Origin: Alphaproteobacteria bacterium Ga0077535
GTDB lineage: Bacteria > Pseudomonadota > Alphaproteobacteria > Caulobacterales > Aquidulcibacteraceae
Assembly (NCBI GenBank): GCA_001464425.1
Contig: LNEK01000004.1
Span: forward strand, 1-64,000
Direction: 5' to 3'
DNA length: 64,000 bases
Positions within the stretch are counted from its first letter, which is position 1. Each line of letters opens with the position of its first letter. Of this stretch, positions 1-64,000 are shown piece after piece. The notes beneath the pieces are model-generated. The model was not told the DNA's origin, searched no databases, and saw only the letters and a list, made by a program, of their open reading frames with translations. The position numbers and the translations under genes are program-made.

Positions 1-89
1 CGCGCCGCCTCAACGAACGCCCGCGGAAAACGCTGGACTTCCGCACCCCCGCAGAGCGATTTAGTGAGTGTGTTGCGTCGATCGGTTGA
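1..89 (+). mobile_element. IS30-family transposase, C-terminal fragment
   Basis: Reading from base 3 the frame gives about 28 residues containing LNERPRKTLDFRTPAE and ends at TGA 87-89. This motif is the usual C-terminus of IS30-family DDE transposases, where it closes the catalytic domain. The rest of the element lies before the window, so it is not possible to say whether it is intact. The right terminal repeat should lie at or just after the stop codon, but it cannot be defined without the left end. Confidence 0.85.
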
Positions 90-155
90 GGCCGCAGCGA
101 ATTGCTGCCGGATGCCGATAGATTGCGCAACGTCCGCTTGAGGGCGGAAGCAGAC

Positions 156-746
156 TCAACCCCGCCCCCGCAATCCCTCAACACGGCAACGGATCGCTTC
201 TTTCGGAGTGATGATCCAATCCAGATGTGCATCGTGCGGGCCGGTTGGCACGGCGTCCATTTCTTGTTCGGCGTAGGCCAAACCAGCGGCGATGGCGCCG
301 TGGGCGCGATAGAGCGAGATGATGCGGTCGTAGTGGCCGCCGCCCTGCCCCAGGCGCCCGCCGCGCCGGTCGAACGCGAGCAGCGGCACGAGGAAAAGCC
401 GCGGCGAAAGATCGGCGCCGGTTGCGGGCGGCGATGGCACGCCGAACGCGTCGGCGGTGAGTGGTTCAGTGCCGCGCCAGGCGAGGAAACGCGCGGGGCC
501 GGTGCGGTTTTCCATACGCGGCAGCGCGACGGTGCGGCCGGCTTTGGCGAGCGCGGCGAGCAAGGGGCGGCCATCGATCTCGCCGCCGACCGGCCAATAG
601 CCGGCGACGGGTGAGAGGCGCGCAAGTTCGAGTGGGAAGTTTTCGATGAGCTTGAGCGAGGCATCGCCCGGCTCAAGCGCGCTGCGCTCGGCCCGCATCA
701 TCATGCGCGCGTCGGCCTTGGCGGATTCGAGGGCGGGGTCAGTCAT
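156..746 (-). CDS. fau: 5-formyltetrahydrofolate cyclo-ligase
   Basis: ATP-dependent enzyme that converts 5-formyl-THF to 5,10-methenyl-THF in cytosolic folate metabolism. The 196-residue length is normal. The C-terminal signature GGRLGQGGGHYDR, which binds nucleotide and folate, is intact. I chose the ATG at 744-746 (MTDPALESAK) because it gives the family length; a longer reading upstream runs into the palindromic repeat and the 6S RNA. The order zapA, 6S RNA, fau is conserved in many proteobacteria, and fau is probably co-transcribed with the 6S RNA. Confidence 0.93.
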   Translation of the reverse strand: MTDPALESAKADARMMMRAERSALEPGDASLKLIENFPLELARLSPVAGYWPVGGEIDGRPLLAALAKAGRTVALPRMENRTGPARFLAWRGTEPLTADAFGVPSPPATGADLSPRLFLVPLLAFDRRGGRLGQGGGHYDRIISLYRAHGAIAAGLAYAEQEMDAVPTGPHDAHLDWIITPKEAIRCRVEGLRGRG

Positions 747-760
747 TGGGCGCGACCCTG

Positions 761-901
761 CTCGCCCTTGATGGGCGAGCTGTCGTGGCGCGCAGCGACA
801 TGACTGAGTGGGTGACTGCGCCGATGCCCTGAAGAGTGAGCTGACCACCCACTCCGTCTCGCGTGCCCTGCACGCGATCCACCTCGCCCATCGAGGGCGA
901 G
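761..901. repeat. Palindromic intergenic element, MITE- or REP-like, 141 bp
   Basis: Both ends are 19-bp hairpins (761-779 and 883-901), each with a 7-bp CTCGCCC/GGGCGAG stem. The two ends are also inverted copies of each other with one mismatch. Inside, GACTGAGTGGGTGACT and GACCACCCACTCCGTC form a second imperfect inverted pair, so the whole element can fold as a long cruciform. It lies between fau and the 3' end of the 6S RNA. It carries no convincing coding sequence and is probably a dispersed element. Confidence 0.6.
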
Positions 902-916
902 GAGAAAAGAGCGGTT

Positions 917-1081
917 GGGCGGAAACCACATGCGCCGGAAGGAATGCTCATCCTCTCGAACCCTAACAAGTTAGGTGGGCGCCAGGTGCTGCAGACCAGG
1001 GTCCGCGACAGAGCCAGCTCCCGAGAGAGATGATACGGTCCCTGGGATGAAAGCGCCTCTCGAACGCCGCAGTAACCGCCC
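917..1081 (-). ncRNA. ssrS: 6S RNA
   Basis: The roughly 165-nt stretch between zapA and fau, transcribed towards fau, fits 6S RNA, which binds the sigma70 RNA polymerase holoenzyme and mimics an open promoter. The ends pair: GGGCGG (1076-1081 on the minus strand) with CCGCCC (917-922), continuing inward through ACUGCG and CGCAUGU with some G-U pairs. A terminal-loop hairpin and a CACCUAAC-UUGUUAGG segment are also present. The call rests on synteny and structure; exact ends are approximate. Confidence 0.8.
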
Positions 1082-1112
1082 GCGTTGAATCTAGGGTGTC
1101 TGGGCGTCGCGC

Positions 1113-1448
1113 TCAAGCAGCGCCTTGGGCGACACGCAGCGCATCGACGCGGCCGCGCTCATCAATCACAGGCTGGCCGGCCTTGGCGGCCTCGATCTGG
1201 GCTTCGACGACCATGTCGCTCAGACGCTCGATCTCATTGCGGGCGCGCACGAGGGCGGCGCTGGCGGCTTGGTTCTGATCCAGGAGCGAGAGCGCGGTGA
1301 CGACGAGGCGGCGCATGGCGTCATCGTCGCCGGAAAAGCTGGCGAGGCGCGTGTTCAGGGTGGCGGCCAAATCCTCGAGCCGGCGGCAATCGCCTTCGAC
1401 GCACTCGATGGTGAAATCGCGGTTCAGTATGTTGACGACTTTTTGCAT
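1113..1448 (-). CDS. zapA: Cell division protein ZapA
   Basis: A 111-residue ZapA-like protein that bundles FtsZ filaments at the division ring. The N-terminus MQKVVNILNRDFTIEC is the family beta strand. The C-terminal half (about residues 55-95) is the dimerising helix with heptad hydrophobics. The ATG at 1446-1448 forms a TGATG overlap with the stop codon of the upstream small gene, so the two are translationally coupled. Longer in-frame starts would run antisense to the preceding region and were rejected. The 6S RNA follows on the same strand. Confidence 0.88.
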   Translation of the reverse strand: MQKVVNILNRDFTIECVEGDCRRLEDLAATLNTRLASFSGDDDAMRRLVVTALSLLDQNQAASAALVRARNEIERLSDMVVEAQIEAAKAGQPVIDERGRVDALRVAQGAA

Positions 1449-1633
1449 CAGCCGACCGCCTCCCGTGCGGCGGCGCCCAAAGCGCGGACCGGCTCCGCGA
1501 GCGCCTTTTCGATAAGCTCCGGCGCCGCGCCTGGTTCCAGCTGGTCCAGGCGTCTTTCCAGTTCGTCCAAAGCGGCGCCCAGCCCTTCGGCTCCTGCGCG
1601 CGCGGATGGGGAATCGCTCACCATTGCGACCAA
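1448..1633 (-). CDS. Small coiled-coil protein upstream of zapA
   Basis: A 61-residue protein, or 57 if it starts at the second ATG (MSDSPSARAG). It is rich in Leu, Glu and Ala with a helical repeat (LDELERRLDQLEPG). It shares one base with the zapA start codon (TGATG), a coupling that supports a real gene. Small coiled-coil genes (DUF4164-type) often precede zapA in alphaproteobacteria, and a structural role at the division ring is the natural inference. No catalytic motif is visible. Confidence 0.6.
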   Translation of the reverse strand: MVAMVSDSPSARAGAEGLGAALDELERRLDQLEPGAAPELIEKALAEPVRALGAAAREAVG

Positions 1634-1739
1634 ATGTTACGCCCGCGGCCGATTCGGTGAAAGCCTGCAATGCGGTTCCGGACGTGGACGCAAGCGCCCT
1701 TTGCAGCTATCCCAGCCGCACAAAATCAGGAGCAAGTTC

Positions 1740-2747
1740 ATGAGCGTGAAGGTGGCGATCAACGGGTTCGGGCGCATTGGCCGGAACGTTCTGCGGGCGA
1801 TCCATGAAAGCGGCCGCAAGGACATCGAAGTCGTCGCCATCAACGATCTCGGGCCGGTCGCCACGAATGCGCACCTGATGCGCTTTGACAGCGTCCACGG
1901 CCGATTCCCAGGCGAGGTGAAGTCGGGCGAGGATTGGATCGATATCGGCCGCGGCAAGATCAAGGTTACGGCGATCAAGAACCCGGCCGAACTGCCGCAC
2001 AAGGATTTGGGCGTCGAGATCGCGCTGGAATGCACCGGCATCTTCACGGCGCGCGATGAGGCGGCGCTGCATTTGGACGGCGGCGCCAAGCGCGTGATCG
2101 TCTCGGCCCCGGCGGATGGCGCGGACTTCACCGTTGTGTACGGCGTCAACCATCAGCAGCTGACGAAGGATCACATCGTGATCTCGAACGCGAGCTGCAC
2201 GACCAATTGCCTCGCGCCAGTGGTGAGCGTGCTGCATGACGCTATCGGCATCGATCACGGCATGATGACGACGATCCACTCCTACACCGGCGACCAGCCG
2301 ACTTTGGATACGCTGCACAAGGATCTCTATCGCGGCCGCGCGGCGGCGCTGAATATGATCCCGACGTCAACGGGCGCGGCGAAGGCGATTGGCCTCGTGA
2401 TCCCGGATCTGAAAGGCAAGCTCGACGGCATCTCGATCCGCGTGCCGACGCCGAATGTCTCGGTGGTGGACTTCAAGTTCGTGGCGAAGAAGGCGACGAC
2501 GAAGGAAGAGATCAACGCCGCAATCAAGGCCGCCGCTGACGGCCCGCTCAAGGGCATTCTCGGCTACACCGACGCGCCGAACGTCTCGATGGATTTCAAC
2601 CACGATCCGCACTCGTCGGTCTTCCACAACGACCAGACCAAAGTGATGGAAGGCAAGTTCTGCTCGATCCTCAGCTGGTACGATAACGAGTGGGGCTTCT
2701 CGAACCGCATGGCCGATACGGCTGTGGCGATGGGCAAGTTGATTTAG
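1740..2747 (+). CDS. gap: Glyceraldehyde-3-phosphate dehydrogenase
   Basis: Converts glyceraldehyde-3-phosphate, NAD and phosphate to 1,3-bisphosphoglycerate in the cytosol. It has 335 residues, the normal length. The N-terminus VAINGFGRIGRNVLR is the NAD-binding Rossmann motif, and SNASCTTNCLAP places the catalytic cysteine at about residue 153. The C-terminus SWYDNEWGFSNR is conserved. The ATG at 1740 begins the canonical N-terminus; an open frame extends upstream but runs antisense to zapA. It leads a glycolytic cluster continued by pgk and fba. Confidence 0.97.
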   Translation: MSVKVAINGFGRIGRNVLRAIHESGRKDIEVVAINDLGPVATNAHLMRFDSVHGRFPGEVKSGEDWIDIGRGKIKVTAIKNPAELPHKDLGVEIALECTGIFTARDEAALHLDGGAKRVIVSAPADGADFTVVYGVNHQQLTKDHIVISNASCTTNCLAPVVSVLHDAIGIDHGMMTTIHSYTGDQPTLDTLHKDLYRGRAAALNMIPTSTGAAKAIGLVIPDLKGKLDGISIRVPTPNVSVVDFKFVAKKATTKEEINAAIKAAADGPLKGILGYTDAPNVSMDFNHDPHSSVFHNDQTKVMEGKFCSILSWYDNEWGFSNRMADTAVAMGKLI

Positions 2748-2767
2748 GAGCGAGCGGGAGGCGAACA

Positions 2768-3046
2768 ATGAAATTCCGCCTCCCCCACCTGACGCCAGTC
2801 GCCAAAGGACAGCTTTGGGGAATGGCTCTGGGGTTTGCGCTGGCGCTGCTGGCGTGTGAGCGGATGGGGCTCTCCTATGGGATCTTCATCATCGGCATGC
2901 TGGCGGCTTGGGTGGCGAGCGAGCGTTATCTCGCGCCGCGGCTGACCGGCTCCGACGGCCCAAGCATCGCGCTCGCGATTGGCAGCGGCTTTGCGTTTCC
3001 GTGGGCGGGGTTTGCGATGGCGTGGCTGCTGAACGCATTGCGTTAA
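2768..3046 (+). CDS. Small membrane protein between gap and pgk
   Basis: A 92-residue protein of unknown function with two clear membrane helices (about residues 18-35 and 40-55) and a third hydrophobic segment near the C-terminus (residues 70-88). It starts 20 bases after the gap stop codon, so it probably shares the gap transcript. Both termini are short and basic. No family was recognised. Confidence 0.7.
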   Translation: MKFRLPHLTPVAKGQLWGMALGFALALLACERMGLSYGIFIIGMLAAWVASERYLAPRLTGSDGPSIALAIGSGFAFPWAGFAMAWLLNALR

Positions 3047-3127
3047 TCGCTCGCCTGCGCGGTGAGAAACGCACACGTCAGTTGAAGGCGCGCGCCAAGC
3101 TGCGGTGATTGTGGCTGCATGTGCGCC

Positions 3128-3406
3128 ATGCGCTCACGCCGCAGACCCGACGATCTCGCAGTTGCGTTTGGCGATCTTTTCTTCGCCATCGCAATATTCG
3201 CATGCGGCCTTTTCAACAGCCCGCTGTGGACGGCGGGGCTGGCGGCGTTCGGCATGCTGGCCTATTGGAGCTGGACACGCCGCGCGGTCCTGAACAGGTT
3301 GCGCGGCAAAGCGTGGGTAAGCCAAACGTCGCTCGCCATCGCTGTGCTTCTCGCCATCCTCGGCGGCGCCTATTGGTTGGGCCTCGGCATGGGTGGTTCT
3401 TTCTAG
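3128..3406 (+). CDS. Small membrane protein, paralogue of the gene at 3930
   Basis: About 92 residues (95 if the ATG at 3119 is used) with two or three hydrophobic segments. It is visibly related to the protein at 3930-4199: both have a basic N-terminus, a WxWTRRA motif after the second helix, and a closing YWxGLxxGG. The two copies flank a DUF1993 gene, which suggests duplication around it. Function is unknown. The start is uncertain; the ATG at 3128 matches the short basic N-terminus of the paralogue. Confidence 0.65.
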   Translation: MRSRRRPDDLAVAFGDLFFAIAIFACGLFNSPLWTAGLAAFGMLAYWSWTRRAVLNRLRGKAWVSQTSLAIAVLLAILGGAYWLGLGMGGSF

Positions 3407-3418
3407 GGGACCCATCCA

Positions 3419-3925
3419 ATGACGAAGCTTTCCATGCACGCGATCAGCGCGCCCGTATTCGTGCGCATGCTCAACAATCTTTCCGCGATCCTGACCAAAG
3501 CCGAAAATCACGCGAAGGCGAAGGACATCGATCCCGCGACTTTGCTGAATGCGCGGCTTGCGCCGGACATGTTTCCGCTGATGCGCCAGGTGCAGATCGC
3601 CACCGATCACGCCAAGGGCGCGGCTGCGCGCCTCACCGGCCACCAGATCGAAGCGATCGAAGATACGGAAACAACGTTCGCGGAGCTGCAAGCGCGCATC
3701 CGCCGCGTCATCGGCATCGTCGAAAGCTTCAAGCCGGACGCGTATGACGGCGCTGAGAGCCGCGAGATCAGCGTGAAAATTCCAAACGCCGAACTGAAAT
3801 TCTCAGGCCTCGACTACGTCAATCAATGGGCGATGCCGAACTTCTATTTCCACGCCACCACTGCGTACGCGATCCTGCGGGCGAACGGCGTTGAGCTGGG
3901 CAAGCGCGATTTTCTGATGAGCTAA
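3419..3925 (+). CDS. DUF1993 family protein
   Basis: A 168-residue soluble protein that matches DUF1993 along its length: N-terminal MHAISAPVFVRMLNNLSAIL, central LAPDMFPLMRQVQIATDHAKGAAARL, and C-terminal NFYFHATTAYAILRANGVELGKRDF. The family has a DinB-like four-helix fold with no established function. It starts 13 bases after the preceding membrane protein and is followed five bases later by its paralogue, so the three form one transcription unit leading to pgk. Confidence 0.85.
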   Translation: MTKLSMHAISAPVFVRMLNNLSAILTKAENHAKAKDIDPATLLNARLAPDMFPLMRQVQIATDHAKGAAARLTGHQIEAIEDTETTFAELQARIRRVIGIVESFKPDAYDGAESREISVKIPNAELKFSGLDYVNQWAMPNFYFHATTAYAILRANGVELGKRDFLMS

Positions 3926-3929
3926 GCCG

Positions 3930-4199
3930 ATGATGCGGCGCCCGAACATCAGCTCTGCTTTCACCGATCTCGCGTTCGCGGCGCTGGCGTTCATCGCTGG
4001 CATCGCCAACGCTCCGGCGGCATATGCAGCGCTGATTGCGCTTGGCGCTGTGATCAGCTGGGCATGGACGCGGCGTGCGCCGCTGGCGGCGATGCCGCTT
4101 GCCCGGCGCGCGACAAACGCGCTGCTGGCGCTTGTCATGATTGGCGCGGTATTGGGCGTGCTGTATTGGATCGGCCTCGCCACGGGAGGGCATTTGTGA
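3930..4199 (+). CDS. Small membrane protein, paralogue of the gene at 3128
   Basis: An 89-residue protein with a basic N-terminus and three hydrophobic segments (about residues 10-28, 30-46 and 62-82). It shares the SWAWTRRAPL and YWIGLATGG features with the gene at 3128-3406. Its stop codon overlaps the GTG start of pgk by four bases (GTGA), so translation of the glycolytic kinase is coupled to it. The function is unknown. Confidence 0.7.
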   Translation: MMRRPNISSAFTDLAFAALAFIAGIANAPAAYAALIALGAVISWAWTRRAPLAAMPLARRATNALLALVMIGAVLGVLYWIGLATGGHL

Positions 4200-5383
4200 G
4201 TTTCCGCCGCATAGCAGACGCGCCGTCGAATAAGACCGCCCTCGTCCGTGTCGATTTCAACGTGCCGATGGCCGATGGCGCTGTCAGCGACGACACGCGC
4301 CTGCGCGCAGCGTTGCCGACGATCCAGGCGCTGACCGCAAAGGGCTGCAAGGTCGCGCTGCTGGCGCACTTCGATCGGCCCAAGGGCAAGCGCGTGCCGG
4401 GGATGTCGCTGCAGCCGCTCGCCGCGCCGCTTTCGGCGCTGCTCGGCGCGCCGGTGGCGTTTGCGGACGATTGCATCGGCGAGCCCGCGGCGAGCGCGAT
4501 CGCAGCGCTGGCGCCCGGCGGCGTCGTGCTGTTGGAGAACACGCGCTTTCATGCCGGCGAAGAAAAGAATGATCCGGACTTGGTCAAAGCGCTCGCGCAG
4601 CTCGGTGATTTTTACGTCAACGACGCATTCTCCGCGGCGCACCGCGCGCATGCCAGCACCGAAGGGCTCGCGCATGCGTTGCCAGCCTATGCGGGCAAGG
4701 CGATGGAAGCGGAACTCGATGCGCTTGATGCAGCGCTCGGCAATCCGCGCCGGCCGGTGCTCGGCATCGTCGGCGGCTCGAAAGTGTCGACCAAGATCGA
4801 TCTGTTGAAGAACCTCGTCACCAAGCTCGACAAGCTGGCGATCGGCGGAGCTATGGCGAACACGTTCTTGCACGCGCAAGGTTGGGAAGTCGGCGCCTCG
4901 TATTGCGAGAAGGACCTGGCCGACACCGCGCGCGAAATCATGCGCCTTGCCGGCAAGCACAAGTGCGAGCTGCTGCTGCCGATCGATACGATCGTGGCGG
5001 AAAAGCTCGACGCGCGCGCGCCCGCGTTCGTGCGTGGCCTGGGCGACATCGATGATGACGAGCGCATCCTGGATGCCGGCCCTGAAACCATCGCGCGGCT
5101 GACCAAGGCCATGGATGAATCGAACACGCTGATCTGGAACGGGCCGCTGGGCGTGTTCGAGACGCCGCCGTTCGATCACGGCACGGTCGCGGCGGCGCGT
5201 CACGCAGCGGCGCGCGCCAAGAACGGCAAGCTGATCGCGGTGGCCGGCGGCGGCGACACGGTCGCGGCGCTGAACCATGCCGGCGTGGGCGGGGATATGA
5301 CGTTCGTTTCGACCGCGGGCGGCGCGTTTTTGGAGTGGATGGAAGGAAAGCCGTTGCCAGGGGTGGAAGCGCTTAGGGGGTGA
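4196..5383 (+). CDS. pgk: Phosphoglycerate kinase
   Basis: Transfers phosphate from 1,3-bisphosphoglycerate to ADP. It has 395 residues, the normal length. The N-terminus TALVRVDFNVPMADG carries the substrate-binding motif, HFDRPKGKR and LLENTRFHAGEEKNDP are conserved, and the C-terminal AVAGGGDTVAAL is the nucleotide loop. The GTG at 4196 overlaps the stop codon of the upstream membrane protein and gives the expected N-terminus; the in-frame ATG at 4064 would run antisense-like through that gene. The gene lies between gap and fba. Confidence 0.95.
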   Translation: MSFRRIADAPSNKTALVRVDFNVPMADGAVSDDTRLRAALPTIQALTAKGCKVALLAHFDRPKGKRVPGMSLQPLAAPLSALLGAPVAFADDCIGEPAASAIAALAPGGVVLLENTRFHAGEEKNDPDLVKALAQLGDFYVNDAFSAAHRAHASTEGLAHALPAYAGKAMEAELDALDAALGNPRRPVLGIVGGSKVSTKIDLLKNLVTKLDKLAIGGAMANTFLHAQGWEVGASYCEKDLADTAREIMRLAGKHKCELLLPIDTIVAEKLDARAPAFVRGLGDIDDDERILDAGPETIARLTKAMDESNTLIWNGPLGVFETPPFDHGTVAAARHAAARAKNGKLIAVAGGGDTVAALNHAGVGGDMTFVSTAGGAFLEWMEGKPLPGVEALRG

Positions 5384-5504
5384 GGCTTCCATCACCGCAT
5401 AGGCGGTTTGCTGGCAAAGTTTTCCCCATGTCCCTGCCCGGCGTGGCGTTTTTCCCCAACCCGCGCTAGACACCCGCCATCCAATCAGTTGCGGGGCCGG
5501 ACAC

Positions 5505-6504
5505 GTGAATCTCGAAGCATTGAACAAAGTCGCTGACGATATGGTGCAGCCGGGCAAGGGAATCCTGGCCGCCGACGAAAGCACCGGCACGATCAAGAAG
5601 CGCTTCGATGCGATCGGCGTTGAGAACACGGAAGAGAACCGCCGCGATTATCGCGAGCTGATGTTCCGCGCCAAGGAAGCGATGAGCTACGTTTCGGGCG
5701 TCATCCTGTTCGAAGAGACGCTCTTCCAGGATGCCGCCGACGGCACGCCGCTGGTCGATATCATCGCCGCCAATGGCGCCATCCCCGGCATCAAGGTCGA
5801 CAAGGGCGCCAGCAAGATGGCCGGCTTCCCGAACGAGACGGTGACCAAGGGCCTCGACGGCCTCTCAAAGCGCCTGCGCAGCTATTATGAGCGCGGCGCG
5901 CGGTTCGCGAAGTGGCGCGCGGTGATCGACCTGTGTCAAATCAAACGCCCACGCTTTGGCCCGCTATGCGCGCATCTGCCAACAAGAGCAGATCGTGCCG
6001 ATCGTCGAGCCGGAAGTTTTGATGGACGGGACGCACGACGCAGCGCGTTGTGACGAGGTTACGCGTTGGGTGCTGCAAACCGTGTTCAGCGAATTGGCTG
6101 AGCAGCGGGTGGCGCTGGAAGGCATCGTGCTGAAGCCAAACATGATCGTCTCCGGCAAAGGCAGCGTGCGCCAAGCCAGCGTCGACGAAGTCGCCGAGCG
6201 CACGATTGCGGCGCTGAAGGCCACCGTGCCGAGCGCGGTGCCAGGCATCGCGTATCTTTCTGGCGGCCAGTCGGATGAGGTCGCGACGGCGCACCTGTCG
6301 CGCATGAACGAGATTGGCGGCTTCCCGTGGCAGATGACGTTCTCTTACGGCCGCGCGCTGCAAGCGGCGCCGCAAAAAGCATGGAGCGGAAAGCCTGAAA
6401 ACGTCGCCGCTGCGCAAGCTGCGTTCTTGCACCGTGCGCGCATGAATGGCCTCGCCTCGCAGGGCAAGTGGAACGAATTGCTCGAGCGCCAGAAGGCGGC
6501 TTAA
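5505..6504 (+). pseudogene. fba: Class I fructose-bisphosphate aldolase, frameshifted
   Basis: The GTG at 5505 opens a class I aldolase ([16 protein letters not shown], then FAKWRAVID with the active-site Lys-Trp). Near 5930 the match leaves this frame and resumes in another: [29 protein letters not shown], then GIVLKPNMIVSGK with the Schiff-base lysine, to TAA at 6502-6504. From the family spacing, about ten codons between WRAVI and NAHALARYA are missing, in keeping with a deletion of about 26 bases. Either this is a true pseudogene or the sequence is wrong here. Another aldolase elsewhere would have to supply this step. Confidence 0.85.
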
Positions 6505-6506
6505 GT

Positions 6507-7163
6507 TTGAGCCGCGAACGCTGCCGCCTTTACCTGATCACGCCGCCAACATTCGAGTTGGCGGCGTTTTCGCAGGCGCTTGGCGATGCGCTGGCCGGCG
6601 GCGATGTCGCGTGCGTGCAGTTGCGCTTGAAGGATAAGCCGGACGCGGAAGTGTTGCGGATCGGCGCAGCGTTGATGCCGATCGTGCACGCAGCTGACGC
6701 CGCTTTCATCTTGAACGACCGGCCGGACCTTGCGGCTAAGCTCGGCGCCGACGGCGTGCACGTCGGGCAGAGCGACGCGAGTTATGCGGAGGCGCGCGCG
6801 CTGATGGGTCGGGACCGCATCGTCGGCGTCACGGCGCATAATTCGCGCGATCTCGCCTACGACGCGGCGGAGGCTGGCGCTGATTATGTGGCGTTCGGGG
6901 CGTTCTATCCGACGGGGACCAAAGAGCCGCTGCATTGGGCTGAGCCTGAGATTCTCGAGATCTGGCAGGAGACGATGGAGACGCCCTGCGTCGCCATCGG
7001 CGGCATTAATGTTGAGAACGCCGAGCCTTTGGTGCGCGCGGGCGCCGACTTCATTGCGGTGTCGGCGGGCGTGTGGGCGCACGCGGGCGGCCCAGGCGCG
7101 GCGGTGGCGGCGTTCAACGCGGTTTTTGACCGGGCGCACGACGCGCGCGGCGACAAGCGCTAG
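6507..7163 (+). CDS. thiE: Thiamine-phosphate synthase
   Basis: Couples HMP-pyrophosphate and HET-phosphate to form thiamine phosphate. It has 218 residues. The TIM-barrel features are intact: [30 protein letters not shown], and the phosphate loops [11 protein letters not shown] and [10 protein letters not shown]. The TTG at 6507, just after the fba stop codon, gives the usual compact N-terminus ([13 protein letters not shown]); an in-frame ATG at 6468 would overlap fba. No TPP riboswitch is visible upstream. Confidence 0.9.
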
Positions 7164-7192
7164 GCTGGCGCCGCAGTTTTGCGGAGCAGCCA

Positions 7193-7663
7193 ATGTCCAA
7201 CGCCTCAGAAATTCTAGAGCAATTGCGTCTTGAGGCATTGAGACGGAGGCAGACGCCGCCTGATCTCGACAAGCCACGCTCATGGGGCGACCAGGCTGCC
7301 GATGGGCTGACGGCGCTAGTGGGATCGTGGCGCTTTATCCTGGTGCAATCGGCGCTTTTGGTGGCGTGGCTGTTGTTCAACGCGCTGAGCAGTTCGCGGG
7401 TCGATCCCTACCCGTTCATTCTGTTGAACCTGCTGCTCTCGTTCCAAGCGGCCTACACGGCGCCGATCATCATGATGAGCCAGAACCGGCAGGCCGATCT
7501 CGATCGGCGGCGCAGCATTGACGATTACGAGATCAACCGCAAAGCCGAGCTTGAGATCGAAACGCTGCACGAGAAGATCGATCTCTTGCGCGAGCAAGAA
7601 ATCGCAGCGCTCACTGCAGCTGTTGAGCGGCTGACGCGGATCCTGGAGGAGAAGCGCGCTTAG
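7193..7663 (+). CDS. DUF1003 membrane protein
   Basis: A 156-residue DUF1003 protein. Residues 32-57 and 65-90 are two membrane helices separated by the family motif around RVDPYPFILLNLLLSFQAAYTAPIIMMSQNRQ. The C-terminal third (about 105-156) is a charged coiled coil in the cytosol. The function of DUF1003 is not established; some members are called cyclic-nucleotide-associated. The gene converges with the TIR gene and shares four bases with it at the stop codons. Confidence 0.88.
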   Translation: MSNASEILEQLRLEALRRRQTPPDLDKPRSWGDQAADGLTALVGSWRFILVQSALLVAWLLFNALSSSRVDPYPFILLNLLLSFQAAYTAPIIMMSQNRQADLDRRRSIDDYEINRKAELEIETLHEKIDLLREQEIAALTAAVERLTRILEEKRA

Positions 7664-8463
7664 CCCGTCTGATCTTGGGGCCAATCATAATTGCGCACGT
7701 CAGCGAGGTGGCGCTCGAACACGAGCCGTTCGAGATCATTGCCTCTGCCCTTCAAGAAGACGTGCTTTTGCCAATAGCCCTTCCCCGGCCTGCCAGTCGT
7801 GGCGCTGACCACTTGCACCGCCAGCGGCGGCTCGCGGCGACTTCGGTTTTGATCGGTAATGGCGTCGAGCGCGCCCCAGAGCGCGTGCTGGTCGAATTCG
7901 CTGATCAGTAGGCCCTGCTGGTCTGCGTGCCGCTTCAATTCGCGTTGAGCGGCGGTGTAGGTGAGCGGCGGACCTTTTGCGCGCGCGAGATCGACGAGCA
8001 GCGCACGCAGCGCGTCCACGAGGATCGGTTGCTGACCGCCAGCGCGCAGCTTGGCGTTACGAGCGATGTTGCGTTGGCCGAGCAGCACCTCGATGCGCTG
8101 AAGCATCTTCAAAAGCTCTGGATGATCTTCGTTGCCGCTCCAATTGGTGAGATCGGCGATTTGAAAGCTATTGAACGGCTGCGGGAGTTCGACGCTGTCG
8201 AAGCGCACCGGCGCGATGATGCTGCGTTCGCAAGCAATCTCCGCTTCTTTGCGCACATAAGGCGATTGCGCAGCGGCGTGCGACCAGCACACGACGATCG
8301 CCTTGGCGTCGCGGAGCTGCTTCTCCAGACGCGGCTCCCAGGCTTCGCCGATAGGTAAGCGGGCGTCGAACCAGGACGAGACGTGGAGATCGAGCAAAAG
8401 CGCGTGCAGCGCTTCGGCGCGATCACGTTCCTCGCGCTTGTAGGAGATAAAGACGTCGCTCAT
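7660..8463 (-). CDS. TIR-domain protein
   Basis: A 267-residue protein. Residues 1 to about 125 are a TIR domain: MSDVFISYKREERDRAEAL, SSWFDARLPIGEAWEPRLEKQL, AIVVCWS, and SPYVRKEAEIA with Glu73 at the position of the catalytic glutamate of TIR NADases. Residues 130-267 form a second domain I do not recognise, with a charged helical part and a C-terminal GxGNDLERLVFERHL. Bacterial TIR proteins often cleave NAD in antiphage defence, but no sensor gene is adjacent, so the role is open. Confidence 0.85.
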   Translation of the reverse strand: MSDVFISYKREERDRAEALHALLLDLHVSSWFDARLPIGEAWEPRLEKQLRDAKAIVVCWSHAAAQSPYVRKEAEIACERSIIAPVRFDSVELPQPFNSFQIADLTNWSGNEDHPELLKMLQRIEVLLGQRNIARNAKLRAGGQQPILVDALRALLVDLARAKGPPLTYTAAQRELKRHADQQGLLISEFDQHALWGALDAITDQNRSRREPPLAVQVVSATTGRPGKGYWQKHVFLKGRGNDLERLVFERHLADVRNYDWPQDQTG

Positions 8464-8505
8464 CGCCCCTCGTTGACGGCACCCTAGGACGACTCAGCAA
8501 AAATC

Positions 8506-8530
8506 GGAACATCGCGCACGCGCTTCCGTT
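8506..8530 (+). promoter_or_regulatory. Predicted EcfG promoter of the DJ-1/PfpI gene
   Basis: GGAAC at 8506-8510, 16 bases, then CGTT at 8527-8530. This is an exact match to the general stress sigma factor EcfG consensus. It ends 32 bases before the ATG of the DJ-1/PfpI gene, the right distance for a short leader with AAGGAG. EcfG and its regulators are encoded about 45 kb away in this window. Confidence 0.7.
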
Positions 8531-8562
8531 CTCCTGGCCTACCCACAACCAAGGAGACGAAC

Positions 8563-9156
8563 ATGGCGCATCAGCTTGCCGGCAAAAGAGTCGCCGTATT
8601 GGCGACAGACGGTTTCGAGCAGTCGGAACTCACGGACCCCGTAAAGGCGCTGAAGAACGCGGGCGCGACCGTTGAGATCGTCTCGCCCAAGTCGGGCGAT
8701 ATTCAAGGCATGAAGCACGACCAGAAGGGCGACAAGACCAAGGTCGATACGCTGCTCTCAGCAGCCGACGCCTCCACCTACGATGCGCTGGTGCTGCCGG
8801 GCGGCGTCGCCAATCCGGACAGCTTGCGCATCGAGCCGGAGGCGATCGCCTTTATCCGCCGCTTTGTGGAAGACGATAAACCGATCGCGGCGATCTGCCA
8901 TGGTCCGTGGACGCTGATCGACGCCGGCGGCGTAGAGGGCCGGAAGGTCACGTCGTGGCCGTCGCTGAAGATGGATCTCACCAATGCTGGCGCGACGTGG
9001 GTCGACGAAGAGGTCGTGGTCGATCGCGGCTTGGTCACATCGCGCAAGCCGGACGATCTGCCGGCCTTCTGCGCCAAGATGATCGAAGAGATCGCCGAGG
9101 GCCGCCACAGCGATCGTGCCGGCCGGACCAACAGCGCCGAACGCCGCCCGAACTAG
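8563..9156 (+). CDS. DJ-1/PfpI family protein (general stress protein 18 type)
   Basis: A 197-residue class I glutamine amidotransferase-like protein. Residues 10-30 hold the first strand with GFEQSEL, LVLPGGVANPD is the second motif, and AICHGPW carries the nucleophilic cysteine at the elbow with an adjacent histidine. Members act as deglycases or peptidases on damaged proteins in the cytosol. The upstream EcfG site implies stress induction. The tail after about residue 180 is polar and probably disordered. Confidence 0.9.
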   Translation: MAHQLAGKRVAVLATDGFEQSELTDPVKALKNAGATVEIVSPKSGDIQGMKHDQKGDKTKVDTLLSAADASTYDALVLPGGVANPDSLRIEPEAIAFIRRFVEDDKPIAAICHGPWTLIDAGGVEGRKVTSWPSLKMDLTNAGATWVDEEVVVDRGLVTSRKPDDLPAFCAKMIEEIAEGRHSDRAGRTNSAERRPN

Positions 9157-9162
9157 CGCGCT

Positions 9163-9309
9163 TCAGTCGCCGTCCGGCTCGGTTTCCACCGGCTGGGCGG
9201 CGTCGTCGGCGTCTTCGCTATACCCCGCGTCAGCCCCTGGATTCGGGGTCCCGCTCATGAAGGGGGTCACCGCCGCCAGGGCAAACGCCGCAATAACCAG
9301 TAATTGCAT
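9163..9309 (-). CDS. Small secreted or membrane-anchored acidic protein
   Basis: A 48-residue reading frame starting at the ATG 9307-9309, with GGAGG six bases upstream. A second ATG at 9313 is too close to that site. Residues 1-17 are hydrophobic (MQLLVIAAFALAAVTPF) and could be a signal peptide or membrane anchor. The rest is acidic (SEDADDAAQPVETEPDGD). Good ribosome binding site spacing and this clear two-part composition support it. The function is unknown. Confidence 0.45.
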   Translation of the reverse strand: MQLLVIAAFALAAVTPFMSGTPNPGADAGYSEDADDAAQPVETEPDGD

Positions 9310-9444
9310 GACCATCCTCCGCGAGCCGGAATTTTCCGCCCCGATTGCGACCGAAATCAGCCCTGTAGATGGGGACGCCTCCCGGACTAGGAAATCGGGC
9401 CGAACCCGCCTACCTGTGAGCCGATATCAGGAGCCCTTCCCCAG

Positions 9445-10047
9445 ATGACCTACCGCCTGGACGACGAAGACAAAGACAAGAACCCCGCCGACGGCCGCAA
9501 TGCCCCCGACGTGATCGAAAAGGCGCTATTCGAGGCGCGCGTGGTGATGCTCACCGGCGAGATCAACGACATCCAGGCGCGTCGCGTGACCGAGCGCCTG
9601 TTTGCGCTCTCCTCACAAAATTCGAAGCCGATCACGTTCGTGATCTCCTCGCCCGGCGGCCACGTCGAGAGCGGCGACATGATTCACGACGCCATTCGCT
9701 TCATTGATGCGCCGGTGCAGATGCTCGGCACCGGGTGGGTCGCCAGCGCAGGTGCGCTGATCTATTGCGCGGTGCCGCGCGAGCGCCGGCTCTGCCTGCC
9801 GAACACGCGTTTCTTGCTCCATGAACCGCGCGGCGGCGTCGGCGGCATGGCGAGCGATGTCGAGATTCAGGCGCGGGAAATCCTGCGCATGCGCGAGCGC
9901 CTGAACCGTATCTTCGCGGAGGCGACAGGCCAGCCGCCTGAGAAGATCAAGAAGGACGTGGACCGCGACTATTGGATGATGGCCGAGGAAGCGAAGACTT
10001 ATGGTCTCGTTGGCCGCATCGTGAAAAGCCAAAGCGAGCTGCGCTAA
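9445..10047 (+). CDS. ClpP-like ATP-dependent protease subunit
   Basis: A 200-residue member of the ClpP family. FVISSPGGHVESGDMIHDAI is the oxyanion-region motif. The catalytic triad is likely the serine in GWVASAGALIYC, the histidine in RFLLHEPRGG and the aspartate in VDRDYWM. The active-site motif differs from canonical ClpP (GQAASMGA), as in ClpP paralogues of alphaproteobacteria that accompany a main clpP elsewhere. No clpX or clpA lies nearby. It is cytosolic, and a strong hairpin follows the stop codon. Confidence 0.9.
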   Translation: MTYRLDDEDKDKNPADGRNAPDVIEKALFEARVVMLTGEINDIQARRVTERLFALSSQNSKPITFVISSPGGHVESGDMIHDAIRFIDAPVQMLGTGWVASAGALIYCAVPRERRLCLPNTRFLLHEPRGGVGGMASDVEIQAREILRMRERLNRIFAEATGQPPEKIKKDVDRDYWMMAEEAKTYGLVGRIVKSQSELR

Positions 10048-10072
10048 TCACGCGATCACGCGCGAGACTACA

Positions 10073-10122
10073 CCACACAGTTCACGGGCGGAGGCTTCGG
10101 TCTCCGCCCGTGAACTGTGTGG
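10073..10122 (+). terminator. Long perfect hairpin after clpP-like gene
   Basis: A perfect 21-bp stem (10073-10093 pairs with 10102-10122) with an eight-base GC-rich loop, 25 bases after the ClpP-like stop codon. There is no T-run after it, so it may act as an mRNA 3' stabiliser or a weak terminator in either direction. From here to 10345 I see no gene. Confidence 0.55.
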
Positions 10123-10345
10123 GAACACGCGCAGCTCGAAGCATTTAGGTTCCCAACCTTGCTGAATGCTAAGGTAAACGAGGCGGGATCAGGCGCTTGC
10201 GCCGCCTCCTCGTCCCATTTCCGCCCTGTGGAGAAGTAGAAGGGCGCTTGTGTCCAACACGCGCTGCGGGGCGGACGCGACCAACTTCTTTTCATGGCAC
10301 GGCCGTTGGCCAAGACCCGACGCGCCGCGAACTAGAGAGACCAAG

Positions 10346-11260
10346 ATGGCCGCTCGATGGATCGGACTCGCTCGCTCCGACAATAAGAAAACCGCCCGCG
10401 CCGCTGTAAAACGTAGCGCCGGACATTCCATTCACGCGCTCGGCGCGACGAGCGTTCTCGTCATGGCCGCGGCGTTCAATTTCGCGCTCCATCCCGAAGC
10501 GCTGGCTGATGTTCTAACAGGCGAACATCACATCGTCGGATTCGTTCCCGAGCAAATCGCGGCGCCTGCAGTTGATGCGCTGTCGTCGGACGTCGTCGTC
10601 AACGACGCTGAAGCGCGGCTGCTGGCCGCCACCATTTGGGGCGAAGCGCGCAGCGAGGGCGAGCACGGCATGCGCGCCGTTGCACACGTGATGCTGAACC
10701 GCGTTGGTTCGCGCTTCGGCGAGAACCTCGAAACTGTGATCATGACGCCGTACCAATTCTCAGTCTGGAATCGCGGCGATCCAAACCGGCGCCTGGTCAC
10801 CAATCCGGAACGCTACGCGACCGGCGGCATCGCGCTGGAGACCTGGGAGCAAGCACAGCGCATCGCGCGCGAAGTGCTCTCTGGCCAATCGGTCGATCCC
10901 ACCGGCGGCGCACTCTTCTATCACACGCGCGCTATCCGCCCCTCTTGGTCGAGCCATGGCGTCGGCCGCCAAGAGATCGGCGCACACGTATTTTACGCCG
11001 ATGTGCCCGATAGCGGCGTTCGGCGTACGCCGCGCACGCTGACCCGCGTGACCGAGGTGGCGCAGACGTTCGCGCAGCCGATGGCCATCGATGTGGCGTC
11101 AGCGGAGGGCCCGCGTGCCGGACGCGTCAATGGCGTGATCCAACGGGCGTCGGAGTCGCTGGCGCGCCAGCCGCTGCCGAGCGAGACAATCAACGTCAAC
11201 GCTGCAGCGACGCCGACGCTGAATGGCGTGCCGGTGACGGGTACAACGTCGCTGCGCTAA
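10346..11260 (+). CDS. Cell wall hydrolase, SleB family
   Basis: A 304-residue protein with an N-terminal basic segment and one hydrophobic helix (about residues 32-52) that anchors or exports it. A SleB-type hydrolase_2 domain follows: AATIWGEARSEGEHGMRAVAHVMLNRV with the catalytic glutamate, then TPYQFSVWN and GALFYHT. These enzymes cut peptidoglycan glycan strands in the periplasm. The ATG at 10346 was chosen because it gives a normal export signal; longer readings add an unrelated leader. The C-terminal 90 residues are low complexity. A bidirectional terminator follows. Confidence 0.85.
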   Translation: MAARWIGLARSDNKKTARAAVKRSAGHSIHALGATSVLVMAAAFNFALHPEALADVLTGEHHIVGFVPEQIAAPAVDALSSDVVVNDAEARLLAATIWGEARSEGEHGMRAVAHVMLNRVGSRFGENLETVIMTPYQFSVWNRGDPNRRLVTNPERYATGGIALETWEQAQRIAREVLSGQSVDPTGGALFYHTRAIRPSWSSHGVGRQEIGAHVFYADVPDSGVRRTPRTLTRVTEVAQTFAQPMAIDVASAEGPRAGRVNGVIQRASESLARQPLPSETINVNAAATPTLNGVPVTGTTSLR

Positions 11261-11283
11261 GCGAAGCGTGCATCGGTGAAGAC

Positions 11284-11310
11284 ACGAGCCGCTCGGTCAG
11301 AGCGGCTCGT
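11284..11310 (+). terminator. Terminator of the SleB-type hydrolase gene
   Basis: An 11-bp stem, ACGAGCCGCTC pairing with GAGCGGCTCGT, with a five-base loop and followed by TTGCTTTTT. It lies just after the hydrolase gene, and its right arm overlaps the last codons of the convergent cupin gene. Confidence 0.85.
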
Positions 11311-11785
11311 TTGCTTTTTCGCCATCCCAATAGTCCAAACTCTCGCCGTGCCGCAGGACGAGACGATCCAGATTTGAGACTTTGATCTTGCCGCTATCGG
11401 GATAGACGCAGACCTCGTTCGGCGCGCGATCGCCGATGATCATGAACTTGAAGGGCGTGTCGCCTTCATTGACCAGGCAGTGGCCGGCGCGCTGGCCGGC
11501 GGGAAACGCAATATAGTCGCCAGCTTTGATCGGATAGCGCTCGTCGCCGAGGCGCAGCGTGGCTTGCCCTTCGAGGCCGACAATGTGTTCCTCTTCCACC
11601 ATGTGATAATGGTGCGGACAGCTTTGCTTGCCGGGCTGCAGCACTTCGATCGCGATGCCGATCTTGCGGTTGCCGGCGTTGGTGTCGGACAGCACGGTGA
11701 CGCGGCCGCCGTAGCGGACGCCTTGGCTCCACTCTTCCGCCGGCAGTGACTCGATCGAAACAGGGCCGCGCGGTTTATCGCTCAT
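11297..11785 (-). CDS. Cupin domain protein
   Basis: A 162-residue single-domain cupin. Motif 1 is present as CPHHYHMVEEEHIVGLEG, giving two or three metal-binding histidines and a glutamate; motif 2 is FPAGQRAGHCLVNEG. The substrate is unknown. The C-terminus adds a 40-residue tail with tyrosine and acidic residues. The ATG at 11783-11785 was chosen because the longer start lies inside the upstream CPBP gene. It starts one base after that gene's stop codon, so both are one unit. Confidence 0.85.
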   Translation of the reverse strand: MSDKPRGPVSIESLPAEEWSQGVRYGGRVTVLSDTNAGNRKIGIAIEVLQPGKQSCPHHYHMVEEEHIVGLEGQATLRLGDERYPIKAGDYIAFPAGQRAGHCLVNEGDTPFKFMIIGDRAPNEVCVYPDSGKIKVSNLDRLVLRHGESLDYWDGEKANEPL

Positions 11786-11786
11786 G

Positions 11787-12707
11787 TCAGGTCCAGATGC
11801 TGATGAACTCATTCATGTTCGGCAGCACGTCGACGAGGCCGTGCAGCAGAACCACCAGCAGCAAAGACTTGGTGCGCGCATAGATCAAGCCAAACAGCAG
11901 GCCCATGGGCGCGAGAACCGCGAACGTGTAGGCGATGACTTGGATGAGATCGGCCGAAGATCCGTGGATGTCGGCGCCGCCGCGCAGGTAAAGGCCCGGC
12001 GCGTGCGCCACCGCGAACACCAGCGCCGAGACGAACACGCCGGCCCAGGGCGAGCGGAACAGCGCCTGCAGGCGGGTTTGCAGCACGGCGCGGAAGAGGA
12101 ATTCCTCGTTCAGCCCGGCTTCGATGGCGATCCAGATGAAGCTCACCGGCGCCACCCACGCCAATGTCGCGAACGCGGTATTGGTTTCGGCGATGTTTTG
12201 TAGGCTGGGGCTGATGACGCAGAGCAGGCCAAGAATGATGAGGCCCAGTACGATCAAAGTGCGCCAGAACTTTCGGCCGCTGAGCCCCGCCTGGAAGAGC
12301 GGCGCGAGCTTTGCGCCGAGCATCACTAGAATAAGCGCCGGCAGCACGATGTGGGCGACGAGCTTCAGACCCATCACCAACAGTTCTTGGGTTAGGCCCT
12401 CCGGCACGGCCTCGCGCGCGGCGCTCATGCCGAAACCGGTGAACAGCACCGCGTAGAGCGCGAGATAGATAACGATAGCGCCGCTCTCGAGCGCTGGGCG
12501 CTTCACTTCGATGGGCGGCGCTTTGGCGCCAATCGTCAACGCCCAGGCTAGGCCGGACATGGCGATGCCGAAGATACCCATGACGAAAAGCGCGGTGATC
12601 CAGTCCTCACCGCCCTTGGCGTAGAGATAATAGACCGAGCCCGCCCAGATCGCGGCAAAGCCAAGCACGGCGGCAATGGCCGCGCTCCTGTTGCTGACGG
12701 CTGACAT
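11787..12707 (-). CDS. CPBP family intramembrane metalloprotease
   Basis: A 306-residue integral membrane protein with about eight hydrophobic helices. The CPBP/CAAX-protease motifs are complete: EAGLNEEFLFR (Glu201, Glu202, Arg206), FAVAHAP (His235), and LLHGLVDVLPN near the C-terminus. Such enzymes cleave membrane proteins or peptides within the bilayer; the substrate cannot be told. It lies downstream of petABC on the same strand behind a terminator, and its ribosome binding site is part of that terminator stem. Confidence 0.92.
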   Translation of the reverse strand: MSAVSNRSAAIAAVLGFAAIWAGSVYYLYAKGGEDWITALFVMGIFGIAMSGLAWALTIGAKAPPIEVKRPALESGAIVIYLALYAVLFTGFGMSAAREAVPEGLTQELLVMGLKLVAHIVLPALILVMLGAKLAPLFQAGLSGRKFWRTLIVLGLIILGLLCVISPSLQNIAETNTAFATLAWVAPVSFIWIAIEAGLNEEFLFRAVLQTRLQALFRSPWAGVFVSALVFAVAHAPGLYLRGGADIHGSSADLIQVIAYTFAVLAPMGLLFGLIYARTKSLLLVVLLHGLVDVLPNMNEFISIWT

Positions 12708-12708
12708 G

Positions 12709-12744
12709 AAAAACGCACCCTCCTGTTCCCAGGAGGATGCGTTT
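12709..12744 (-). terminator. Terminator of petABC, overlapping the CPBP leader
   Basis: On the minus strand a 15-bp stem (12730-12744 with 12711-12725, one mismatch) with a four-base loop is followed by TTTTT. It ends the bc1 operon 25 bases after petC. Its descending arm contains AGGAGGG, which lies at a usable distance before the CPBP ATG, so read-through transcripts would have that ribosome binding site buried in the stem. Confidence 0.8.
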
Positions 12745-12768
12745 CAATGTTCCCTTGGATGCGGGAGC

Positions 12769-13614
12769 TTAGTGGCTCTCGTTCCGCCAGACTTGCTTGT
12801 AGGCGAAGTAGAGCAGCGCCGTCAGGACCAGCAGGAAGCCGAGTACGACGATGCCGAGGCGCTTGCGCTCTTCCATGTGCGGATCGGCCGCCCATTGCAG
12901 GAAGTGCGTCACGTCAGCGGCGTATTGCTCGACCGTTTGCGGCGTGTTCGGGTCCGTGTACGGGACCACGCCTTCGCCGAGCGGTGGCGGCATGGCGATG
13001 AGATGGCCCGGGAAGTACGGGTTCTCGTAGAGCAAGCCTTGGCTTTCGCCGGTGTAGCCGGTCAGCAGCGCATAAATGTAATCGGCGCCGCCGTGACGGG
13101 CCGAGGTGATCACTGACAGATCGACCGGATAGGCGCCGCCATTGGACGCGCGCGCCGCGATCTCGTTCGGGAACGGACGGCGGAAACGATCCGAGATACG
13201 GCCTGGACGATCTGTGAGCTGACCGGAGTTCGGATCGACAGCAGTGATGGTTTGCTCGGATGCGATTTGGCGCACCCACGGATTCTCGGTGACGTCGACG
13301 AATGTGCCGCCGTGCTCCGGGCGCCGCACGACCATCTCCATCTCGCCGGTATCATGGCTGCGCACCATGTAAGCCGCGAACGGACCGCCCTGCTCGCCGA
13401 GGTGGCGATAAGAGAGGTGGTCCATGCTGTGGCAGCTGGCGCAAACCTGCTGGTAGACTTGGAAGCCGCGCTGAACGGCGGCCATGTCGTAACTGCCGAC
13501 AGGGCTATCGAAGCTGAACGCGTGATCGTGCGGATGCTCGGCTTTGCCAGCCGCGAACGCGACCCCAGCGCCGAGAACGAATACCGCCGCCGCGGCTGTA
13601 AGAGCGCGCAACAT
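12769..13614 (-). CDS. petC: Cytochrome c1 of the bc1 complex
   Basis: A 281-residue protein with an N-terminal signal peptide (cleavage after about residue 22). The haem c motif CASCH is at residues 58-62, and the axial methionine is in AMPPPLGEG. A C-terminal membrane anchor (about 254-273) ends in basic residues. It passes electrons from the Rieske protein to cytochrome c in the periplasm. The start overlaps the stop codon of petB by one base (TAATG type). It is the last gene of petABC. Confidence 0.96.
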   Translation of the reverse strand: MLRALTAAAAVFVLGAGVAFAAGKAEHPHDHAFSFDSPVGSYDMAAVQRGFQVYQQVCASCHSMDHLSYRHLGEQGGPFAAYMVRSHDTGEMEMVVRRPEHGGTFVDVTENPWVRQIASEQTITAVDPNSGQLTDRPGRISDRFRRPFPNEIAARASNGGAYPVDLSVITSARHGGADYIYALLTGYTGESQGLLYENPYFPGHLIAMPPPLGEGVVPYTDPNTPQTVEQYAADVTHFLQWAADPHMEERKRLGIVVLGFLLVLTALLYFAYKQVWRNESH

Positions 13615-15212
13615 TACGAAGCCCCCTGCGCTTTGCCGTCAATCACCGGCTTGGCGATCGTGTCCGGCACGCGGCCCGGCTTTTCACGCAAGCCTAGCAG
13701 CGGCAGAATCACGAGGAAGAAAAGAAAGTAATAGAGCGTCAGCACCTGCGAGAGGTTGGTGACGGTGAACGTCGGCGGCAGCCGGCGCTCGACAGTGAAG
13801 AACGGCGCAGCTTGGCCGACTTCCACCTTGGCGGCGCCAATGGCGGTTTCGAGCGCATCCACGGTTTCAGCTGTGACTACGCGCGACTGCACTGCGCCGC
13901 CGGCAACTGTACGGAGCGAGCCGGTGCTGGCGCCGGTGCGGTTCACCGCCGTCATCGTGGCGCCCTGCTCGCGCGCCGCGGCTTCGGCCGTGTCAGCTGC
14001 TTCCTGCCACTGCGATTCACCAGCGGCCTGGATCGGCGCCTGCGAAACCGTACCGCCTTCAACCCATTCCAGCGTCGCCGAGAACGGACCAGCCTTGGCG
14101 AGAATGTTGCCCGGGTTCTGACCGCCGCACCAACCGAGGAAGATGCAAACGACGACGAAGATCAGGAAGAACTGACGCGCAATCGGGCGATAGCGCATCG
14201 AGCGCACGCGCGAGGTGTCGAGCCACGGCAGAATGAAGAGCACGCCGATTGCCGCGAACATGGCAAGCACACCGCCGAGCTTTGAATCGATCGGACCGAT
14301 GTTGAAATCGATGGCGCGCAGGATCGCGTAGAACGGCAGCAGGTACCATTCGGGCACGATTTCCGGCGGCGTCTGCAACGGGTTGGCCGGAATGAAGTTG
14401 TCGGCGTGGCCGAGCGCGTCCGGCATGTAGAAGATGAAGGTCGCGAACAGGATCAGGAAGAGACCCATCGCGAACAGGTCTTTCATGGTCGCGTGCGGCG
14501 TGAACGGCACCGTGTCGGCCTTCGACTTCACATCGACGCCGGCCGGATTGTTCTGACCCGCTTCGTGCAGCGCCCAAACGTGCAGCGCGACAACGCCGGC
14601 GATCACGAACGGCAACAGATAATGCAGCGAGAAGAAGCGGTTCAGCGTCGGTTGATCGACCGAGAAGCCGCCCATCAGCCAATTCTTGATCGGCTCGCCA
14701 ATCAGAGGCAGCGCGCCAAGCAGGTTGGTGATGACGGTCGCGCCCCAGAACGACATCTGCCCCCATGGCAGCGTGTAGCCAAGGAACGCAGTGGCGACCA
14801 TGAGCAGATAGATCACGCAGCCGAGAATCCAGAGCAGCTCGCGCGGCGCCTTGTACGACCCGTAATAGAGGCCGCGGAACATGTGGATGTAGACCGCGAG
14901 GAAGAACATCGACGCGCCAACGGCGTGCATGTTCTGGATCAGCCAGCCGAACGGCACGTCGCGCTCGATGCGCTGCACCGAAGCGAAGGCCATGTCGATG
15001 TGCGGCACGTAGTGCATCGCCAGCACGACGCCGGTGATGATCTGCACAACGAGGCAGAGGCTCAGCATGGCGCCGAACGTCCACCAGTAGTTCAGATTGC
15101 GCGGCGTCGGGTAAGCGACGAAGCTGTCATAGCCGAGCCGCACGATTGGCAAACGCCGGTCAAGCCAGCGTGTGAAAGCCGTTTTCGGCTCGTAGGTCGA
15201 AGGTCCACTCAC
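13614..15212 (-). CDS. petB: Cytochrome b of the bc1 complex, with periplasmic insert
   Basis: Core quinol-oxidising subunit with eight membrane helices. The haem ligands appear as His96, His110, His198 and His211, and the Qo motif PEWY is at 287-290. At 532 residues it is about 90-110 residues longer than usual. The extra part is residues about 367-485, between the seventh and eighth helices; it is rich in Ala, Thr and Glu and ends in [12 protein letters not shown]. By the known topology this loop faces the periplasm. The operon order is petA, petB, petC. Confidence 0.95.
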
Positions 15213-15228
15213 TTAAGACGCTCCAAGC

Positions 15229-15786
15229 TTAGCCGATACGAATGGCTGTCGGGCCGGTGAAAACATACGGCGCGATGTCAAGATTGCGCGGCGCGGGGCC
15301 GCGGCGAATACGGCCCGACGTGTCGTAGTCGGAACCGTGGCACGGGCAGAACCAACCGCCGAAAGCCGAGCCTTCAGCGAATGTCGGCACGCAACCCAAG
15401 TGCGTGCAGCTGGCTTGCAGAACGATCCACTCAGGCTGGCCGGCTTGGCCGTCTTCCTGAATGAGGCGATCAGCGTCGGCCTGCGGATCTTTCAGGTTTG
15501 CGAAGTCGTCGCGTTGCGCGGCGGCGATTTCCTCGGCGGTGCGGTGACGCACGAACACCGGCTTGCCCTGCCACATCACTTTGATCTGCTGACCGAGTTC
15601 GACGGCGCTGAGATCAACCTCCGTGGTCGACAGCGCCCGTGTGTCGGCGGCCGGGTTCATCTGATTGATGAACGGCCAGATCGTCGCCGCAGCGCCAACC
15701 GCCGCCGCCGATCCGGCAGCGATAAAAATAAAGTCGCGACGGGTGGATTCGTCCCCCGCGTGCGCGTCGCCTGCTGCTTCAGCCAC
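15229..15786 (-). CDS. petA: Rieske iron-sulfur subunit of the bc1 complex
   Basis: A 185-residue protein. A twin-arginine signal (STRRDFIFIAAG) leads into the single membrane helix (about residues 18-38). The 2Fe-2S ligands are Cys127 and His129 in CTHLGC and Cys147 and His150 in CPCHGS. It moves electrons from quinol at the Qo site to cytochrome c1. It is the first gene of petABC, 16 bases before petB. The segment QGKPVFVRHRT is the usual hinge-proximal strand. Confidence 0.96.
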   Translation of the reverse strand: MAEAAGDAHAGDESTRRDFIFIAAGSAAAVGAAATIWPFINQMNPAADTRALSTTEVDLSAVELGQQIKVMWQGKPVFVRHRTAEEIAAAQRDDFANLKDPQADADRLIQEDGQAGQPEWIVLQASCTHLGCVPTFAEGSAFGGWFCPCHGSDYDTSGRIRRGPAPRNLDIAPYVFTGPTAIRIG

Positions 15787-15917
15787 CGCTGATATCTCCC
15801 GGCTTGGTTCGCCGGCGAAGCTAGGCTAGTCCGGGGTTGTAAGCGCGCGGCGCGTCGCCGCACGCACGTCAGACCAATTCCCCGATTCGCCCGTCTTTCC
15901 GGCGCCGAGGCCTTACC

Positions 15918-16382
15918 GTGCGGCTCGCTCTCTATCAACCTGACATCCCGCAGAATCTCGGCGCGGCACTTCGCCTCTGCGCCTGCCTTGGCGTCGCGTT
16001 AGACATCATCGAACCCTGCGGCTTTCCCCTCACCGACGCCGCCATGAAGCGCGCCGCCCTCGATTACGGTGGTAAGGCGCATGCGACCCGGCACGCGAGC
16101 CTAGCGGCGTTTCGTTCGGCGCCGGAACGAGAGGCGGGCCGGTTAGTGCTGGTCGAGACCGATGGCGCGGTGCTGTTTCAGGATTTTTCGTTCTCGACCG
16201 GCGACACGCTCGTGCTGGGACGTGAAAGCGCGGGCTCCCCAGGGGAACTCTACGCGGCGGCTGAGGCCAGCGTGCGTATCCCGATGCTGCGGGACTTGCG
16301 CTCACTCAATGTGATCACCGCCGCAACAGTGGTTCTAACCGAGGCGATGCGCCAAACAGGGGCCTGGGAGAAACTGACGTGA
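15918..16382 (+). CDS. trmL: tRNA (cytidine(34)-2'-O)-methyltransferase
   Basis: A 154-residue SPOUT methyltransferase that methylates the wobble base of leucine tRNAs. The N-terminal [22 protein letters not shown], the [11 protein letters not shown] motif 2 and the trefoil-knot motif [23 protein letters not shown] are intact. It starts with GTG at 15918 and its stop codon overlaps the hemF start (GTGA), so the two genes are coupled. It is transcribed divergently from petABC. Confidence 0.94.
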
Positions 16383-17266
16383 CTGACGACCGCAAAGCCC
16401 GCGCGAAAGCCTGGTTCGAAGACTTGCGCGATTTGATCTGCGCGGAGTTCGAGCGGCTGGAGGACGAGGCGCCGGCCGGCCTCTATCCGGGCGCGCCGGG
16501 ACGGTTTGAGAAAAAGCCCTGGCGGCGCGGCGATGGCAGCGCCGACCATGGCGGCGGCGTCGCCGGCATGATGCGTGGGCGCTTCTTTGAAAAGGTTGGC
16601 GTCCACGTCAGCACCGTGCACGGCGAATTCTCACCGGACTTTGCCAAGAACGTTCCTGGCGCTGCCGACGATCCGCGTTTTTGGGCGAGTGGTATTTCGC
16701 TGATCGCGCACATGCGCAATCCACACTGCCCCGCGGCGCACATGAACACGCGCCATATCACGACGACGCAATGGTGGTTCGGCGGCGGCGGCGATCTCAC
16801 GCCCACGCAAAGCTATCAGCGCGATGATTCGAGCGCCGACACGAAAGCGTTTCACGCGCCCTATCGCGCCGCCTGTGAAGCGCACGAAACTGGGCTTTAT
16901 GATCGCTACAAGAAGTGGGCGGACGAATATTTCTGGCTGCCGCATCGGGGCGAGCCGCGCGGCGTCGGCGGCATTTTCTATGATCATCACAATAGTGGGC
17001 GCGAAAGCGGCGCTGACAGTTGGGAGCGCGACTTTGCGTTTACGCAAGCGGTTGGGCGGGCGTTTCTCGATGCTTATCCGCCGCTGCTGCGCAAATACAT
17101 GGAAACGCCATGGAGCGAAGCAGACCGCGAAGAGCAACTCATCCAGCGCGGGCGCTACGTTGAGTACAATCTGCTCTACGATCGCGGGACGATGTTTGGT
17201 CTGAAGACGGGCGGCAATGTTGAGAGCATTCTTTCAAGCATGCCGCCAGTGGTGAAGTGGCCTTGA
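16379..17266 (+). CDS. hemF: Oxygen-dependent coproporphyrinogen III oxidase
   Basis: Converts coproporphyrinogen III to protoporphyrinogen IX using oxygen in haem synthesis. It has 295 residues, the normal length. The conserved [33 protein letters not shown] and [30 protein letters not shown] stretches are all present. The start is the GTG at 16379, which overlaps trmL. The nearby bc1 operon needs haem, which fits the genomic position. Confidence 0.96.
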
Positions 17267-17270
17267 GCGA

Positions 17271-17660
17271 CTAGCGTGCTTGCACGTTCTCGCGCAGCCA
17301 CGCTGCGAACCCAGCGTCATCAATCTCATCCGCCGCGAGCGACAGACATTGCACGATCACCTCCGCTTCGTCGGCGACGATCTCCAGTCCGTTCACGTAC
17401 AAAAACGCGTACCCAGCCAGGAACCCGGTGCGCTTGTTGCCGTCGACGAAGGGGTGATTGCGCATGATGCCGGCTGCATAGAGCGCGGCCAAAGCGACGA
17501 GGTCGCTCTGGCCGTAGCTCCATGCGTTGTGCGGGCGGGCGAGCGCCGATTCCATCAGACCCAAATCGCGCACGCCAGCCGCGCCGCCGTGCTCGGCGAG
17601 CTGCTCTTCGTGCATGACCAAAACTGCATCGACGCCAAGCCACTTGGGCTCGGCCGTCAT
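17271..17660 (-). CDS. doc: Doc-type toxin of a toxin-antitoxin pair
   Basis: A 129-residue Fic-fold protein of the Doc class. HPFVDGNKRTGFLAG (His69 to about 83) is the Doc active site; Doc enzymes phosphorylate EF-Tu rather than adenylylate proteins. The N-terminal GGAAGVRDLGLMESALARP is also typical. The start overlaps the antitoxin stop codon by four bases (ATGA). The partner has an AbrB fold rather than the Phd fold of classic phage P1 Doc. Confidence 0.92.
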   Translation of the reverse strand: MTAEPKWLGVDAVLVMHEEQLAEHGGAAGVRDLGLMESALARPHNAWSYGQSDLVALAALYAAGIMRNHPFVDGNKRTGFLAGYAFLYVNGLEIVADEAEVIVQCLSLAADEIDDAGFAAWLRENVQAR

Positions 17661-17971
17661 TTCGCCAACTCACGCAGCGCGTTGCGATAGCGCTTCATGC
17701 CCCGGCGCGCGGCCTCGATCTGCTCCTGGAATTCGGCGTCGCTCCGCTCAAGCGCCACGCCGTCCGGCGTTTCGGTGACGCTGAGTTCGTCGCCTTCGCT
17801 GACTTTGAGCTTGGCCAGGACGTCCTTGGGCAAAACGACGCCTAGCGAGTTGCCGATCTTGCGGACCTTCAGGGTGCGGCCGCCCGGCTTCGCGGGCGCT
17901 TGCGCCTGGAAGTTTTGCTGTTCGGTATCGGCGACGCCTTTGGGGCCGGGCTTTTTGGGATCATCGGTCAT
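17657..17971 (-). CDS. AbrB-family antitoxin
   Basis: A 104-residue protein. Residues 1-30 are polar and proline-rich, and residues 33-78 are a SpoVT/AbrB swapped-hairpin DNA-binding domain (LKVRKIGNSLGVVLPKDVLAKLKVSEGDEL). The C-terminus is a basic helix likely to neutralise the toxin. It is the first gene of the pair, and a perfect palindrome lies 17 bases before its ATG, consistent with autorepression. Confidence 0.9.
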   Translation of the reverse strand: MTDDPKKPGPKGVADTEQQNFQAQAPAKPGGRTLKVRKIGNSLGVVLPKDVLAKLKVSEGDELSVTETPDGVALERSDAEFQEQIEAARRGMKRYRNALRELAK

Positions 17972-17987
17972 GTCTTTTGCGATGTAA

Positions 17988-18007
17988 GTTATAACGCGCG
18001 TTATAAC
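17988..18007 (-). promoter_or_regulatory. Operator of the toxin-antitoxin operon
   Basis: GTTATAACGCGCGTTATAAC is a perfect 20-bp palindrome 17 bases upstream of the antitoxin ATG. It contains TATAAC-like -10 elements on both strands, so binding of the AbrB antitoxin would block its own promoter and possibly affect the divergent acyltransferase gene that starts at 18052. Confidence 0.75.
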
Positions 18008-18051
18008 AAGCCCCGGCGGCTCGGCCTTTTTCTTGCGTGGGGCGAGTGATC

Positions 18052-19197
18052 ATGACCCAACTCGCCTACCCGCAAGACCTTAAACCGCTGACTTCACTGC
18101 GTTTTATCGCAGCGTTCTGGGTGCTTTTGTACCATTTCAAGGACCATCTCGGGCTCAATATGGGCCAGATGGGCCTGGTCGCGGACGGCTATTTGGGCGT
18201 CGATCTCTTTTTCACGCTCTCCGGCTTCATTCTGGCGCACGTCTATCTGACCACGCTTGAGGACGGGCGCTTTGGCTATGGCGGCTTCCTTAAGAACCGG
18301 CTGGCGCGGGTCTACCCGATGCACCTTGCCGCCCTGGCGGCGATGATCGTGCTGTTCGTAGGGGCCTCGGCTTTGGGCGCGGGGGTCGGTTCGCCGGAGG
18401 CGTTCACGCTCTCTGACTTGCCGGCGCATCTCCTGATGATCCACGCCTGGGGCGCGACCGAGGCTGTCGGTTGGAATTTCCCGTCTTGGTCGATCAGCGC
18501 TGAATGGGCGGCATATCTGCTCTTCCCGCTGGTGGCTGGCCTCGTATTGAAAACCAAGCGCTGGTCGGGCGCGGTTGCGCTGGGCGCGCTGGCGCTGTGC
18601 CTTGCGAGCTTCTGGGCGCTTTCGAATTTGCATCTTGTGATGCCCGGCGTCGGCCGCGACTTCTCGCAGATGACAGCGCAGATCGGCGCGCTGCGGATTT
18701 TGCCGTCGTTCCTGCTCGGCGTCGCGCTCTACGCTTTCGGCCGCAATCACGCCGCGCCGAAGAGCTGGGCTTGGCCGATCGTCGCGGTGAGCGCTGGCTG
18801 GATCGTCGCGGTGACGATGCTGAATTGGTGGGAAGGCCTCGTTTGGTTTGGCCTTGCCGGCTTGCTGTACGGCTTAGCGGAAACCTCGCGCCATCAGATC
18901 GATGCGCCGATGTCTGGCCGCGTGTTCGTGTTCTTGGGCGCAGCGAGCTACGCGCTTTATATGATCCATCTGCCGATCGACATCGTGTGGTTTCACGCGT
19001 TGGAGCGGTTTGGCGTGACCGAAGCGAGCGATCTGACGGTGCGCGTTGGCGCGATGGTCGGCGTGTTCGTCGTCAGCATTATCGCGTCGGTATTCGCGTA
19101 TCTCGTAATCGAAGAACCGGCGCGGAAGTGGATACGGAAGCTGGAATTACCTAAGCCATCCCCTGCGCCACAGCCTTCAAGCGCTCGATCACGCTGA
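18052..19197 (+). CDS. Acyltransferase 3 family membrane protein
   Basis: A 381-residue polytopic membrane acyltransferase (OafA/NolL type). The N-terminus LKPLTSLRFIAAFWVLLYHF holds the first family motif with the catalytic histidine, followed by GYLGVDLFFTLSGFIL and FLKNRLARVYPMHL. About ten hydrophobic helices are visible. Members O-acylate surface sugars or lipids; the acceptor is unknown. I chose the ATG at 18052; a GTG at 18037 is possible. The last 47 bases overlap the convergent cca gene. Confidence 0.9.
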   Translation: MTQLAYPQDLKPLTSLRFIAAFWVLLYHFKDHLGLNMGQMGLVADGYLGVDLFFTLSGFILAHVYLTTLEDGRFGYGGFLKNRLARVYPMHLAALAAMIVLFVGASALGAGVGSPEAFTLSDLPAHLLMIHAWGATEAVGWNFPSWSISAEWAAYLLFPLVAGLVLKTKRWSGAVALGALALCLASFWALSNLHLVMPGVGRDFSQMTAQIGALRILPSFLLGVALYAFGRNHAAPKSWAWPIVAVSAGWIVAVTMLNWWEGLVWFGLAGLLYGLAETSRHQIDAPMSGRVFVFLGAASYALYMIHLPIDIVWFHALERFGVTEASDLTVRVGAMVGVFVVSIIASVFAYLVIEEPARKWIRKLELPKPSPAPQPSSARSR

Positions 19198-20383
19198 GTT
19201 TGTCGTCAGGGAAATCGGCGTCGATCCACCAGTCTTCGACTTCGCGCAGAACGAGGCCAACCTTCGGCCCGGCTGGTACGCCGGCGGCCATCACTTCATC
19301 GCCGGAAAGCGGCAGTTTCGGCGGCGTCCACATTTGGCCGTGGACGACGAGCGCGCGCCATTGCTGGGCTTTATCGCCAGCGGCAGCCCACGCGAGCTTC
19401 ACGCGATCGCCGAAGGCTTCGTTGCCGAGTTTGTAAATAGCGCGACGCATTTCGCGCAGCGACATGTAAGACGTGATCTTCCCGTCATCGCCCAGCGCCG
19501 CAACTAGACGATCTCGCTCTTCGTTCGAGAGTTTCAAACGCCGCGCTAATGCTTTGGCGCTTTCTTGATCCGGCAGCGCCGCTGCGACGCGCGTCATCGG
19601 ATCGACGTTGAGCATCAGGTCCACTTCCAGCGTACACAGCGCATCGAGCCGCGCTTCGTTACTCAATTCCGGCAGCGCCCGCGCCCGCGCTTCGATCGCT
19701 TTCATCGCTTCCCACGATGCGCGCGGATCGGGCGCGGCGAGCATCTTTTTCACTTCCTTCCAGACGCGCTCGACTGAAAGCGTATCGAGGCCTGCAACGA
19801 GATCGGCGCAGGCTGAGAGGCCCGTCGGATCGAGCGGGCCGCGCGCGTACCAGGCGTTGAAGCGGAAGAAGCGCAGGATGCGGAGGTAATCTTCGCGGAT
19901 GCGCGTGTGCGCGTCGCCGATGAAAATGACGCGGCCCTTGCGCACGTCGTCGAGACCGCCGCCGGTGGGGTCGTGGACCGCGCCCGTCGCATCGGCGTAG
20001 AGCGCGTTCATGCGGAAGTCGCGCCGCTCGGCGTCCTCCTCCCAGCTTTCGGTGAAGGCGACGGTGGCGCGGCGGCCATCGGTGCTGACGTCGCGGCGGA
20101 GCGTGGTGACTTCGAACGGCTTATGATTGACGACAACGGTGACGGTGCCGTGCTCAATGCCAGTCGGGTGCGCGGCGAAGTTCGCGGCTTTGCAAACAGC
20201 GATCACCTCATCCGGCGTGAGCTGCGTGGCGACGTCGATGTCATCGACCGCGCGGCCCATCAACGTGTTGCGCACGCAGCCGCCGACGAAGCGCGAGCCG
20301 CCGGCGCGCGCAACTTCGAGCGCGGCGATCAGCTTTTGGGTTTCTGCGGCTTTGAGCCAGGGGGCGTGGGTGATGGCGGTCAT
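19151..20383 (-). CDS. cca: tRNA nucleotidyltransferase (CCA-adding family)
   Basis: A 410-residue class II nucleotidyltransferase that adds or repairs the 3' CCA of tRNAs. The head has FVGGCVRNTLMGR and the metal-binding DDIDVAT, followed by FEVTTLRRDVSTDGRRATVAF and ERRDFRMNALY. RIREDYLRILRFFRFNAWYA lies at the neck domain. The length fits alphaproteobacterial CCA enzymes without an HD domain. It converges with the acyltransferase gene. Confidence 0.92.
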   Translation of the reverse strand: MTAITHAPWLKAAETQKLIAALEVARAGGSRFVGGCVRNTLMGRAVDDIDVATQLTPDEVIAVCKAANFAAHPTGIEHGTVTVVVNHKPFEVTTLRRDVSTDGRRATVAFTESWEEDAERRDFRMNALYADATGAVHDPTGGGLDDVRKGRVIFIGDAHTRIREDYLRILRFFRFNAWYARGPLDPTGLSACADLVAGLDTLSVERVWKEVKKMLAAPDPRASWEAMKAIEARARALPELSNEARLDALCTLEVDLMLNVDPMTRVAAALPDQESAKALARRLKLSNEERDRLVAALGDDGKITSYMSLREMRRAIYKLGNEAFGDRVKLAWAAAGDKAQQWRALVVHGQMWTPPKLPLSGDEVMAAGVPAGPKVGLVLREVEDWWIDADFPDDKLSVIERLKAVAQGMA

Positions 20384-20427
20384 TCACGCCGTCTTCGCGC
20401 AGTTTGCGCGCGCCTTCAACCGGCGCG

Positions 20428-20889
20428 CTACATCTTCTCGCCCGGCAGCTTGCTGGCTTGTTTGACCCAGGCGGTGAATTGTTTTTCGTCGAGTTCGCCT
20501 TCGTGGATGTCGTAATAGCGCACGGCGGGATATTTTGACTTTTTCTCCGGCGGCGGCTTCAGCGAAGCGCCCTGGAAGAAGGCGACTTGCACGTATTTGG
20601 CGTAGACGTGGATGCTGAGGAACCAGACATTGTCCGACATGCCGTAGAACGGCGAATTCCATTTCACCGCTTTGCGCACGCGCGGCACGGCGGCTGTGAT
20701 GAGCGCATCGAGGCGTTCGCCGACCTCGCGCTTCCAGCCAGGCATGGCGGCGATGTATTCCTTGATCGGCGCTTCGCCGTAGCCCTTGGCGATTTGCGGA
20801 TTGCCGCCGGAGAGCAGCTTGGGCTCTTTCGCCGCCGTCTTCTTCGGTGCGACTTTCTTCTTTGCCGCTTTCTTAGCTGTTTTCGCCAC
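20428..20889 (-). CDS. DUF1801 protein with lysine-rich N-terminus
   Basis: A 153-residue protein. Residues 1-25 are histone H1-like (AKKAAKKKVAPKKTAAK), possibly disordered and DNA- or RNA-binding. Residues 35-145 are a DUF1801 (YdhG-type) domain, with IAAMPGWKREVGERLDAL and VRKAVKWNSPFYG as typical motifs. The family has no firm biochemical role. It is 40 bases downstream of the next small membrane gene on the same strand. Confidence 0.85.
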   Translation of the reverse strand: MAKTAKKAAKKKVAPKKTAAKEPKLLSGGNPQIAKGYGEAPIKEYIAAMPGWKREVGERLDALITAAVPRVRKAVKWNSPFYGMSDNVWFLSIHVYAKYVQVAFFQGASLKPPPEKKSKYPAVRYYDIHEGELDEKQFTAWVKQASKLPGEKM

Positions 20890-20893
20890 TGCG

Positions 20894-21106
20894 TTAGCTC
20901 GCCTTCGTCAGTCGCGCTTTGGCGACATAGGGTTGGAAGAACATGCAGAGCCCGGTGATCATGAGCAAGCCGAGAGGCAAGAGCGGCGCGTAATAGATCC
21001 ATTGCGCCGGCTGTTGGCCCAGGCCCAACATGGCGAAGATGGCGATGACGACCAGCATGAAAGTCAGCGACGTCCAGCGGTGAAATTGGCGGATAAATGT
21101 GCTCAC
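20894..21106 (-). CDS. Small membrane protein
   Basis: A 70-residue protein with two membrane helices (about residues 12-30 and 38-56). The GTG start at 21104-21106 is preferred because AGGAGG lies six bases upstream. A longer ATG start at 21148 would share bases with the VOC gene's stop codon. The motif FIRQFHRWTSLTFMLVV resembles small haem- or quinone-associated membrane proteins, but no family was recognised. Confidence 0.65.
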   Translation of the reverse strand: MSTFIRQFHRWTSLTFMLVVIAIFAMLGLGQQPAQWIYYAPLLPLGLLMITGLCMFFQPYVAKARLTKAS

Positions 21107-21147
21107 GCGGGCCTCCTGTTGAGCGTGCTGAATAAAGTGCGCGTACA

Positions 21148-21552
21148 TCAGCGCGCCTCGACCATTTTCCAGGCATTGCCGGAGGGATCGCGGAGATTGG
21201 CGTCGACGCTGCCGAAGCGCGCGATCGGTTCTTGCGTGAACTCCACGCCCTTGGCCTTCAGCGCCTCGTACGCGGCGCGGCAATCTTCGACCACGAACAC
21301 CAATGGCGGCATCGCGCCCTTCGCCACCATTTCACGCATCGTCTGCGCCGTCGCCGCCTCGAGCACCGGTTCTTGCGGCTCGAGTAAGCCGAGTTCGAAG
21401 CCGGGTTGGTTCGCGTGCTTCACGGTAAGCCAGCGGAACGTGCCGTTCTTGACGTCGGCCTGGATCTCGAAGCCTAGCTTGTTGACGTAGAAATCGAGCG
21501 CCTCGTCCTGATCGTGCATATAGAGCCCAATCACATTGATGCCTTTGATCAT
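21148..21552 (-). CDS. Glyoxalase/VOC superfamily protein
   Basis: A 134-residue VOC-fold protein with two beta-alpha-beta units. MHDQDEALDFYVNKLGFEI begins the first, and DPSGNAWKMVEAR ends the second. A histidine and glutamates suit a metal site, but the substrate is unknown. It directly follows an AraC-type regulator on the same strand with 16 bases between, a pairing common in alphaproteobacteria and suggesting co-regulation. Confidence 0.85.
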   Translation of the reverse strand: MIKGINVIGLYMHDQDEALDFYVNKLGFEIQADVKNGTFRWLTVKHANQPGFELGLLEPQEPVLEAATAQTMREMVAKGAMPPLVFVVEDCRAAYEALKAKGVEFTQEPIARFGSVDANLRDPSGNAWKMVEAR

Positions 21553-21568
21553 TGCCGCCTCCTTAGAA

Positions 21569-22039
21569 CTATTCGTCTTCGGCGGACTTCTTATCCGCGG
21601 CTTCCTGGCGGCGCTTCTCCGAAACTGCTGACTTGAGGTTCGGCCGGTAAGCGGCGCTGATAAAGCAATGCGGAACTTGATCGAGCGCCTGGGCGCTCGC
21701 CTGCTCGGCGGCGCGCAGTTCGCTTGGGCTTTGGCCGGTGACGTCCTTGAACACGCGGCCGAAGGTGCCGAGACTTTGCCAGCCTGTATCGAGCGCGATG
21801 TCGAGGATCGGCATATCGGTGTCGCGCAGCAGCGCCTTGGCGCGTTCGATGCGGCGGGTCAGCAGATAGCGATGCGGCGGTGTGCCGAACGCGTCTTTGA
21901 AGCTGCGCGCGAAGTGCGCTTCGGAGACGCCGCTGACGGAAGCCAAGCGCTCGACGGGCCAATCCTCGTGCGATGCTGCGTCCATGCGATCTTTGGCGCG
22001 CAGGAGTCGGCGGAGAAGCGCGGGGTCTTGGTTAGGCAT
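21569..22039 (-). CDS. AraC-family transcriptional regulator, HTH-only
   Basis: A 156-residue regulator. Residues 10-110 are the double helix-turn-helix of AraC (VERLASVSGVSEAHFARSFKDAFGTPPHRYLLTRRIERAKALL, then ILDIALDTGWQSLGTFGRVFKDVTGQSP). There is no separate N-terminal sensor domain; the C-terminal 45 residues are charged and probably flexible. It likely controls the adjacent VOC gene. Confidence 0.9.
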   Translation of the reverse strand: MPNQDPALLRRLLRAKDRMDAASHEDWPVERLASVSGVSEAHFARSFKDAFGTPPHRYLLTRRIERAKALLRDTDMPILDIALDTGWQSLGTFGRVFKDVTGQSPSELRAAEQASAQALDQVPHCFISAAYRPNLKSAVSEKRRQEAADKKSAEDE

Positions 22040-22041
22040 CG

Positions 22042-22293
22042 CTACTTGTATTTCCGTAGCTCAAGAAAGAAGCCTAGCGCTAAGCCGGTCGCTGAGAGGA
22101 TGCCCGCAACACCCAGCATCTCCACATCGACGTAACCGTTGAAAAGCCACATCATCAGAGCTGAGAACGCAACCATCATCGGCACGAAAAACACCGTGAA
22201 CAACATTGCGCGGTAGGCGTTTCGCGAATGACGCGACGAGCGCTCCTGCTCGGTCTCAGGCGCCGACGGCCCTTCAAATATACAGCCGCTCAT
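22042..22293 (-). CDS. Small membrane protein with two helices
   Basis: An 83-residue protein. The first 27 residues are polar and charged, then two membrane helices follow (about 29-50 and 58-76) with a short acidic loop between. The stop codon lies two bases before the AraC gene, and the gene overlaps the 3' end of the NUDIX gene by 20 bases, so it belongs to this minus-strand run. No family was recognised. Confidence 0.6.
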   Translation of the reverse strand: MSGCIFEGPSAPETEQERSSRHSRNAYRAMLFTVFFVPMMVAFSALMMWLFNGYVDVEMLGVAGILSATGLALGFFLELRKYK

Positions 22294-22955
22294 AGAGCGC
22301 GCGGATCATGCCGGCGGTGGCGCCCCAGATGTTATGGCCTTGCCACGGGATCGCGTAATAATAGCGTGTGCGGCCTTGCCATAAAGCTTCGCGTTTTTCG
22401 TGGTTGGCCGGGTTCATCAGGAAATCGAGCGGTGCTTCGAACACGCTCGCCACTTCGCGCGGATCGAGCGTGAGCTCAAAGCCCGGATCGACGAGGCCGA
22501 CGATCGGCGTGACGCGAAAGCCGGTGATGGTGTCGTAGCGATCCCAGGCGCCGATCGGTTCGATGAAACGGCGCGCGATGCCCACCTCTTCGAAGGTTTC
22601 GCGCAGCGCCGTATCGACCGCGCTCGTATCGCTCGCCTGCACGCGCCGGCGTCTCGACCGAGCGCTCGGTGAACAACATGGTCCACCCGCTGGCGCGCTT
22701 GATGATCGGCGCCAATACCGCTGCGGGACGCTGCTCGGGATGATTATCCCAATCCGGATTGAGATCGTTATCGCTACGCGTGCGCGCCGTTTCATCCGCG
22801 ACGATGTCGAGCGGATCGAGGCGCTGGCGGAGGAGGGATTCTACGGATGCAGACACGGGGATGGCGTAGGGGGCGATCGTCACACGCGCAATCGGCGCAT
22901 GCGGCGGCACCCGGCTTTCATGGGCGCGTCGGCGACTTTCGTCCGAGCCTAACAA
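22274..22955 (-). pseudogene. NUDIX hydrolase (CoA-pyrophosphatase type), frameshifted
   Basis: The N-terminal part reads RPAAVLAPIIKRASGWTMLFTERSVETPA in one frame. The C-terminal part reads RVQASDTSAVDTALRETFEEVGIARRF and on to WQGHNIWGATAGMIRALYE in another. In intact relatives these are joined by about ten residues ending in the first glycines of the NUDIX box (HAGQxxFPGG type), missing near 22645. The remainder of the box, RETFEEVGI, is intact. A short frameshifting deletion has therefore removed part of the active site, or the sequence is in error. Confidence 0.8.
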
Positions 22956-22970
22956 AAGAGAGCTTGACCG

Positions 22971-23003
22971 ATTATTACTAATGCATTATGCATAAATAAT
23001 AAT
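22971..23003. promoter_or_regulatory. AT-rich near-palindrome before the HTH-like gene
   Basis: A 33-bp sequence in which 14 of 16 base pairs are symmetric about the centre, with ATGCAT and ATTATT arms. It is markedly AT-rich amid GC-rich DNA. It ends five bases before a perfect AGGAGG (23009-23014) of the gene at 23020. The position suggests an operator for the encoded small protein. Confidence 0.55.
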
Positions 23004-23019
23004 TTTTTAGGAGGTAGTT

Positions 23020-23259
23020 ATGAACGTCACACAGGCGATTGCGCGCATCAAAGCGGCCATCAACGATGCACCGCGAAACGACTACATCGCCGAATTTCAC
23101 ATTCAGGTGATAAAATATGCCGACGTCCTGCAAACAACTACCGGGCGTGAGTTCTGCGAGTTGATGAAGATTGGCCCCGCCTTCGGAACTGAATTCGCGA
23201 AGATGCGAAAAATTGCGGCTCGGCTGAGAAAAGCCGGATTGGATACCGCGAAGCTCTAA
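23020..23259 (+). CDS. Small HTH-like protein
   Basis: A 79-residue, mostly helical protein ending in FAKMRKIAARLRKAGLDTAKL, which resembles small HTH-like proteins found in alphaproteobacteria. It has an ideal AGGAGG site six bases before the ATG, and an AT-rich palindrome before that. Autoregulation is my inference from the palindrome. The base composition of the leader suggests recent arrival. Confidence 0.65.
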   Translation: MNVTQAIARIKAAINDAPRNDYIAEFHIQVIKYADVLQTTTGREFCELMKIGPAFGTEFAKMRKIAARLRKAGLDTAKL

Positions 23260-23336
23260 GAAGCCTCTAAGCGCTAGAGCAGCCGATGCGTATCAAAATT
23301 CGACCTTGACTCAGCATTACGCCGTGGGAACACAAA

Positions 23337-23747
23337 ATGACCGACGCAGAGAAGCGAGCGCTGTCCATCATCGGGACGCTGACGGATGAAACCGCGCTCC
23401 TAAAGATGGCCGAGAACGCTCGTCGAGCCAAGTCCACAATCGTTGAACGTGCTGCGCTTCGCCGCCTGAGCGAGGCTTCCGCCAAGAACGCGCCGGGAAC
23501 TGTCGAGCATGCGTGTTGGCAGATGGTCATCGCCGTAGAGACTCTTCGGCGGCTCAATGGGCGTAAGGTGGCGCGCATGAACAGAATGAGACGGAAAATC
23601 GAGAGAGATGGAGAGATCGCCTCGCTTGAATATTGTGCACTGAAGCAGACCGATGGCTTTGACGAAGTCATGGACTACGGCACGCCGGAGCTTACCGCAG
23701 AGGCGATTGTACTGAGACACTCAGCCATTTTAGCGCCGCAGCATTAA
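23337..23747 (+). CDS. Hypothetical protein
   Basis: A 136-residue helical, charged protein of unknown function lying 77 bases after the HTH-like gene. No domain was recognised. The ending in this frame (LRHSAILAPQH) is weak. A different frame that closes at 23821 reads ALTAARERLERRGVHIDLQGNIISAN, which looks like a natural C-terminus, so a frameshift near 23715 is possible. The region 23822-23990 beyond it shows no gene. Confidence 0.5.
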   Translation: MTDAEKRALSIIGTLTDETALLKMAENARRAKSTIVERAALRRLSEASAKNAPGTVEHACWQMVIAVETLRRLNGRKVARMNRMRRKIERDGEIASLEYCALKQTDGFDEVMDYGTPELTAEAIVLRHSAILAPQH

Positions 23748-23990
23748 CAGCTGCACGAGAGCGCTTGGAGCGACGAGGCGTTCACATCGACCTACAAGGC
23801 AACATCATTTCGGCGAACTAAACACACACCGCCGGCTGACCATCAGAATCTTCGTCGATGGCGAAGGGCTGCTTCCATTTTTACAGGCGCGCGTGATCGC
23901 GAGTGTGGGATGTGGCGTCTCGCGCCGCACCGAGTCTGAACTTCGCGTTGAACCTTTGCCTAAGGGCGGAACTTACCGCATTCTAGTGAC

Positions 23991-24689
23991 ATGGCGGAAC
24001 AGATTCTGTTTTGGACCCAGGTTTCTGCGATCGGGCAAGTGGCTGGCGCCCTCGCCACCGCCACCGCCGTTATCGTGTCACTCTGGGTGGTGCTCTCGGA
24101 TCGGACGCCCCGCATCAAGGCAACCGCTGGCATTCGATTGGTGGTTGGAGGCGGCGTCCCCGCAATTGATGTGATGACTTTTACGCTCACCAACATCGGC
24201 ACTCGGACTGCAGTGATTGGCGGCATCGGCTGGCGCATGGGATGGTTTCCCGTCGGGCCGAAATGGTTGAAGCATTCGTACGCCGTTCAAACGCTAGGAC
24301 CACCGGTTACAATGCCTGGTTCCTCCGTGCCGCCATTCGAGTTGGCACCGGGCGAACGCAAATCAATCACCATACTGCTTGATCGCTATGAGGCCCACAA
24401 ACGCAACGACAGAGTTTTTACGCGCAAGATTCCGTTCGTCAAAGCTCCAGTACCCGGAAACATCCATTTGTTGGTTGAGATCGTCGCTGCAAGAACGACG
24501 CTGGTGAATGCGCCAAATTTCTGGCCACCGGAAAAATTGAAAAGGGAGCGATGCACTTCAACGCTCTTGCATCCAAATCGAACTAGTCGCGTCCACCGCA
24601 CTTACTGCTGCCCCAGCTCCCACCACGCCCCACCACTCCAAACACCGAGCCTCCCCTCTTTCGGCTCAGCCCATTCCACCAGCTCATAA
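23991..24689 (+). CDS. Hypothetical membrane-anchored protein, odd C-terminus
   Basis: A 232-residue reading frame. Residues 15-35 form a membrane helix, and residues 40-185 look like a small beta-rich domain (DVMTFTLTNIGTRTAVIGGIGW, then FELAPGERKSITILLDRYE), as in proteins with an N-terminal anchor and an extracytoplasmic or cytosolic sandwich. The last 45 residues, rich in Ser, Pro and His, lie antisense to the end of the DUF1285 gene and look like read-through after a frameshift near 24545. Confidence 0.55.
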   Translation: MAEQILFWTQVSAIGQVAGALATATAVIVSLWVVLSDRTPRIKATAGIRLVVGGGVPAIDVMTFTLTNIGTRTAVIGGIGWRMGWFPVGPKWLKHSYAVQTLGPPVTMPGSSVPPFELAPGERKSITILLDRYEAHKRNDRVFTRKIPFVKAPVPGNIHLLVEIVAARTTLVNAPNFWPPEKLKRERCTSTLLHPNRTSRVHRTYCCPSSHHAPPLQTPSLPSFGSAHSTSS

Positions 24690-25168
24690 AACGGCGCGCG
24701 AAGCACACGCGCCTCCAAGCGCCCCCGCACACGCACGTATGGGCGCGGTTCATCTCCGCGCCGCTCCACGCGCAGCGGATGCTCCGGGCCGGCGGTGATG
24801 ATGTCACCGACATTGGTGGTGAAGACGATGGTTTGGTCGCGCCCCGCCCCGTGACGATCGGCGCGGATGGCGACGAAGGGTGCGTCCTCGACGCGGACGA
24901 TGATCTTCTCGACCGGCGTCACGAGATAGGTCGCCCCGTCTTCGTCCTTGCGCAGGATCGAGGCGAAGAGCTTGACCAGCGACTCGCGCGTGATCCGCGC
25001 GCCCTCGTGCTTCCATGTGCCGTCGGCCAGGATTTCCATGCCGATGTCGCCGCAATGGGCGGGGTTCCATTTGTCGACGGGCGGCGGCCCTCGGTCGCCA
25101 GAGCCGGCTTGGGCCTTGAGCGCAGCCAGCAATTGCTCCAGGGACGATGTGTTTTCAGGGTCTGCCAT
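24602..25168 (-). CDS. DUF1285 family protein
   Basis: A 188-residue protein matching DUF1285: CGDIGMEILADGTWKHEGARITRESLVKLFASILRKDEDGATYLVTPVEKIIVRVEDAPFVA is the core (the motif is given in part; it spans about residues 40-100). The family is widespread in proteobacteria and of unknown function. The ATG at 25166-25168 was chosen over a longer start because it precedes the conserved region closely and does not run into the divergent MoxR leader. Confidence 0.88.
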   Translation of the reverse strand: MADPENTSSLEQLLAALKAQAGSGDRGPPPVDKWNPAHCGDIGMEILADGTWKHEGARITRESLVKLFASILRKDEDGATYLVTPVEKIIVRVEDAPFVAIRADRHGAGRDQTIVFTTNVGDIITAGPEHPLRVERRGDEPRPYVRVRGRLEARVLRAPFYELVEWAEPKEGRLGVWSGGAWWELGQQ

Positions 25169-25201
25169 AATGTGGCCCCCAACTAAGCGAGCTTCGCCCC
25201 C

Positions 25202-26197
25202 ATGAGCAATCACGACACTCCAGAAGCGATGGTGGCCGAGGCGGAGGCCGCCGGGGAAGCTTTAACGCGCGTGCGGACCGAAATCGGCAAAGCCGTGTTC
25301 GGCCAAGAGCGGGTGATCGAGCTGACTTTGGCAGCGGTGCTCGCCGGAGGCCACGTGCTGCTGGTCGGCGCGCCGGGCTTGGCGAAGACGCGGCTGGTGG
25401 AAGCGACGGCGCGGGTGCTGGGGCTCGATTGGGGCCGCGTGCAATTTACGCCGGACCTGATGCCGGCGGATATTCTGGGCTCTGAAGTCCTGGATCAGGA
25501 CGAAGCTGGCCGTCGGCACTTCCGGTTCGTGAAGGGGCCGATCTTCACGCAGCTCTTGATGGCGGACGAAATCAACCGCGCTTCGCCGCGTACGCAATCG
25601 GCGCTTCTGCAAGCGATGCAAGAGCATCACGTCACCGTCGCCGGCGCCGCTTACGATGTGCCGCGCCCGTTCCATGTGCTGGCGACGCAAAACCCGATCG
25701 AACATGAAGGCGCCTATCCGCTGCCGGAAGCGCAGCTCGATCGCTTCCTGTTGCAAGTCGATGTGCCGTATCCGGATGCGGAGATCGAACGGAAGATTTT
25801 GATCGAAACGACGGGGCTCGACCATCAACAGCCGCAGCCGATTTTGAATGCCGAAACTCTGATGCGGTTGCAGCGTCTGGTGCGCGCGATGCCAGTAGGC
25901 GAAAAAGTGCTGGCGTCGATCTTGGAATTGGTGCGCTCGGCGCGGCCGGGCTCAAGCACTGATCCGCGCGTGAATCAGCACGTCGCATGGGGCCCTGGGC
26001 CGCGTGCGGGGCAAGCTTTGATGCTCGCCGTGCGGGCGCGGGCGTTGCTGCGCGGGCGCTTGGCGCCGGCGGTGGATGATGTCGCGGCATTGGCGCGGCC
26101 GGCTTTGGTACACCGCATGCAGCTCAGCTTCGGCGCGCGCGCGGAAGGTTTGGATATTGACTCGCTCGTCGATGAACTCGCGGAGCGCGCAGCTTGA
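25202..26197 (+). CDS. MoxR-type AAA+ ATPase
   Basis: A 331-residue MoxR chaperone-like ATPase. Walker A is GAPGLAKTR, Walker B is LLMADEINRASPRTQSALLQAM, and sensor 1 is LATQNPIEHEGAYPLPEAQLDRF. It works with DUF58 and von Willebrand factor-type proteins to mature periplasmic or membrane targets. Here it opens a four-gene run (MoxR, DUF58, DUF4159, large membrane protein) in which every start codon overlaps the preceding stop codon by four bases. Confidence 0.95.
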   Translation: MSNHDTPEAMVAEAEAAGEALTRVRTEIGKAVFGQERVIELTLAAVLAGGHVLLVGAPGLAKTRLVEATARVLGLDWGRVQFTPDLMPADILGSEVLDQDEAGRRHFRFVKGPIFTQLLMADEINRASPRTQSALLQAMQEHHVTVAGAAYDVPRPFHVLATQNPIEHEGAYPLPEAQLDRFLLQVDVPYPDAEIERKILIETTGLDHQQPQPILNAETLMRLQRLVRAMPVGEKVLASILELVRSARPGSSTDPRVNQHVAWGPGPRAGQALMLAVRARALLRGRLAPAVDDVAALARPALVHRMQLSFGARAEGLDIDSLVDELAERAA

Positions 26198-26996
26198 GCA
26201 ATGCGGCGCGCCTCGACGCGCTGAACCTCGCTGGCGATCTGCCGGGCATTTTGCTTGATGCAAAGCGCCTCGCGGCGAGCGCGCCTGGCGTGCACGGTCG
26301 CGCGATCACCGCGCCGAAGACGGCGCGCGTTTGGTGGACTGGCGCCGGTCCGCGCGCGGCGATCGCTATTACGTACGCGAGCGCGAACGCGAAGCGGCGC
26401 AAACCGCGTGGTTCTGGATCGATAGCGATGCCGGCTTCAACTGGACCAGCAATACAGCGCGGCCAACAAAACTTTATCGCGCCCGCGTGATAGCTTTAGC
26501 GCTGGCGACATTGCTCGCGCGCGGCGGCGAGCGCATCGGCGCATTAGGTATGCAACCACGCGCCGGCGCCCGTGCGGTGGATCGGCTCGCGGTCGATCTC
26601 ACCACACCGCAAGGCGAGTTCGAGCCGCCGAACAATGCCTGCATCATCTTCATCAGCGACTTTTACGCGCCGATCGAAATCTGGCGCCAACGTCTGCTCG
26701 CTTCGGCTCGCGTCGGCGCGAGCGGCGCGCTTGTGATGATCGCCGACCCGGCGGAAGAGGATTTTCCGTTTCGTGGCCGCACATTGTTTCAATCGCCGGG
26801 GCGCGGCGGCGAAGTTTTGATCGGCCGCGCCGAGAACGCGCAAGCTGCTTATGTGGAGCGACTGGCGCAACAGCGCCGAGAACTGCGCGCGCTTGGGGCC
26901 GAGCTTGGTTTCCCAGCGCTGCTGCACCGCACCGATCATAGCGCATCGCCGGCGCTGTCGATGCTCATGGCGTTCGTCTCGGAGCGCTACGGGTGA
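26194..26996 (+). pseudogene. DUF58 domain protein, frameshifted
   Basis: The TTG at 26194 overlaps the moxR stop codon. The frame reads NAARLDALNLAGDLPGILLDAKRL as in DUF58 partners of MoxR. At about 26300, after APGVHG, the match moves to another frame: DHRAEDGARLVDWRRSARGDRYYVREREREA and on to the end at 26996. About a dozen residues of the conserved DUF58 stretch between HGRR and REYRxYDxRDD-type sequence are missing. Without this segment the protein would be truncated, which breaks an otherwise intact operon or marks a sequence error. Confidence 0.8.
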
Positions 26997-29641
26997 CATT
27001 GGGCCCGATCCTCTTCGGCGCGCCGTGGGCGCTGGCGGCGCTGCTGGCTCTGCCGGCGCTGTGGTGGATCATGCGCGCGACGCCGCCGCCGCCGCAGCGC
27101 ACGCAGTTTCCGCCGACGCGCCTGCTCGAAGGCGTGCGCACCGAAGATCAAAGCCGCGAACGCGCGCCGTGGTGGCTGCTTTTGTTTCGCGCACTCGCCG
27201 CAGCGTTGCTGATCATCGCGTTCGCACGCCCTGCTTTGGCGCCGAGCGCGAGCGAAAGCGCGCAAGGCGGGCGGACGCTGATCGTGATCGATGATGGCTG
27301 GACCTCGGCGCCGTTCTGGGCCGATGTCCGCACCGCAGGAAGCGCCGCCGCGACACAAGCCGAACGCACCGGCGCGCCGGTGTTCCTGCTGCTCACCGCG
27401 CCGAACCAACGCGCGCGCGATCCCGGCGAAGCGCTGACCGCCGCCGATGCACGCGCCGCGATCAGCCGGCTCGAGCCGCAAGCCTGGCGGCCAGATCGCG
27501 CACAGGCGGCGGAACGATTAGCGCAAACGCAAGGGCGCTTCGATCGCATCGTCTGGATCACGGACGGCCTCAACGATGATGGCGCGCGCGCGCTCGCGGC
27601 GGAGCTACAACAGCGCGGACCAGTCACCGCACGCCTGCCGCCGCAAACGGCGCGCGCGATTGTCTCGGGTGCAGTGACGTCCGAAGGCGTGGTTGCCGAT
27701 ATTCGCCGCGCAACCTCAGGCTCGTCCATCGTCGCGATCGCGGCGGAAACCTCGGAAGGCCGCTCACTCGGCGCCGCCGAAGCGCGCTTTGCGGGGGATG
27801 CGACCAGCGCCACCGCACGCATCGACTTGCCGCCGGAGATTGCAGCACGCGCGGCGCGCATCAGGATTATCGGCGAACAGAGCGCAGGCGCGGTGAAGCT
27901 TCTGCCGGCCGGCGCTGGGCGGCCGTTTGTGGGTTTGGTCGATGCAGGCGGCGCAAGTCAGCCGCTGCTGTCAGAACTTTTCTATGCTGATCGCGCGCTG
28001 CAGCCCTACGCCAGCTTGCAGCGCGGCGGCGTGCGCGAATTGATTGACGCGCGTGCGCAAGCCTTGATCCTGCCCGACACGAGCCGCATTGCGCCCGCCG
28101 ATCTCGGCGCGCTGGAACGCTGGCTGCAGAATGGCGGGCTCTTGGTGCGGTTCGCCGGCCCGCGTCTCGCCAACGATGCTGACGAATTGCTACCGGTGCG
28201 CCTGCGCCCGGGGTCGCGCACTTTGGGCGGCGCGCTGGCTTGGGAAACACCTCTCGCTATCGCACCGTTCGCGGCGGACTCGCCGTTTGCGGGCATCACA
28301 CCGCCGAGCGACGTCAATGTGCGCCGGCAGGTTTTGGCCGAGCCTGCATCGCTAGAAGAAGCGCGCGTGTGGGCGACGCTTTCGGACAATTCGCCGTTCG
28401 TCACCGCGCAAGCGCGTGGACGCGGGCTGATTGTATTTTTCCACATCAGCGCGACGCCGGACTGGTCAGACGTGCCGCTTTCTGGACTCTTCGTTGAAAT
28501 GCTGCGCCGAACGTTGGCGTTCGCGGCGCGGCCCGATGGCGCGGGAGAGCGCGAGATCAGTGGCGGGCCGTTCATCGCACAGAGCGCACTTGATGGCTTC
28601 GGTACGCTTTCAGCTGCGCCGCCTGACGCCGCGCCGATAGCGCCAGATGCGTTCGCACTGGCGATCGCGTCGCCACAAACGCCGCCGGGCCTGTACGAGC
28701 GCGCGGGTGTCAGCGCTGCGATCGATGCAGCAGGCGCGGACGAAACCCTGAACCCGCTCGCGCTGCCGAACGGCATCGGTCGCGAAGGCCTAACAGGCGC
28801 AATCGAACAGCCTTTAGCCGGGTGGCTCTTTGGGGCCACTGCAATTCTCTTGGCGATTGATCTCATGATTGCGCTTTATCTGTTCGGCAAACTGCCGCGC
28901 TTCGTCCGTACCGGCGCCGCGGCGATGCTTGCGCTTGCCGTCTTCGGCGGCGGGGATGCGCATGGGCAAAATTCTGATCCCACGCAGACGTTGCGCTTAG
29001 CGTACGTCCGAACCGGCGATGCACGGGTCGATCGGACATCCGCCGCTGGGCTAGCGGCGTTGAGCAACATTCTGACGGAGCGAACGTCCGTTGAGCCGGG
29101 CGATCCTGTCGGCATCGATCTCGCGCGCGATAATTTGGCGGCTTATCCGTTTCTCTACTGGCCCGCCCCCTCTTCGCCGCAGCGGCTTTCGGATGCGGCG
29201 CTCGCCAACATTGATCGCTATCTTGCGATAGGCGGGCTGCTCCTTGTCGACACGCGTGATGCGGGCGCAGCAACGGGGCGCGGGCGGCCGGCGCAGACAA
29301 TGCTGACAGGCATCGACGTGCCGCCGCTCGAATTGGTCACTACTGAACATGTGTTGGCGCGCGCGTTTTATTTGATGCGGAGTTTTCCGGGCCGCGCGCA
29401 ATCAACGCAGCTCTGGGCCGAGGATCCGAACGCCGCACAATCACGCGACGGCGTCGCTTCGCTCTTCATCGGCGATGGCGATTGGGCGGCGGCTTGGGCG
29501 GGTGAAGGCCAAACCAGCGGCCGCCAACGCGAGCTTTCGCTGCGCTTCGGCGTCAACATCGTGATGGTGGCGCTCACCGGCAATTATAAAGCCGATCAAG
29601 TACACGTGCCGGCCCTGCTCGAACGCATGGGCCGCGAATGA
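26993..29641 (+). CDS. BatA-like membrane protein with DUF4159 domain
   Basis: An 882-residue protein. The N-terminal 90 residues are the BatA signature: two membrane helices separated by a basic region. A long extracytoplasmic part follows, then a helix at about 610-635. The C-terminal 210 residues are a DUF4159 domain (LRLAYVRTGDARVDRTSAAGL, GGLLLVDTRDAG). It acts with MoxR and DUF58 in an envelope-related complex whose substrate is unknown. The start (GTG 26993) overlaps the DUF58 stop codon. Confidence 0.88.
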   Translation: MTLGPILFGAPWALAALLALPALWWIMRATPPPPQRTQFPPTRLLEGVRTEDQSRERAPWWLLLFRALAAALLIIAFARPALAPSASESAQGGRTLIVIDDGWTSAPFWADVRTAGSAAATQAERTGAPVFLLLTAPNQRARDPGEALTAADARAAISRLEPQAWRPDRAQAAERLAQTQGRFDRIVWITDGLNDDGARALAAELQQRGPVTARLPPQTARAIVSGAVTSEGVVADIRRATSGSSIVAIAAETSEGRSLGAAEARFAGDATSATARIDLPPEIAARAARIRIIGEQSAGAVKLLPAGAGRPFVGLVDAGGASQPLLSELFYADRALQPYASLQRGGVRELIDARAQALILPDTSRIAPADLGALERWLQNGGLLVRFAGPRLANDADELLPVRLRPGSRTLGGALAWETPLAIAPFAADSPFAGITPPSDVNVRRQVLAEPASLEEARVWATLSDNSPFVTAQARGRGLIVFFHISATPDWSDVPLSGLFVEMLRRTLAFAARPDGAGEREISGGPFIAQSALDGFGTLSAAPPDAAPIAPDAFALAIASPQTPPGLYERAGVSAAIDAAGADETLNPLALPNGIGREGLTGAIEQPLAGWLFGATAILLAIDLMIALYLFGKLPRFVRTGAAAMLALAVFGGGDAHGQNSDPTQTLRLAYVRTGDARVDRTSAAGLAALSNILTERTSVEPGDPVGIDLARDNLAAYPFLYWPAPSSPQRLSDAALANIDRYLAIGGLLLVDTRDAGAATGRGRPAQTMLTGIDVPPLELVTTEHVLARAFYLMRSFPGRAQSTQLWAEDPNAAQSRDGVASLFIGDGDWAAAWAGEGQTSGRQRELSLRFGVNIVMVALTGNYKADQVHVPALLERMGRE

Positions 29642-31683
29642 TCGGCGCGTGGCGCATCGGGTTTGATCCGGCGCTGCCAAGTGCGGCGCTGATTGCGCTT
29701 GGCGTTTTGGCGGCGGCGTCGTTCGGCTTTTATTTGTGGCGACGCGGCGGCGCGCCGATTTTGCGCGGACTTGGGATCGCGTTCGTATTCCTCGGCCTGA
29801 TGCAGCCGCAATGGGTGAGTGAGACGCGCGAACCGGCCGAAGATATTGCGCTCATCGTCGTTGATCAGAGCGAAAGCCTTGGCCTCGCCGGGCGCCGCGA
29901 CGCCGCGCGTGCCGCCGCCGATGCGATGGCTGCGGCGATGGCGCGCGAGCCCGGTCTTGAAGTGCGGCTGCGCGAAACCCGCGGCGGCGCCGACGGGACG
30001 ATGATCACCTCGGTGATCGAGGATGCGCTGAGCGATGTGGCGCGCGACCGCATTGGCGGCGTGGTCGTCATCACCGATGGGCAAGCCGCCGATCCGCCGG
30101 ACGAGCCCGGCCGATTGCGCGAGTTGGGACCGGCGCACATTCTAATCGTCGGCGATCCTAATAGAGGCGACCGAAGACTTGAACTGGTGTCAGCGCCGAC
30201 GTTCGGCATTGTCGGTGAGCCGATGCGCATCACTGCGCGCGTGATCGATGAGGGCAATAACGTGTCAGTGCGCGTCCGCGTCAGCATTGATGGAGTGCGG
30301 GTGCGCGAGACCGTGGTGCGGGCGAACCAGGAATTTTCCGTCGATGTGCAATTGCCGCAGCGCGGCCGCAATATGGTTGTCGTCGAGGCGGATGAAGGTC
30401 CGCGCGAGATCACGCTGGCCAACAACCGCGCCGCGTTCGCCGCCAATGGCGTGCGCGATCGGTTGCGGGTTTTGCTGATCACCGGCGAGCCGCATCAAGG
30501 CGCGCGCGTTTGGCGAAATTTGCTGAAGAGCGATCCGGCTGTTGATCTGGTGCACTTTTCCATTCTGCGGCCGCCGGACAAACAGGATTTCACCCCGCTC
30601 AGCGAATTGGCGCTTATCCCCTTTCCGACTGAAGAATTGTTCGAACGGCGCCTCAACGAGTTCGATCTCATCATCTTCGATCGCTATCGCCAGCGCGGCA
30701 TTTTGCAGGCCTATTATTTCGCGTCGATTGCGCGGCGCGTTGAGCAAGGTGGCGCGCTGCTGATAACGGCAGGCGAAGCTGAAGCCGGACTTGATGGCAT
30801 ACATCGCACCGCGCTCGCCGGCATTTTGCCGGCGCAACCCACCGGCGCGGTGACGACAACTCCGTATCGCCCGGCGCCGACCGCGCTTGGACGCCGTCAC
30901 CCAGTCGTGCGCGGCTTGCCGTCGCCGGAGCGCTGGGGGCGCTGGACGATGCAAGTTCAAGCGCAGGCGTCGGGTGGGCAAACGGTGCTGCAGGGCGCGA
31001 ATGGCGCGCCGCTCTTGGTGCTCGATCGCGCGGGGCAAGGACGCGTTGCGCAATTGTGGTCGGACCAGCCGTGGCTTTGGGCGCGCGGCTATGATGGCGG
31101 CGGCCCGCATGGCGAATTGCTCCGCCGGCTCGCGCATTGGCTGATGCAGGAGCCGGAGCTTGAAGATGAGCGGCTGACGCTTGAGCCTGGCCCGCGTGGC
31201 TTGGAAATTGAGCGCTCAACATTGGCGGCCGCTGTCGGCGACATCGAACTGATCGCGCCATCGGGCGAACGCAGCACGGTGGCGCTCGGCGAAAACGCGC
31301 CGGGCTTGTTCAGCGGCGAAGCACCGGCAAGTGAGCAAGGTCTCTACGAAGCGCGCAGCGGGAATTTGCGCGCGTTCGCCGCCGTCGGCCCGCTCAATCC
31401 GCGCGAAGCGGCGGCGCTTGCGGCAAACCCGGATATCCTCCGCCCATTCGCGAATGCTACGGGCGGCAGCGTTGTGCTGACCGGCGAAGACGGACGGCGC
31501 TTACCTGAAATCCGCCGCGTCGATCGCGGCGCCAACGCCCGCGGCAATGATTGGATCGGCATCGAGCGCAATGGCGCTTATGTCGTCCGCGCCGCCCGCG
31601 CGAGTCCGCTTGGGCCTGGCTGGTTGTGGGCGCTTATTGGGATGGCGCTGCTGATGCTCGGGTGGCGACGCGAAAGCGCTTAA
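29638..31683 (+). CDS. Large membrane protein of the MoxR operon
   Basis: A 681-residue protein. Two N-terminal helices (about 10-30 and 37-55) are followed by a von Willebrand-like half (DIALIVVDQSESLGLAGRR, GGVVVITDGQAADPP) and then a class I glutamine-amidotransferase-like half (FDLIIFDRYRQRG, GGALLITAGEAEAGL). One helix lies near the C-terminus. The pairing with DUF4159 proteins is seen in many alphaproteobacterial MoxR clusters. The ATG overlaps the previous stop codon (ATGA), and its 3' end shares four bases with the convergent gene. Confidence 0.85.
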   Translation: MIGAWRIGFDPALPSAALIALGVLAAASFGFYLWRRGGAPILRGLGIAFVFLGLMQPQWVSETREPAEDIALIVVDQSESLGLAGRRDAARAAADAMAAAMAREPGLEVRLRETRGGADGTMITSVIEDALSDVARDRIGGVVVITDGQAADPPDEPGRLRELGPAHILIVGDPNRGDRRLELVSAPTFGIVGEPMRITARVIDEGNNVSVRVRVSIDGVRVRETVVRANQEFSVDVQLPQRGRNMVVVEADEGPREITLANNRAAFAANGVRDRLRVLLITGEPHQGARVWRNLLKSDPAVDLVHFSILRPPDKQDFTPLSELALIPFPTEELFERRLNEFDLIIFDRYRQRGILQAYYFASIARRVEQGGALLITAGEAEAGLDGIHRTALAGILPAQPTGAVTTTPYRPAPTALGRRHPVVRGLPSPERWGRWTMQVQAQASGGQTVLQGANGAPLLVLDRAGQGRVAQLWSDQPWLWARGYDGGGPHGELLRRLAHWLMQEPELEDERLTLEPGPRGLEIERSTLAAAVGDIELIAPSGERSTVALGENAPGLFSGEAPASEQGLYEARSGNLRAFAAVGPLNPREAAALAANPDILRPFANATGGSVVLTGEDGRRLPEIRRVDRGANARGNDWIGIERNGAYVVRAARASPLGPGWLWALIGMALLMLGWRRESA

Positions 31684-33104
31684 TACGAGCGCCGGCGCGC
31701 CAGCGAGAAGAACACCAGCGCGATCAGCAGAAGGCCGATGCCGATCCACGGCAAATACTCGCGCGCCATCTCTTGCACAGGGCCCGGCTGGGCGACTTCG
31801 GTGTGCGTCTGAGTTTGAGTTTGCGCTGGCGGTGTATCGGTCGTCGTCGGCGCCGGCGTTGGCGCTTCGGTATTGGCCGGCGTTTGCGCTTCGTTGACCG
31901 GCGGCGTTTGCGTCTCGCCTGTCGTTGGCGCGGGCGTGCTGGTGTCCGCGGGCTGATCTGCAGGCGGCGGCGTTTCGTCGCCGCCTAGTATTTGCGCGCC
32001 GGCGAGCGCACCGCCGCCAACTGTGGTGGTGATCGCGCCGGCGCCGCCGAGAGCCGTGCCTGCTGTGCTGCGCTCGCGCTCGGGCAGCGGCACGAATTCG
32101 CCGTCGGACTGCCCATTTCTGCGCTGCACGGAATTAGCGAGCTGAACGTACGTCGTTGCGTCGACTTCGCCATTGCCAGCCATACCACAGCTCAACTGGA
32201 AACTGCGCACGGCGTTGGCGGAGCCCGAACCGAACTTGCCATCGACGCCGCTTTGCGGATCGAGCAAGCCAAGATCGGCGAGCAATTGCTGCACGTGGCG
32301 ATCGCGGCCTTCAGCGATCACGGCGCGGCGGGCTTTGACGACGCCGAGCCCTGCGGGATCGACGCGGAACACTGGATCGTCGAACCAGCTCGGGCTGAAA
32401 TCCCATGCGGTCAGATTGAAGCGGAAGCCATTGAGTTGCAGGCTGAGCGGCAACGCCAGCGCCCAAGCTTCCTGACGCACCAGATCAAGGAAGCAATCCA
32501 TCCGATAGACGGTGCGCGGCAGTAGTGCGTTGCTATGGCCTGCAAGCCAAGCGCGGCGGGTGTTGAGATACGCGACGACCCATTGCTTTTCATTTTCGGC
32601 GCTGGGCTCGCCTGCAGTTTGGCTCGTCCGTGCTTTGATATTGTCCCACGAGCCGTGGATCATGCTGTCATAAACGACAGCGTGGCCAAGCGGCGTAACG
32701 AAACCCATCGCGGCGGCCTCGCGTAAAGCGGGGCCCATATAATGTTGGTTGAAATACTCATCCTGCGTGCGCTGCATCACCGGGTCGTTGGCGGCTTCGC
32801 GCAGAATTTCGACGAGTGTATCGTCGCGATCGAGCGCGCGGTCTTCGGCTTGCATGCGCGGCAGATAAGGCTGCAAGCGCCCAGAAAACGCTGCGCCTTC
32901 CGCTTCGCAATAGCGCGAGATCAAGCGATGCAGTGAACCGCTGACGAGCGCTGCTTGGTGCTTGCCATAACTCAGGCCGCCACGATCTTGCGCACTCCGG
33001 GCGATGGCGTCGTACTTGGCCGGAGAATTGGTCTCGAACAGCGAGACGATCGCGTCGATGGTCAACAATTCCAGCGGCGAAAGACGTGTCGACTCTTCGG
33101 ACAT
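31680..33104 (-). CDS. Tail-anchored chitosanase-like and peptidoglycan-binding protein
   Basis: A 474-residue protein. Residues 8-240 resemble glycoside hydrolase family 46 chitosanases (lysozyme-like fold; SYGKHQAALVSGSLHRLI). Residues about 268-335 are a peptidoglycan-binding repeat (VDGKFGSGSANAVRSFQLSCGM). A Pro/Thr/Gln-rich linker follows (380-440), and a membrane helix (450-467) with a basic tail ends the protein. No N-terminal signal is seen, so the catalytic part may stay cytosolic unless exported in another way. The divergent neighbour at 33221 is also a membrane protein. Confidence 0.75.
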   Translation of the reverse strand: MSEESTRLSPLELLTIDAIVSLFETNSPAKYDAIARSAQDRGGLSYGKHQAALVSGSLHRLISRYCEAEGAAFSGRLQPYLPRMQAEDRALDRDDTLVEILREAANDPVMQRTQDEYFNQHYMGPALREAAAMGFVTPLGHAVVYDSMIHGSWDNIKARTSQTAGEPSAENEKQWVVAYLNTRRAWLAGHSNALLPRTVYRMDCFLDLVRQEAWALALPLSLQLNGFRFNLTAWDFSPSWFDDPVFRVDPAGLGVVKARRAVIAEGRDRHVQQLLADLGLLDPQSGVDGKFGSGSANAVRSFQLSCGMAGNGEVDATTYVQLANSVQRRNGQSDGEFVPLPERERSTAGTALGGAGAITTTVGGGALAGAQILGGDETPPPADQPADTSTPAPTTGETQTPPVNEAQTPANTEAPTPAPTTTDTPPAQTQTQTHTEVAQPGPVQEMAREYLPWIGIGLLLIALVFFSLARRRSY

Positions 33105-33220
33105 CGCGACTCCCCCGAATTGCGCGTATGGTTAATCTATATTAAGACTTGTGGCGCGCCAACGCGGAAGTTGGGCGGCCCTGAAGTGGCCGGCGATGGC
33201 GTGGCGCGGAGGGGGGATCC

Positions 33221-34372
33221 ATGCTCGACAGCCCGTTATTTCAAATGGCGCTGGCGCTTTTGCTGGTGTTTTTGGTCATGGCGGCGATCGTCAGCCTGAT
33301 CCAGCAATTCATCGTCGAAGGCTTTCGCATGCGCGCACGCAATCTGCGGCGCAGCATTTTCAGGCTGTTGAGCGACAAAACTTACAAGGACGAGATCGCC
33401 AAGCGCTTCTATCGCCATCCGATGACAGCCGCGCTTTCGGGCGGGCGCGCTGAAGTCACCCACATGGAGCCAGACACGTTCATAACGGCGCTTGCCAGCG
33501 CCGTGCAGCCGAACTGGTCAAATGGCGACGCAATCTTGGCCCTGCCCGCCTCTGTCGCGGCGCTGAAGGACGGCGAGCTGAAGCAGAGATTACAACTCAT
33601 TTTGCCGCCGCCTGGCGCGACGCGCGAAGAGATCGCCGCGGCAGTGCGGGCTTGGTTCGACACGTCCGCGCAGAAAATGCAGGAGCGGTTCAAGGCTGAT
33701 TGCGTTGCGCTGTCTTGGGGCGTGGCCGCTATGGTGACGATCGGGCTCAATGTTAGCGCCATCGAAATTGGGCGCCGCCTTCAAGACAATGACAATCTGC
33801 GCAGCGCGCTTGCCTCGGTAACGCCGGAGCTTGTGCAATCGAGCACAGTTGCGACGCTGGCGGTTGCACCCGGAGGAAGCGAAACCGCCGCGCAAGCGGG
33901 CGATGCTGCGGCGGGGCTTAATCCGAACGAAGTCGTGACACTGCTCACGGTTGTGCGCTGCGCGACCGGAGATAGCGATATTCCAGTCGGTTGGGATTGG
34001 ATGGCGGCGACGATCCAGAGCGTGAGCGAAAGAACGGCGGCAAACTCCAATAACGCGTGCGCCGATGCGCAGCAGCGCGTCGGCGATAATCCAGCGCTGC
34101 AGCAGCGCTTAGCTGTGCTGGAAGCACGCGCGCCACAAGTGGCGCTTGTGTCGACGGCCGACGCGGCTGAGCCTGATGCTGCGGCGACCGAGGAAACCGC
34201 CCCGACGCAACGCGCAACATCGACTGCGGAAGCCACGGCGCTGTACGGGCCGACGTTCGAGCGCAACGGCATTTGGGAAACGCTGCTGGGCTGGCTGATC
34301 GTCATCGTCGCGGCCGCCCAAGGCGCGCCGTTCTGGTTCAATGCCATCCGGCGGATCGTTGGCCGCTCCTAA
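33221..34372 (+). CDS. Membrane protein of unknown function
   Basis: A 383-residue protein with one N-terminal helix (about residues 5-30) and one C-terminal helix (about 352-372), a third hydrophobic segment in the middle (164-182), and an Ala/Thr/Glu-rich stretch before the end. The closing ETLLGWLIVIVAAAQGAPFWFNAIRRIVG is a recognisable ending of a family of uncharacterised proteins. It has a strong purine-rich leader and is divergent from the chitosanase-like gene, so the two may be co-regulated. Confidence 0.75.
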   Translation: MLDSPLFQMALALLLVFLVMAAIVSLIQQFIVEGFRMRARNLRRSIFRLLSDKTYKDEIAKRFYRHPMTAALSGGRAEVTHMEPDTFITALASAVQPNWSNGDAILALPASVAALKDGELKQRLQLILPPPGATREEIAAAVRAWFDTSAQKMQERFKADCVALSWGVAAMVTIGLNVSAIEIGRRLQDNDNLRSALASVTPELVQSSTVATLAVAPGGSETAAQAGDAAAGLNPNEVVTLLTVVRCATGDSDIPVGWDWMAATIQSVSERTAANSNNACADAQQRVGDNPALQQRLAVLEARAPQVALVSTADAAEPDAAATEETAPTQRATSTAEATALYGPTFERNGIWETLLGWLIVIVAAAQGAPFWFNAIRRIVGRS

Positions 34373-34866
34373 TGGCTCGGCGCTTTCAGCTCGCCGTGCA
34401 CTTTGTCGAATCCGCCGGGGCGGATTTCGAGCCAGAGCAAGCGCTTGGGATCGACCGGGCCTGGAAGTGACACGCGCTCTGCCGGCACGAGCGTAAAGCC
34501 TGCTGGGCGAAAGAAGCGCTCGGCGCCGACGAGTACGATACCGGAAGCGCCAACGGCGCGGCAGGCGGCGACGCAATCTTGCACCATCTGCAAACCGAGC
34601 CCAGCCGATTGCGCGGCGGGATCAACTGCGAGCGGGCCAAGGAAATAGAGCGGCGCACCGGCTTCGACGCGCCAGATACGGCAAACGCCAATCACCTCTC
34701 CGTCCGCGTTCAAAGCGACGCGTGAAAGCCTTGGCTCGGGCGCAGCGCCTCGTTCGCGGACACGCTCGCTGGTTTTCGCGAACCGGCCTGGACCGAAGGC
34801 GCGATCGAGCACCCGCTCGATCGCTTCGGCGTGTTCGGGTTTTTCGGCGGAGAGCGTGGCGGCCAT
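34369..34866 (-). CDS. GNAT family N-acetyltransferase
   Basis: A 165-residue GNAT acetyltransferase. The acetyl-CoA loop is APLYFLGPLAVDPAAQSAGLGLQMVQDCV. The C-terminal ILVGAERFFRPAGFTLVPAERVSLPGPVDPKRLL is typical of the YhbS-like group. The substrate is unknown. It is transcribed divergently from the MFS gene and converges with the membrane protein upstream, sharing four bases at the stop codons. Confidence 0.9.
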   Translation of the reverse strand: MAATLSAEKPEHAEAIERVLDRAFGPGRFAKTSERVRERGAAPEPRLSRVALNADGEVIGVCRIWRVEAGAPLYFLGPLAVDPAAQSAGLGLQMVQDCVAACRAVGASGIVLVGAERFFRPAGFTLVPAERVSLPGPVDPKRLLWLEIRPGGFDKVHGELKAPSH

Positions 34867-34962
34867 TGGGCGCGAGCGCTTAGGGCCGACAGGCTAAAGC
34901 GTCAATCGCGCGGGTGTGACGCTGTTGCGACTCGACCGGCTGGGGCGCATGGTCCGGCCCGC

Positions 34963-36267
34963 TTGGCCTCCCTCCGCATCCCATCCCTCGACATCTTCCG
35001 TCACAGGCTGTTCGCCCAGTATTGGGCGGGCCGATGGCTCGCGACTATGGCGGTGCAAATCCAAGCCACCGCGATGGGCTGGCAGATGTACGACGCCGCC
35101 CGCGCGCAAGGCGCATCGATCGCCGAAGGCGCGTTCATGCTGGGGCTTGTGGGCCTTGCGCAGTTCTTGCCGCTGCTGGTGCTGTCGCTGTTCGGCGGGC
35201 AAGCGGCGGATCGCTATAATCGCCGGCTGATCTTGACGGCATGTATTGTCGCTAAAGCGGCGATCATGTTCGGGCTTGCGATCGCAGCGAACGCACCGCC
35301 CGCGATTATCATTCCCGTGATCTTCACCGCGGCGATCAGCGCCGGGATGATCAATGCCTTTATGCCGCCGGCGGCGAGCGCGCTTTTGCCGATGCTATTG
35401 CCGCGCGCAGAACTGCCGCAAGGCATCGCGTGGAGTTCGCTGGCGTTTCAATCTTCGCTGGTCGTGGGGCCGGCGATCGGCGGTTTGCTGTACGGCGCGG
35501 GCGCGCCTGTGCCCTACTCGGTGGCGTTCGTGCTGCTGGTGATTTCGGCGGTGCTGATGTTCGTGCTGAAGCCGCCGGCGCAAGAGCCGGTAAAAGATGC
35601 GCGCACTGTCGGCATGATCATGGAGGGTCTCCGCTACGTGTGGGCCAACAAGATCGTGCTGGGCGCGATTTCACTCGATCTCGTTGTTGTTCTGCTGGCT
35701 GGCGCCGTTGCGCTGTTGCCGGTGTTCGCGCGCGACATTTTGCATGCGGGGCCGGGCGAGCTTGGAGTTTTGCGCTCGGCGATGGGTGTTGGCGCCGCGA
35801 GCGTTGCGCTTTGGCTGGCGGTCGCGCCGTTGCGGCGGCGCGTTGGGCTTTGGATGTTCGGCTCGACCATCGTGTTCGGGCTGATGACCATCGTGTTTGG
35901 GCTCTCGGAATATTTGTGGCTGACGGCGGCGGCTTTGGCGATTGCGGGCGGGGTCGACATGATCTCTGTTTATGTGCGCCAGAGCTTGATCCAACTCGCT
36001 ACGCCGGACCCGATGCGCGGACGCGTGGCGGCGGTGAGCTTTGTTTTCATCTCGGCCTCGAACGAGTTTGGTGATTTCGAAGCTGGCGTGATGGCGCGCA
36101 TTTTCGGACCGGTGATGGCGGTGACGTTGGGAGGCGTTGCCGCTGTGATGGCGTCGGCATGGTGGATGCGGTTGTTTCCGGCCTTAGCGAAAGCCGATGG
36201 CTTTGAGACGCTGCCGCCGGAAGCGCAGAGCGCTGTCGAGCTCACGAAGGAAGCCGAGAAGTCGTGA
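34963..36267 (+). CDS. Major facilitator superfamily exporter
   Basis: About 434 residues with roughly twelve membrane helices, of the EntS-like MFS type: FRHRLFAQYWAGRWLATMAVQIQATAMGWQMYD opens the first helix, and FGGQAADRYNRRLIL is the loop 2-3 motif. The start is uncertain: the TTG at 34963 gives a normal N-terminus, while an in-frame ATG at 34831 overlaps the divergent GNAT start and adds an atypical leader. The substrate is unknown. Confidence 0.85.
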   Translation: MASLRIPSLDIFRHRLFAQYWAGRWLATMAVQIQATAMGWQMYDAARAQGASIAEGAFMLGLVGLAQFLPLLVLSLFGGQAADRYNRRLILTACIVAKAAIMFGLAIAANAPPAIIIPVIFTAAISAGMINAFMPPAASALLPMLLPRAELPQGIAWSSLAFQSSLVVGPAIGGLLYGAGAPVPYSVAFVLLVISAVLMFVLKPPAQEPVKDARTVGMIMEGLRYVWANKIVLGAISLDLVVVLLAGAVALLPVFARDILHAGPGELGVLRSAMGVGAASVALWLAVAPLRRRVGLWMFGSTIVFGLMTIVFGLSEYLWLTAAALAIAGGVDMISVYVRQSLIQLATPDPMRGRVAAVSFVFISASNEFGDFEAGVMARIFGPVMAVTLGGVAAVMASAWWMRLFPALAKADGFETLPPEAQSAVELTKEAEKS

Positions 36268-36268
36268 G

Positions 36269-36658
36269 CTAGCCCGCCAGCGATTCCAACGGCGCAAACA
36301 ACGTCGCGCCGACGAACCAAGCGACGAGCGCCGCACCCAACAACATGCCCCAACCGGGGCGCTCTGGATTCCCGCGATCGAAAAGAAAGCCGAGAAACAC
36401 GACAACACAGATCAGCATGATGAAAGCGAGCAGCGCGCGAAATAGCAGTTCGCCAATAATGCCGATCCAGGTTTGGCGCGCGAGCCAGAGATCGAGGCGG
36501 TCAAGATCGAAGCCGAGCGCAACCAGGAACGAGCCGATCACGGTAAACAGCAGGATAAAGAACATGGCGAGCACGGCGCTATTGCTGCCGGTGCGCAAAC
36601 CCATTCCCGGATCGGGCCAAAACCGCGCCATGCCCCAGAGACGCCGCAGGAAGTCCAT
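36269..36658 (-). CDS. Membrane protein of unknown function
   Basis: A 129-residue protein with three membrane helices (about 25-48, 65-92 and 102-124). No family was recognised. The N-terminus is amphipathic (MDFLRRLWGMARFWPDPGMGL). It converges with the MFS gene with one base between the stop codons and diverges from the SDR gene. Confidence 0.7.
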   Translation of the reverse strand: MDFLRRLWGMARFWPDPGMGLRTGSNSAVLAMFFILLFTVIGSFLVALGFDLDRLDLWLARQTWIGIIGELLFRALLAFIMLICVVVFLGFLFDRGNPERPGWGMLLGAALVAWFVGATLFAPLESLAG

Positions 36659-36770
36659 TTCGGGATGCGACGCTCACAGGCGCGAAGCGTCAAGGGCAAA
36701 ACGGGACAGTCGAGCACGCTTCACGCGGCCTGCCACAGGGGCTAAAGGCTCCACCCTTCGGAGGATTCCC

Positions 36771-37688
36771 ATGGGCGTTTTGGACGGAAAAGTCGTCGTC
36801 GTGACCGGCGGCGGCAACGGCATTGGCAAAGAGTGCGCGCTGCTGGCTGGCCGCGAAGGCGCGTCCGTGCTTGTCAACGACCTGGGCGGCGGGCTGAAAG
36901 GCGAAGATGCGGGCTCGGCCGGCCCGGCTGAGCAAGTAGCGCAGGAAATCCGCGCTGCGGGCGGCAAGGCGATCTCCAACTCCGACAGCGTCAGCGATTA
37001 CGACGCCGTGGTCGCTATGATGGAGCAGGCGAAGAAGGAATTCGGTGGGCTTCACGCGGTCATTAACCCGGCCGGAATCTTGCGAGACGGCATGTTCCAC
37101 AAGATGGCGCCGGAGGATTGGAAGGCGGTTATCGATGTCCACCTCCACGGGGCTTTCAACGTAACGCGAGCTACAATTGAGCACTTTCGTGAGCAGCAGG
37201 ACGGCAGCTACGTTCTGTTCACATCCACTTCAGGTCTGATCGGAAATATCGGCCAAGCCAACTACGCTGCCGCGAAACTAGGTGTGATGGGACTGTCACG
37301 GATCATTGCCATGGAGAACGCGCAGAAAAACGTGCGCTCCAACATCATCGCGCCGTTCGCGTGGACGCGGATGATCGCTTCGATCCCGGTGAAGGACGAA
37401 GCCAGCGCGGCGCGCGTGGAACGCTTCCAGCGATCGATGCGCGCCGATCAGGTCGCGCAAGTGGCGGTGGCCCTGGCGGCTGACGGCGCCAAGGATACGA
37501 CAGGTCAGATTTTCGCTGTGCGTGGCAATGAGGTTTTCCTGTTCAACCAGCCCCGCCCGGTGCGCGGCATGGCCAAAGTCGAAGGCTGGTCGCCGACCAG
37601 CATCATCGAACATGCGCTGCCGGCGATGAAGGCGAACTACACTGACGTAGGCGCCAGCGCCTCAGTGTTTCCGTGGGATCCGGTTTGA
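36771..37688 (+). CDS. Short-chain dehydrogenase/reductase
   Basis: A 305-residue SDR. The cofactor motif is TGGGNGIGKECA, the acidic VNDLGGGLKG is typical of the multifunctional enzyme/HSD17B4-like group, and the catalytic Ser and Tyr-Lys are in TSTSGLIGNIGQANYAAAK. NPAG replaces the usual NNAG. The C-terminal 60 residues form an extension as in proteins of fatty acid or steroid metabolism. The ATG at 36771 has GGAGG seven bases upstream. The stop codon overlaps the next gene (TGATG). Confidence 0.92.
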   Translation: MGVLDGKVVVVTGGGNGIGKECALLAGREGASVLVNDLGGGLKGEDAGSAGPAEQVAQEIRAAGGKAISNSDSVSDYDAVVAMMEQAKKEFGGLHAVINPAGILRDGMFHKMAPEDWKAVIDVHLHGAFNVTRATIEHFREQQDGSYVLFTSTSGLIGNIGQANYAAAKLGVMGLSRIIAMENAQKNVRSNIIAPFAWTRMIASIPVKDEASAARVERFQRSMRADQVAQVAVALAADGAKDTTGQIFAVRGNEVFLFNQPRPVRGMAKVEGWSPTSIIEHALPAMKANYTDVGASASVFPWDPV

Positions 37689-38098
37689 TGCGCGCGCTTG
37701 CCGCTCTCGTTCTTGGTCTGACGCTGGCCGCGTGCGCGACGGCTGCGGCGCCGCAGGCTGAGAGCGGGACTGCGTCGTATCTCGCCGGCACCAGTTGGCG
37801 GCGCGTCGATGACATGAACGCCAACCCGCACGGCGCGACGATGGCGTTCACCGCTGAAGGCGCGTCAGGCTATGCAGGCTGCAATCAATGGTTCTCCTCG
37901 GTGACGCATTCGGGCGAGGCTTTGCGCTTCGGCACTATCGGCACGACGCGGCGCGCGTGCACGAGCGAGCTGCAAGCCGGCACAGAGCGGAGCTTCCTCG
38001 AAGCGCTGCGCGCCACGCGCTATGCGCACTACGATCAGGGCGCGTTGGTGCTGCTTGATCAACAACAGCAAGTCATTGCGAGGTTCGACGCGGAATGA
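37688..38098 (+). CDS. META-domain lipoprotein
   Basis: A 136-residue lipoprotein (lipobox LAAC at about residue 16-19) with a META domain of the HslJ type: AGTSWRRVDDM, GYAGCNQWFSSV, and the repeated RFGTIGTTRRACTSELQ. HslJ-type proteins are outer-membrane or periplasmic and linked to stress or novobiocin resistance. A second META gene follows with a four-base overlap and shares the GTTRRAC signature, so the pair arose by tandem duplication. Confidence 0.88.
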   Translation: MRALAALVLGLTLAACATAAAPQAESGTASYLAGTSWRRVDDMNANPHGATMAFTAEGASGYAGCNQWFSSVTHSGEALRFGTIGTTRRACTSELQAGTERSFLEALRATRYAHYDQGALVLLDQQQQVIARFDAE

Positions 38099-38496
38099 TC
38101 CGTTCGCTTGCTCTCGCATTGGTGCTTGCTGTGGCGGCCTGCGCCGAACGGCCGGAGGTTCAGGCCGCGCCGCCTGAGAACGTGCCGCTTAATCGCACGC
38201 AGTGGACGTCTGCGGACGGCGGCTGGAACGCGCCGACTTTGGAATTCGTCGATAGCCGAGCCAATGGCTTCACCGGCTGCAACCGCTTCTTCGCGCAAGT
38301 CGAGCAGAACGGGCCGGCTTTGACCTTCACCGGTGTCGGCACGACGCGGCGTGCGTGCTCGCCTGATCTGATGCAGGTGGAGCAGAATTTCGTGACGATG
38401 CTCGAAGGCACGCGCGCGGCGCGGCTTGAAGGCGATACGCTGGTTCTGCTCGACGTCAACGACGTCGAGATCGCGCGCCTGCAGCGCAAGGTTTAA
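38095..38496 (+). CDS. META-domain lipoprotein, second copy
   Basis: A 133-residue lipoprotein (lipobox VAAC near residue 14-16) with a META domain: NRTQWTSADGGWNAPTLEF, GFTGCNRFFAQVEQ and FTGVGTTRRACSPDLM. The start overlaps the stop codon of the first META gene (ATGA). A hairpin terminator lies just after it, shared with the convergent lipoprotein gene. Confidence 0.88.
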   Translation: MIRSLALALVLAVAACAERPEVQAAPPENVPLNRTQWTSADGGWNAPTLEFVDSRANGFTGCNRFFAQVEQNGPALTFTGVGTTRRACSPDLMQVEQNFVTMLEGTRAARLEGDTLVLLDVNDVEIARLQRKV

Positions 38497-38501
38497 AGAA
38501 T

Positions 38502-38523
38502 AGCGGGGCGCAACGGCCCCGCT
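38502..38523 (+). terminator. Hairpin between convergent genes
   Basis: An eight-base stem AGCGGGGC/GCCCCGCT with a six-base loop, in the 36-bp gap between the second META gene and the convergent lipoprotein gene. It is followed by CTTCTC on one strand only, so it is a weak terminator at best. It may serve both genes. Confidence 0.55.
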
Positions 38524-38532
38524 CTTCTCAGC

Positions 38533-39018
38533 TTATTGAGCCGGCGCTGTCGGGCCAACTTCGACCAGCGGCAGGTTGCGCGGGCAGCGGGTGACGCTGC
38601 CGTTGCCGCCGCAATTGGCGACTTGCACGGCCGTCGCGCCCGGCGCGAAGGCGACGATCCATTGTTGCGCCGGATCCATCGCCGTCATGCTGCGCAATTC
38701 ACCGCACTGCACCGCGATCACCATCGAACCAGCGAACGGCGCATAGGCGCTGTTGGGGTCGATGTTTGGCGGAATGATCCCGCGCGATTCGGTGCCGCGG
38801 ATGGCGCTGCAAACCGGTTGCGAGTCCGAGTTGGCTTGCTGGTAAGCGGCGAGCTGCGTGGTGGCGAACACCAGACGCTGCTCTTCGGACATCGCCTGCA
38901 CCTGCTCCAGCAAGCCTTGCGGCGCGGGCGGCGCTTCCGGTGTTTCGGTTTCGGCGGGCTGGCCGCAAGCAGCGAGAGCGAGCGCGGCGGCGCAGATGAT
39001 GGCGTGGATCGGCTTCAT
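38533..39018 (-). CDS. Lipoprotein of unknown function
   Basis: A 161-residue lipoprotein (lipobox LAAC followed by GQPAETETPEAPPAP, a typical acidic linker). The mature part has four cysteines, of which CSAIRG, CGEL and CGGNGSVTRC may pair. No domain was recognised. It is convergent with the META lipoproteins. Confidence 0.75.
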   Translation of the reverse strand: MKPIHAIICAAALALAACGQPAETETPEAPPAPQGLLEQVQAMSEEQRLVFATTQLAAYQQANSDSQPVCSAIRGTESRGIIPPNIDPNSAYAPFAGSMVIAVQCGELRSMTAMDPAQQWIVAFAPGATAVQVANCGGNGSVTRCPRNLPLVEVGPTAPAQ

Positions 39019-39152
39019 GTAGGGTTCCCCTTTGCCGGGGGTTGTGAGACGGGCGGCGCGTTTCCGTCAAGCGGGTGTGCGACGGGCGGTGTCAAAGCTG
39101 TGCCTTGAGGCGAAAAAGCCGGCCGCCCACATGAAACGGCGAGAGGTGAACC

Positions 39153-39857
39153 ATGATCGAGAAACGCAGTTTCGACAGTTTGGGCCGGCATGACGCCGAT
39201 TGGCTCGCCGCCCGGTACCATTTCAGTTTCGCCGGCTATCATGATCCCGCCCGCGTCCATTGGGGCGCGCTCAGGGTGTGGAACGACGACACCATCCAGC
39301 CCAAGACGGGCTTCCCACCGCATCCGCACAGCGACATGGAGATTATCACGTACGTCCGCTCGGGCGCGATCTCGCACCAGGACTCGCTCGGCAATAAGGG
39401 CCGTACGGTCGCGGGCGATGTGCAGGTGATGAGTGCGGGCTCGGGCGTGACGCACGCGGAGTACAATCTCGAAGACGAAGCCACGACGATCTATCAGATC
39501 TGGATCATCCCGAGGGAACGCGGCGGCGCGCCGTTCTGGGGCTCAGCGGAATTTCCAAAGGGTGAGCGGTCTGGCTCGCTGGTTACGCTGGCTTCGGGCT
39601 ATGCAGATGATCAGAGCGCTGGCGCTTTGCCGATCCGCCAAGACGCGCGTGTATTGGCGGCTACGCTTACACCAGGCCAAAGCGTCGAATATCCGATCGC
39701 CACGGGACGGCACGCTTATCTTGCGGTCGCGAAAGGCAAAGCACGGGTGAACGGGGTCGAGCTTGGCGCCCGCGATGGCGCCGCAATCCGCGAAGAAGAG
39801 TGCATTCGCGTAGAAGCCGACGACGAGACAGAAATCGTCCTCGTGGATGCGCCATAA
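39153..39857 (+). CDS. Pirin family protein
   Basis: A 234-residue bicupin of the pirin/YhhW type. The N-terminal cupin has FPPHPHSDMEIITYVRSGAISHQDSLGN with the metal-binding His-x-His and Glu. GDVQVMSAGSGVTHAEYN is conserved, and the C-terminal half is the degenerate cupin. Bacterial pirins of this type act as quercetin 2,3-dioxygenase in vitro, and the natural role is uncertain. An inverted repeat follows the stop codon. Confidence 0.9.
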   Translation: MIEKRSFDSLGRHDADWLAARYHFSFAGYHDPARVHWGALRVWNDDTIQPKTGFPPHPHSDMEIITYVRSGAISHQDSLGNKGRTVAGDVQVMSAGSGVTHAEYNLEDEATTIYQIWIIPRERGGAPFWGSAEFPKGERSGSLVTLASGYADDQSAGALPIRQDARVLAATLTPGQSVEYPIATGRHAYLAVAKGKARVNGVELGARDGAAIREEECIRVEADDETEIVLVDAP

Positions 39858-39865
39858 AGTTGAAC

Positions 39866-39916
39866 AAGTCGTCAGGTTCGAGAAGTAAACGGTAGCAATC
39901 GCGAACCTGACGACTT
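39866..39916 (+). terminator. Inverted repeat after pirin gene
   Basis: A 15-bp perfect inverted repeat (AAGTCGTCAGGTTCG at 39866-39880, its complement at 39902-39916), separated by 21 bases and starting nine bases after the pirin stop codon. There is no strong T-run, so it may act as a weak terminator or a protein-binding site. Confidence 0.5.
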
Positions 39917-39998
39917 TCATACGACGCTACCGCAACAAATTTACCCGGCGTTTGCTCATCCTGGTGTCTCTTTGGCCCTTCTGGGGGCAGAGATTTAC

Positions 39999-40538
39999 AT
40001 GGCGTCGTTGAGCGATCTTCATTTGCTCGTCGTCGATGACAACGCGCAGATGCGCCACCTCCTGAAAGCCTTGCTCCGTGCCGGCGGCATCCACCGCGTC
40101 AGCGAAGCCGAGACAGCGCCCGACGCGCTGGCGATTATGCGCGCGCATCCGATCGACCTTGTGCTGCTCGATTGGAAGATGGCGCCGATCGACGGCCTTG
40201 CCTTCGCGCGCATGGTGCGCTGGGACTCGCGCAGCCCAAATCCTTACATCCCGATCCTGATGCTGACGGCGCACACGGAAGCATCACGTGTCGAGGCAGC
40301 GCGGGACGCGGGCGTTACCGGTTTTGTGAAAAAGCCGATCAGTGCGCGGCTTTTGTTTGAACGACTGACCAGCGCGCTGACTGATACACGCATGTTCGTG
40401 CGCAGCGACGATTTCTTTGGGCCAGACCGGCGGCACGCCGCGGTGGCGGACTATACCGGCCCCTGGCGGCGCAGCAGCGACCGCGCTGCCGAAGCGGGCG
40501 ACACGTTCGATCTCGACGACATGCGCTTTCGCGCCTGA
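39999..40538 (+). CDS. Receiver-domain response regulator with C-terminal tail
   Basis: A 179-residue protein. Residues 5-125 are a receiver domain: LLVVDDNAQMRHLL, the phosphorylated Asp in VLLDWKMAPIDGL, and FVKKPIS with the conserved lysine. A C-terminal tail carries FFGPDRRH, a signature seen in alphaproteobacterial receiver proteins that lack a DNA-binding domain. The start was chosen at the ATG 39999 to match the receiver N-terminus. No kinase gene is adjacent. Confidence 0.9.
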   Translation: MASLSDLHLLVVDDNAQMRHLLKALLRAGGIHRVSEAETAPDALAIMRAHPIDLVLLDWKMAPIDGLAFARMVRWDSRSPNPYIPILMLTAHTEASRVEAARDAGVTGFVKKPISARLLFERLTSALTDTRMFVRSDDFFGPDRRHAAVADYTGPWRRSSDRAAEAGDTFDLDDMRFRA

Positions 40539-40611
40539 TCTGCAGCTGGCTCTTGCACCGCAAAATCGCTGCGCGCATCGTCGCGCCGCGGTCGAACGGG
40601 TGGGAACATAG

Positions 40612-40800
40612 ATGATCCGGATCATTGCTGTTGCGCTTATGCTGGCGCCGTTGAGCGCTTGCTTGGCGACCGCGGTCGTCGGCACAGCCGTTAGCGTCAC
40701 CGGCGCTGTCATCGGCGGCACGGTGAAAACCACGGGCGCCGTGGTCGACGCTGTCATCCCTGACGGCGACGACGATGAGGATGACGACGACCGCGATTGA
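40612..40800 (+). CDS. Small lipoprotein with acidic tail
   Basis: A 62-residue protein with a signal peptide and lipobox LSAC, a glycine- and valine-rich middle (VVGTAVSVTGAVIGGTVKTTGAVVDAV) and a strongly acidic end (DGDDDEDDDDRD). NF-type small lipoproteins with such a composition are common in this group, and their function is unknown. Confidence 0.7.
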   Translation: MIRIIAVALMLAPLSACLATAVVGTAVSVTGAVIGGTVKTTGAVVDAVIPDGDDDEDDDDRD

Positions 40801-40891
40801 CCACGGCTTGCTGTGACGAGAACGTGAGTGGCGCCAGCGCGATGTGCGCGGCATAGTAATGTTCGCCCGTTCATATCGAAGGAGCGCTTCG

Positions 40892-41404
40892 ATGCGTGTC
40901 ACCTCCCTGCTCGCTGGCCTTGCAGCGCTTGCGTTTTCACAGGCCGCTTTTGCAGCGTCGGTGAATGTCGCGCCGGTTTCGTATTCGCCGGAGTTTCAGG
41001 AAGCGCTGAATGACGATCTGGGCGCACGCGAAGGCGAGTATCTCAGCCGCGCAGTTCATGAGGCCGTTGCAAATGCACTGGCGGAGCGCGGAGCCACGCT
41101 CGGCGGCGGAGAGCTGACGATCGAGATTTCGATCATTGACGCTGATCCGAACCGGCCAACAATGCAGCAATTGGCCAATCAACCGGGCCTCGATCCGATC
41201 CGTTCGGTTTCGATCGGCGGCGCCGAATTGCGCGCAGTGCTGCGCAACAGCAGCGGCGATGTGGTGAGCGAAGTCACGCATCGGCGCTACAATCACAGCC
41301 TCGCCGATCTCAACGGCGCATCGACGACTTGGACTGAAGCGAACCGCGCCATTCGGCAGTTCGCCCGCAAAGTCGCCGACGCTTACACTGAGAACGCGCG
41401 CTAA
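40892..41404 (+). CDS. Periplasmic protein of unknown function
   Basis: A 170-residue protein with a cleavable signal (MRVTSLLAGLAALAFSQAAFA). The mature part (VNVAPVSYSPEFQEALNDDLGAREGEYLSRAVHEAVANAL) is of mixed helix and strand and resembles DUF-type periplasmic proteins with a Tol-like fold. AAGGAG precedes the ATG at 40892, which I chose over a longer frame. No specific function can be claimed. Confidence 0.7.
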   Translation: MRVTSLLAGLAALAFSQAAFAASVNVAPVSYSPEFQEALNDDLGAREGEYLSRAVHEAVANALAERGATLGGGELTIEISIIDADPNRPTMQQLANQPGLDPIRSVSIGGAELRAVLRNSSGDVVSEVTHRRYNHSLADLNGASTTWTEANRAIRQFARKVADAYTENAR

Positions 41405-41465
41405 ATTCAACGTTTCAGAACGAAACGCAGAGCTTTCCGTTTGTCGCCTCGCGAAAACGGATGGG

Positions 41466-41514
41466 CGGCTGCGAACGCCTGGGCCCCAGCCGTCGGCGTT
41501 TGCAGCCGTTTTTC
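41466..41514. terminator. Bidirectional terminator before queC end
   Basis: CGGCTGCGAACGCC (41466-41479) pairs with GGCGTTTGCAGCCG (41495-41508) at 13 of 14 positions. It is followed by TTTTTC on the plus strand, and an A-rich run lies on the other side. It separates the periplasmic protein from the convergent queC gene. Confidence 0.7.
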
Positions 41515-41517
41515 AAA

Positions 41518-42213
41518 TTATTTCGCGCGCCACTGCGCCCAGCCTTTGGCGCGCAGGTCGCAGGCCGGACACGCGCCGCAGCCATAGCCCCAGTCGTGCC
41601 GTTGCGTGCGGTCGCCCTCGTAGCAGGTGTGGCTTTGCTCAACGATGACATCGACTAGAGAGTCGCCGCCAAGGTCGTGCGCGAGCGACCAAGTTTGCGC
41701 TTTGCTCAAATGCATCAGCGGCGTCTGCACATCGATCTCGCGATCGAGGCCGAGTGAAAGCGCGCGCTGCATGGCGTCGAGCGTATCGCGCCGGCAATCG
41801 GGATAGCCGGAATAATCGGTCTCACACATGCCGCCGATCAGCGTATCGGCGCCTATGCGATACGCGTGCGCGGCTGCGATGCTCAGAAATACGAGATTGC
41901 GGCCAGGCACGAATGTGCTCGGCAAGCCGCTGGCTTCGAATTCAATCGCGCGGTCGCTGGTGAGCGCGCTTTCGGCGAGTGCGCCGTAACCCGCGATATC
42001 CACAATGCGATCTCCCCCGAGCTTCGGCGTCCATGATGGCCTCAAAGCCGCGATAGCGTCGCGAAGTGGCGCGCGCTGCGTCATTTCCACCGCATGACGC
42101 TGGCCATAGAAGAAGCCAATGGTTTCGACACGCTCGCATTGGTCTAATGCCCAGGCTAGGCAGGTGGCCGAGTCTTGGCCGGCAGAAAACAGGACGAGCG
42201 CGGTGGTGGTCAT
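41518..42213 (-). CDS. queC: 7-cyano-7-deazaguanine synthase
   Basis: A 231-residue enzyme that makes preQ0, precursor of queuosine, from CDG and ammonia with ATP. The PP-loop motif [14 protein letters not shown] is at residues 8-21, and the zinc site is formed by the C-terminal [11 protein letters not shown] cysteines with an upstream cysteine in the HTCYEGD motif. The ATG at 42211-42213 was chosen because it precedes the PP-loop by the usual distance. No preQ1 riboswitch is visible in the leader. Confidence 0.95.
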
Positions 42214-42402
42214 TGCCGCACCGTAGCGCAGCGAATCGCCTGCTCCTATGCAACCAAAGAATGCCCGGGACCACACGAACGCGCCGGCTCATATGCCCTT
42301 CGGGCTAACGTTAGGTCACAATTGCCCTTAAGGAACTGTGGCCAGCTTGTCGCATGAGGCTGTTGGTATGACGCGAGCGTCAAGTTATGCGGCGAAGTCC
42401 CG

Positions 42403-42432
42403 TTGACACACCCCTGCCCCCTGCCTGCTATA
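42403..42432 (+). promoter_or_regulatory. Predicted housekeeping promoter of the TonB receptor gene
   Basis: TTGACA at 42403-42408 and GCTATA at 42427-42432 with an 18-base spacer resemble the Caulobacter housekeeping promoter (TTGAC with GCTANA). It would leave a leader of about 105 bases before the ATG at 42543. The rest of the 329-bp gap between queC and this gene holds no other gene that I can see. Confidence 0.55.
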
Positions 42433-42542
42433 GGGCCAGGACAGGTAGGGTTACGGGGAGCTCCGCTCGCACCGGCCCTCTTTGCCGATTGGTTGGCCGG
42501 CCCGCTCTAAAGAAGGCGGGGGCCGGCACTGGGAGGACGGCG

Positions 42543-45134
42543 ATGAGCAAAAAATTGAATTGGACTCGGATTCTGCTTTCGAGCGCGTCGCTCGCGGCAA
42601 TGGGCGTAACGCCCGCGCTGGCGCAGGATGATGTGGAAGTATCTGACGAAATCGTCGTTACAGCGACGGGTCGTGCAGCGGCTATTCAGGATGTTCCCCT
42701 GGCCGTGACCGCCGTTGGCGGCGATCAACTTGAGAACTCCGGCGCGCGCGATCTTCGCGACGTGACGCAAGTGGCTCCGTCCCTCGAAATGGGCACGGGC
42801 CAATCGAATTCTTCCGGCACCACGGCCCGCATCCGCGGCATCGGCACCGGCGCTGACAACCCAGGCTTCGAAGCCGCTGTCGGCATCTTCATCGACGGCG
42901 TCTATCGCGCCCGCGCCGGCGCCGCGCTGACCGACCTTCCGGAACTTGAGCGCGTCGAAGTTCTGCGCGGCCCGCAAGGCACGCTGTTCGGCCGCAACAC
43001 CTCGGCAGGCGCGATCAGCGTCATCACCTCGGGTCCGGATTTCGATCCGGGCATCTATCTCGAAACCACGTTTGGCGTGGATGATCTGGAAGAAGTCGGC
43101 GCCCGTGGCGGCGTCAACATCCCGGTCACCGACTCGCTGGCTTTCCGCTTCGACGGCTCGGTCCGTGCGCGCGAAGGCTACATCACTGACGTGATCTCGG
43201 GCGACGACATCAACGACCGCAACCGTGGCTCGCTCCGCGGCCAAATGCTGTGGGACATCAACCCGGACGCTTCGCTCCGCGTGATCGTCGATGCAGCCAA
43301 CACGGATGAAGTCTGCTGCGGCGTCACCCCGCTGACCTACACGCCGAACAATTACGGCGGACCGCCATCGGGCCCGACCCAAGGCGCGATTTCGCTGATC
43401 ACCGGCGGCGCCGGCACGATCACGCCGAACGTGGAAGAGCGCAACATGACCGTGACCCCAGGCCGGGGCTACGGTGAAAGCACTGAAGAAGAAGGCATCT
43501 CGGGTGAACTGACCTGGGATCTCGGCGGCGTGAACTTCACGTCGATCACCGCCTATCGCGACTGGAGCGCCGTGCGCGACCAGGACGTCGACTTCAACGC
43601 GGCGGACATCGCCTATCGTGACGGCCTCGAAGTCAGCTTCGAGAATTTCACGCAGGAATTCCGCTTCCAAGGTGAAGCGGGCCGCCTGAACTGGCTCGTT
43701 GGCCTCTTCTACGGCGACGAGAACCTCGACACGACCGACCGTATCCAAATCGGCGCGACTTCGAGCCTCTACACCAACTTGGTGACGATCGGCGGCTCGA
43801 CCTGCGAACTGTACGACTTCACCGCCGCCAACTCGATCTTCCAGTGCACGGCGGCAACGAGCTTCGCCGCGTTCCCGGCGGTTGCTGCGGCAGTGCAAAC
43901 GGCCAACCTTGGCTACGTGCTGCCGAACTCCACCGGCCAAGGCCAACAGAGCGACAATTGGCGCGTGAACACGGAGAGCCTCGGCATCTTCACGCATAAC
44001 GAGTTCGCGCTCACTGACGACCTGATCCTGACGGTTGGCGTTCGCTACAGCCAAGAAACCAAGGACCTCAACGCCAACCTCAACGCCACGTCGACGAGCT
44101 GCGATGCTCTTCGTCTGATGGAAACCAACACGGCGGCGGCGACCCCGACCCCGGGTGGTATCGTTGCGGCGATCCAAGGCTCGGCTGGCGGTTCGCAACT
44201 GATGAACCTGGCGTGCAACCCGGCGGTCAACCCGATCGCCAACGGCACGTACGCCGACTCGAGCGAAGAGGAAGAATTCAGCGGCACCGCGTCGCTGGCC
44301 TATCACCTCAGCGACAGCACGATGCTCTATGGCGGCTACTCACGCGGCTATAAGGCGGGCGGCTTCAACGTCGACCGCTCGGGCTTCGCGATCACGCCGG
44401 CAACCACTGCGGTGGGCAGCTGCGCAGTCGCCAACCCGCTCGGCCGCGTCTGCACCGACGATCTGCAGTTCAACCCGGAATTCACCGACGCCTACGAAAT
44501 CGGTCTGAAGACGACCATTCTCGGCGGCACCACCACGGTGAACATCGCGGGCTTCTACCAGCAGATCCAAGACTACCAGCTGAACGCCTTCAACGGCTTC
44601 AACTTCATCACCCGCAACATCCCAGAATCGATCAGCCAAGGCGTCGAACTCGAAGTCGCCGCCCGCCCGACCGATAACCTGACGCTGCAAGCGGGCGTGG
44701 TCTACACGGACGCCTTCTACGACTCGACGGTCGTGTTCAACGCGCTCGATCCGGCGCCGAACACGGTTGTCGCCGGCACGCCGTTCGCGTTCACGTCGGA
44801 ATACACCGTCACTGGCGCCATCACGTACGAACAACCGCTCGGTGGAAACCTCCGCGCGCTGTTCTACCTCGATGGCCGCTGGAACAACGGCTACCGCACG
44901 CAGACCCTGAACCGCGATCCGAGCGGCCGCACCGACAACGATGCGTTCGCGATCTTCAACGGCCGTATCGGCATTGGTCCGGAAGATGGTCGCTGGTCGG
45001 TCGACTTCTGGGGCCGCAACCTGACGGACGAAGTCTACTTCGTCGGCGCCTTCGCGCCGCCGCTGCAGAACTCGACGATGGTGTACCCGAACGAACCGGC
45101 CACCTACGGCGTCACGCTCCGCGCTTCCTACTAA
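42543..45134 (+). CDS. TonB-dependent outer-membrane receptor
   Basis: An 863-residue receptor with a signal peptide (about residues 1-28). The TonB box is near DEIVVTATG. The plug domain follows (about 45-160: VPLAVTAVGGDQLENSGARDLRDVTQVAPSLE, GPQGTLFGRNTSAG), and then a 22-strand barrel ends in a conserved aromatic C-terminus (YGVTLRASY). The ligand cannot be read from sequence; such receptors in this group take up siderophores, sugars or polymers. The long leader and the following GC-rich terminator suggest strong expression. Confidence 0.95.
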   Translation: MSKKLNWTRILLSSASLAAMGVTPALAQDDVEVSDEIVVTATGRAAAIQDVPLAVTAVGGDQLENSGARDLRDVTQVAPSLEMGTGQSNSSGTTARIRGIGTGADNPGFEAAVGIFIDGVYRARAGAALTDLPELERVEVLRGPQGTLFGRNTSAGAISVITSGPDFDPGIYLETTFGVDDLEEVGARGGVNIPVTDSLAFRFDGSVRAREGYITDVISGDDINDRNRGSLRGQMLWDINPDASLRVIVDAANTDEVCCGVTPLTYTPNNYGGPPSGPTQGAISLITGGAGTITPNVEERNMTVTPGRGYGESTEEEGISGELTWDLGGVNFTSITAYRDWSAVRDQDVDFNAADIAYRDGLEVSFENFTQEFRFQGEAGRLNWLVGLFYGDENLDTTDRIQIGATSSLYTNLVTIGGSTCELYDFTAANSIFQCTAATSFAAFPAVAAAVQTANLGYVLPNSTGQGQQSDNWRVNTESLGIFTHNEFALTDDLILTVGVRYSQETKDLNANLNATSTSCDALRLMETNTAAATPTPGGIVAAIQGSAGGSQLMNLACNPAVNPIANGTYADSSEEEEFSGTASLAYHLSDSTMLYGGYSRGYKAGGFNVDRSGFAITPATTAVGSCAVANPLGRVCTDDLQFNPEFTDAYEIGLKTTILGGTTTVNIAGFYQQIQDYQLNAFNGFNFITRNIPESISQGVELEVAARPTDNLTLQAGVVYTDAFYDSTVVFNALDPAPNTVVAGTPFAFTSEYTVTGAITYEQPLGGNLRALFYLDGRWNNGYRTQTLNRDPSGRTDNDAFAIFNGRIGIGPEDGRWSVDFWGRNLTDEVYFVGAFAPPLQNSTMVYPNEPATYGVTLRASY

Positions 45135-45160
45135 GCGCTGGCGCAAATCTGATAACGGCG

Positions 45161-45186
45161 ACGGCCGGAGCGAAAGCTCCGGCCGT
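45161..45186 (+). terminator. Terminator of the TonB receptor gene
   Basis: An 11-bp stem, ACGGCCGGAGC with GCTCCGGCCGT, closed by a GAAA tetraloop and followed by TTGCTTTT. It lies 26 bases after the receptor stop codon. Confidence 0.9.
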
Positions 45187-45235
45187 TTGCTTTTGGGCCG
45201 TTGTTTTTGAATCTGGCGGATTTAAGCGAGGCGGG

Positions 45236-45613
45236 ATGAAGCTCTCCGAACTCGACGTGCTGATCGTGGACGATCACGAAGCGATGCGGGTGATGCTGGC
45301 GCGAGTACTCGTGCGCGCCGGCGTCACGCAGGTGCGGATGGCGGCGAGCGGGCTTGAGGCGCTGGCTCTGCTGGCGGAGCGGCCAGCGTCATTGGTGCTG
45401 GCCGATCAGCGCATGCCTGGCATGGATGGATTGAGCTTCGTCACGGCGGTGCGCGGCGAAGAGAGCTTCAGCGGTGCGCGCATCATTATGATCAGCGGCG
45501 CAACAGATACCGCGCACTTCGACGCCGCGCGCGAAGCCGGCGCCGATGCGGTGCTGATTAAGCCCGTCTCACCCCGCGCGCTTTTGGAAGCGATCGAGGG
45601 CGTGTTCGCCTAG
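45236..45613 (+). CDS. Single-domain response regulator
   Basis: A 125-residue CheY-like receiver: VLIVDDHEAMRVML with the acidic pocket, the phosphorylated Asp in VLADQRMPGMDGL, and LIKPVSP with the conserved lysine. It has no output domain, so it acts through protein contacts or phosphotransfer. It resembles the receiver at 39999 but lacks the tail. The stop codon lies on the opposite side of the mmsB stop codon, sharing CTAG. Confidence 0.9.
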   Translation: MKLSELDVLIVDDHEAMRVMLARVLVRAGVTQVRMAASGLEALALLAERPASLVLADQRMPGMDGLSFVTAVRGEESFSGARIIMISGATDTAHFDAAREAGADAVLIKPVSPRALLEAIEGVFA

Positions 45614-46494
45614 AGCCGGCCGCGCAGCATTTGCAAGATGGCGGAGAAATCCTTGTTGGCGTAGCCGCGCTGGACGAGTTCGCTGTAAAGCGCCTCGGCC
45701 GCGCCGCCGAGCGGCGTCGGGGCGCCGGTGGTGTCCGCCGCGTCCTGCGCGAGCTTCAGATCTTTCAGCATCATCGCAGCGGCAAAGCCGCCTTCGTAGT
45801 CGCGGTTCGACGGCGCCGCCGGCACTGGGCCCGGCCACGGGCAGTACGAGGTGAGCGACCAGCATTGACCAGACGCCTGCGAGGCGATGTCGAAGAACTT
45901 CTGCCCGTCGAGGCCAAGGCCCTCCGCTAGCGCGAACGCTTCCGAGACCCCGATCATCGAAATGCCGAGCAGCATGTTGTTGCAGATCTTGGCCGCCTGC
46001 CCTGTGCCGCTATCGCCAGCACGGATGATGGCTTTGGCCATCGGCTTCAACGCTTCTTCGATCTCGGCGAAATCCTGTTCGCGGCAGCCGACCATGAAGG
46101 TGAGCGAGCCGGCATTGGCGGCCGCTGTGCCTCCAGAAACCGGTGCGTCGGCAGCGCGGAAGCCGCGCATGGAAGCATCCCGCGCAACGGTGCGGGCGGA
46201 ATCCACGTCGATGGTGGAGCAATCGATCAGCAGGGCGTCGGTGGGCGCGTTCGGCAGGATGGCGTCCATGTAGACGTCGCGCACGTGGCTGCCGGCAGGG
46301 AGCATTGTGATGACGACGTTGGCGTCCTTCACGGCTTCAGCGGCGGAGGCGGCGGCGCTCATGCCCTGCTCCTTGGCGCGCGCCAGCGCATCGGCGCTGA
46401 GATCGAAGGCGACGACCTCATGGCCCGCCTTGGCTTGGTTCGCCGCCATGCCCGAGCCCATGTTGCCGAGGCCGATGAATGCGATGCGGGTCAT
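45610..46494 (-). CDS. mmsB: 3-hydroxyisobutyrate dehydrogenase
   Basis: A 294-residue beta-hydroxyacid dehydrogenase. The cofactor motif is FIGLGNMGSGMAANQAKAGHEV, the substrate-binding DAPVSGGTAAANAGSL is conserved, and the catalytic lysine is in GTGQAAKICNNML. It oxidises 3-hydroxyisobutyrate to methylmalonate semialdehyde in valine breakdown. The ATG at 46492-46494 begins the Rossmann fold directly. It faces the mmsA operon in the same direction, with about 200 bases between. Confidence 0.94.
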   Translation of the reverse strand: MTRIAFIGLGNMGSGMAANQAKAGHEVVAFDLSADALARAKEQGMSAAASAAEAVKDANVVITMLPAGSHVRDVYMDAILPNAPTDALLIDCSTIDVDSARTVARDASMRGFRAADAPVSGGTAAANAGSLTFMVGCREQDFAEIEEALKPMAKAIIRAGDSGTGQAAKICNNMLLGISMIGVSEAFALAEGLGLDGQKFFDIASQASGQCWSLTSYCPWPGPVPAAPSNRDYEGGFAAAMMLKDLKLAQDAADTTGAPTPLGGAAEALYSELVQRGYANKDFSAILQMLRGRL

Positions 46495-46594
46495 GGGAGC
46501 TCCTGGATTTGCGGTGTGTCTTACGACTGAACGCGCGAGGCGCAAGCTCGGGCTAGTTCCAACGCTTCCGGGCCGAACGCCCCAGGCAAGCGGG

Positions 46595-46651
46595 GCGAGA
46601 GCCGAGACCTAGGGCAGCGATCGCAATGCTTGTCCCTGGGTCCCGGCTCGC
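46595..46651. repeat. Imperfect inverted-repeat element between mmsB and the hydrolase gene
   Basis: GCGAGAGCCGAGACCTAGGG (46595-46614) matches the inverted complement of the right arm (46634-46651) apart from a few changes. A second hairpin, GCCCGGC/GCCGGGC, follows at 46652-46670. The compound structure looks like an intergenic palindromic element and not a simple terminator. Confidence 0.45.
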
Positions 46652-46698
46652 AGCCCGGCTCGAGGCCGGGCCTGCCGGGCCGCGGGGAGAGCGATCTT

Positions 46699-47762
46699 TT
46701 AGAGCGGCGCCCATTCTTCGTCGGCGGGCAGTGGCGCGAAGATTTGGTCGAGCGCAGCGTCGGTGACGGCGGCGAGCGTGGCGGGATTCCAGGCGGGTTT
46801 GTTGTCTTTGTCCACGATGAGGGCGCGGACGCCTTCCTGGAAATCGTGCAGCGACGAGACGCGACTGGCGATGCGGTACTCGCTGCGTATTTCGTCCTCG
46901 AAGCTCGCCATCGCCGCGCCTTCGCGCATTTGACGGAAACTCACTTTCAACGCTTGCGGCGATTTTGTTTGCAGCGTTGCGAGCTGGGCGTTGGCCCAAT
47001 CGGAACCATCTGCCTCGAGTGCGGCGAAGATAGCTTCGACGCTCTCGCGCGCGAAGATGCGGTTGATGCGCTCGATGTTTTCCGAGGTCAGTTCTTTGGG
47101 GCGGCCTGCGCTTTCGCTCAAAGCTTCGAGACCGCTTTCGAGTGCGCGGGTTGCGTCGTGGGTTTGCGCGGCGCCGGCGATTTGCGCGCGGGCGGCGGCG
47201 AGGATTTCCGTTGGCATGTAGTGCGTGGCGATGCCGGCGATGAGGCAATCGGCGGCTTTGAGGCGCGCGCCGGTGAGCGCCAACCACATGCCGATCTCCC
47301 CTGCCTTGCGCGGCAGATACCAGCCGCCGCCGACGTCGGGAAATAAGCCGATGCCCGTTTCGGGCATGGCGTAGGTGGTGTTCTCGGTGGCGATACGGAA
47401 ACGCGCGGGCATCGAGATGCCGACACCGCCGCCCATGGTGACGCCGTCGATCAGCGCGACGATGGGCTTCGGATAATGAAAGAGCAGATGGTTGAGGCGA
47501 TATTCGGTGAAGAAGAACGCGCGCGCTTCGCGGCCGTCGCCAGCGCCGCTTTCCGCGATCATGCGAATGTCACCACCGGCGCAGAACCCGCGCGTGCCGG
47601 GGGCGTGATCTAGGAGGATGGCATGAACGCTTGCGTCATCGCGCCAGGCGACGAGCGCGTCAATCATCGCGGCGCACATGGGCTTGTTGAGCGCATGCAG
47701 CGCTGCGGGGCGGTTCAGCGTGATCTGGCCGAGCCCGTTGGCGGCGGTGGTTAGAATGTCAG

Positions 47763-47766
<4 letters not shown>
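46699..47766 (-). CDS. 3-hydroxyisobutyryl-CoA hydrolase
   Basis: A 355-residue enoyl-CoA hydratase-superfamily protein of the HIBYL-CoA hydrolase type, which frees 3-hydroxyisobutyrate in valine catabolism. RGFCAGGDIRMIAE is the oxyanion motif, IDGVTMGGGVGISMPARFRIATENT the second one, and PETGIGLFPDVGGGWYLPR the third. Its length (about 350) separates it from simple hydratases. The ATG at 47764-47766 overlaps the stop codon of the HEPN-like gene by four bases. Confidence 0.92.
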
Positions 47767-48307
<541 letters not shown>

Positions 48308-48311
<4 letters not shown>

Positions 48312-49804
48312 CGCATTGTTGGGATGACGAAGCTTGAATCGTCCGTCAGGCCTTCCGGCCAGCGTTGCGTGATCGTTTTCACTTTGGTGAAGAACTTTAC
48401 GCCTTCCATGCCGTGCTGGTTGGTGTCGCCGAAGGCACTGCGTTTCCAGCCGCCGAATGTGTGATACGCGACCGGGACCGGGATCGGGACGTTGATGCCG
48501 ACCATGCCGACATTCACGCGCGCGGCGAACTCGCGCGCGGCGCGGCCGTTGCGGGTGAAGATGGCGACGCCGTTGCCGTATTGATGATTGCTCGGCAGCG
48601 CGAGCGCTTCTTCGAAGGTTTCGGCGCGGACGATCTGCAGCACCGGGCCGAAGATTTCTTCCTTGTAGGTGCGCATCTCGGTTGAGACTTTGTCGAACAA
48701 TGTCGGGCCGACGAAGAAGCCGTCTTCGTAGCCTTGCAGTTTGAAGCCGCGGCCATCGCGCACGAGTTCTGCGCCCTCTTTCACGCCGAGCGCGATATAG
48801 TCTTCGATCTTTTCTTTGTGCTGCTTGGAAACGACCGGGCCGTATTGAGCACCTTCATCGGTCGAGATGCCGACTTTCAGCTTCTCAATCTCGGGGATCA
48901 AGCGTTCACGCAATTCGTCGGCGGTGTTCTTGCCCACTGGCACGACCACAGGCAGCGCCATGCAGCGCTCGCCAGCGGAGCCGTAAGCTGCGCCGATGAG
49001 ATCCTTCACGGCTTGATCCATGTCGGCGTCGGGCATGATGATGCCGTGGTTCTTGGCGCCGCCCATGGCTTGCACGCGCTTATTGTTGGCGGTGCCGTTC
49101 GAGTAAATGTAATGCGCGATGTCGGACGAGCCAACGAAGCTGATGGCTCTGATGTCCGGATGCGCGATGATGGCGTCGACGGCTTCCTTGTCGCCGTGGA
49201 CGACGTTGAGCACGCCCGCGGGCGCGCCGGCTTCCATCATCAGCTCGGCGAGGCGCACTGGAACGGACGGGTCCTTCTCCGATGGCTTCAGCACGAAAGT
49301 GTTGCCGGTCGCGATGGCGACACCGAACATCCACATCGGGATCATGGCGGGGAAGTTGAACGGCGTGATGCCCGCGACTACGCCGAGCGGCTGGCGCATC
49401 GAATAGACGTCGATGCCGGGACCGGCGCCTTCGGTGTATTCGCCTTTCAGCGCATGCGGGATGCCACAGGCGAATTCGATGACTTCGAGGCCGCGCTGAA
49501 TGTCGCCCTTTGAGTCGGCAATGACCTTGCCGTGCTCGGATGAGAGCAAATGCGCGAGCTCGTCCATGTTCTTTTCGACAAGCTGCTTGAACGCGAACAT
49601 TACGCGCGCGCGGCGCTGCGGATTGGTGGCGGCCCAGCCGGGGAATGCCGCGGATGCGGCAGCGACTGCAGCGTCGAGATCGCGCGCGTTGGAGAACGCG
49701 ACTTCAGCCTGTTGCGCGCCCGTGTTGGGGTTGAAAACGCGACCGGCGCGCCCGCCGGAAGCGGACGCGCCTGCGCCATTGATAAAGTTACGGATCGCGC
49801 GCAT
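48308..49804 (-). CDS. mmsA: Methylmalonate-semialdehyde dehydrogenase, acylating
   Basis: A 498-residue aldehyde dehydrogenase that converts methylmalonate semialdehyde and CoA to propionyl-CoA, the last step of valine catabolism here. GVVAGITPFNFPAMIPMWMF, FVLKPSEKDPS and the catalytic Cys281 in SAGERCMAL are diagnostic, and the cofactor is NAD. It is the first gene of an operon with the HEPN-like gene and the hydrolase. mmsB lies about 3.3 kb downstream on the same strand but in a separate unit. Confidence 0.96.
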
Positions 49805-49896
49805 CGGCGGGGCCTCCCGGGTTCGGAATTTGCCGCTCTTATGGCGTCAAACTGGAACCCAGTAAATGCCGCGCCGAGTAACGCGCCCGCGACCCG

Positions 49897-50061
49897 TTAT
49901 CCCCTTCGCGCCATGCCCATGATCAGGGAGACCACAAACAGAACGAGGAAGATAAAGAACAGGATTTGCGCGATGCCGGCCGAAGCCGACGCGATGCCGC
50001 CGAAGCCGAAAATGGCCGCCACGATCGCCACGACGAAAAAGATAAGGGCCCAACTGAGCAT
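49897..50061 (-). CDS. DUF1328 small membrane protein, copy A
   Basis: A 54-residue protein made of two membrane helices ([20 protein letters not shown], then [19 protein letters not shown]) ending in basic residues. It is the YtjA/DUF1328 family, common in stress regulons. It has a GGAG site before the ATG at 50059-50061 and a near-consensus EcfG site (50093-50117) before that. A second copy lies at 50816. Confidence 0.85.
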
Positions 50062-50092
50062 TTGATGTCTCCTGGAATGCAGTTGGAATGAA

Positions 50093-50117
50093 AACTCACA
50101 TTCGGGCCCAGAGTTCC
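50093..50117 (-). promoter_or_regulatory. EcfG-like promoter of DUF1328 copy A
   Basis: On the minus strand GGAAC (50113-50117), 16 bases, then AGTT (50093-50096). This differs from the EcfG consensus only in one base of the -10. It is 32 bases from the ATG of DUF1328 copy A. Confidence 0.5.
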
Positions 50118-50126
50118 GCGCTGGCG

Positions 50127-50759
50127 CTAAGTTGGGTACGACCAGCCCTGCTCACCTTTTCGTGCAGCCGCGTATTGCGCTTCGGCGAAGCGCCAATTGA
50201 TCAGCGTGCTGAGGTACGCGTCGAGGAATTTGCCGCGCTCGTTTTTGTAATCGAGATAATAGGCGTGCTCCCAGAGATCGCAGACGCTGAGTGGCGTAAG
50301 CTTGTCATCAACGATCGGGGTGTCGGCGTCGTGCATATCGACCAGCTGCACCGCGCCTGATTTATCAGCGACCAGCCATAGCCAGCCGGACGCGAAGTGG
50401 CCTTCGCCTTTGGCTTTTGCTTCCTGGCTGAAATTCGCCAGATCGCCGAAGGCTTTTTCGATAGCGGCGCGTAGTTCGCCTTGCGGTTCGCCTTGCGACT
50501 GTGGTGTGAGGCTCATCCAGAAGAAGCCGTGATTCCAGGCTTGGGCGGCGTTGTTGAAGAGCTTCTTGTCGTTCTCGGCTTTGGCGAGGCGGACGACCTC
50601 TTCAAGCGAAGATGGCGCATTGGTGCGCTCGGCCAGAAAGCCATTCAGCTTCTTGATGTAGCCGGCATGGTGCTTGCCGTGGTGGGTGTTAAGCGTGTCG
50701 CGCGACATGTGCGGCTCAAGCGCCGCGGCGTCGAACGGAAGATCGATAAGTTTGAACAT
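50127..50759 (-). CDS. sodB: Iron superoxide dismutase
   Basis: A 210-residue Fe/Mn-type superoxide dismutase. The metal ligands are in [16 protein letters not shown] (His), NHGFFW (His) and [18 protein letters not shown] (Asp and His). [10 protein letters not shown] and the GGxxG-type loops suggest iron rather than manganese, but this is not certain. It lies between the two DUF1328 genes. The EcfG promoter before DUF1328 copy B could drive it too, which fits a stress role. Confidence 0.95.
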
Positions 50760-50815
50760 GAGAGGCCTCCTCCTCGGTCATATAGGCGAGGAGGACGGCA
50801 TTTCGAGGCGATGCC

Positions 50816-50989
50816 TTAAGTGACATCTTGTCCGCGCACGGCGCGGACGACGAAGCTGATCACGAGCAAGGCGAGAAAGATGAGAAACAGAATCTTTGCA
50901 ATGCTAGCGGCGATCCCAGCAAGGCCAACAAAGCCCAGATACCCTGCAACAAGTGCGAGAATGAAAAACGCGAGCGCCCAGCCAAGCAT
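50816..50989 (-). CDS. DUF1328 small membrane protein, copy B
   Basis: A 57-residue DUF1328 protein: [20 protein letters not shown] and [21 protein letters not shown] are the two helices. The ATG at 50987-50989 was chosen, with GGAGA upstream; a longer frame gives a non-conserved leader. A consensus EcfG site sits 29 bases upstream. It is 56 bases before sodB on the same strand. Confidence 0.88.
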
Positions 50990-51017
50990 GGCGTGTCTCC
51001 GTGCGATTGGCGGAGCG

Positions 51018-51043
51018 AACGTTCGGCCCTGCGGCAGAGTTCC
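51018..51043 (-). promoter_or_regulatory. Predicted EcfG promoter of DUF1328 copy B and sodB
   Basis: On the minus strand GGAAC (51039-51043), 17 bases, then CGTT (51018-51021). It matches the consensus exactly and points to DUF1328 copy B and sodB. Confidence 0.7.
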
Positions 51044-51045
51044 CG

Positions 51046-52760
51046 CTAAGAGGTTTGATCTTCGCGCCGCACGGGCTGCGTGATTTGCGCAATCGGCGGC
51101 GGGACGCTGACCCAAAGCCGGAATGGACGCGCAGGGTCGCGGCCTACATTCGCGCCGAGTTGGCGCGCGAACGCCTCTATGAGGCGTGAGCTGGGGCTCG
51201 GCGGTTGGTTCTGATTGAGCACTGCGTCGGAATCCACCACGAGTCGAACGGTGGCGTCGTCGTCCTGACAGAGGAAAATGGAAAGCGAAGCTGGCCCAGC
51301 ATCGGCGAGAGTATCCAGCGCGATTGAAACCCCCTCACCGATCAGGAAGGAGAGCGGCACGGCGCGATCGACATCTGCGCGGGTGGGCTGAAGATGGAAG
51401 GTGAGCGTAACGTCCTTGGCCAGGGCGCCGCGCGATTGCACCAATTGACGGGAAATCTCGGCGACGAGATCGTCGACGCGCAGTTCGCGGACCTCACCTG
51501 ACGAATAGACGCGCTGGTGAACCAGAGCGAGCAGTTGCACGCGGTCATGCGCGCGGGCGAGACCCCAGGCTTCGCTTTCGTCGCGCGCGTTGCGCGCTTG
51601 GATGTTCAGCAAGCTTGCGACCATCTGCAGATTATTCTTCACCCGATGGTGAACTTCTCTGAGGAGCGCGCGCTCTTCAGCTAGCGCCTCCACCAAGCGT
51701 TGCTCACGGCCGCGCAGGGTTTTCGCCATCGCCGCCAACGTACGACGCAGGGAGCGAATCTCCTCCGGTGCGTTTTTAAGCGCCGGCGGCTCGGCGATGT
51801 CCTCGCCACCACGGGCAAGATTGCGAGCAGAGGCTTCGACCGCAGAAAGCGGACGGGCGACGAAAACCTCAATCGCAAACCAGCCAGCCGCGACCGCAAG
51901 CATCCAGATCAGCAACGGCGCCGCGATCGAGAACAATAACTCGCCCCAGCGCTGCCACGCGGGCTGATCTGCTGGCCACGACATGACGATGTAGAGGTCT
52001 GGCCGATGCACACGAAGCCAGGCTGCGGGCCCAAATGATTGCGGATTTGCTCTGCGCGCGGCAAGTCCACGTCCGGGCGATCTGGCCGGGGTGTGGACTG
52101 CGCGATGATGAAGCCTTCGGAATCGACGATCGCAGCACGGGCGCGATCAAGGTCACGGCCTCGATCTAACAATTCCTGCAATTGGATGACGGTGATTGAA
52201 GCACTGACAAAGCCGATGCGGCGAGAGCCTTCATGAATAGGCTCGATGGCGCCAAGCACGGGTTGGCCGGTGAGCGCGCCGCGTTCGATATAGCCAAAGG
52301 CGAAGCCATCGCGTTCGCTGGCGCGTTCGCGCAGGGCGCTTTGAGGCGCGGTGCTGAGCCCGGGAGGCGCGACAGGAAAGCTGCAACGGATGACGCCGCG
52401 ATTATCAGAGACCGCCAGCGCTGCGACATAAGGGTAGCGGGCTGCAACGTCGCCCAGCCAGGTTCGGCAATCGCCAGCTGCGATCTGCTGCAACGCTGGC
52501 GTCGTCGATAGCACGCGAAGCATTTCGCGCACTTCGTCGATCGCGCCCTTTTCGACCGAGATGGATTGCAGCGCTTGGCGGCTCAGCGATTCTTCATATG
52601 CGGATTGGCTGGAAGCGACAGCATTCAGACCCACCTGAGTCGCAATGGCGCCGGCCGGAAGCATCGCGAGGCCGAGCAAAAGCGCCATGCGCCCGCGCAT
52701 TGACCGGAGGGACAATGCGCGGGGCCAGTATCTGAATTTCCTATCTTCGCGCGCGTTCAC
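51046..52760 (-). pseudogene. Sensor kinase or phosphatase of the stress locus, frameshifted
   Basis: The first frame (start 52758-52760, overlapping ecfG by four bases) has a basic N-terminus, one membrane helix and a sensor region up to about residue 245. Near 52010 the match continues in another frame: a second helix, then a HAMP-like linker (VARPLSAVEASARNLARGG) and a HisKA_2 domain with REVHHRVKNNLQMVASLLN. The following ATPase region lacks the usual N- and G-box residues ([14 protein letters not shown]). It may be a phosphatase of PhyR, as PhyP is in Sphingomonas, rather than a kinase. Confidence 0.75.
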
Positions 52761-53302
52761 ACGCTGGCCGTGCCCTCGATCAACCGACCCTCACTAGGAA
52801 TAGGTTGGCCATCGTCGTCAAGGCCAAGCAAATCCGCGAGCTTACGGCGCGCGCGGTTGACGCGGCTCTTGATCGTGCCCACTGCGCATCCGCAGATCGT
52901 CGCAGCTTCTTCGTAAGAGCATCCAGATGCGCCGACGAGCGTTAGAACTTCGCGGTGATCAGGTGCGAGTTGCTGGAATGCAACCTTGAAGTCTTCAAGA
53001 TCAACCGATCCATCCTGCTCTGGGCGGACGGCCAAACGCGCAGCGAACTTGCCGTCGGCATCTTCTACTTCGCGTTTCAGCTTCCGCAGCTGGGAATAAT
53101 AATGGTTGCGCAGAATCGTGAATAACCAAGCGCGGAGGTTAGTGCCCGGCTCGAAGCGCTCGACGTTGGCCAGCGCTTTAACAAGCGTGTCTTGGACCAA
53201 ATCGTCGGCTTGCGCCGAGTTATGCGCCAGCGAACGCGCAAACGCGCGCAAACTGGGCAGGAGCTCGATCAGCTCCGATTTGAAGGCTGCCGATGCGCTC
53301 AC
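52757..53302 (-). CDS. ecfG: General stress sigma factor EcfG
   Basis: A 181-residue ECF sigma factor of the ECF15 group. Region 2 is LPSLRAFARSLAHNSAQADDLVQDTLVKALANVERF, and region 4 is QQLAPDHREVLTLVGASGCSYEEAATICGCAVGTIKSRVNRARRKL. It directs RNA polymerase to general stress promoters and is held by NepR. Its start overlaps the nepR stop codon (ATGA), and its 3' end overlaps the kinase gene. The order nepR, ecfG, kinase, divergent from phyR, is classic for this group. Confidence 0.96.
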   Translation of the reverse strand: MSASAAFKSELIELLPSLRAFARSLAHNSAQADDLVQDTLVKALANVERFEPGTNLRAWLFTILRNHYYSQLRKLKREVEDADGKFAARLAVRPEQDGSVDLEDFKVAFQQLAPDHREVLTLVGASGCSYEEAATICGCAVGTIKSRVNRARRKLADLLGLDDDGQPIPSEGRLIEGTASV

Positions 53303-53511
53303 GACTTCTTCTCCTCAGCGGCGTCGAGGGCGGAGAGGACATCAAGCAGCCGCTGCGGCACAGGTTCACTGGCGACCTGGCCGTAGGCGATCTTCAAATT
53401 TCGGGTGATCAACTGCTTATGCTGAGCAGAGGCAGGTTTGGACTGGCTGTAGGATCCGTCTTCGGGCGGTTTCTTGCTCACGAGCGCTTCCATTTCTTCT
53501 TTCCGTGCCAT
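53299..53511 (-). CDS. nepR: Anti-sigma factor NepR
   Basis: A 70-residue NepR-type anti-sigma factor. The core helices are QHKQLITRNLKIAYGQVASEPVPQRLLDVLSAL (the key motif RNLKIAYGQVASEPVPQRLL is given as its central part). It sequesters EcfG and is released when phosphorylated PhyR binds. The ATG at 53509-53511 was chosen because it removes a proline-rich leader that lies over the promoter. An exact EcfG site lies 66 bases upstream. Confidence 0.93.
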   Translation of the reverse strand: MARKEEMEALVSKKPPEDGSYSQSKPASAQHKQLITRNLKIAYGQVASEPVPQRLLDVLSALDAAEEKKS

Positions 53512-53576
53512 AGTGCCAACCAAGCCCCCGCGCGACCAGTCAGGGAAACCAATGGCGGCTCTCCCTCGGCGCACTC

Positions 53577-53601
53577 AACGCCTCGATCACAAACCTGTTC
53601 C
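53577..53601 (-). promoter_or_regulatory. Predicted EcfG promoter of nepR-ecfG
   Basis: On the minus strand GGAAC (53597-53601), 16 bases, then CGTT (53577-53580): an exact EcfG consensus. It would make the nepR-ecfG operon autoregulated. It lies back to back with the phyR promoter. Confidence 0.75.
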
Positions 53602-53609
53602 GGGGGCCT

Positions 53610-53634
53610 GGAACATTTTTTCAGATGCGGCGTT
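53610..53634 (+). promoter_or_regulatory. Predicted EcfG promoter of phyR
   Basis: GGAAC (53610-53614), 16 bases, then CGTT (53631-53634): an exact EcfG consensus 85 bases before the preferred phyR ATG. Only eight bases separate it from the nepR promoter on the other strand. Confidence 0.75.
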
Positions 53635-53718
53635 CATTGGCTCTCGACGGGATTGGGAGACGATATGCATACCGAGGCCAATTCTCCAAAAAATGTTAAT
53701 GAAACCAAGGGGTCATAT

Positions 53719-54513
53719 ATGACGCTTGCCCGGGAAATTGCGCCTCACCTGCCGCTGCTGCGCCGATATGCGCGGGCTTTGACGGGTGCGCAGGAAAGTG
53801 GCGACGCTTTCGTCGTTGCGGCGCTGGAGGCCATTGTGGCGCGGCCGGAAGAATTTCCGCGTCAGATGGACCCGCGCGCGGGCCTCTATCGCGTGTTTCA
53901 CAAGATTTGGGAGAGCGGCAACGTCGAGCTCAATGGCCACCTGGGCGAGGACTCGCCTGGCGCGCGCAAGGCGCACGAGCGTCTGCGGGCGTTGGCGCCT
54001 CTGAGTCGCCAAGCGCTGCTGCTCACCACGCTCGAAAACTTCACGACCCAAGAGACCGGTGAAATTCTAGAGCGCTCACCGGAAGAAGTGGGCGCCTTAC
54101 TCGACGACGCGATTGACGCGCTCGATAAGCAGACCAAGGCGCGCATTCTGATCATCGAAGACGAAGCCGTCATTGCGATGGATTTGAGCGACCTCGTCAC
54201 TGCGGCAGGCCACACTGTTTGCGGCGTCGAGTCGACGGCCTCTGGCGCCGTCGCCGCCGCAAATCGCGAACTGCCTGACTTGGTGTTGGCTGACATTCAG
54301 CTTGCCGACGGATCTTCCGGTATCGACGCGGTGAAGGATATTCTTTCATCGTTCGAAGTGCCGGTGATCTTTATCACGGCCTTCCCAGATCGCTTGCTGA
54401 CAGGCGAACGACCGGAGCCGACCTTCCTGATCACGAAGCCGTATTCGCCTGACATGGTGCGTGCGGCGGTGAGCCAAGCGCTCTTCTTTGAAAGCACAGG
54501 AAACCTGAACTGA
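53719..54513 (+). CDS. phyR: General stress response regulator PhyR
   Basis: A 264-residue anti-anti-sigma factor. Residues 1-135 are a sigma-like domain (LAREIAPHLPLLRRYARALTG, ALAPLSRQALLLTTLENFTTQETGEIL) that mimics EcfG to bind NepR. Residues 140-260 are a receiver with the phosphorylated Asp192 in VLADIQLADGSSG and the conserved FITAFPDRLLTGERPEPTFLITKPY (motif FITAFPDRLLTG to KPY). The ATG at 53719 gives the standard N-terminus; an in-frame ATG at 53665 would add 18 residues. The EcfG promoter is upstream. Confidence 0.96.
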   Translation: MTLAREIAPHLPLLRRYARALTGAQESGDAFVVAALEAIVARPEEFPRQMDPRAGLYRVFHKIWESGNVELNGHLGEDSPGARKAHERLRALAPLSRQALLLTTLENFTTQETGEILERSPEEVGALLDDAIDALDKQTKARILIIEDEAVIAMDLSDLVTAAGHTVCGVESTASGAVAAANRELPDLVLADIQLADGSSGIDAVKDILSSFEVPVIFITAFPDRLLTGERPEPTFLITKPYSPDMVRAAVSQALFFESTGNLN

Positions 54514-54524
54514 AGTTCCGCGTT
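54499..54524 (+). promoter_or_regulatory. EcfG-like promoter of entericidin-like gene
   Basis: GGAAA (54499-54503), 17 bases, then CGTT (54521-54524), with one mismatch in the -35. It overlaps the phyR stop codon and lies 42 bases before the ATG of the entericidin-like gene, so that gene may have its own stress promoter in addition to read-through from phyR. Confidence 0.5.
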
Positions 54525-54566
54525 GCTTTACCGCGCTGGCAGGGCTGGCGCGGAATGGAGAATCTA

Positions 54567-54737
54567 ATGTCGAAGAAAATCACCTCCCCGCTGGTGGCAC
54601 TCGCGGCTCTGATGGGCGCAGTTTCGCTGACTGCTTGCAACACGGTTGAAGGCGTCGGCCAAGACGTTGAGCGCGCTGGCGAAGCCATCGAAGAGACCGC
54701 GCAAGAAGCCAACGACGGCAACCCGAATACGCCGTAA
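54567..54737 (+). CDS. Entericidin-like small lipoprotein
   Basis: A 56-residue lipoprotein of the entericidin A/B family (lipobox LTAC; CNTVEGVGQDVERAGEAIEETAQ is the family motif). Entericidins are stress-induced, membrane-associated peptides. The ATG at 54567 has GGAG upstream and is preferred to the earlier in-frame ATG at 54555. It is placed just after phyR and has a near-consensus EcfG site, consistent with stress control. Confidence 0.85.
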   Translation: MSKKITSPLVALAALMGAVSLTACNTVEGVGQDVERAGEAIEETAQEANDGNPNTP

Positions 54738-54804
54738 AGCTTCAAAGCTTCGCGCCCTGCAGGGTGCGACTTTTCGGACCTAGGACAAACCAGCGTCCAA
54801 TGAG

Positions 54805-54832
54805 AAAAGGCTCGCATCATGCGAGCCTTTTT
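54805..54832 (+). terminator. Terminator hairpin containing a start codon
   Basis: A perfect 12-bp stem AAAAGGCTCGCA with TGCGAGCCTTTT, a three-base loop, and a run of five T. It has the form of an intrinsic terminator for the entericidin-like gene. Its loop and descending arm contain the ATG (54819-54821) of the next gene, and the AAAGG that would bind ribosomes is in the ascending arm. Confidence 0.75.
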
Positions 54833-55316
54833 ATTTGCCGTTTCCACCGCCCTTCTCGTCGCCGCGTGCGGCCAGCCTCCCGCCACGCCGGAAGCACCGG
54901 TAGAGGCGCCAGCTACTGCCGGTGTGATTGAGGTCAGCGAAGCGTGGGGGACGCCCACCCCGGGCGGGACGCCGATCAGCGCCGGCTACCTGGAGATTGC
55001 CAACGGCACAGCCGAGGAAGACCGTCTCATTGCGGTTTCGAGCCCGCGCGCGCCGCGCGTTGAGCTGCACGAGATGAGTATGGATGGCGGCGTCATGCGC
55101 ATGCGCGCCGTTGAAGGCGGATTGGCGGTCGCCGCGGGCGAGCGCGTCACTCTGGCGCCCGGCGGCTTGCACCTGATGTTCTATGACGCGGCGCAGCCGT
55201 TTGTGGTTGGCGAGTCGATCCCGGTGACGCTGACATTTGCGAACGCGGGCGAGGTGTCCGCGACGCTGATGATCCGCACGCCTTCCGCCGCCAGCCCTGA
55301 ACATAGCGGCCACTGA
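54819..55316 (+). CDS. PCuAC-type copper chaperone lipoprotein
   Basis: A 165-residue lipoprotein (lipobox LVAAC) with a PCuAC domain (DUF461). The copper ligands fit the H-x10-M-x21-H-x-M type pattern, with His-Glu-Met at VELHEMSM and GGLHLMFYD. It delivers copper to CuA of cytochrome oxidase in the periplasm. The start at 54819 gives the signal peptide directly (MRAFLFAVSTALLVAACG); a start further downstream would lose the lipobox. The start lies within a terminator hairpin. Confidence 0.92.
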   Translation: MRAFLFAVSTALLVAACGQPPATPEAPVEAPATAGVIEVSEAWGTPTPGGTPISAGYLEIANGTAEEDRLIAVSSPRAPRVELHEMSMDGGVMRMRAVEGGLAVAAGERVTLAPGGLHLMFYDAAQPFVVGESIPVTLTFANAGEVSATLMIRTPSAASPEHSGH

Positions 55317-55320
55317 TCCG

Positions 55321-56205
55321 TTAGCGCGGAATGCCCCACAAGGCTGAGGGATAGAGGCGGCCGTCGCTTATGCGCACGCCGTTGTCGCGATCACGCGCCA
55401 GCCACCATGGGCCATCGAGGTCCGCGAACCGCACGCCGTCCATCAGCAACAGCGCAGGCGCGATAGCCAGGGACGTGCACACCATGCAGCCGACCATGAT
55501 GGTGAGGCCGAGCGCTTCGGCGCTCGCGCGCATGGCCAGCGCTTCGGTGAGACCGCCCGCCTTATCAAGTTTGATGTTCACCGCCTGATAGCGCCGCGCG
55601 ATACGTTCGAGATCGGCGCCAAGGGCTGTAATATCCGACAGCAACCGCTCGAGCAGTGCGGGCGACCAGCTTTCGTTTGGATCGACGATGAGCCTCGCGG
55701 TGGGCGCTGCAGCGCGAACAGCGCAAAGTTGCGCCAGCGCCTCGCTCGCATCGACTTTGACCTTGAGCAACGGCGCGGCTGTGAGCCCGGCGGCGGCTCC
55801 GGCCATACGCTCAGGCGTATCTAACGATATGGTGACGGCGGTGATGATTTCGCTCGGGACGACGATGCCTGCGAGGTCCGCAACGCTGCGGCGGGTGAGC
55901 TGCGCCTCCAGATCCCAGAGCGCACAATCGACAGCGTTGCGCGCAGCACCGGGCGGCAAGGCGCTCTGCAGCGCGGCGCGAGTCATGCCGGACTCAACCG
56001 CGCTGCGGACGGACTCGATTTGGGCAAGAACACTCGCTGGACTCTCGCCATACCGCGCATAAGGGACCGCTTCGCCAGCGCCGCACCGCCCTTCTTCATG
56101 CAACTCGACAACGACGACCTCCGCGGCGGTTTTGACACCACGCGAAATGCGGAACGGCCGGTTCAGCGGGCAGCTTTCGCTGCGGGCGATCAGCCTGCGC
56201 GGCAT
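55321..56205 (-). CDS. dgcA: Dipeptide epimerase with an internal gap
   Basis: An enolase-superfamily L-Ala-D/L-Glu epimerase-type protein that recycles peptidoglycan peptides. The first catalytic lysine region (LLKVKVDA), VDPNESW with one metal ligand, and AVNIKLDKAGGLTEAL with the second lysine are present. At 294 residues it is about 30-35 shorter than relatives. The segment with the second and third metal ligands (EQP and ADES) between ALGAD and LERIARRY (near 55610) is missing in frame, so it is probably inactive unless the sequence is wrong. The gene abuts the AsnC gene. Confidence 0.8.
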   Translation of the reverse strand: MPRRLIARSESCPLNRPFRISRGVKTAAEVVVVELHEEGRCGAGEAVPYARYGESPASVLAQIESVRSAVESGMTRAALQSALPPGAARNAVDCALWDLEAQLTRRSVADLAGIVVPSEIITAVTISLDTPERMAGAAAGLTAAPLLKVKVDASEALAQLCAVRAAAPTARLIVDPNESWSPALLERLLSDITALGADLERIARRYQAVNIKLDKAGGLTEALAMRASAEALGLTIMVGCMVCTSLAIAPALLLMDGVRFADLDGPWWLARDRDNGVRISDGRLYPSALWGIPR

Positions 56206-56651
56206 TCAAACCTCGTCCAGCGGCAGCTCAGTTGTATCTTTCAGATGCTCGAGCACGATCGAGCTTTCCATGTGCGCGATGGCGGCGCAGCGAAGTAGCT
56301 TCGATTGCACGATCTGCTGGAAGTGCGGCAGGTCGCGCGCGACGATCTTCAGGAGATAATCGGCCTCCCCTGTCAGCATCACGCAGAGCGTCACTTCGTT
56401 CATGCGCGTGACGAGATCGCGGAAAGCCGAATGATGGCGGAGCACGTGAGGCCGGCGCGCTCGGCATCGACGAGGCCGACCACGGCGCGGAGCACGCCAG
56501 CTTCTTTGAGACGGGCGAGGCGGCGTGAGACTAGGCTCGGCGAAACGCCGGCCTGCTCAGCCAATTCCGCCTGCGAAATCGAGGCATCCCGCTGCAAAGC
56601 CCGCAGCAGACGCTGATCCGCCTCGTCCAGGCTCAAATCTGCTTGTTTCAT
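56206..56651 (-). pseudogene. Lrp/AsnC-family regulator, frameshifted
   Basis: The N-terminal helix-turn-helix reads LDEADQRLLRALQRDASISQAELAEQAGVSPSLVSRRLARLKEAGVL in one frame. The C-terminal RAM domain reads AFRDLVTRMNEVTLCVMLTGEADYLLKIVARDLPHFQ in another. The join near 56430 lacks part of the linking beta strand, so a short deletion has shifted the frame. Divergent to it is the branched-chain 2-oxoacid dehydrogenase operon, and an AsnC-type BkdR controls that operon in Pseudomonas, which suggests the same role here. Confidence 0.8.
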
Positions 56652-56751
56652 GCAAACACCGACCTAAATCCGCCCGTTCCATGCACAATAGAGGCTTTCA
56701 TCGCTCCAAATAGCACGGAAATTGCGCCGGAGCGCGGGTATTCTTGCGCCG

Positions 56752-58830
56752 ATGAGCGCCAAATCAAAGCCCGCCCCGAAAGCCCAGACCCAGACCGACT
56801 GGAAACAGGTGGTCAAATTCGTTCAGTGCTCGCGGGCGATGGACGAGATCGAGGAGCGTGAGCTCGTTCCGGGCAAGAAGATTTTCTACCAGTTCAGCGC
56901 GCGCGGCCACGACATGGCGCAGGTGCTGCTAGGTTTGCACCTGACCCATCCGAAGGACGCGATCTGCGGCTATTATCGCTCGCGCCCGATCCTGCTCTCG
57001 CTCGGCGTTGCGCTTGAGGACGCGTTGGGTTCGGCCATGGGCCGCGCTGGCGGCTATAGCGACGGGCGCGATATCGGCGTCGTGTTCAATTATCCAAACG
57101 CACACGGCGCCTCGGCGCTGCCGATGTGCGGCGGCGTTGGCGCGCAATACACGCCAACCGCCGGCTATGCGCAGGCGATCCAGTATCAGACGAAGGTGCT
57201 CGGCGATCGCGCTTATGATGGCGCAATTGGTGTTGTGCTTGGCGGCGATGCGTCGGTGGCGACGAATGGCTTTTGGTCGGCGCTGACGATGGCGACGACG
57301 CTGAAACTGCCGATGCTGTTTTACATCGAGGACAATGGCTTTGGCATTTCGACGCCGGGCTGGCTGCAGACGCCAGGCTGCAACATTGCGAAAAACCTGG
57401 CGAGCTTTCAGGGATTGAAGGTTCTCGATGGCGACGGGACCGATCCCGAGGAAGCGGCGTTTCTGATCCGCGAGGCGGTTTCGCACACGCGCGGCGGGCG
57501 TGGGCCGGTTTTGCTGCATTTGGCGGTCCCGCGCCTGCAAGGGCATTCGTTTCAGGATACGCAGGCGTACAAAAGCAAAGAAGTTGTCGACGCCGAATGG
57601 GCGCGCGATCCGTTGCCGAAGCTGAAGGCGCATGTCGTGCCCGATCTCATGAGCGAAGCTGAATGGGATGCGGCGGAGGCGGAGGCAAAAGAGTGCGTCG
57701 CGCGCGCCGCGCAGATTGCTGATCAAAGGCCGGTGAGCGAGCCCGCGCAGGTGACGCGCTTTGTGTTCAGCGAAAACGACGCTCTGCAGGACGAAGGCGG
57801 GCTTTGGTCAAGCGGCTATGAAGCGCCGCGCGCGAGCGACGTGGCAAAGCCCGAAGGCGCGCGCATCAATATGATCACCGCGATCCGGCGTACGCTGGAT
57901 CACGAACTCGCCGTCAATCCGCGCGTGCTGGTGTTTGGCGAAGACGTTGGGCCGAAGGGCGGCGTCCATGGCGTGACGCTTGGCTTGCAAGAGAAGTACG
58001 GCGTCGAGCGCGTATTCGACACATCGCTTTCGGAAGAAGGCATTATCGGCCGCGCCGTGGGCATGGCGATCGCCGGGCTGATGCCTGTGCCGGAGATTCA
58101 GTTCCGAAAATATGCCGATCCGGCGTGCGAACAGATCAATGATTGCGGAACCATGCGCTGGCGCACGGCAAACCGGTTTGCGGCGCCGATGGTGGTGCGG
58201 ATGCCGGTCGGGTTCTTCAAATGCGGCGACCCTTGGCACTCGCAAACCAACGAAGTGCAGTTCGTGCACAGCCCCGGATGGCGCGTCGCCTGCCCTTCCA
58301 ACGCGGAAGATGCGGTGGGTCTCTTGCGCACGGCGCTGCGCGGCAACGATCCGGTGATGTTTCTCGAACACCGCAACATGCTCGACGCCGCGAGCGCGCG
58401 GCGGCCGTATCCGGGAGACGATTTCGCGCTGCCGTTTGGCATGGCGAAGCGCGTGCGCGAAGGGGATGCGCTTAGCGTGGTGACATGGGGCGCGATGGTT
58501 GAGCGCTGCGAGGCGGCGGCGGAAATGGCCGGCGTGAGCGCCGACATTATCGACCTGCGCACGCTGGCGCCTTGGGACAGCGAAGCTGTGCTTGCGTCCG
58601 TGCGGCGCACACATCGCTGCTTGATCGTGCACGAAGATATCCGCACAGGCGGCTTCGGTGCTGAGATCGCGGCGGTCGTGGCGGATGCGGCGTTTCTCGA
58701 TCTCGATGCACCGGTCGCGCGGCTGACGATGCCGGACATCCCCTCGCCGCATCATCCGGACTTGATGGAATGGGCGCTGCCGTCGGTCGAGCGTGTTGCA
58801 GCGAAGATGCAAGAGCAGGTGCGGTTCTGA
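56752..58830 (+). CDS. Branched-chain 2-oxoacid dehydrogenase E1, alpha-beta fusion
   Basis: A 692-residue protein that fuses both E1 chains. Residues about 30-330 are the alpha part with the thiamine site (GVVLGGDASVATNGFWSALTMATTLKLPMLFYIEDNGFG, key motif GGDASVATNGF). Residues about 370-690 are the beta part (RVLVFGEDVGPKGGVHGVTLGLQEKYG, EIQFRKYADPACEQI). It decarboxylates branched-chain 2-oxoacids. The ATG at 56752 was preferred to a longer frame. The stop codon overlaps the E2 start (TGATG). Confidence 0.92.
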   Translation: MSAKSKPAPKAQTQTDWKQVVKFVQCSRAMDEIEERELVPGKKIFYQFSARGHDMAQVLLGLHLTHPKDAICGYYRSRPILLSLGVALEDALGSAMGRAGGYSDGRDIGVVFNYPNAHGASALPMCGGVGAQYTPTAGYAQAIQYQTKVLGDRAYDGAIGVVLGGDASVATNGFWSALTMATTLKLPMLFYIEDNGFGISTPGWLQTPGCNIAKNLASFQGLKVLDGDGTDPEEAAFLIREAVSHTRGGRGPVLLHLAVPRLQGHSFQDTQAYKSKEVVDAEWARDPLPKLKAHVVPDLMSEAEWDAAEAEAKECVARAAQIADQRPVSEPAQVTRFVFSENDALQDEGGLWSSGYEAPRASDVAKPEGARINMITAIRRTLDHELAVNPRVLVFGEDVGPKGGVHGVTLGLQEKYGVERVFDTSLSEEGIIGRAVGMAIAGLMPVPEIQFRKYADPACEQINDCGTMRWRTANRFAAPMVVRMPVGFFKCGDPWHSQTNEVQFVHSPGWRVACPSNAEDAVGLLRTALRGNDPVMFLEHRNMLDAASARRPYPGDDFALPFGMAKRVREGDALSVVTWGAMVERCEAAAEMAGVSADIIDLRTLAPWDSEAVLASVRRTHRCLIVHEDIRTGGFGAEIAAVVADAAFLDLDAPVARLTMPDIPSPHHPDLMEWALPSVERVAAKMQEQVRF

Positions 58831-60053
58831 TGGCGGAGACTGCGAACATCATCGCGCCTGTCGAGCAGGAAGGCACGAAGTCCGTCGTGCGCGCGTGGCT
58901 GAAGAAAGTCGGCGACGCGGTGAAGCAGGATGAGCCGCTGGTTGAGCTGGAGACCGATAAGGTCGCGGTGGAAGTTTCGGCGCCGGCGAGCGGCGTGCTG
59001 TTGTCGACTGCGTTGAACGAAGGCGATGAAGCTGGGCCGGGTGTGGTGCTTGGGGTGCTCTCGGTCGGAGACATGCAAGCTTCGACGGACCGCCGGCTTC
59101 CAGCCGGCAACACCGCCAGCGATCACGCACTGCCAATCGTAAACAAAGAGCCGGCTGGAAGCCGGCGGTCCTCGGAGAGCGCTCAGCATGAGCAGCGCTT
59201 ATCGCCGCTGGTGAAACGATTGGTGTCCGAGCATCGTCTTGACGTTGGTGCGATCGCCGGCACCGGACGCGATGGGCGGATTACGCACAAGGACGTTGAA
59301 GAGCACGTTGCGCGCGGGCCTGGGAAGCCGGTGAGCAAAGCGCCGGCGGTACAAAGTGGGAAGATTCCACACGACGCGATGCGCAGGTCCATCGCGGAGC
59401 ACATGTCGCGTTCGGTCGCGCTTGCACCGCACGTGACGGCGGTGTTCGAGGCAGATTTCAGCGCCATCATCGCACATCGCGCCAAGCACAAGGACGCGTA
59501 TGCGAAGGCAGGCGCTCAACTCACCTATTCGGCGTACATCGTGCGCGCGGCGGCGGAGGCGATGAAGGTGTCGCCGAATGTCAATGCGCGCTGGCATGAC
59601 GATTTTCTCGAAGTGTTCGAGGACGCGAACATCGGCATGGGCGTGGCGCTAGGCGATAAGGGCCTGATCGTGCCAGTGATCAAGCGTGCGCAGACGCTGA
59701 CGTTACAAGAAACCGCGGCGGCGCTGACCGATGTCACCGAGCGAGCGCGCAAGAACGCGCTAAAGCCAGCCGACGTTCAAGGCGGCACGTTCACAATTTC
59801 AAATCATGGCGTCTCCGGCTCGCTTGTGGCGACGCCGATCATTATCAACCAGCCGCAATCGGCAATTCTTGGCGTCGGCAAGCTGGAGAAGCGCGTCGTT
59901 GTGCGCTCCATCGACGGCGCCGATGCGATGGTGATTAAGCCGATGGCGTACGTATCGCTCACCATCGATCACCGCGTGCTCGACGGGCACCAAACCAATG
60001 CCTGGCTGACGCGCTTTGTAGAGATTCTCGAAACTTGGCCTGCAGGAGACTGA
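58830..60053 (+). CDS. 2-oxoacid dehydrogenase E2 acyltransferase with inserted palindromic element
   Basis: A 407-residue E2. Residues 1-80 are the lipoyl domain with Lys44 in ETDKVAVE, about 122-160 is the E1/E3-binding domain (LSPLVKRLVSEHRLDVGAIAGTGRDGRITHKDV), and 185-400 is the catalytic domain ending in HRVLDGHQTNAWL. The linker (residues 86-114) is coded by an inverted-repeat element in frame. It accepts acyl groups from the fused E1; a stand-alone E3 is not in the window. The start codon overlaps the E1 stop codon. Confidence 0.93.
   Translation: MAETANIIAPVEQEGTKSVVRAWLKKVGDAVKQDEPLVELETDKVAVEVSAPASGVLLSTALNEGDEAGPGVVLGVLSVGDMQASTDRRLPAGNTASDHALPIVNKEPAGSRRSSESAQHEQRLSPLVKRLVSEHRLDVGAIAGTGRDGRITHKDVEEHVARGPGKPVSKAPAVQSGKIPHDAMRRSIAEHMSRSVALAPHVTAVFEADFSAIIAHRAKHKDAYAKAGAQLTYSAYIVRAAAEAMKVSPNVNARWHDDFLEVFEDANIGMGVALGDKGLIVPVIKRAQTLTLQETAAALTDVTERARKNALKPADVQGGTFTISNHGVSGSLVATPIIINQPQSAILGVGKLEKRVVVRSIDGADAMVIKPMAYVSLTIDHRVLDGHQTNAWLTRFVEILETWPAGD
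59087..59171. repeat. Perfect palindromic element inside the E2 gene
   Basis: Two 22-bp arms (59087-59108 and 59150-59171) are perfect inverted complements separated by 41 bases. The whole 85-bp element is read through in the E2 frame as an interdomain linker (residues 86-114). It resembles REP-type or RPE-type elements that have entered genes at sites where extra residues do no harm. Confidence 0.9.
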
Positions 60054-60054
60054 C

Positions 60055-61215
60055 ATGATCGAAACGCTGCCGCTTAAGGCGCCCGATCCGCTCCTGAAGA
60101 TCATCAAAATGTTCCGCGAGGACCCACGGACGGACAAGATCGATCTCGGCGTGGGAGTCTACAAAGACGCGTCGGGCGCGACACCGGTGATGCGCGCGGT
60201 GAAGGATGCTGAAGCACTGCTGCTGGCGCAGCAGAAGACCAAAACGTATGTCGGCCAACAGGGCGATGTGGATTTTCTGAGGCTGATCGGTCAACTCGCC
60301 TTTGGCGAGATGGCGCGGGATTTCGTTTCGATCCAGGCAGTGGGCGGCACTGGCGCGCTGCGCCTCGGTGCGGACTTGCTGCGCGAAAGCGGCGCCAAGC
60401 GCATCGTGTTGCCGCAACCGTGCTGGCCGAACCATCCTTCGATCGTGCGCGCGGCGCGACTGGAGCCGGTCGATGCGCCCTTCTTCAATATCGCCGAACA
60501 ACGCATCGATATGGACGCGCTCATTGGCGCATTCGATCAGGCCGAACGCGGCGATGCGGTGATCCTGCAGGCGTGCTGCCATAATCCACTGGGCGCGGAT
60601 TTTTCGATCGATCAGTGGAAGGCGTTGGCGGATGCGCTGAATGCGCGGGGACTCATTCCGTTTCTTGATCTGGCCTATCAGGGTTTTGGCGACGGCATCG
60701 ATGAGGATGTCGCGGGCGCGCGGGTGTTGCTGGAGCGCGTGCCTGAGGCGGTGATCGCGGTTTCGGGCGCCAAATCGTTTGGGATTTATCGCGAGCGTGT
60801 CGGGGCGCTGTTCGTGAAAACAGCGGAGACATCGCGGCCGGCGGTGATGAGCAATTTGGCGGCAATCGCGCGCGCCAATTACTCAATGCCGCCGGATCAT
60901 GGCGCGGCGATCGTGCGCGAAGTGTTGAGCGACGCCGCGCTGCGCGCAAGCTGGCGCGAGGAGCTCGATCACATTCGCGCGCACATCAAACGCACGCGCG
61001 CGCAACTCGCGGCGGAGCGGGTCAACTCGCTGCCGATGCATTTGATCGCGTTACAAAAGGGCATGTTCTCGACGCTGCCGCTGAACGGCAATCAGATTAA
61101 CGTTCTACGCGAGACGCATGGGATATACATGACTGACGCGGCGCGGATTAACGTAGCGGGATTGCGTGAGGCGGATATTCCGCGCTTTGTGGAAGCGTTG
61201 AGGGCCGTGGCTTAG
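60055..61215 (+). CDS. Aromatic or branched-chain aminotransferase, class I
   Basis: A 386-residue PLP enzyme of the aspartate/aromatic aminotransferase group. The PLP lysine is in SGAKSFGIYRERVGAL, and LDLAYQGFGDGIDED, HNPLGADFS and RINVAGL are conserved. It starts one base after the E2 stop codon, so it is in the same operon as the 2-oxoacid dehydrogenase. It could therefore supply branched-chain 2-oxoacids from amino acids, but TyrB-type enzymes also prefer aromatic substrates. Confidence 0.92.
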   Translation: MIETLPLKAPDPLLKIIKMFREDPRTDKIDLGVGVYKDASGATPVMRAVKDAEALLLAQQKTKTYVGQQGDVDFLRLIGQLAFGEMARDFVSIQAVGGTGALRLGADLLRESGAKRIVLPQPCWPNHPSIVRAARLEPVDAPFFNIAEQRIDMDALIGAFDQAERGDAVILQACCHNPLGADFSIDQWKALADALNARGLIPFLDLAYQGFGDGIDEDVAGARVLLERVPEAVIAVSGAKSFGIYRERVGALFVKTAETSRPAVMSNLAAIARANYSMPPDHGAAIVREVLSDAALRASWREELDHIRAHIKRTRAQLAAERVNSLPMHLIALQKGMFSTLPLNGNQINVLRETHGIYMTDAARINVAGLREADIPRFVEALRAVA

Positions 61216-61274
61216 GCGCGGACTTTGGTGGTTCACCCCACCCCCTGCCCCCTCCCCCTCCAGGGGAGCGGGTT

Positions 61275-63293
61275 CTAAGCGGCGTTCATGGTCAGCAAGT
61301 CATAGGCCGCGACGACATCGCCATCGCGGTTGGTGACGACGACATCCCAGCGCACTTCGCCCTGATCTGGTTTGCGCAGCGTCTTGTCCTTCACCGTCAA
61401 CGCGACTTGTACAGTGTCGCCGGGCTTTACCGGTTTGACGAAGCGCAAATTGTCGAGGCCGTAATTCGCCAGCACCGGGCCTGGATCGGGATCGACGAAG
61501 AGACCAGCGGCAAACGCCAAGATGAGATAGCCGTGGGCGACGCGGCCGCCGAAGAGCGGGTTCGCTTTCGCCGCTTCCTCGTCCATGTGCGCGTAGAAAG
61601 TGTCGCCAGTGAAGTGGGCGAAGTGTTCGATATCCTCGAGCGTGATTTCGCGGGCTTTGGTTTGGAGCTGGTAGCCGATCGGCAGATCGTGAAACTTGCG
61701 GCGGAAGGGATGCTGCTCGGCATTTTCTGTCGGCATGCCAGCGATGTAGCGCTTGACGATGGCGGCGAGCGTGCGCGGATGGCCCTGCAAAGCCGTGCGC
61801 TGCATGTACTGCGTGACGCCGCGAATGCCGCCCATTTCTTCGCCGCCGCCGGCACGGCCAGGGCCGCCATGGATCATGTGCGGCATAGGTGAACCGTGGC
61901 CGGTGGATTCCTTGGCGCTATCCCGATCGATGAAGGCGATGCGTCCGTGGAATGAGCCGGCGCCGAGCACGAGATCGCGCGCGAACTCGGTGTCGTAGGT
62001 GAAGGCGCTCATCACCAGCGAGCCTTTGCCGCGATTGGCAAGCGCGATGGCGTCGTCGGCGTCTTTGTAGGGCATCAGTGTTGAGACCGGGCCGAAAGCT
62101 TCGACGTCGTGCACGGCCTGCGCGCTCCAGGGATTTTCGCAACGCAGGAGAACGGGCGAGATGAAGGCGCCCTTCTCATTGATGGGGGAAGCGGTGGGGT
62201 CGCCATAGACAATTGCTGCATCGGCGCTGATCTTTTTGACCTTGGCGCGGACGTCGTCGCGTTGGCTTACGCTGACCAGCGCGCCCATGCGGGTGGTTTC
62301 ATCGCGGGGATCGCCGATCGTGGTTTTCGAGAGCTGGGCGATCAGCGCTTCTTGCGCCGCATCGAGCAGAGCGGCCGGGACCATGGCGCGGCGGATCGCG
62401 GTGCACTTTTGGCCCGCCTTCGTCGTCATTTCCTTGGCGACCTCTTTGATGAAGAGATCGAACTCAGGCGAATCCGATTTAGCGTCGGGGCCGAGGATGG
62501 AGGCGTTGAGCGAGTCTTGCTCCGCAACGAAACGCACGCTTTCGCGCGTGATGACCGGATGCGTTCGCAACTTGGACGCAGTTTGCGCGGAGCCAGTGAA
62601 GGAGACGACGTCCTGCGTCGTCAGGTGCTCGAAGAGATCGCCGGTCGAACCGACGATCAGCTGCAACGCGCCTTTGGGCAACACGTTGGCGTCGAGCATG
62701 ATGCGCACAGCAGCTTCGGTGAGATAGGCCGTAGCACTGGCAGGCTTCACGATGGCTGGCACGCCAGCGAGGAAAGTCGGCGCCAGCTTTTCCAGCACGC
62801 CCCAGACGGGGAAGTTGAAGGCGTTGATGTGGACGGCGACGCCTTGAAGTGACGTGTAAACGTGGAGGCCTTGGAACGTGCCATAACGCGAGAGCGCTTC
62901 GACATTGCCGTCGATCAGGATGCGCTCATTCGGAAGTTCGCGACGCCCTTTGCCCTGATAGACGGCGAACGTGCCGATGCCGCCATCGATATCGATCCAG
63001 CTATCGGCTTTGGTGGCGCCGGTATTGTAGCTGAGTTCGTAGAGCGCTTCCTTCTTAGCCGTCAGCGCGTCCGCCAGCGCCTTCAACATAAGCGCGCGTT
63101 GATGGAAGGTGAGCGCGCGCAGTGCGGGGCCGCCGTGCTCGCGGGCGTGCTGCAACATCGCAGCAAAGTCGAGACCCTGCGATGAGGTGAGCGCGACGAC
63201 GTCGCCGTCGATGGCGGAACGAAGCTCGGCCATGCCGTCCGAACCGGCGACCCATTTGCCTTCAGCGTAGTTTTGCAGGGTGATCGGCTTCAT
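61275..63293 (-). CDS. paaZ: Phenylacetate pathway bifunctional PaaZ
   Basis: A 672-residue fusion. Residues 1 to about 520 are an aldehyde dehydrogenase (catalytic Cys in KAGQKCTAIRRAMV; Glu in FVAEQDSLN). Residues about 530-672 are a MaoC-like hydratase (FTGDTFYAHMDEEAAKANPLFGGRVAHGY). In phenylacetate degradation it opens the oxepin ring and oxidises the aldehyde formed. It is followed on the same strand, three bases upstream, by paaG, so this is the edge of a paa operon. Confidence 0.95.
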   Translation of the reverse strand: MKPITLQNYAEGKWVAGSDGMAELRSAIDGDVVALTSSQGLDFAAMLQHAREHGGPALRALTFHQRALMLKALADALTAKKEALYELSYNTGATKADSWIDIDGGIGTFAVYQGKGRRELPNERILIDGNVEALSRYGTFQGLHVYTSLQGVAVHINAFNFPVWGVLEKLAPTFLAGVPAIVKPASATAYLTEAAVRIMLDANVLPKGALQLIVGSTGDLFEHLTTQDVVSFTGSAQTASKLRTHPVITRESVRFVAEQDSLNASILGPDAKSDSPEFDLFIKEVAKEMTTKAGQKCTAIRRAMVPAALLDAAQEALIAQLSKTTIGDPRDETTRMGALVSVSQRDDVRAKVKKISADAAIVYGDPTASPINEKGAFISPVLLRCENPWSAQAVHDVEAFGPVSTLMPYKDADDAIALANRGKGSLVMSAFTYDTEFARDLVLGAGSFHGRIAFIDRDSAKESTGHGSPMPHMIHGGPGRAGGGEEMGGIRGVTQYMQRTALQGHPRTLAAIVKRYIAGMPTENAEQHPFRRKFHDLPIGYQLQTKAREITLEDIEHFAHFTGDTFYAHMDEEAAKANPLFGGRVAHGYLILAFAAGLFVDPDPGPVLANYGLDNLRFVKPVKPGDTVQVALTVKDKTLRKPDQGEVRWDVVVTNRDGDVVAAYDLLTMNAA

Positions 63294-63295
63294 CG

Positions 63296-64000
63296 TCAGT
63301 TTCCCGAAAACTTCGGCGTGCGCTTTTCCATGAAGGCGGCGACGCCTTCTTTGTAATCGCTGGTGCGGCCGAGTTCGCTTTGCGTGGCGCGCTCAATGTG
63401 CAGATGATCTTCGAATGACGACACCCAAGCGGCGCGGATGAGCTTCTTGGTGGCGGCCAGACCTTTCGTCGGGGCCGTCGCAAACTTGGCGGCGAGCACG
63501 TTTACTTCTTCCGCCAGCTTGTCGTCATCGACGCACTTCCAGATCAGGCCCCAGGCTTCGGCGCGCTCAGCGCTGAGCGGCTCGCCTGTCAGCGCAAGAC
63601 CCATCGCGCGCGCTTGGCCGGCGAGACGCGGCAACATCCAAGTGCCGCCGCTATCGGGGATGAGGCCAATATTGGCGAAGCTCTGAATGAACTTGGCGCT
63701 GCGTGCAGCGATGACGATGTCGCACGCGAGCGCGATGTTGGCGCCGGCGCCGGCGGCGACGCCATTTACAGCGCAGATCACTGGCATTTCGAGTGTCGCC
63801 AGACGGCGCACGAGCGGGTTGTAACGTTTATCGAGCGACTCACCGAGATCGACGCCGTCGCCACCGGGCGCCACGGCGCGATCCGACAAATCTTGGCCCG
63901 CGCAGAAGCCGCGGCCGGCGCCTGTCAGCACCAGCACACGCGCATCGCTCTTCGACACGGCTTCGAGCGCACGCGACACTTCGGTGTGCATCTCGACGGT
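63296..64000 (-). CDS. paaG: Phenylacetate ring isomerase PaaG, 5' end outside window
   Basis: The visible 234 residues are an enoyl-CoA hydratase/isomerase-family protein of the PaaG type: GRGFCAGQDLSDRAV, NGVAAGAGANIALACDI and LIPDSGGTWMLPRLAGQARAMGL with the catalytic Asp. PaaG turns the ring-epoxide of phenylacetyl-CoA into the oxepin. The reading frame stays open to the window edge (TVE before MHTEV), so about 30 N-terminal residues are cut off; the ATG at 63991 is internal. It lies upstream of paaZ. Confidence 0.92.
   Translation of the reverse strand, partial: TVEMHTEVSRALEAVSKSDARVLVLTGAGRGFCAGQDLSDRAVAPGGDGVDLGESLDKRYNPLVRRLATLEMPVICAVNGVAAGAGANIALACDIVIAARSAKFIQSFANIGLIPDSGGTWMLPRLAGQARAMGLALTGEPLSAERAEAWGLIWKCVDDDKLAEEVNVLAAKFATAPTKGLAATKKLIRAAWVSSFEDHLHIERATQSELGRTSDYKEGVAAFMEKRTPKFSGN

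Follow-up and report, generated by a model that had tools for sequence, protein, structure and literature searches.

Palindromic repeats in coding regions are usually viewed as scattered, tolerated accidents. The closest described systems are REPINs, TIRtrons and the palindromic elements of Rickettsia. REP doublets or REPINs consist of two short hairpins arranged head to head, with the tetranucleotide GTAG at the hairpin foot; they are mostly intergenic and accompanied by RAYT genes (Bertels and Rainey 2011, PMC3116915). TIRtrons or TIRYTs are RAYT-like genes bounded by inverted repeats, the arms of which are also dispersed as dimers (Di Nocera et al. 2013, PMC3733652). CGTC-tagged repeats have no known transposase, and the recB genes of Xanthomonas campestris and X. 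oryzae carry different REPs at approximately the same place (PMC3733652). Rickettsia RPEs, of which RPE-4 and RPE-6 are CGTC REPs, are palindromes read in frame as protein and tolerated by proteins that still function. Intragenic REPs and their tolerance in flexible regions are already known.

The palindrome studied here is located in the window, the whole 64-kb stretch of DNA that was analysed, within an open frame for a 2-oxoacid dehydrogenase acyltransferase (E2, 407 aa; 58830..60053, plus strand), the start of which is overlapped by the end of a fused E1 gene (56722-58830). Pfam models Biotin_lipoyl, E3_binding and 2-oxoacid_dh delimited a lipoyl domain at residues 13-76 (58866..59057, plus strand; PF00364, E 1.1e-13), an E3-binding domain at residues 124-157 (59199..59300, plus strand; PF02817, E 4.1e-11) and a catalytic domain at residues 178-402 (59361..60035, plus strand; PF00198, E 2.2e-64). 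As the preliminary description had stated, perfect 22-bp inverted arms enclose a 41-bp core between the lipoyl and E3-binding domains: the left arm GGACCGCCGGCTTCCAGCCGGC (59087..59108, plus strand) and its exact reverse complement, the right arm (59150..59171, minus strand), are 100 % complementary and separated by 41 nt (59109..59149, plus strand). The reading frame 58830-60053 is open across the palindrome, which is in frame, corresponds to residues 86-114 and supplies 29 of the approximately 47 residues of the interdomain linker, wholly within the Pfam domain limits. The description had the core read as protein, and the core is indeed in the translated frame, but so are both arms. Structural modelling (mean pLDDT 62, a modest quality) predicts a disordered linker, with pLDDT values below 50 for residues 83-120.

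The left arm forms a small hairpin (GCCGGCT-TCC-AGCCGGC) with the 5' foot GGACC, and the element has the architecture of two REP-like mini-hairpins, head to head. The element strand folded with -61.1 kcal/mol as RNA (z -9.8 versus shuffles) and with -36.3 as DNA (z -8.1 versus shuffles). Further arm copies were not detected elsewhere in the 64-kb window, even at three mismatches, and two arm matches occurred in 0 of 100 shuffled windows. An Rfam comparison gave no match above the gathering score, only sub-threshold microRNA matches. Elsewhere in the window, at 10073-10122, a perfect 21-bp inverted repeat with an 8-nt loop and without a T run lies directly past a gene end, perhaps a terminator or attenuator.

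Apart from one gapped single arm, no second match to the 22-mer with up to two mismatches was present in the own genome; sister-type arms lay at a few places. Within 1.25 Mb of this genome, seven long inverted repeats were present, and only that of the E2 was inside a predicted gene, according to home-made gene calls. A Y1 transposase gene was not detected in this genome (no PF01797 match). Lacking both the transposase and a second intact copy, the element's mobility in this genome is therefore history. In the family, the arm was found in 34 of 60 genomes, from one to about 170 times with two mismatches allowed, and a reversed-pattern control gave no match across the same 60 genomes. Within the genus, in which the arm is dispersed, matches ranged from none to about 170 per genome and were mostly intergenic where checked. 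Most of the roughly 170 matches in genome G056 were a variant, GGACCGCCGGCGTCCCGCCGGC, in which a paired change keeps the mini-hairpin; about 33 were of the window type (A). Among about 30 window-type elements read in G056, only the E2 copy and perhaps one more were clearly coding. In-frame members of the palindrome family or single arms were also observed in a LeuRS (L052, G013), an AlaRS (L053, G028), an APH-family kinase (L069, G047) and a methylmalonyl-CoA mutase (L076, G054); some of these proteins are essential. G033 and G050 share a protein without Pfam match in which a type-A palindrome holds the same position (L057, L072). The LeuRS palindrome of G013 takes up a variable loop that is about as long in relatives, and this loop looks replaced.

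The E2 orthologues of 28 genus members, one of them the own genome, were read; most are 70-84 % identical. Palindromes were present in 22 of the 28 linkers and belonged to several sorts: A (nine linkers), B (two), B' (two), C (five) and D (four); six congeneric linkers had no recognisable palindrome. Type A is the RAYT-linked type of the window; B, which is read in a different frame from A, and B' are RAYT-linked as well. C and D are CGTC-tagged repeat pairs in two orders, with arms dispersed in all five genomes tested. The two B' linkers, of G041 and G048 (L089, L103), have near-identical arms and 13-nt cores that seem unrelated. Some congeners have extra palindromes in the second E2 linker, between the E3-binding and catalytic domains (L086, L088, L098, L105). 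A tree built from neighbouring genes and the E2 minus its linkers required 11-12 changes of palindrome type, and sister pairs with 100/100 support differed in their palindrome: G039 (A) and G044 (D), G059 (C) and G057 (B), G049 (D) and G037 (B). This number of changes is not a number of insertions, since linkers may have been exchanged horizontally (G057/G037). In many pairs, among them G000/G031 and G000/G043, type-A cores resembled one another more than shuffles did, which suggests from sequence that type A is old in the genus. One linker sort common by descent and without dispersed copies, the opposite of what had been proposed, was not found in the relatives. The claim that the element adds about 29 residues was not supported: measured between fixed anchors, palindrome-bearing linkers had 32-48 residues and those without 35-40. 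This is suggestive of replacement of linker rather than added length, and palindrome-less linkers may be decayed elements. Neither a clean empty site nor a target duplication was found for the E2; palindrome-less linkers do not align as empty sites.

Thirty family loci with a Y1_Tnp gene were inspected, and in most of them inverted repeats flank the gene. The RAYT unit L117, from a sister genus, has the terminal repeat GGAGCGCCGGCTTCCAGCCGGC, which agrees with the window arm at 21 of 22 positions; this was the best match, and an exact terminal counterpart of the A arm was not found among the 30 loci. Units L111 and L115 are bounded by the B arm, as in the E2 linkers of G057 and G037, and L127 by a 29-nt B' arm, as in the linkers of G048 and G041; the G048 E2 has it again as a 28-nt arm. 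By sequence, at least three linker palindromes have ends in common with RAYT units, exactly or nearly so, and we infer that RAYTs moved the palindromes. The presence of RAYT genes does not track the arm copy number across family genomes. Other RAYT genes (L109, L121, L126, L137 and others) are bounded by diverse self-complementary terminal repeats, e.g. GGAGCGCGGGCC..., and the RAYT-bounding repeats of this family form a rich set of TIRtron-like types. Neither the turnover of several palindrome sorts at one site nor the link to RAYT terminal repeats had been noticed in the preliminary description.

As in TIRtrons (PMC3733652), sister arms bound RAYT genes in relatives, and in these the arms shared with unit ends that mark a TIRtron-derived MITE were observed (A 21/22; B and B' exact or near-exact). 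Unlike TIRtrons, the copy in the window is coding, its site has been reused by other families, and a transposase in the same genome, the other mark of such MITEs, was not detected with PF01797. With REPINs (PMC3116915) the element shares two small inverted hairpins, short, 5'-footed and head to head, as well as dispersal, a mainly extragenic distribution and RAYT genes in relatives. It differs from them in the foot, GGAC or GGAG instead of GTAG (GGAC in the window), in the position within a gene and in a host genome without RAYT. The proposed likeness to Rickettsia RPEs, with a dispersed palindrome translated as part of a tolerant linker, is supported: the palindrome is in the translated frame and appears to be tolerated in the protein. 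Unlike RPE-4 and RPE-6, type A has no CGTC tag, which is present in the C/D palindromes of sister species. By analogy, the element would work like an RPE, but it is not one by sequence or tag. The rarity of such insertions outside Rickettsia had been overstated, for intragenic REPs, including those of free-living alphaproteobacteria, were catalogued in 2013 (PMC3733652). In contrast to the single pair of Xanthomonas recB REPs (PMC3733652), at least 11 changes are seen here in the genus, in addition to distant lineages. In the literature searched, no account was found of a single linker being refilled again and again by several palindrome families, with slow arms, in a genus and outside it; text searches with the arm sequence, or combining E2 and REP, returned nothing useful.

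Probably, the element is a non-autonomous, REPIN/MITE-like palindrome, and mobile palindromes recurrently land in the E2 linker and replace one another there. In relatives, arms of the family recur, exactly or nearly, as the inverted repeats that end RAYT (Y1 tyrosine transposase) units. An ancestor of the genus probably received the palindrome in frame within its E2 linker, and it would have been kept because its arms lack stop codons in the frames read and the linker is disordered. Other palindromes, the RAYT-linked B and B' and the CGTC-tagged C/D, would later have taken the same place in sister lineages, a pattern that is itself observed and makes the linker a recurrent site. The mechanism may have been transposition in trans on single-stranded hairpins, presumably followed by deletions back to the normal linker length.

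Arms and cores evolved at different rates. In nine type-A linkers, four-fold sites off consensus amounted to 4 of 100 in the arms and 456 of 1619 in the flanks (codon alignment), a comparison biased toward well-kept arms by the choice of linkers by their arms, with G058 possibly a decayed A. Six type-A elements of equal length differed pairwise at 5.9 % of the arm sites versus 53 % of the translated, fast-evolving core sites. The quiet synonymous sites of the arms are not explained by constraint on the protein. The slow arms make possible the effect on translation or mRNA suggested in the preliminary description. Selection of the hairpin, re-insertion or conversion could each account for arm conservation. 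Possibly the arms are kept alike not by selection at the E2 but by dispersed copies, through repeated re-insertion or through gene conversion, although we regard this as somewhat doubtful. Tens of copies exist in several congeners, and between the B' elements of G041 and G048 most of the 13 core sites differ but only 1 of 56 arm sites. However, arm decay was not lower with more copies, being absent in G000, which has no other copy, while G056 shows four arm mismatches despite about 33 type-A copies, and the cores look common by descent.

It is unlikely that species swapped E2 linker segments horizontally and that the patchiness stems from this instead of new insertions. The non-sisters G057 and G037, which differ at 8 of 108 linker sites versus 41 % of the flanking four-fold sites, are consistent with such an exchange; it would not account for how several families came to occupy the site, nor for the other families outside the genus. 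Equally unlikely, in our judgement, is selection of the hairpin itself, in which a stable mRNA (or DNA) hairpin after the lipoyl domain would slow ribosomes or affect the message, and any strong palindrome would suffice, so that one mobile palindrome could replace another. The quiet four-fold sites, the slow arms, the perfect arms of the own genome despite no other intact copy and the strong folding in most linkers of the genus argue for it. Against it stand the six congeners without recognisable palindrome, the favouring of well-kept arms by the classing, the E2 of OGDH, which manages without a palindrome, and the arm mutations, which affected mostly one arm only; compensatory changes were not seen by eye. 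Its furthest extension, that unrelated mobile palindromes were swapped in as functional equivalents and REP-type DNA was domesticated as a coding interdomain device acting on translation or mRNA, appears improbable. A linker of ordinary, non-mobile origin, palindromic through chance or codon bias, has nothing in its favour and is contradicted by the shuffled windows (0/100), the fold (z -9.8) and the identical arms dispersed in relatives, and hence hardly deserves consideration.

Within the genus, an inverted-repeat scan gave no palindrome within the gene in 20 OGDH-type E2 loci and one in 20 PDH-type E2 loci. A fold scan placed the strongest folding segment in the linker at z <= -3 for 10 of 27 E2 of the present type versus 0 of 84 of the OGDH type, a conservative count that misses several true palindromes, with a cut-off chosen after z <= -5 had proved too strict. 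It recovered one PDH E2 only, and the PDH comparison rests on the inverted-repeat scan; the species in both scans are related, and the counts are given without a formal test. Outside the genus, palindromes of other families occupy the same linker in sphingomonads and others, among them L236, L238, L242 (Sphingosinicella), L252 and L254 (Sphingomonas), with weaker ones in L235 and L259; they are judged to be mobile families by their look only. Linker palindromes were not evident in Phenylobacterium, Marinicaulis, Rhizobium and Paracoccus. A class-wide search yielded only two orthologues beyond the family.

Different mobile palindromes have refilled one enzyme linker, both within the genus and in other lineages, whereas the OGDH paralogue is free of them. 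The linkers with a hairpin, without one and with different hairpins form a natural series for asking if disordered linkers draw on mobile palindromes as raw material and if the translation of a modular protein responds to a hairpin between its domains. Mobile DNA would here be reused as protein at one particular spot.
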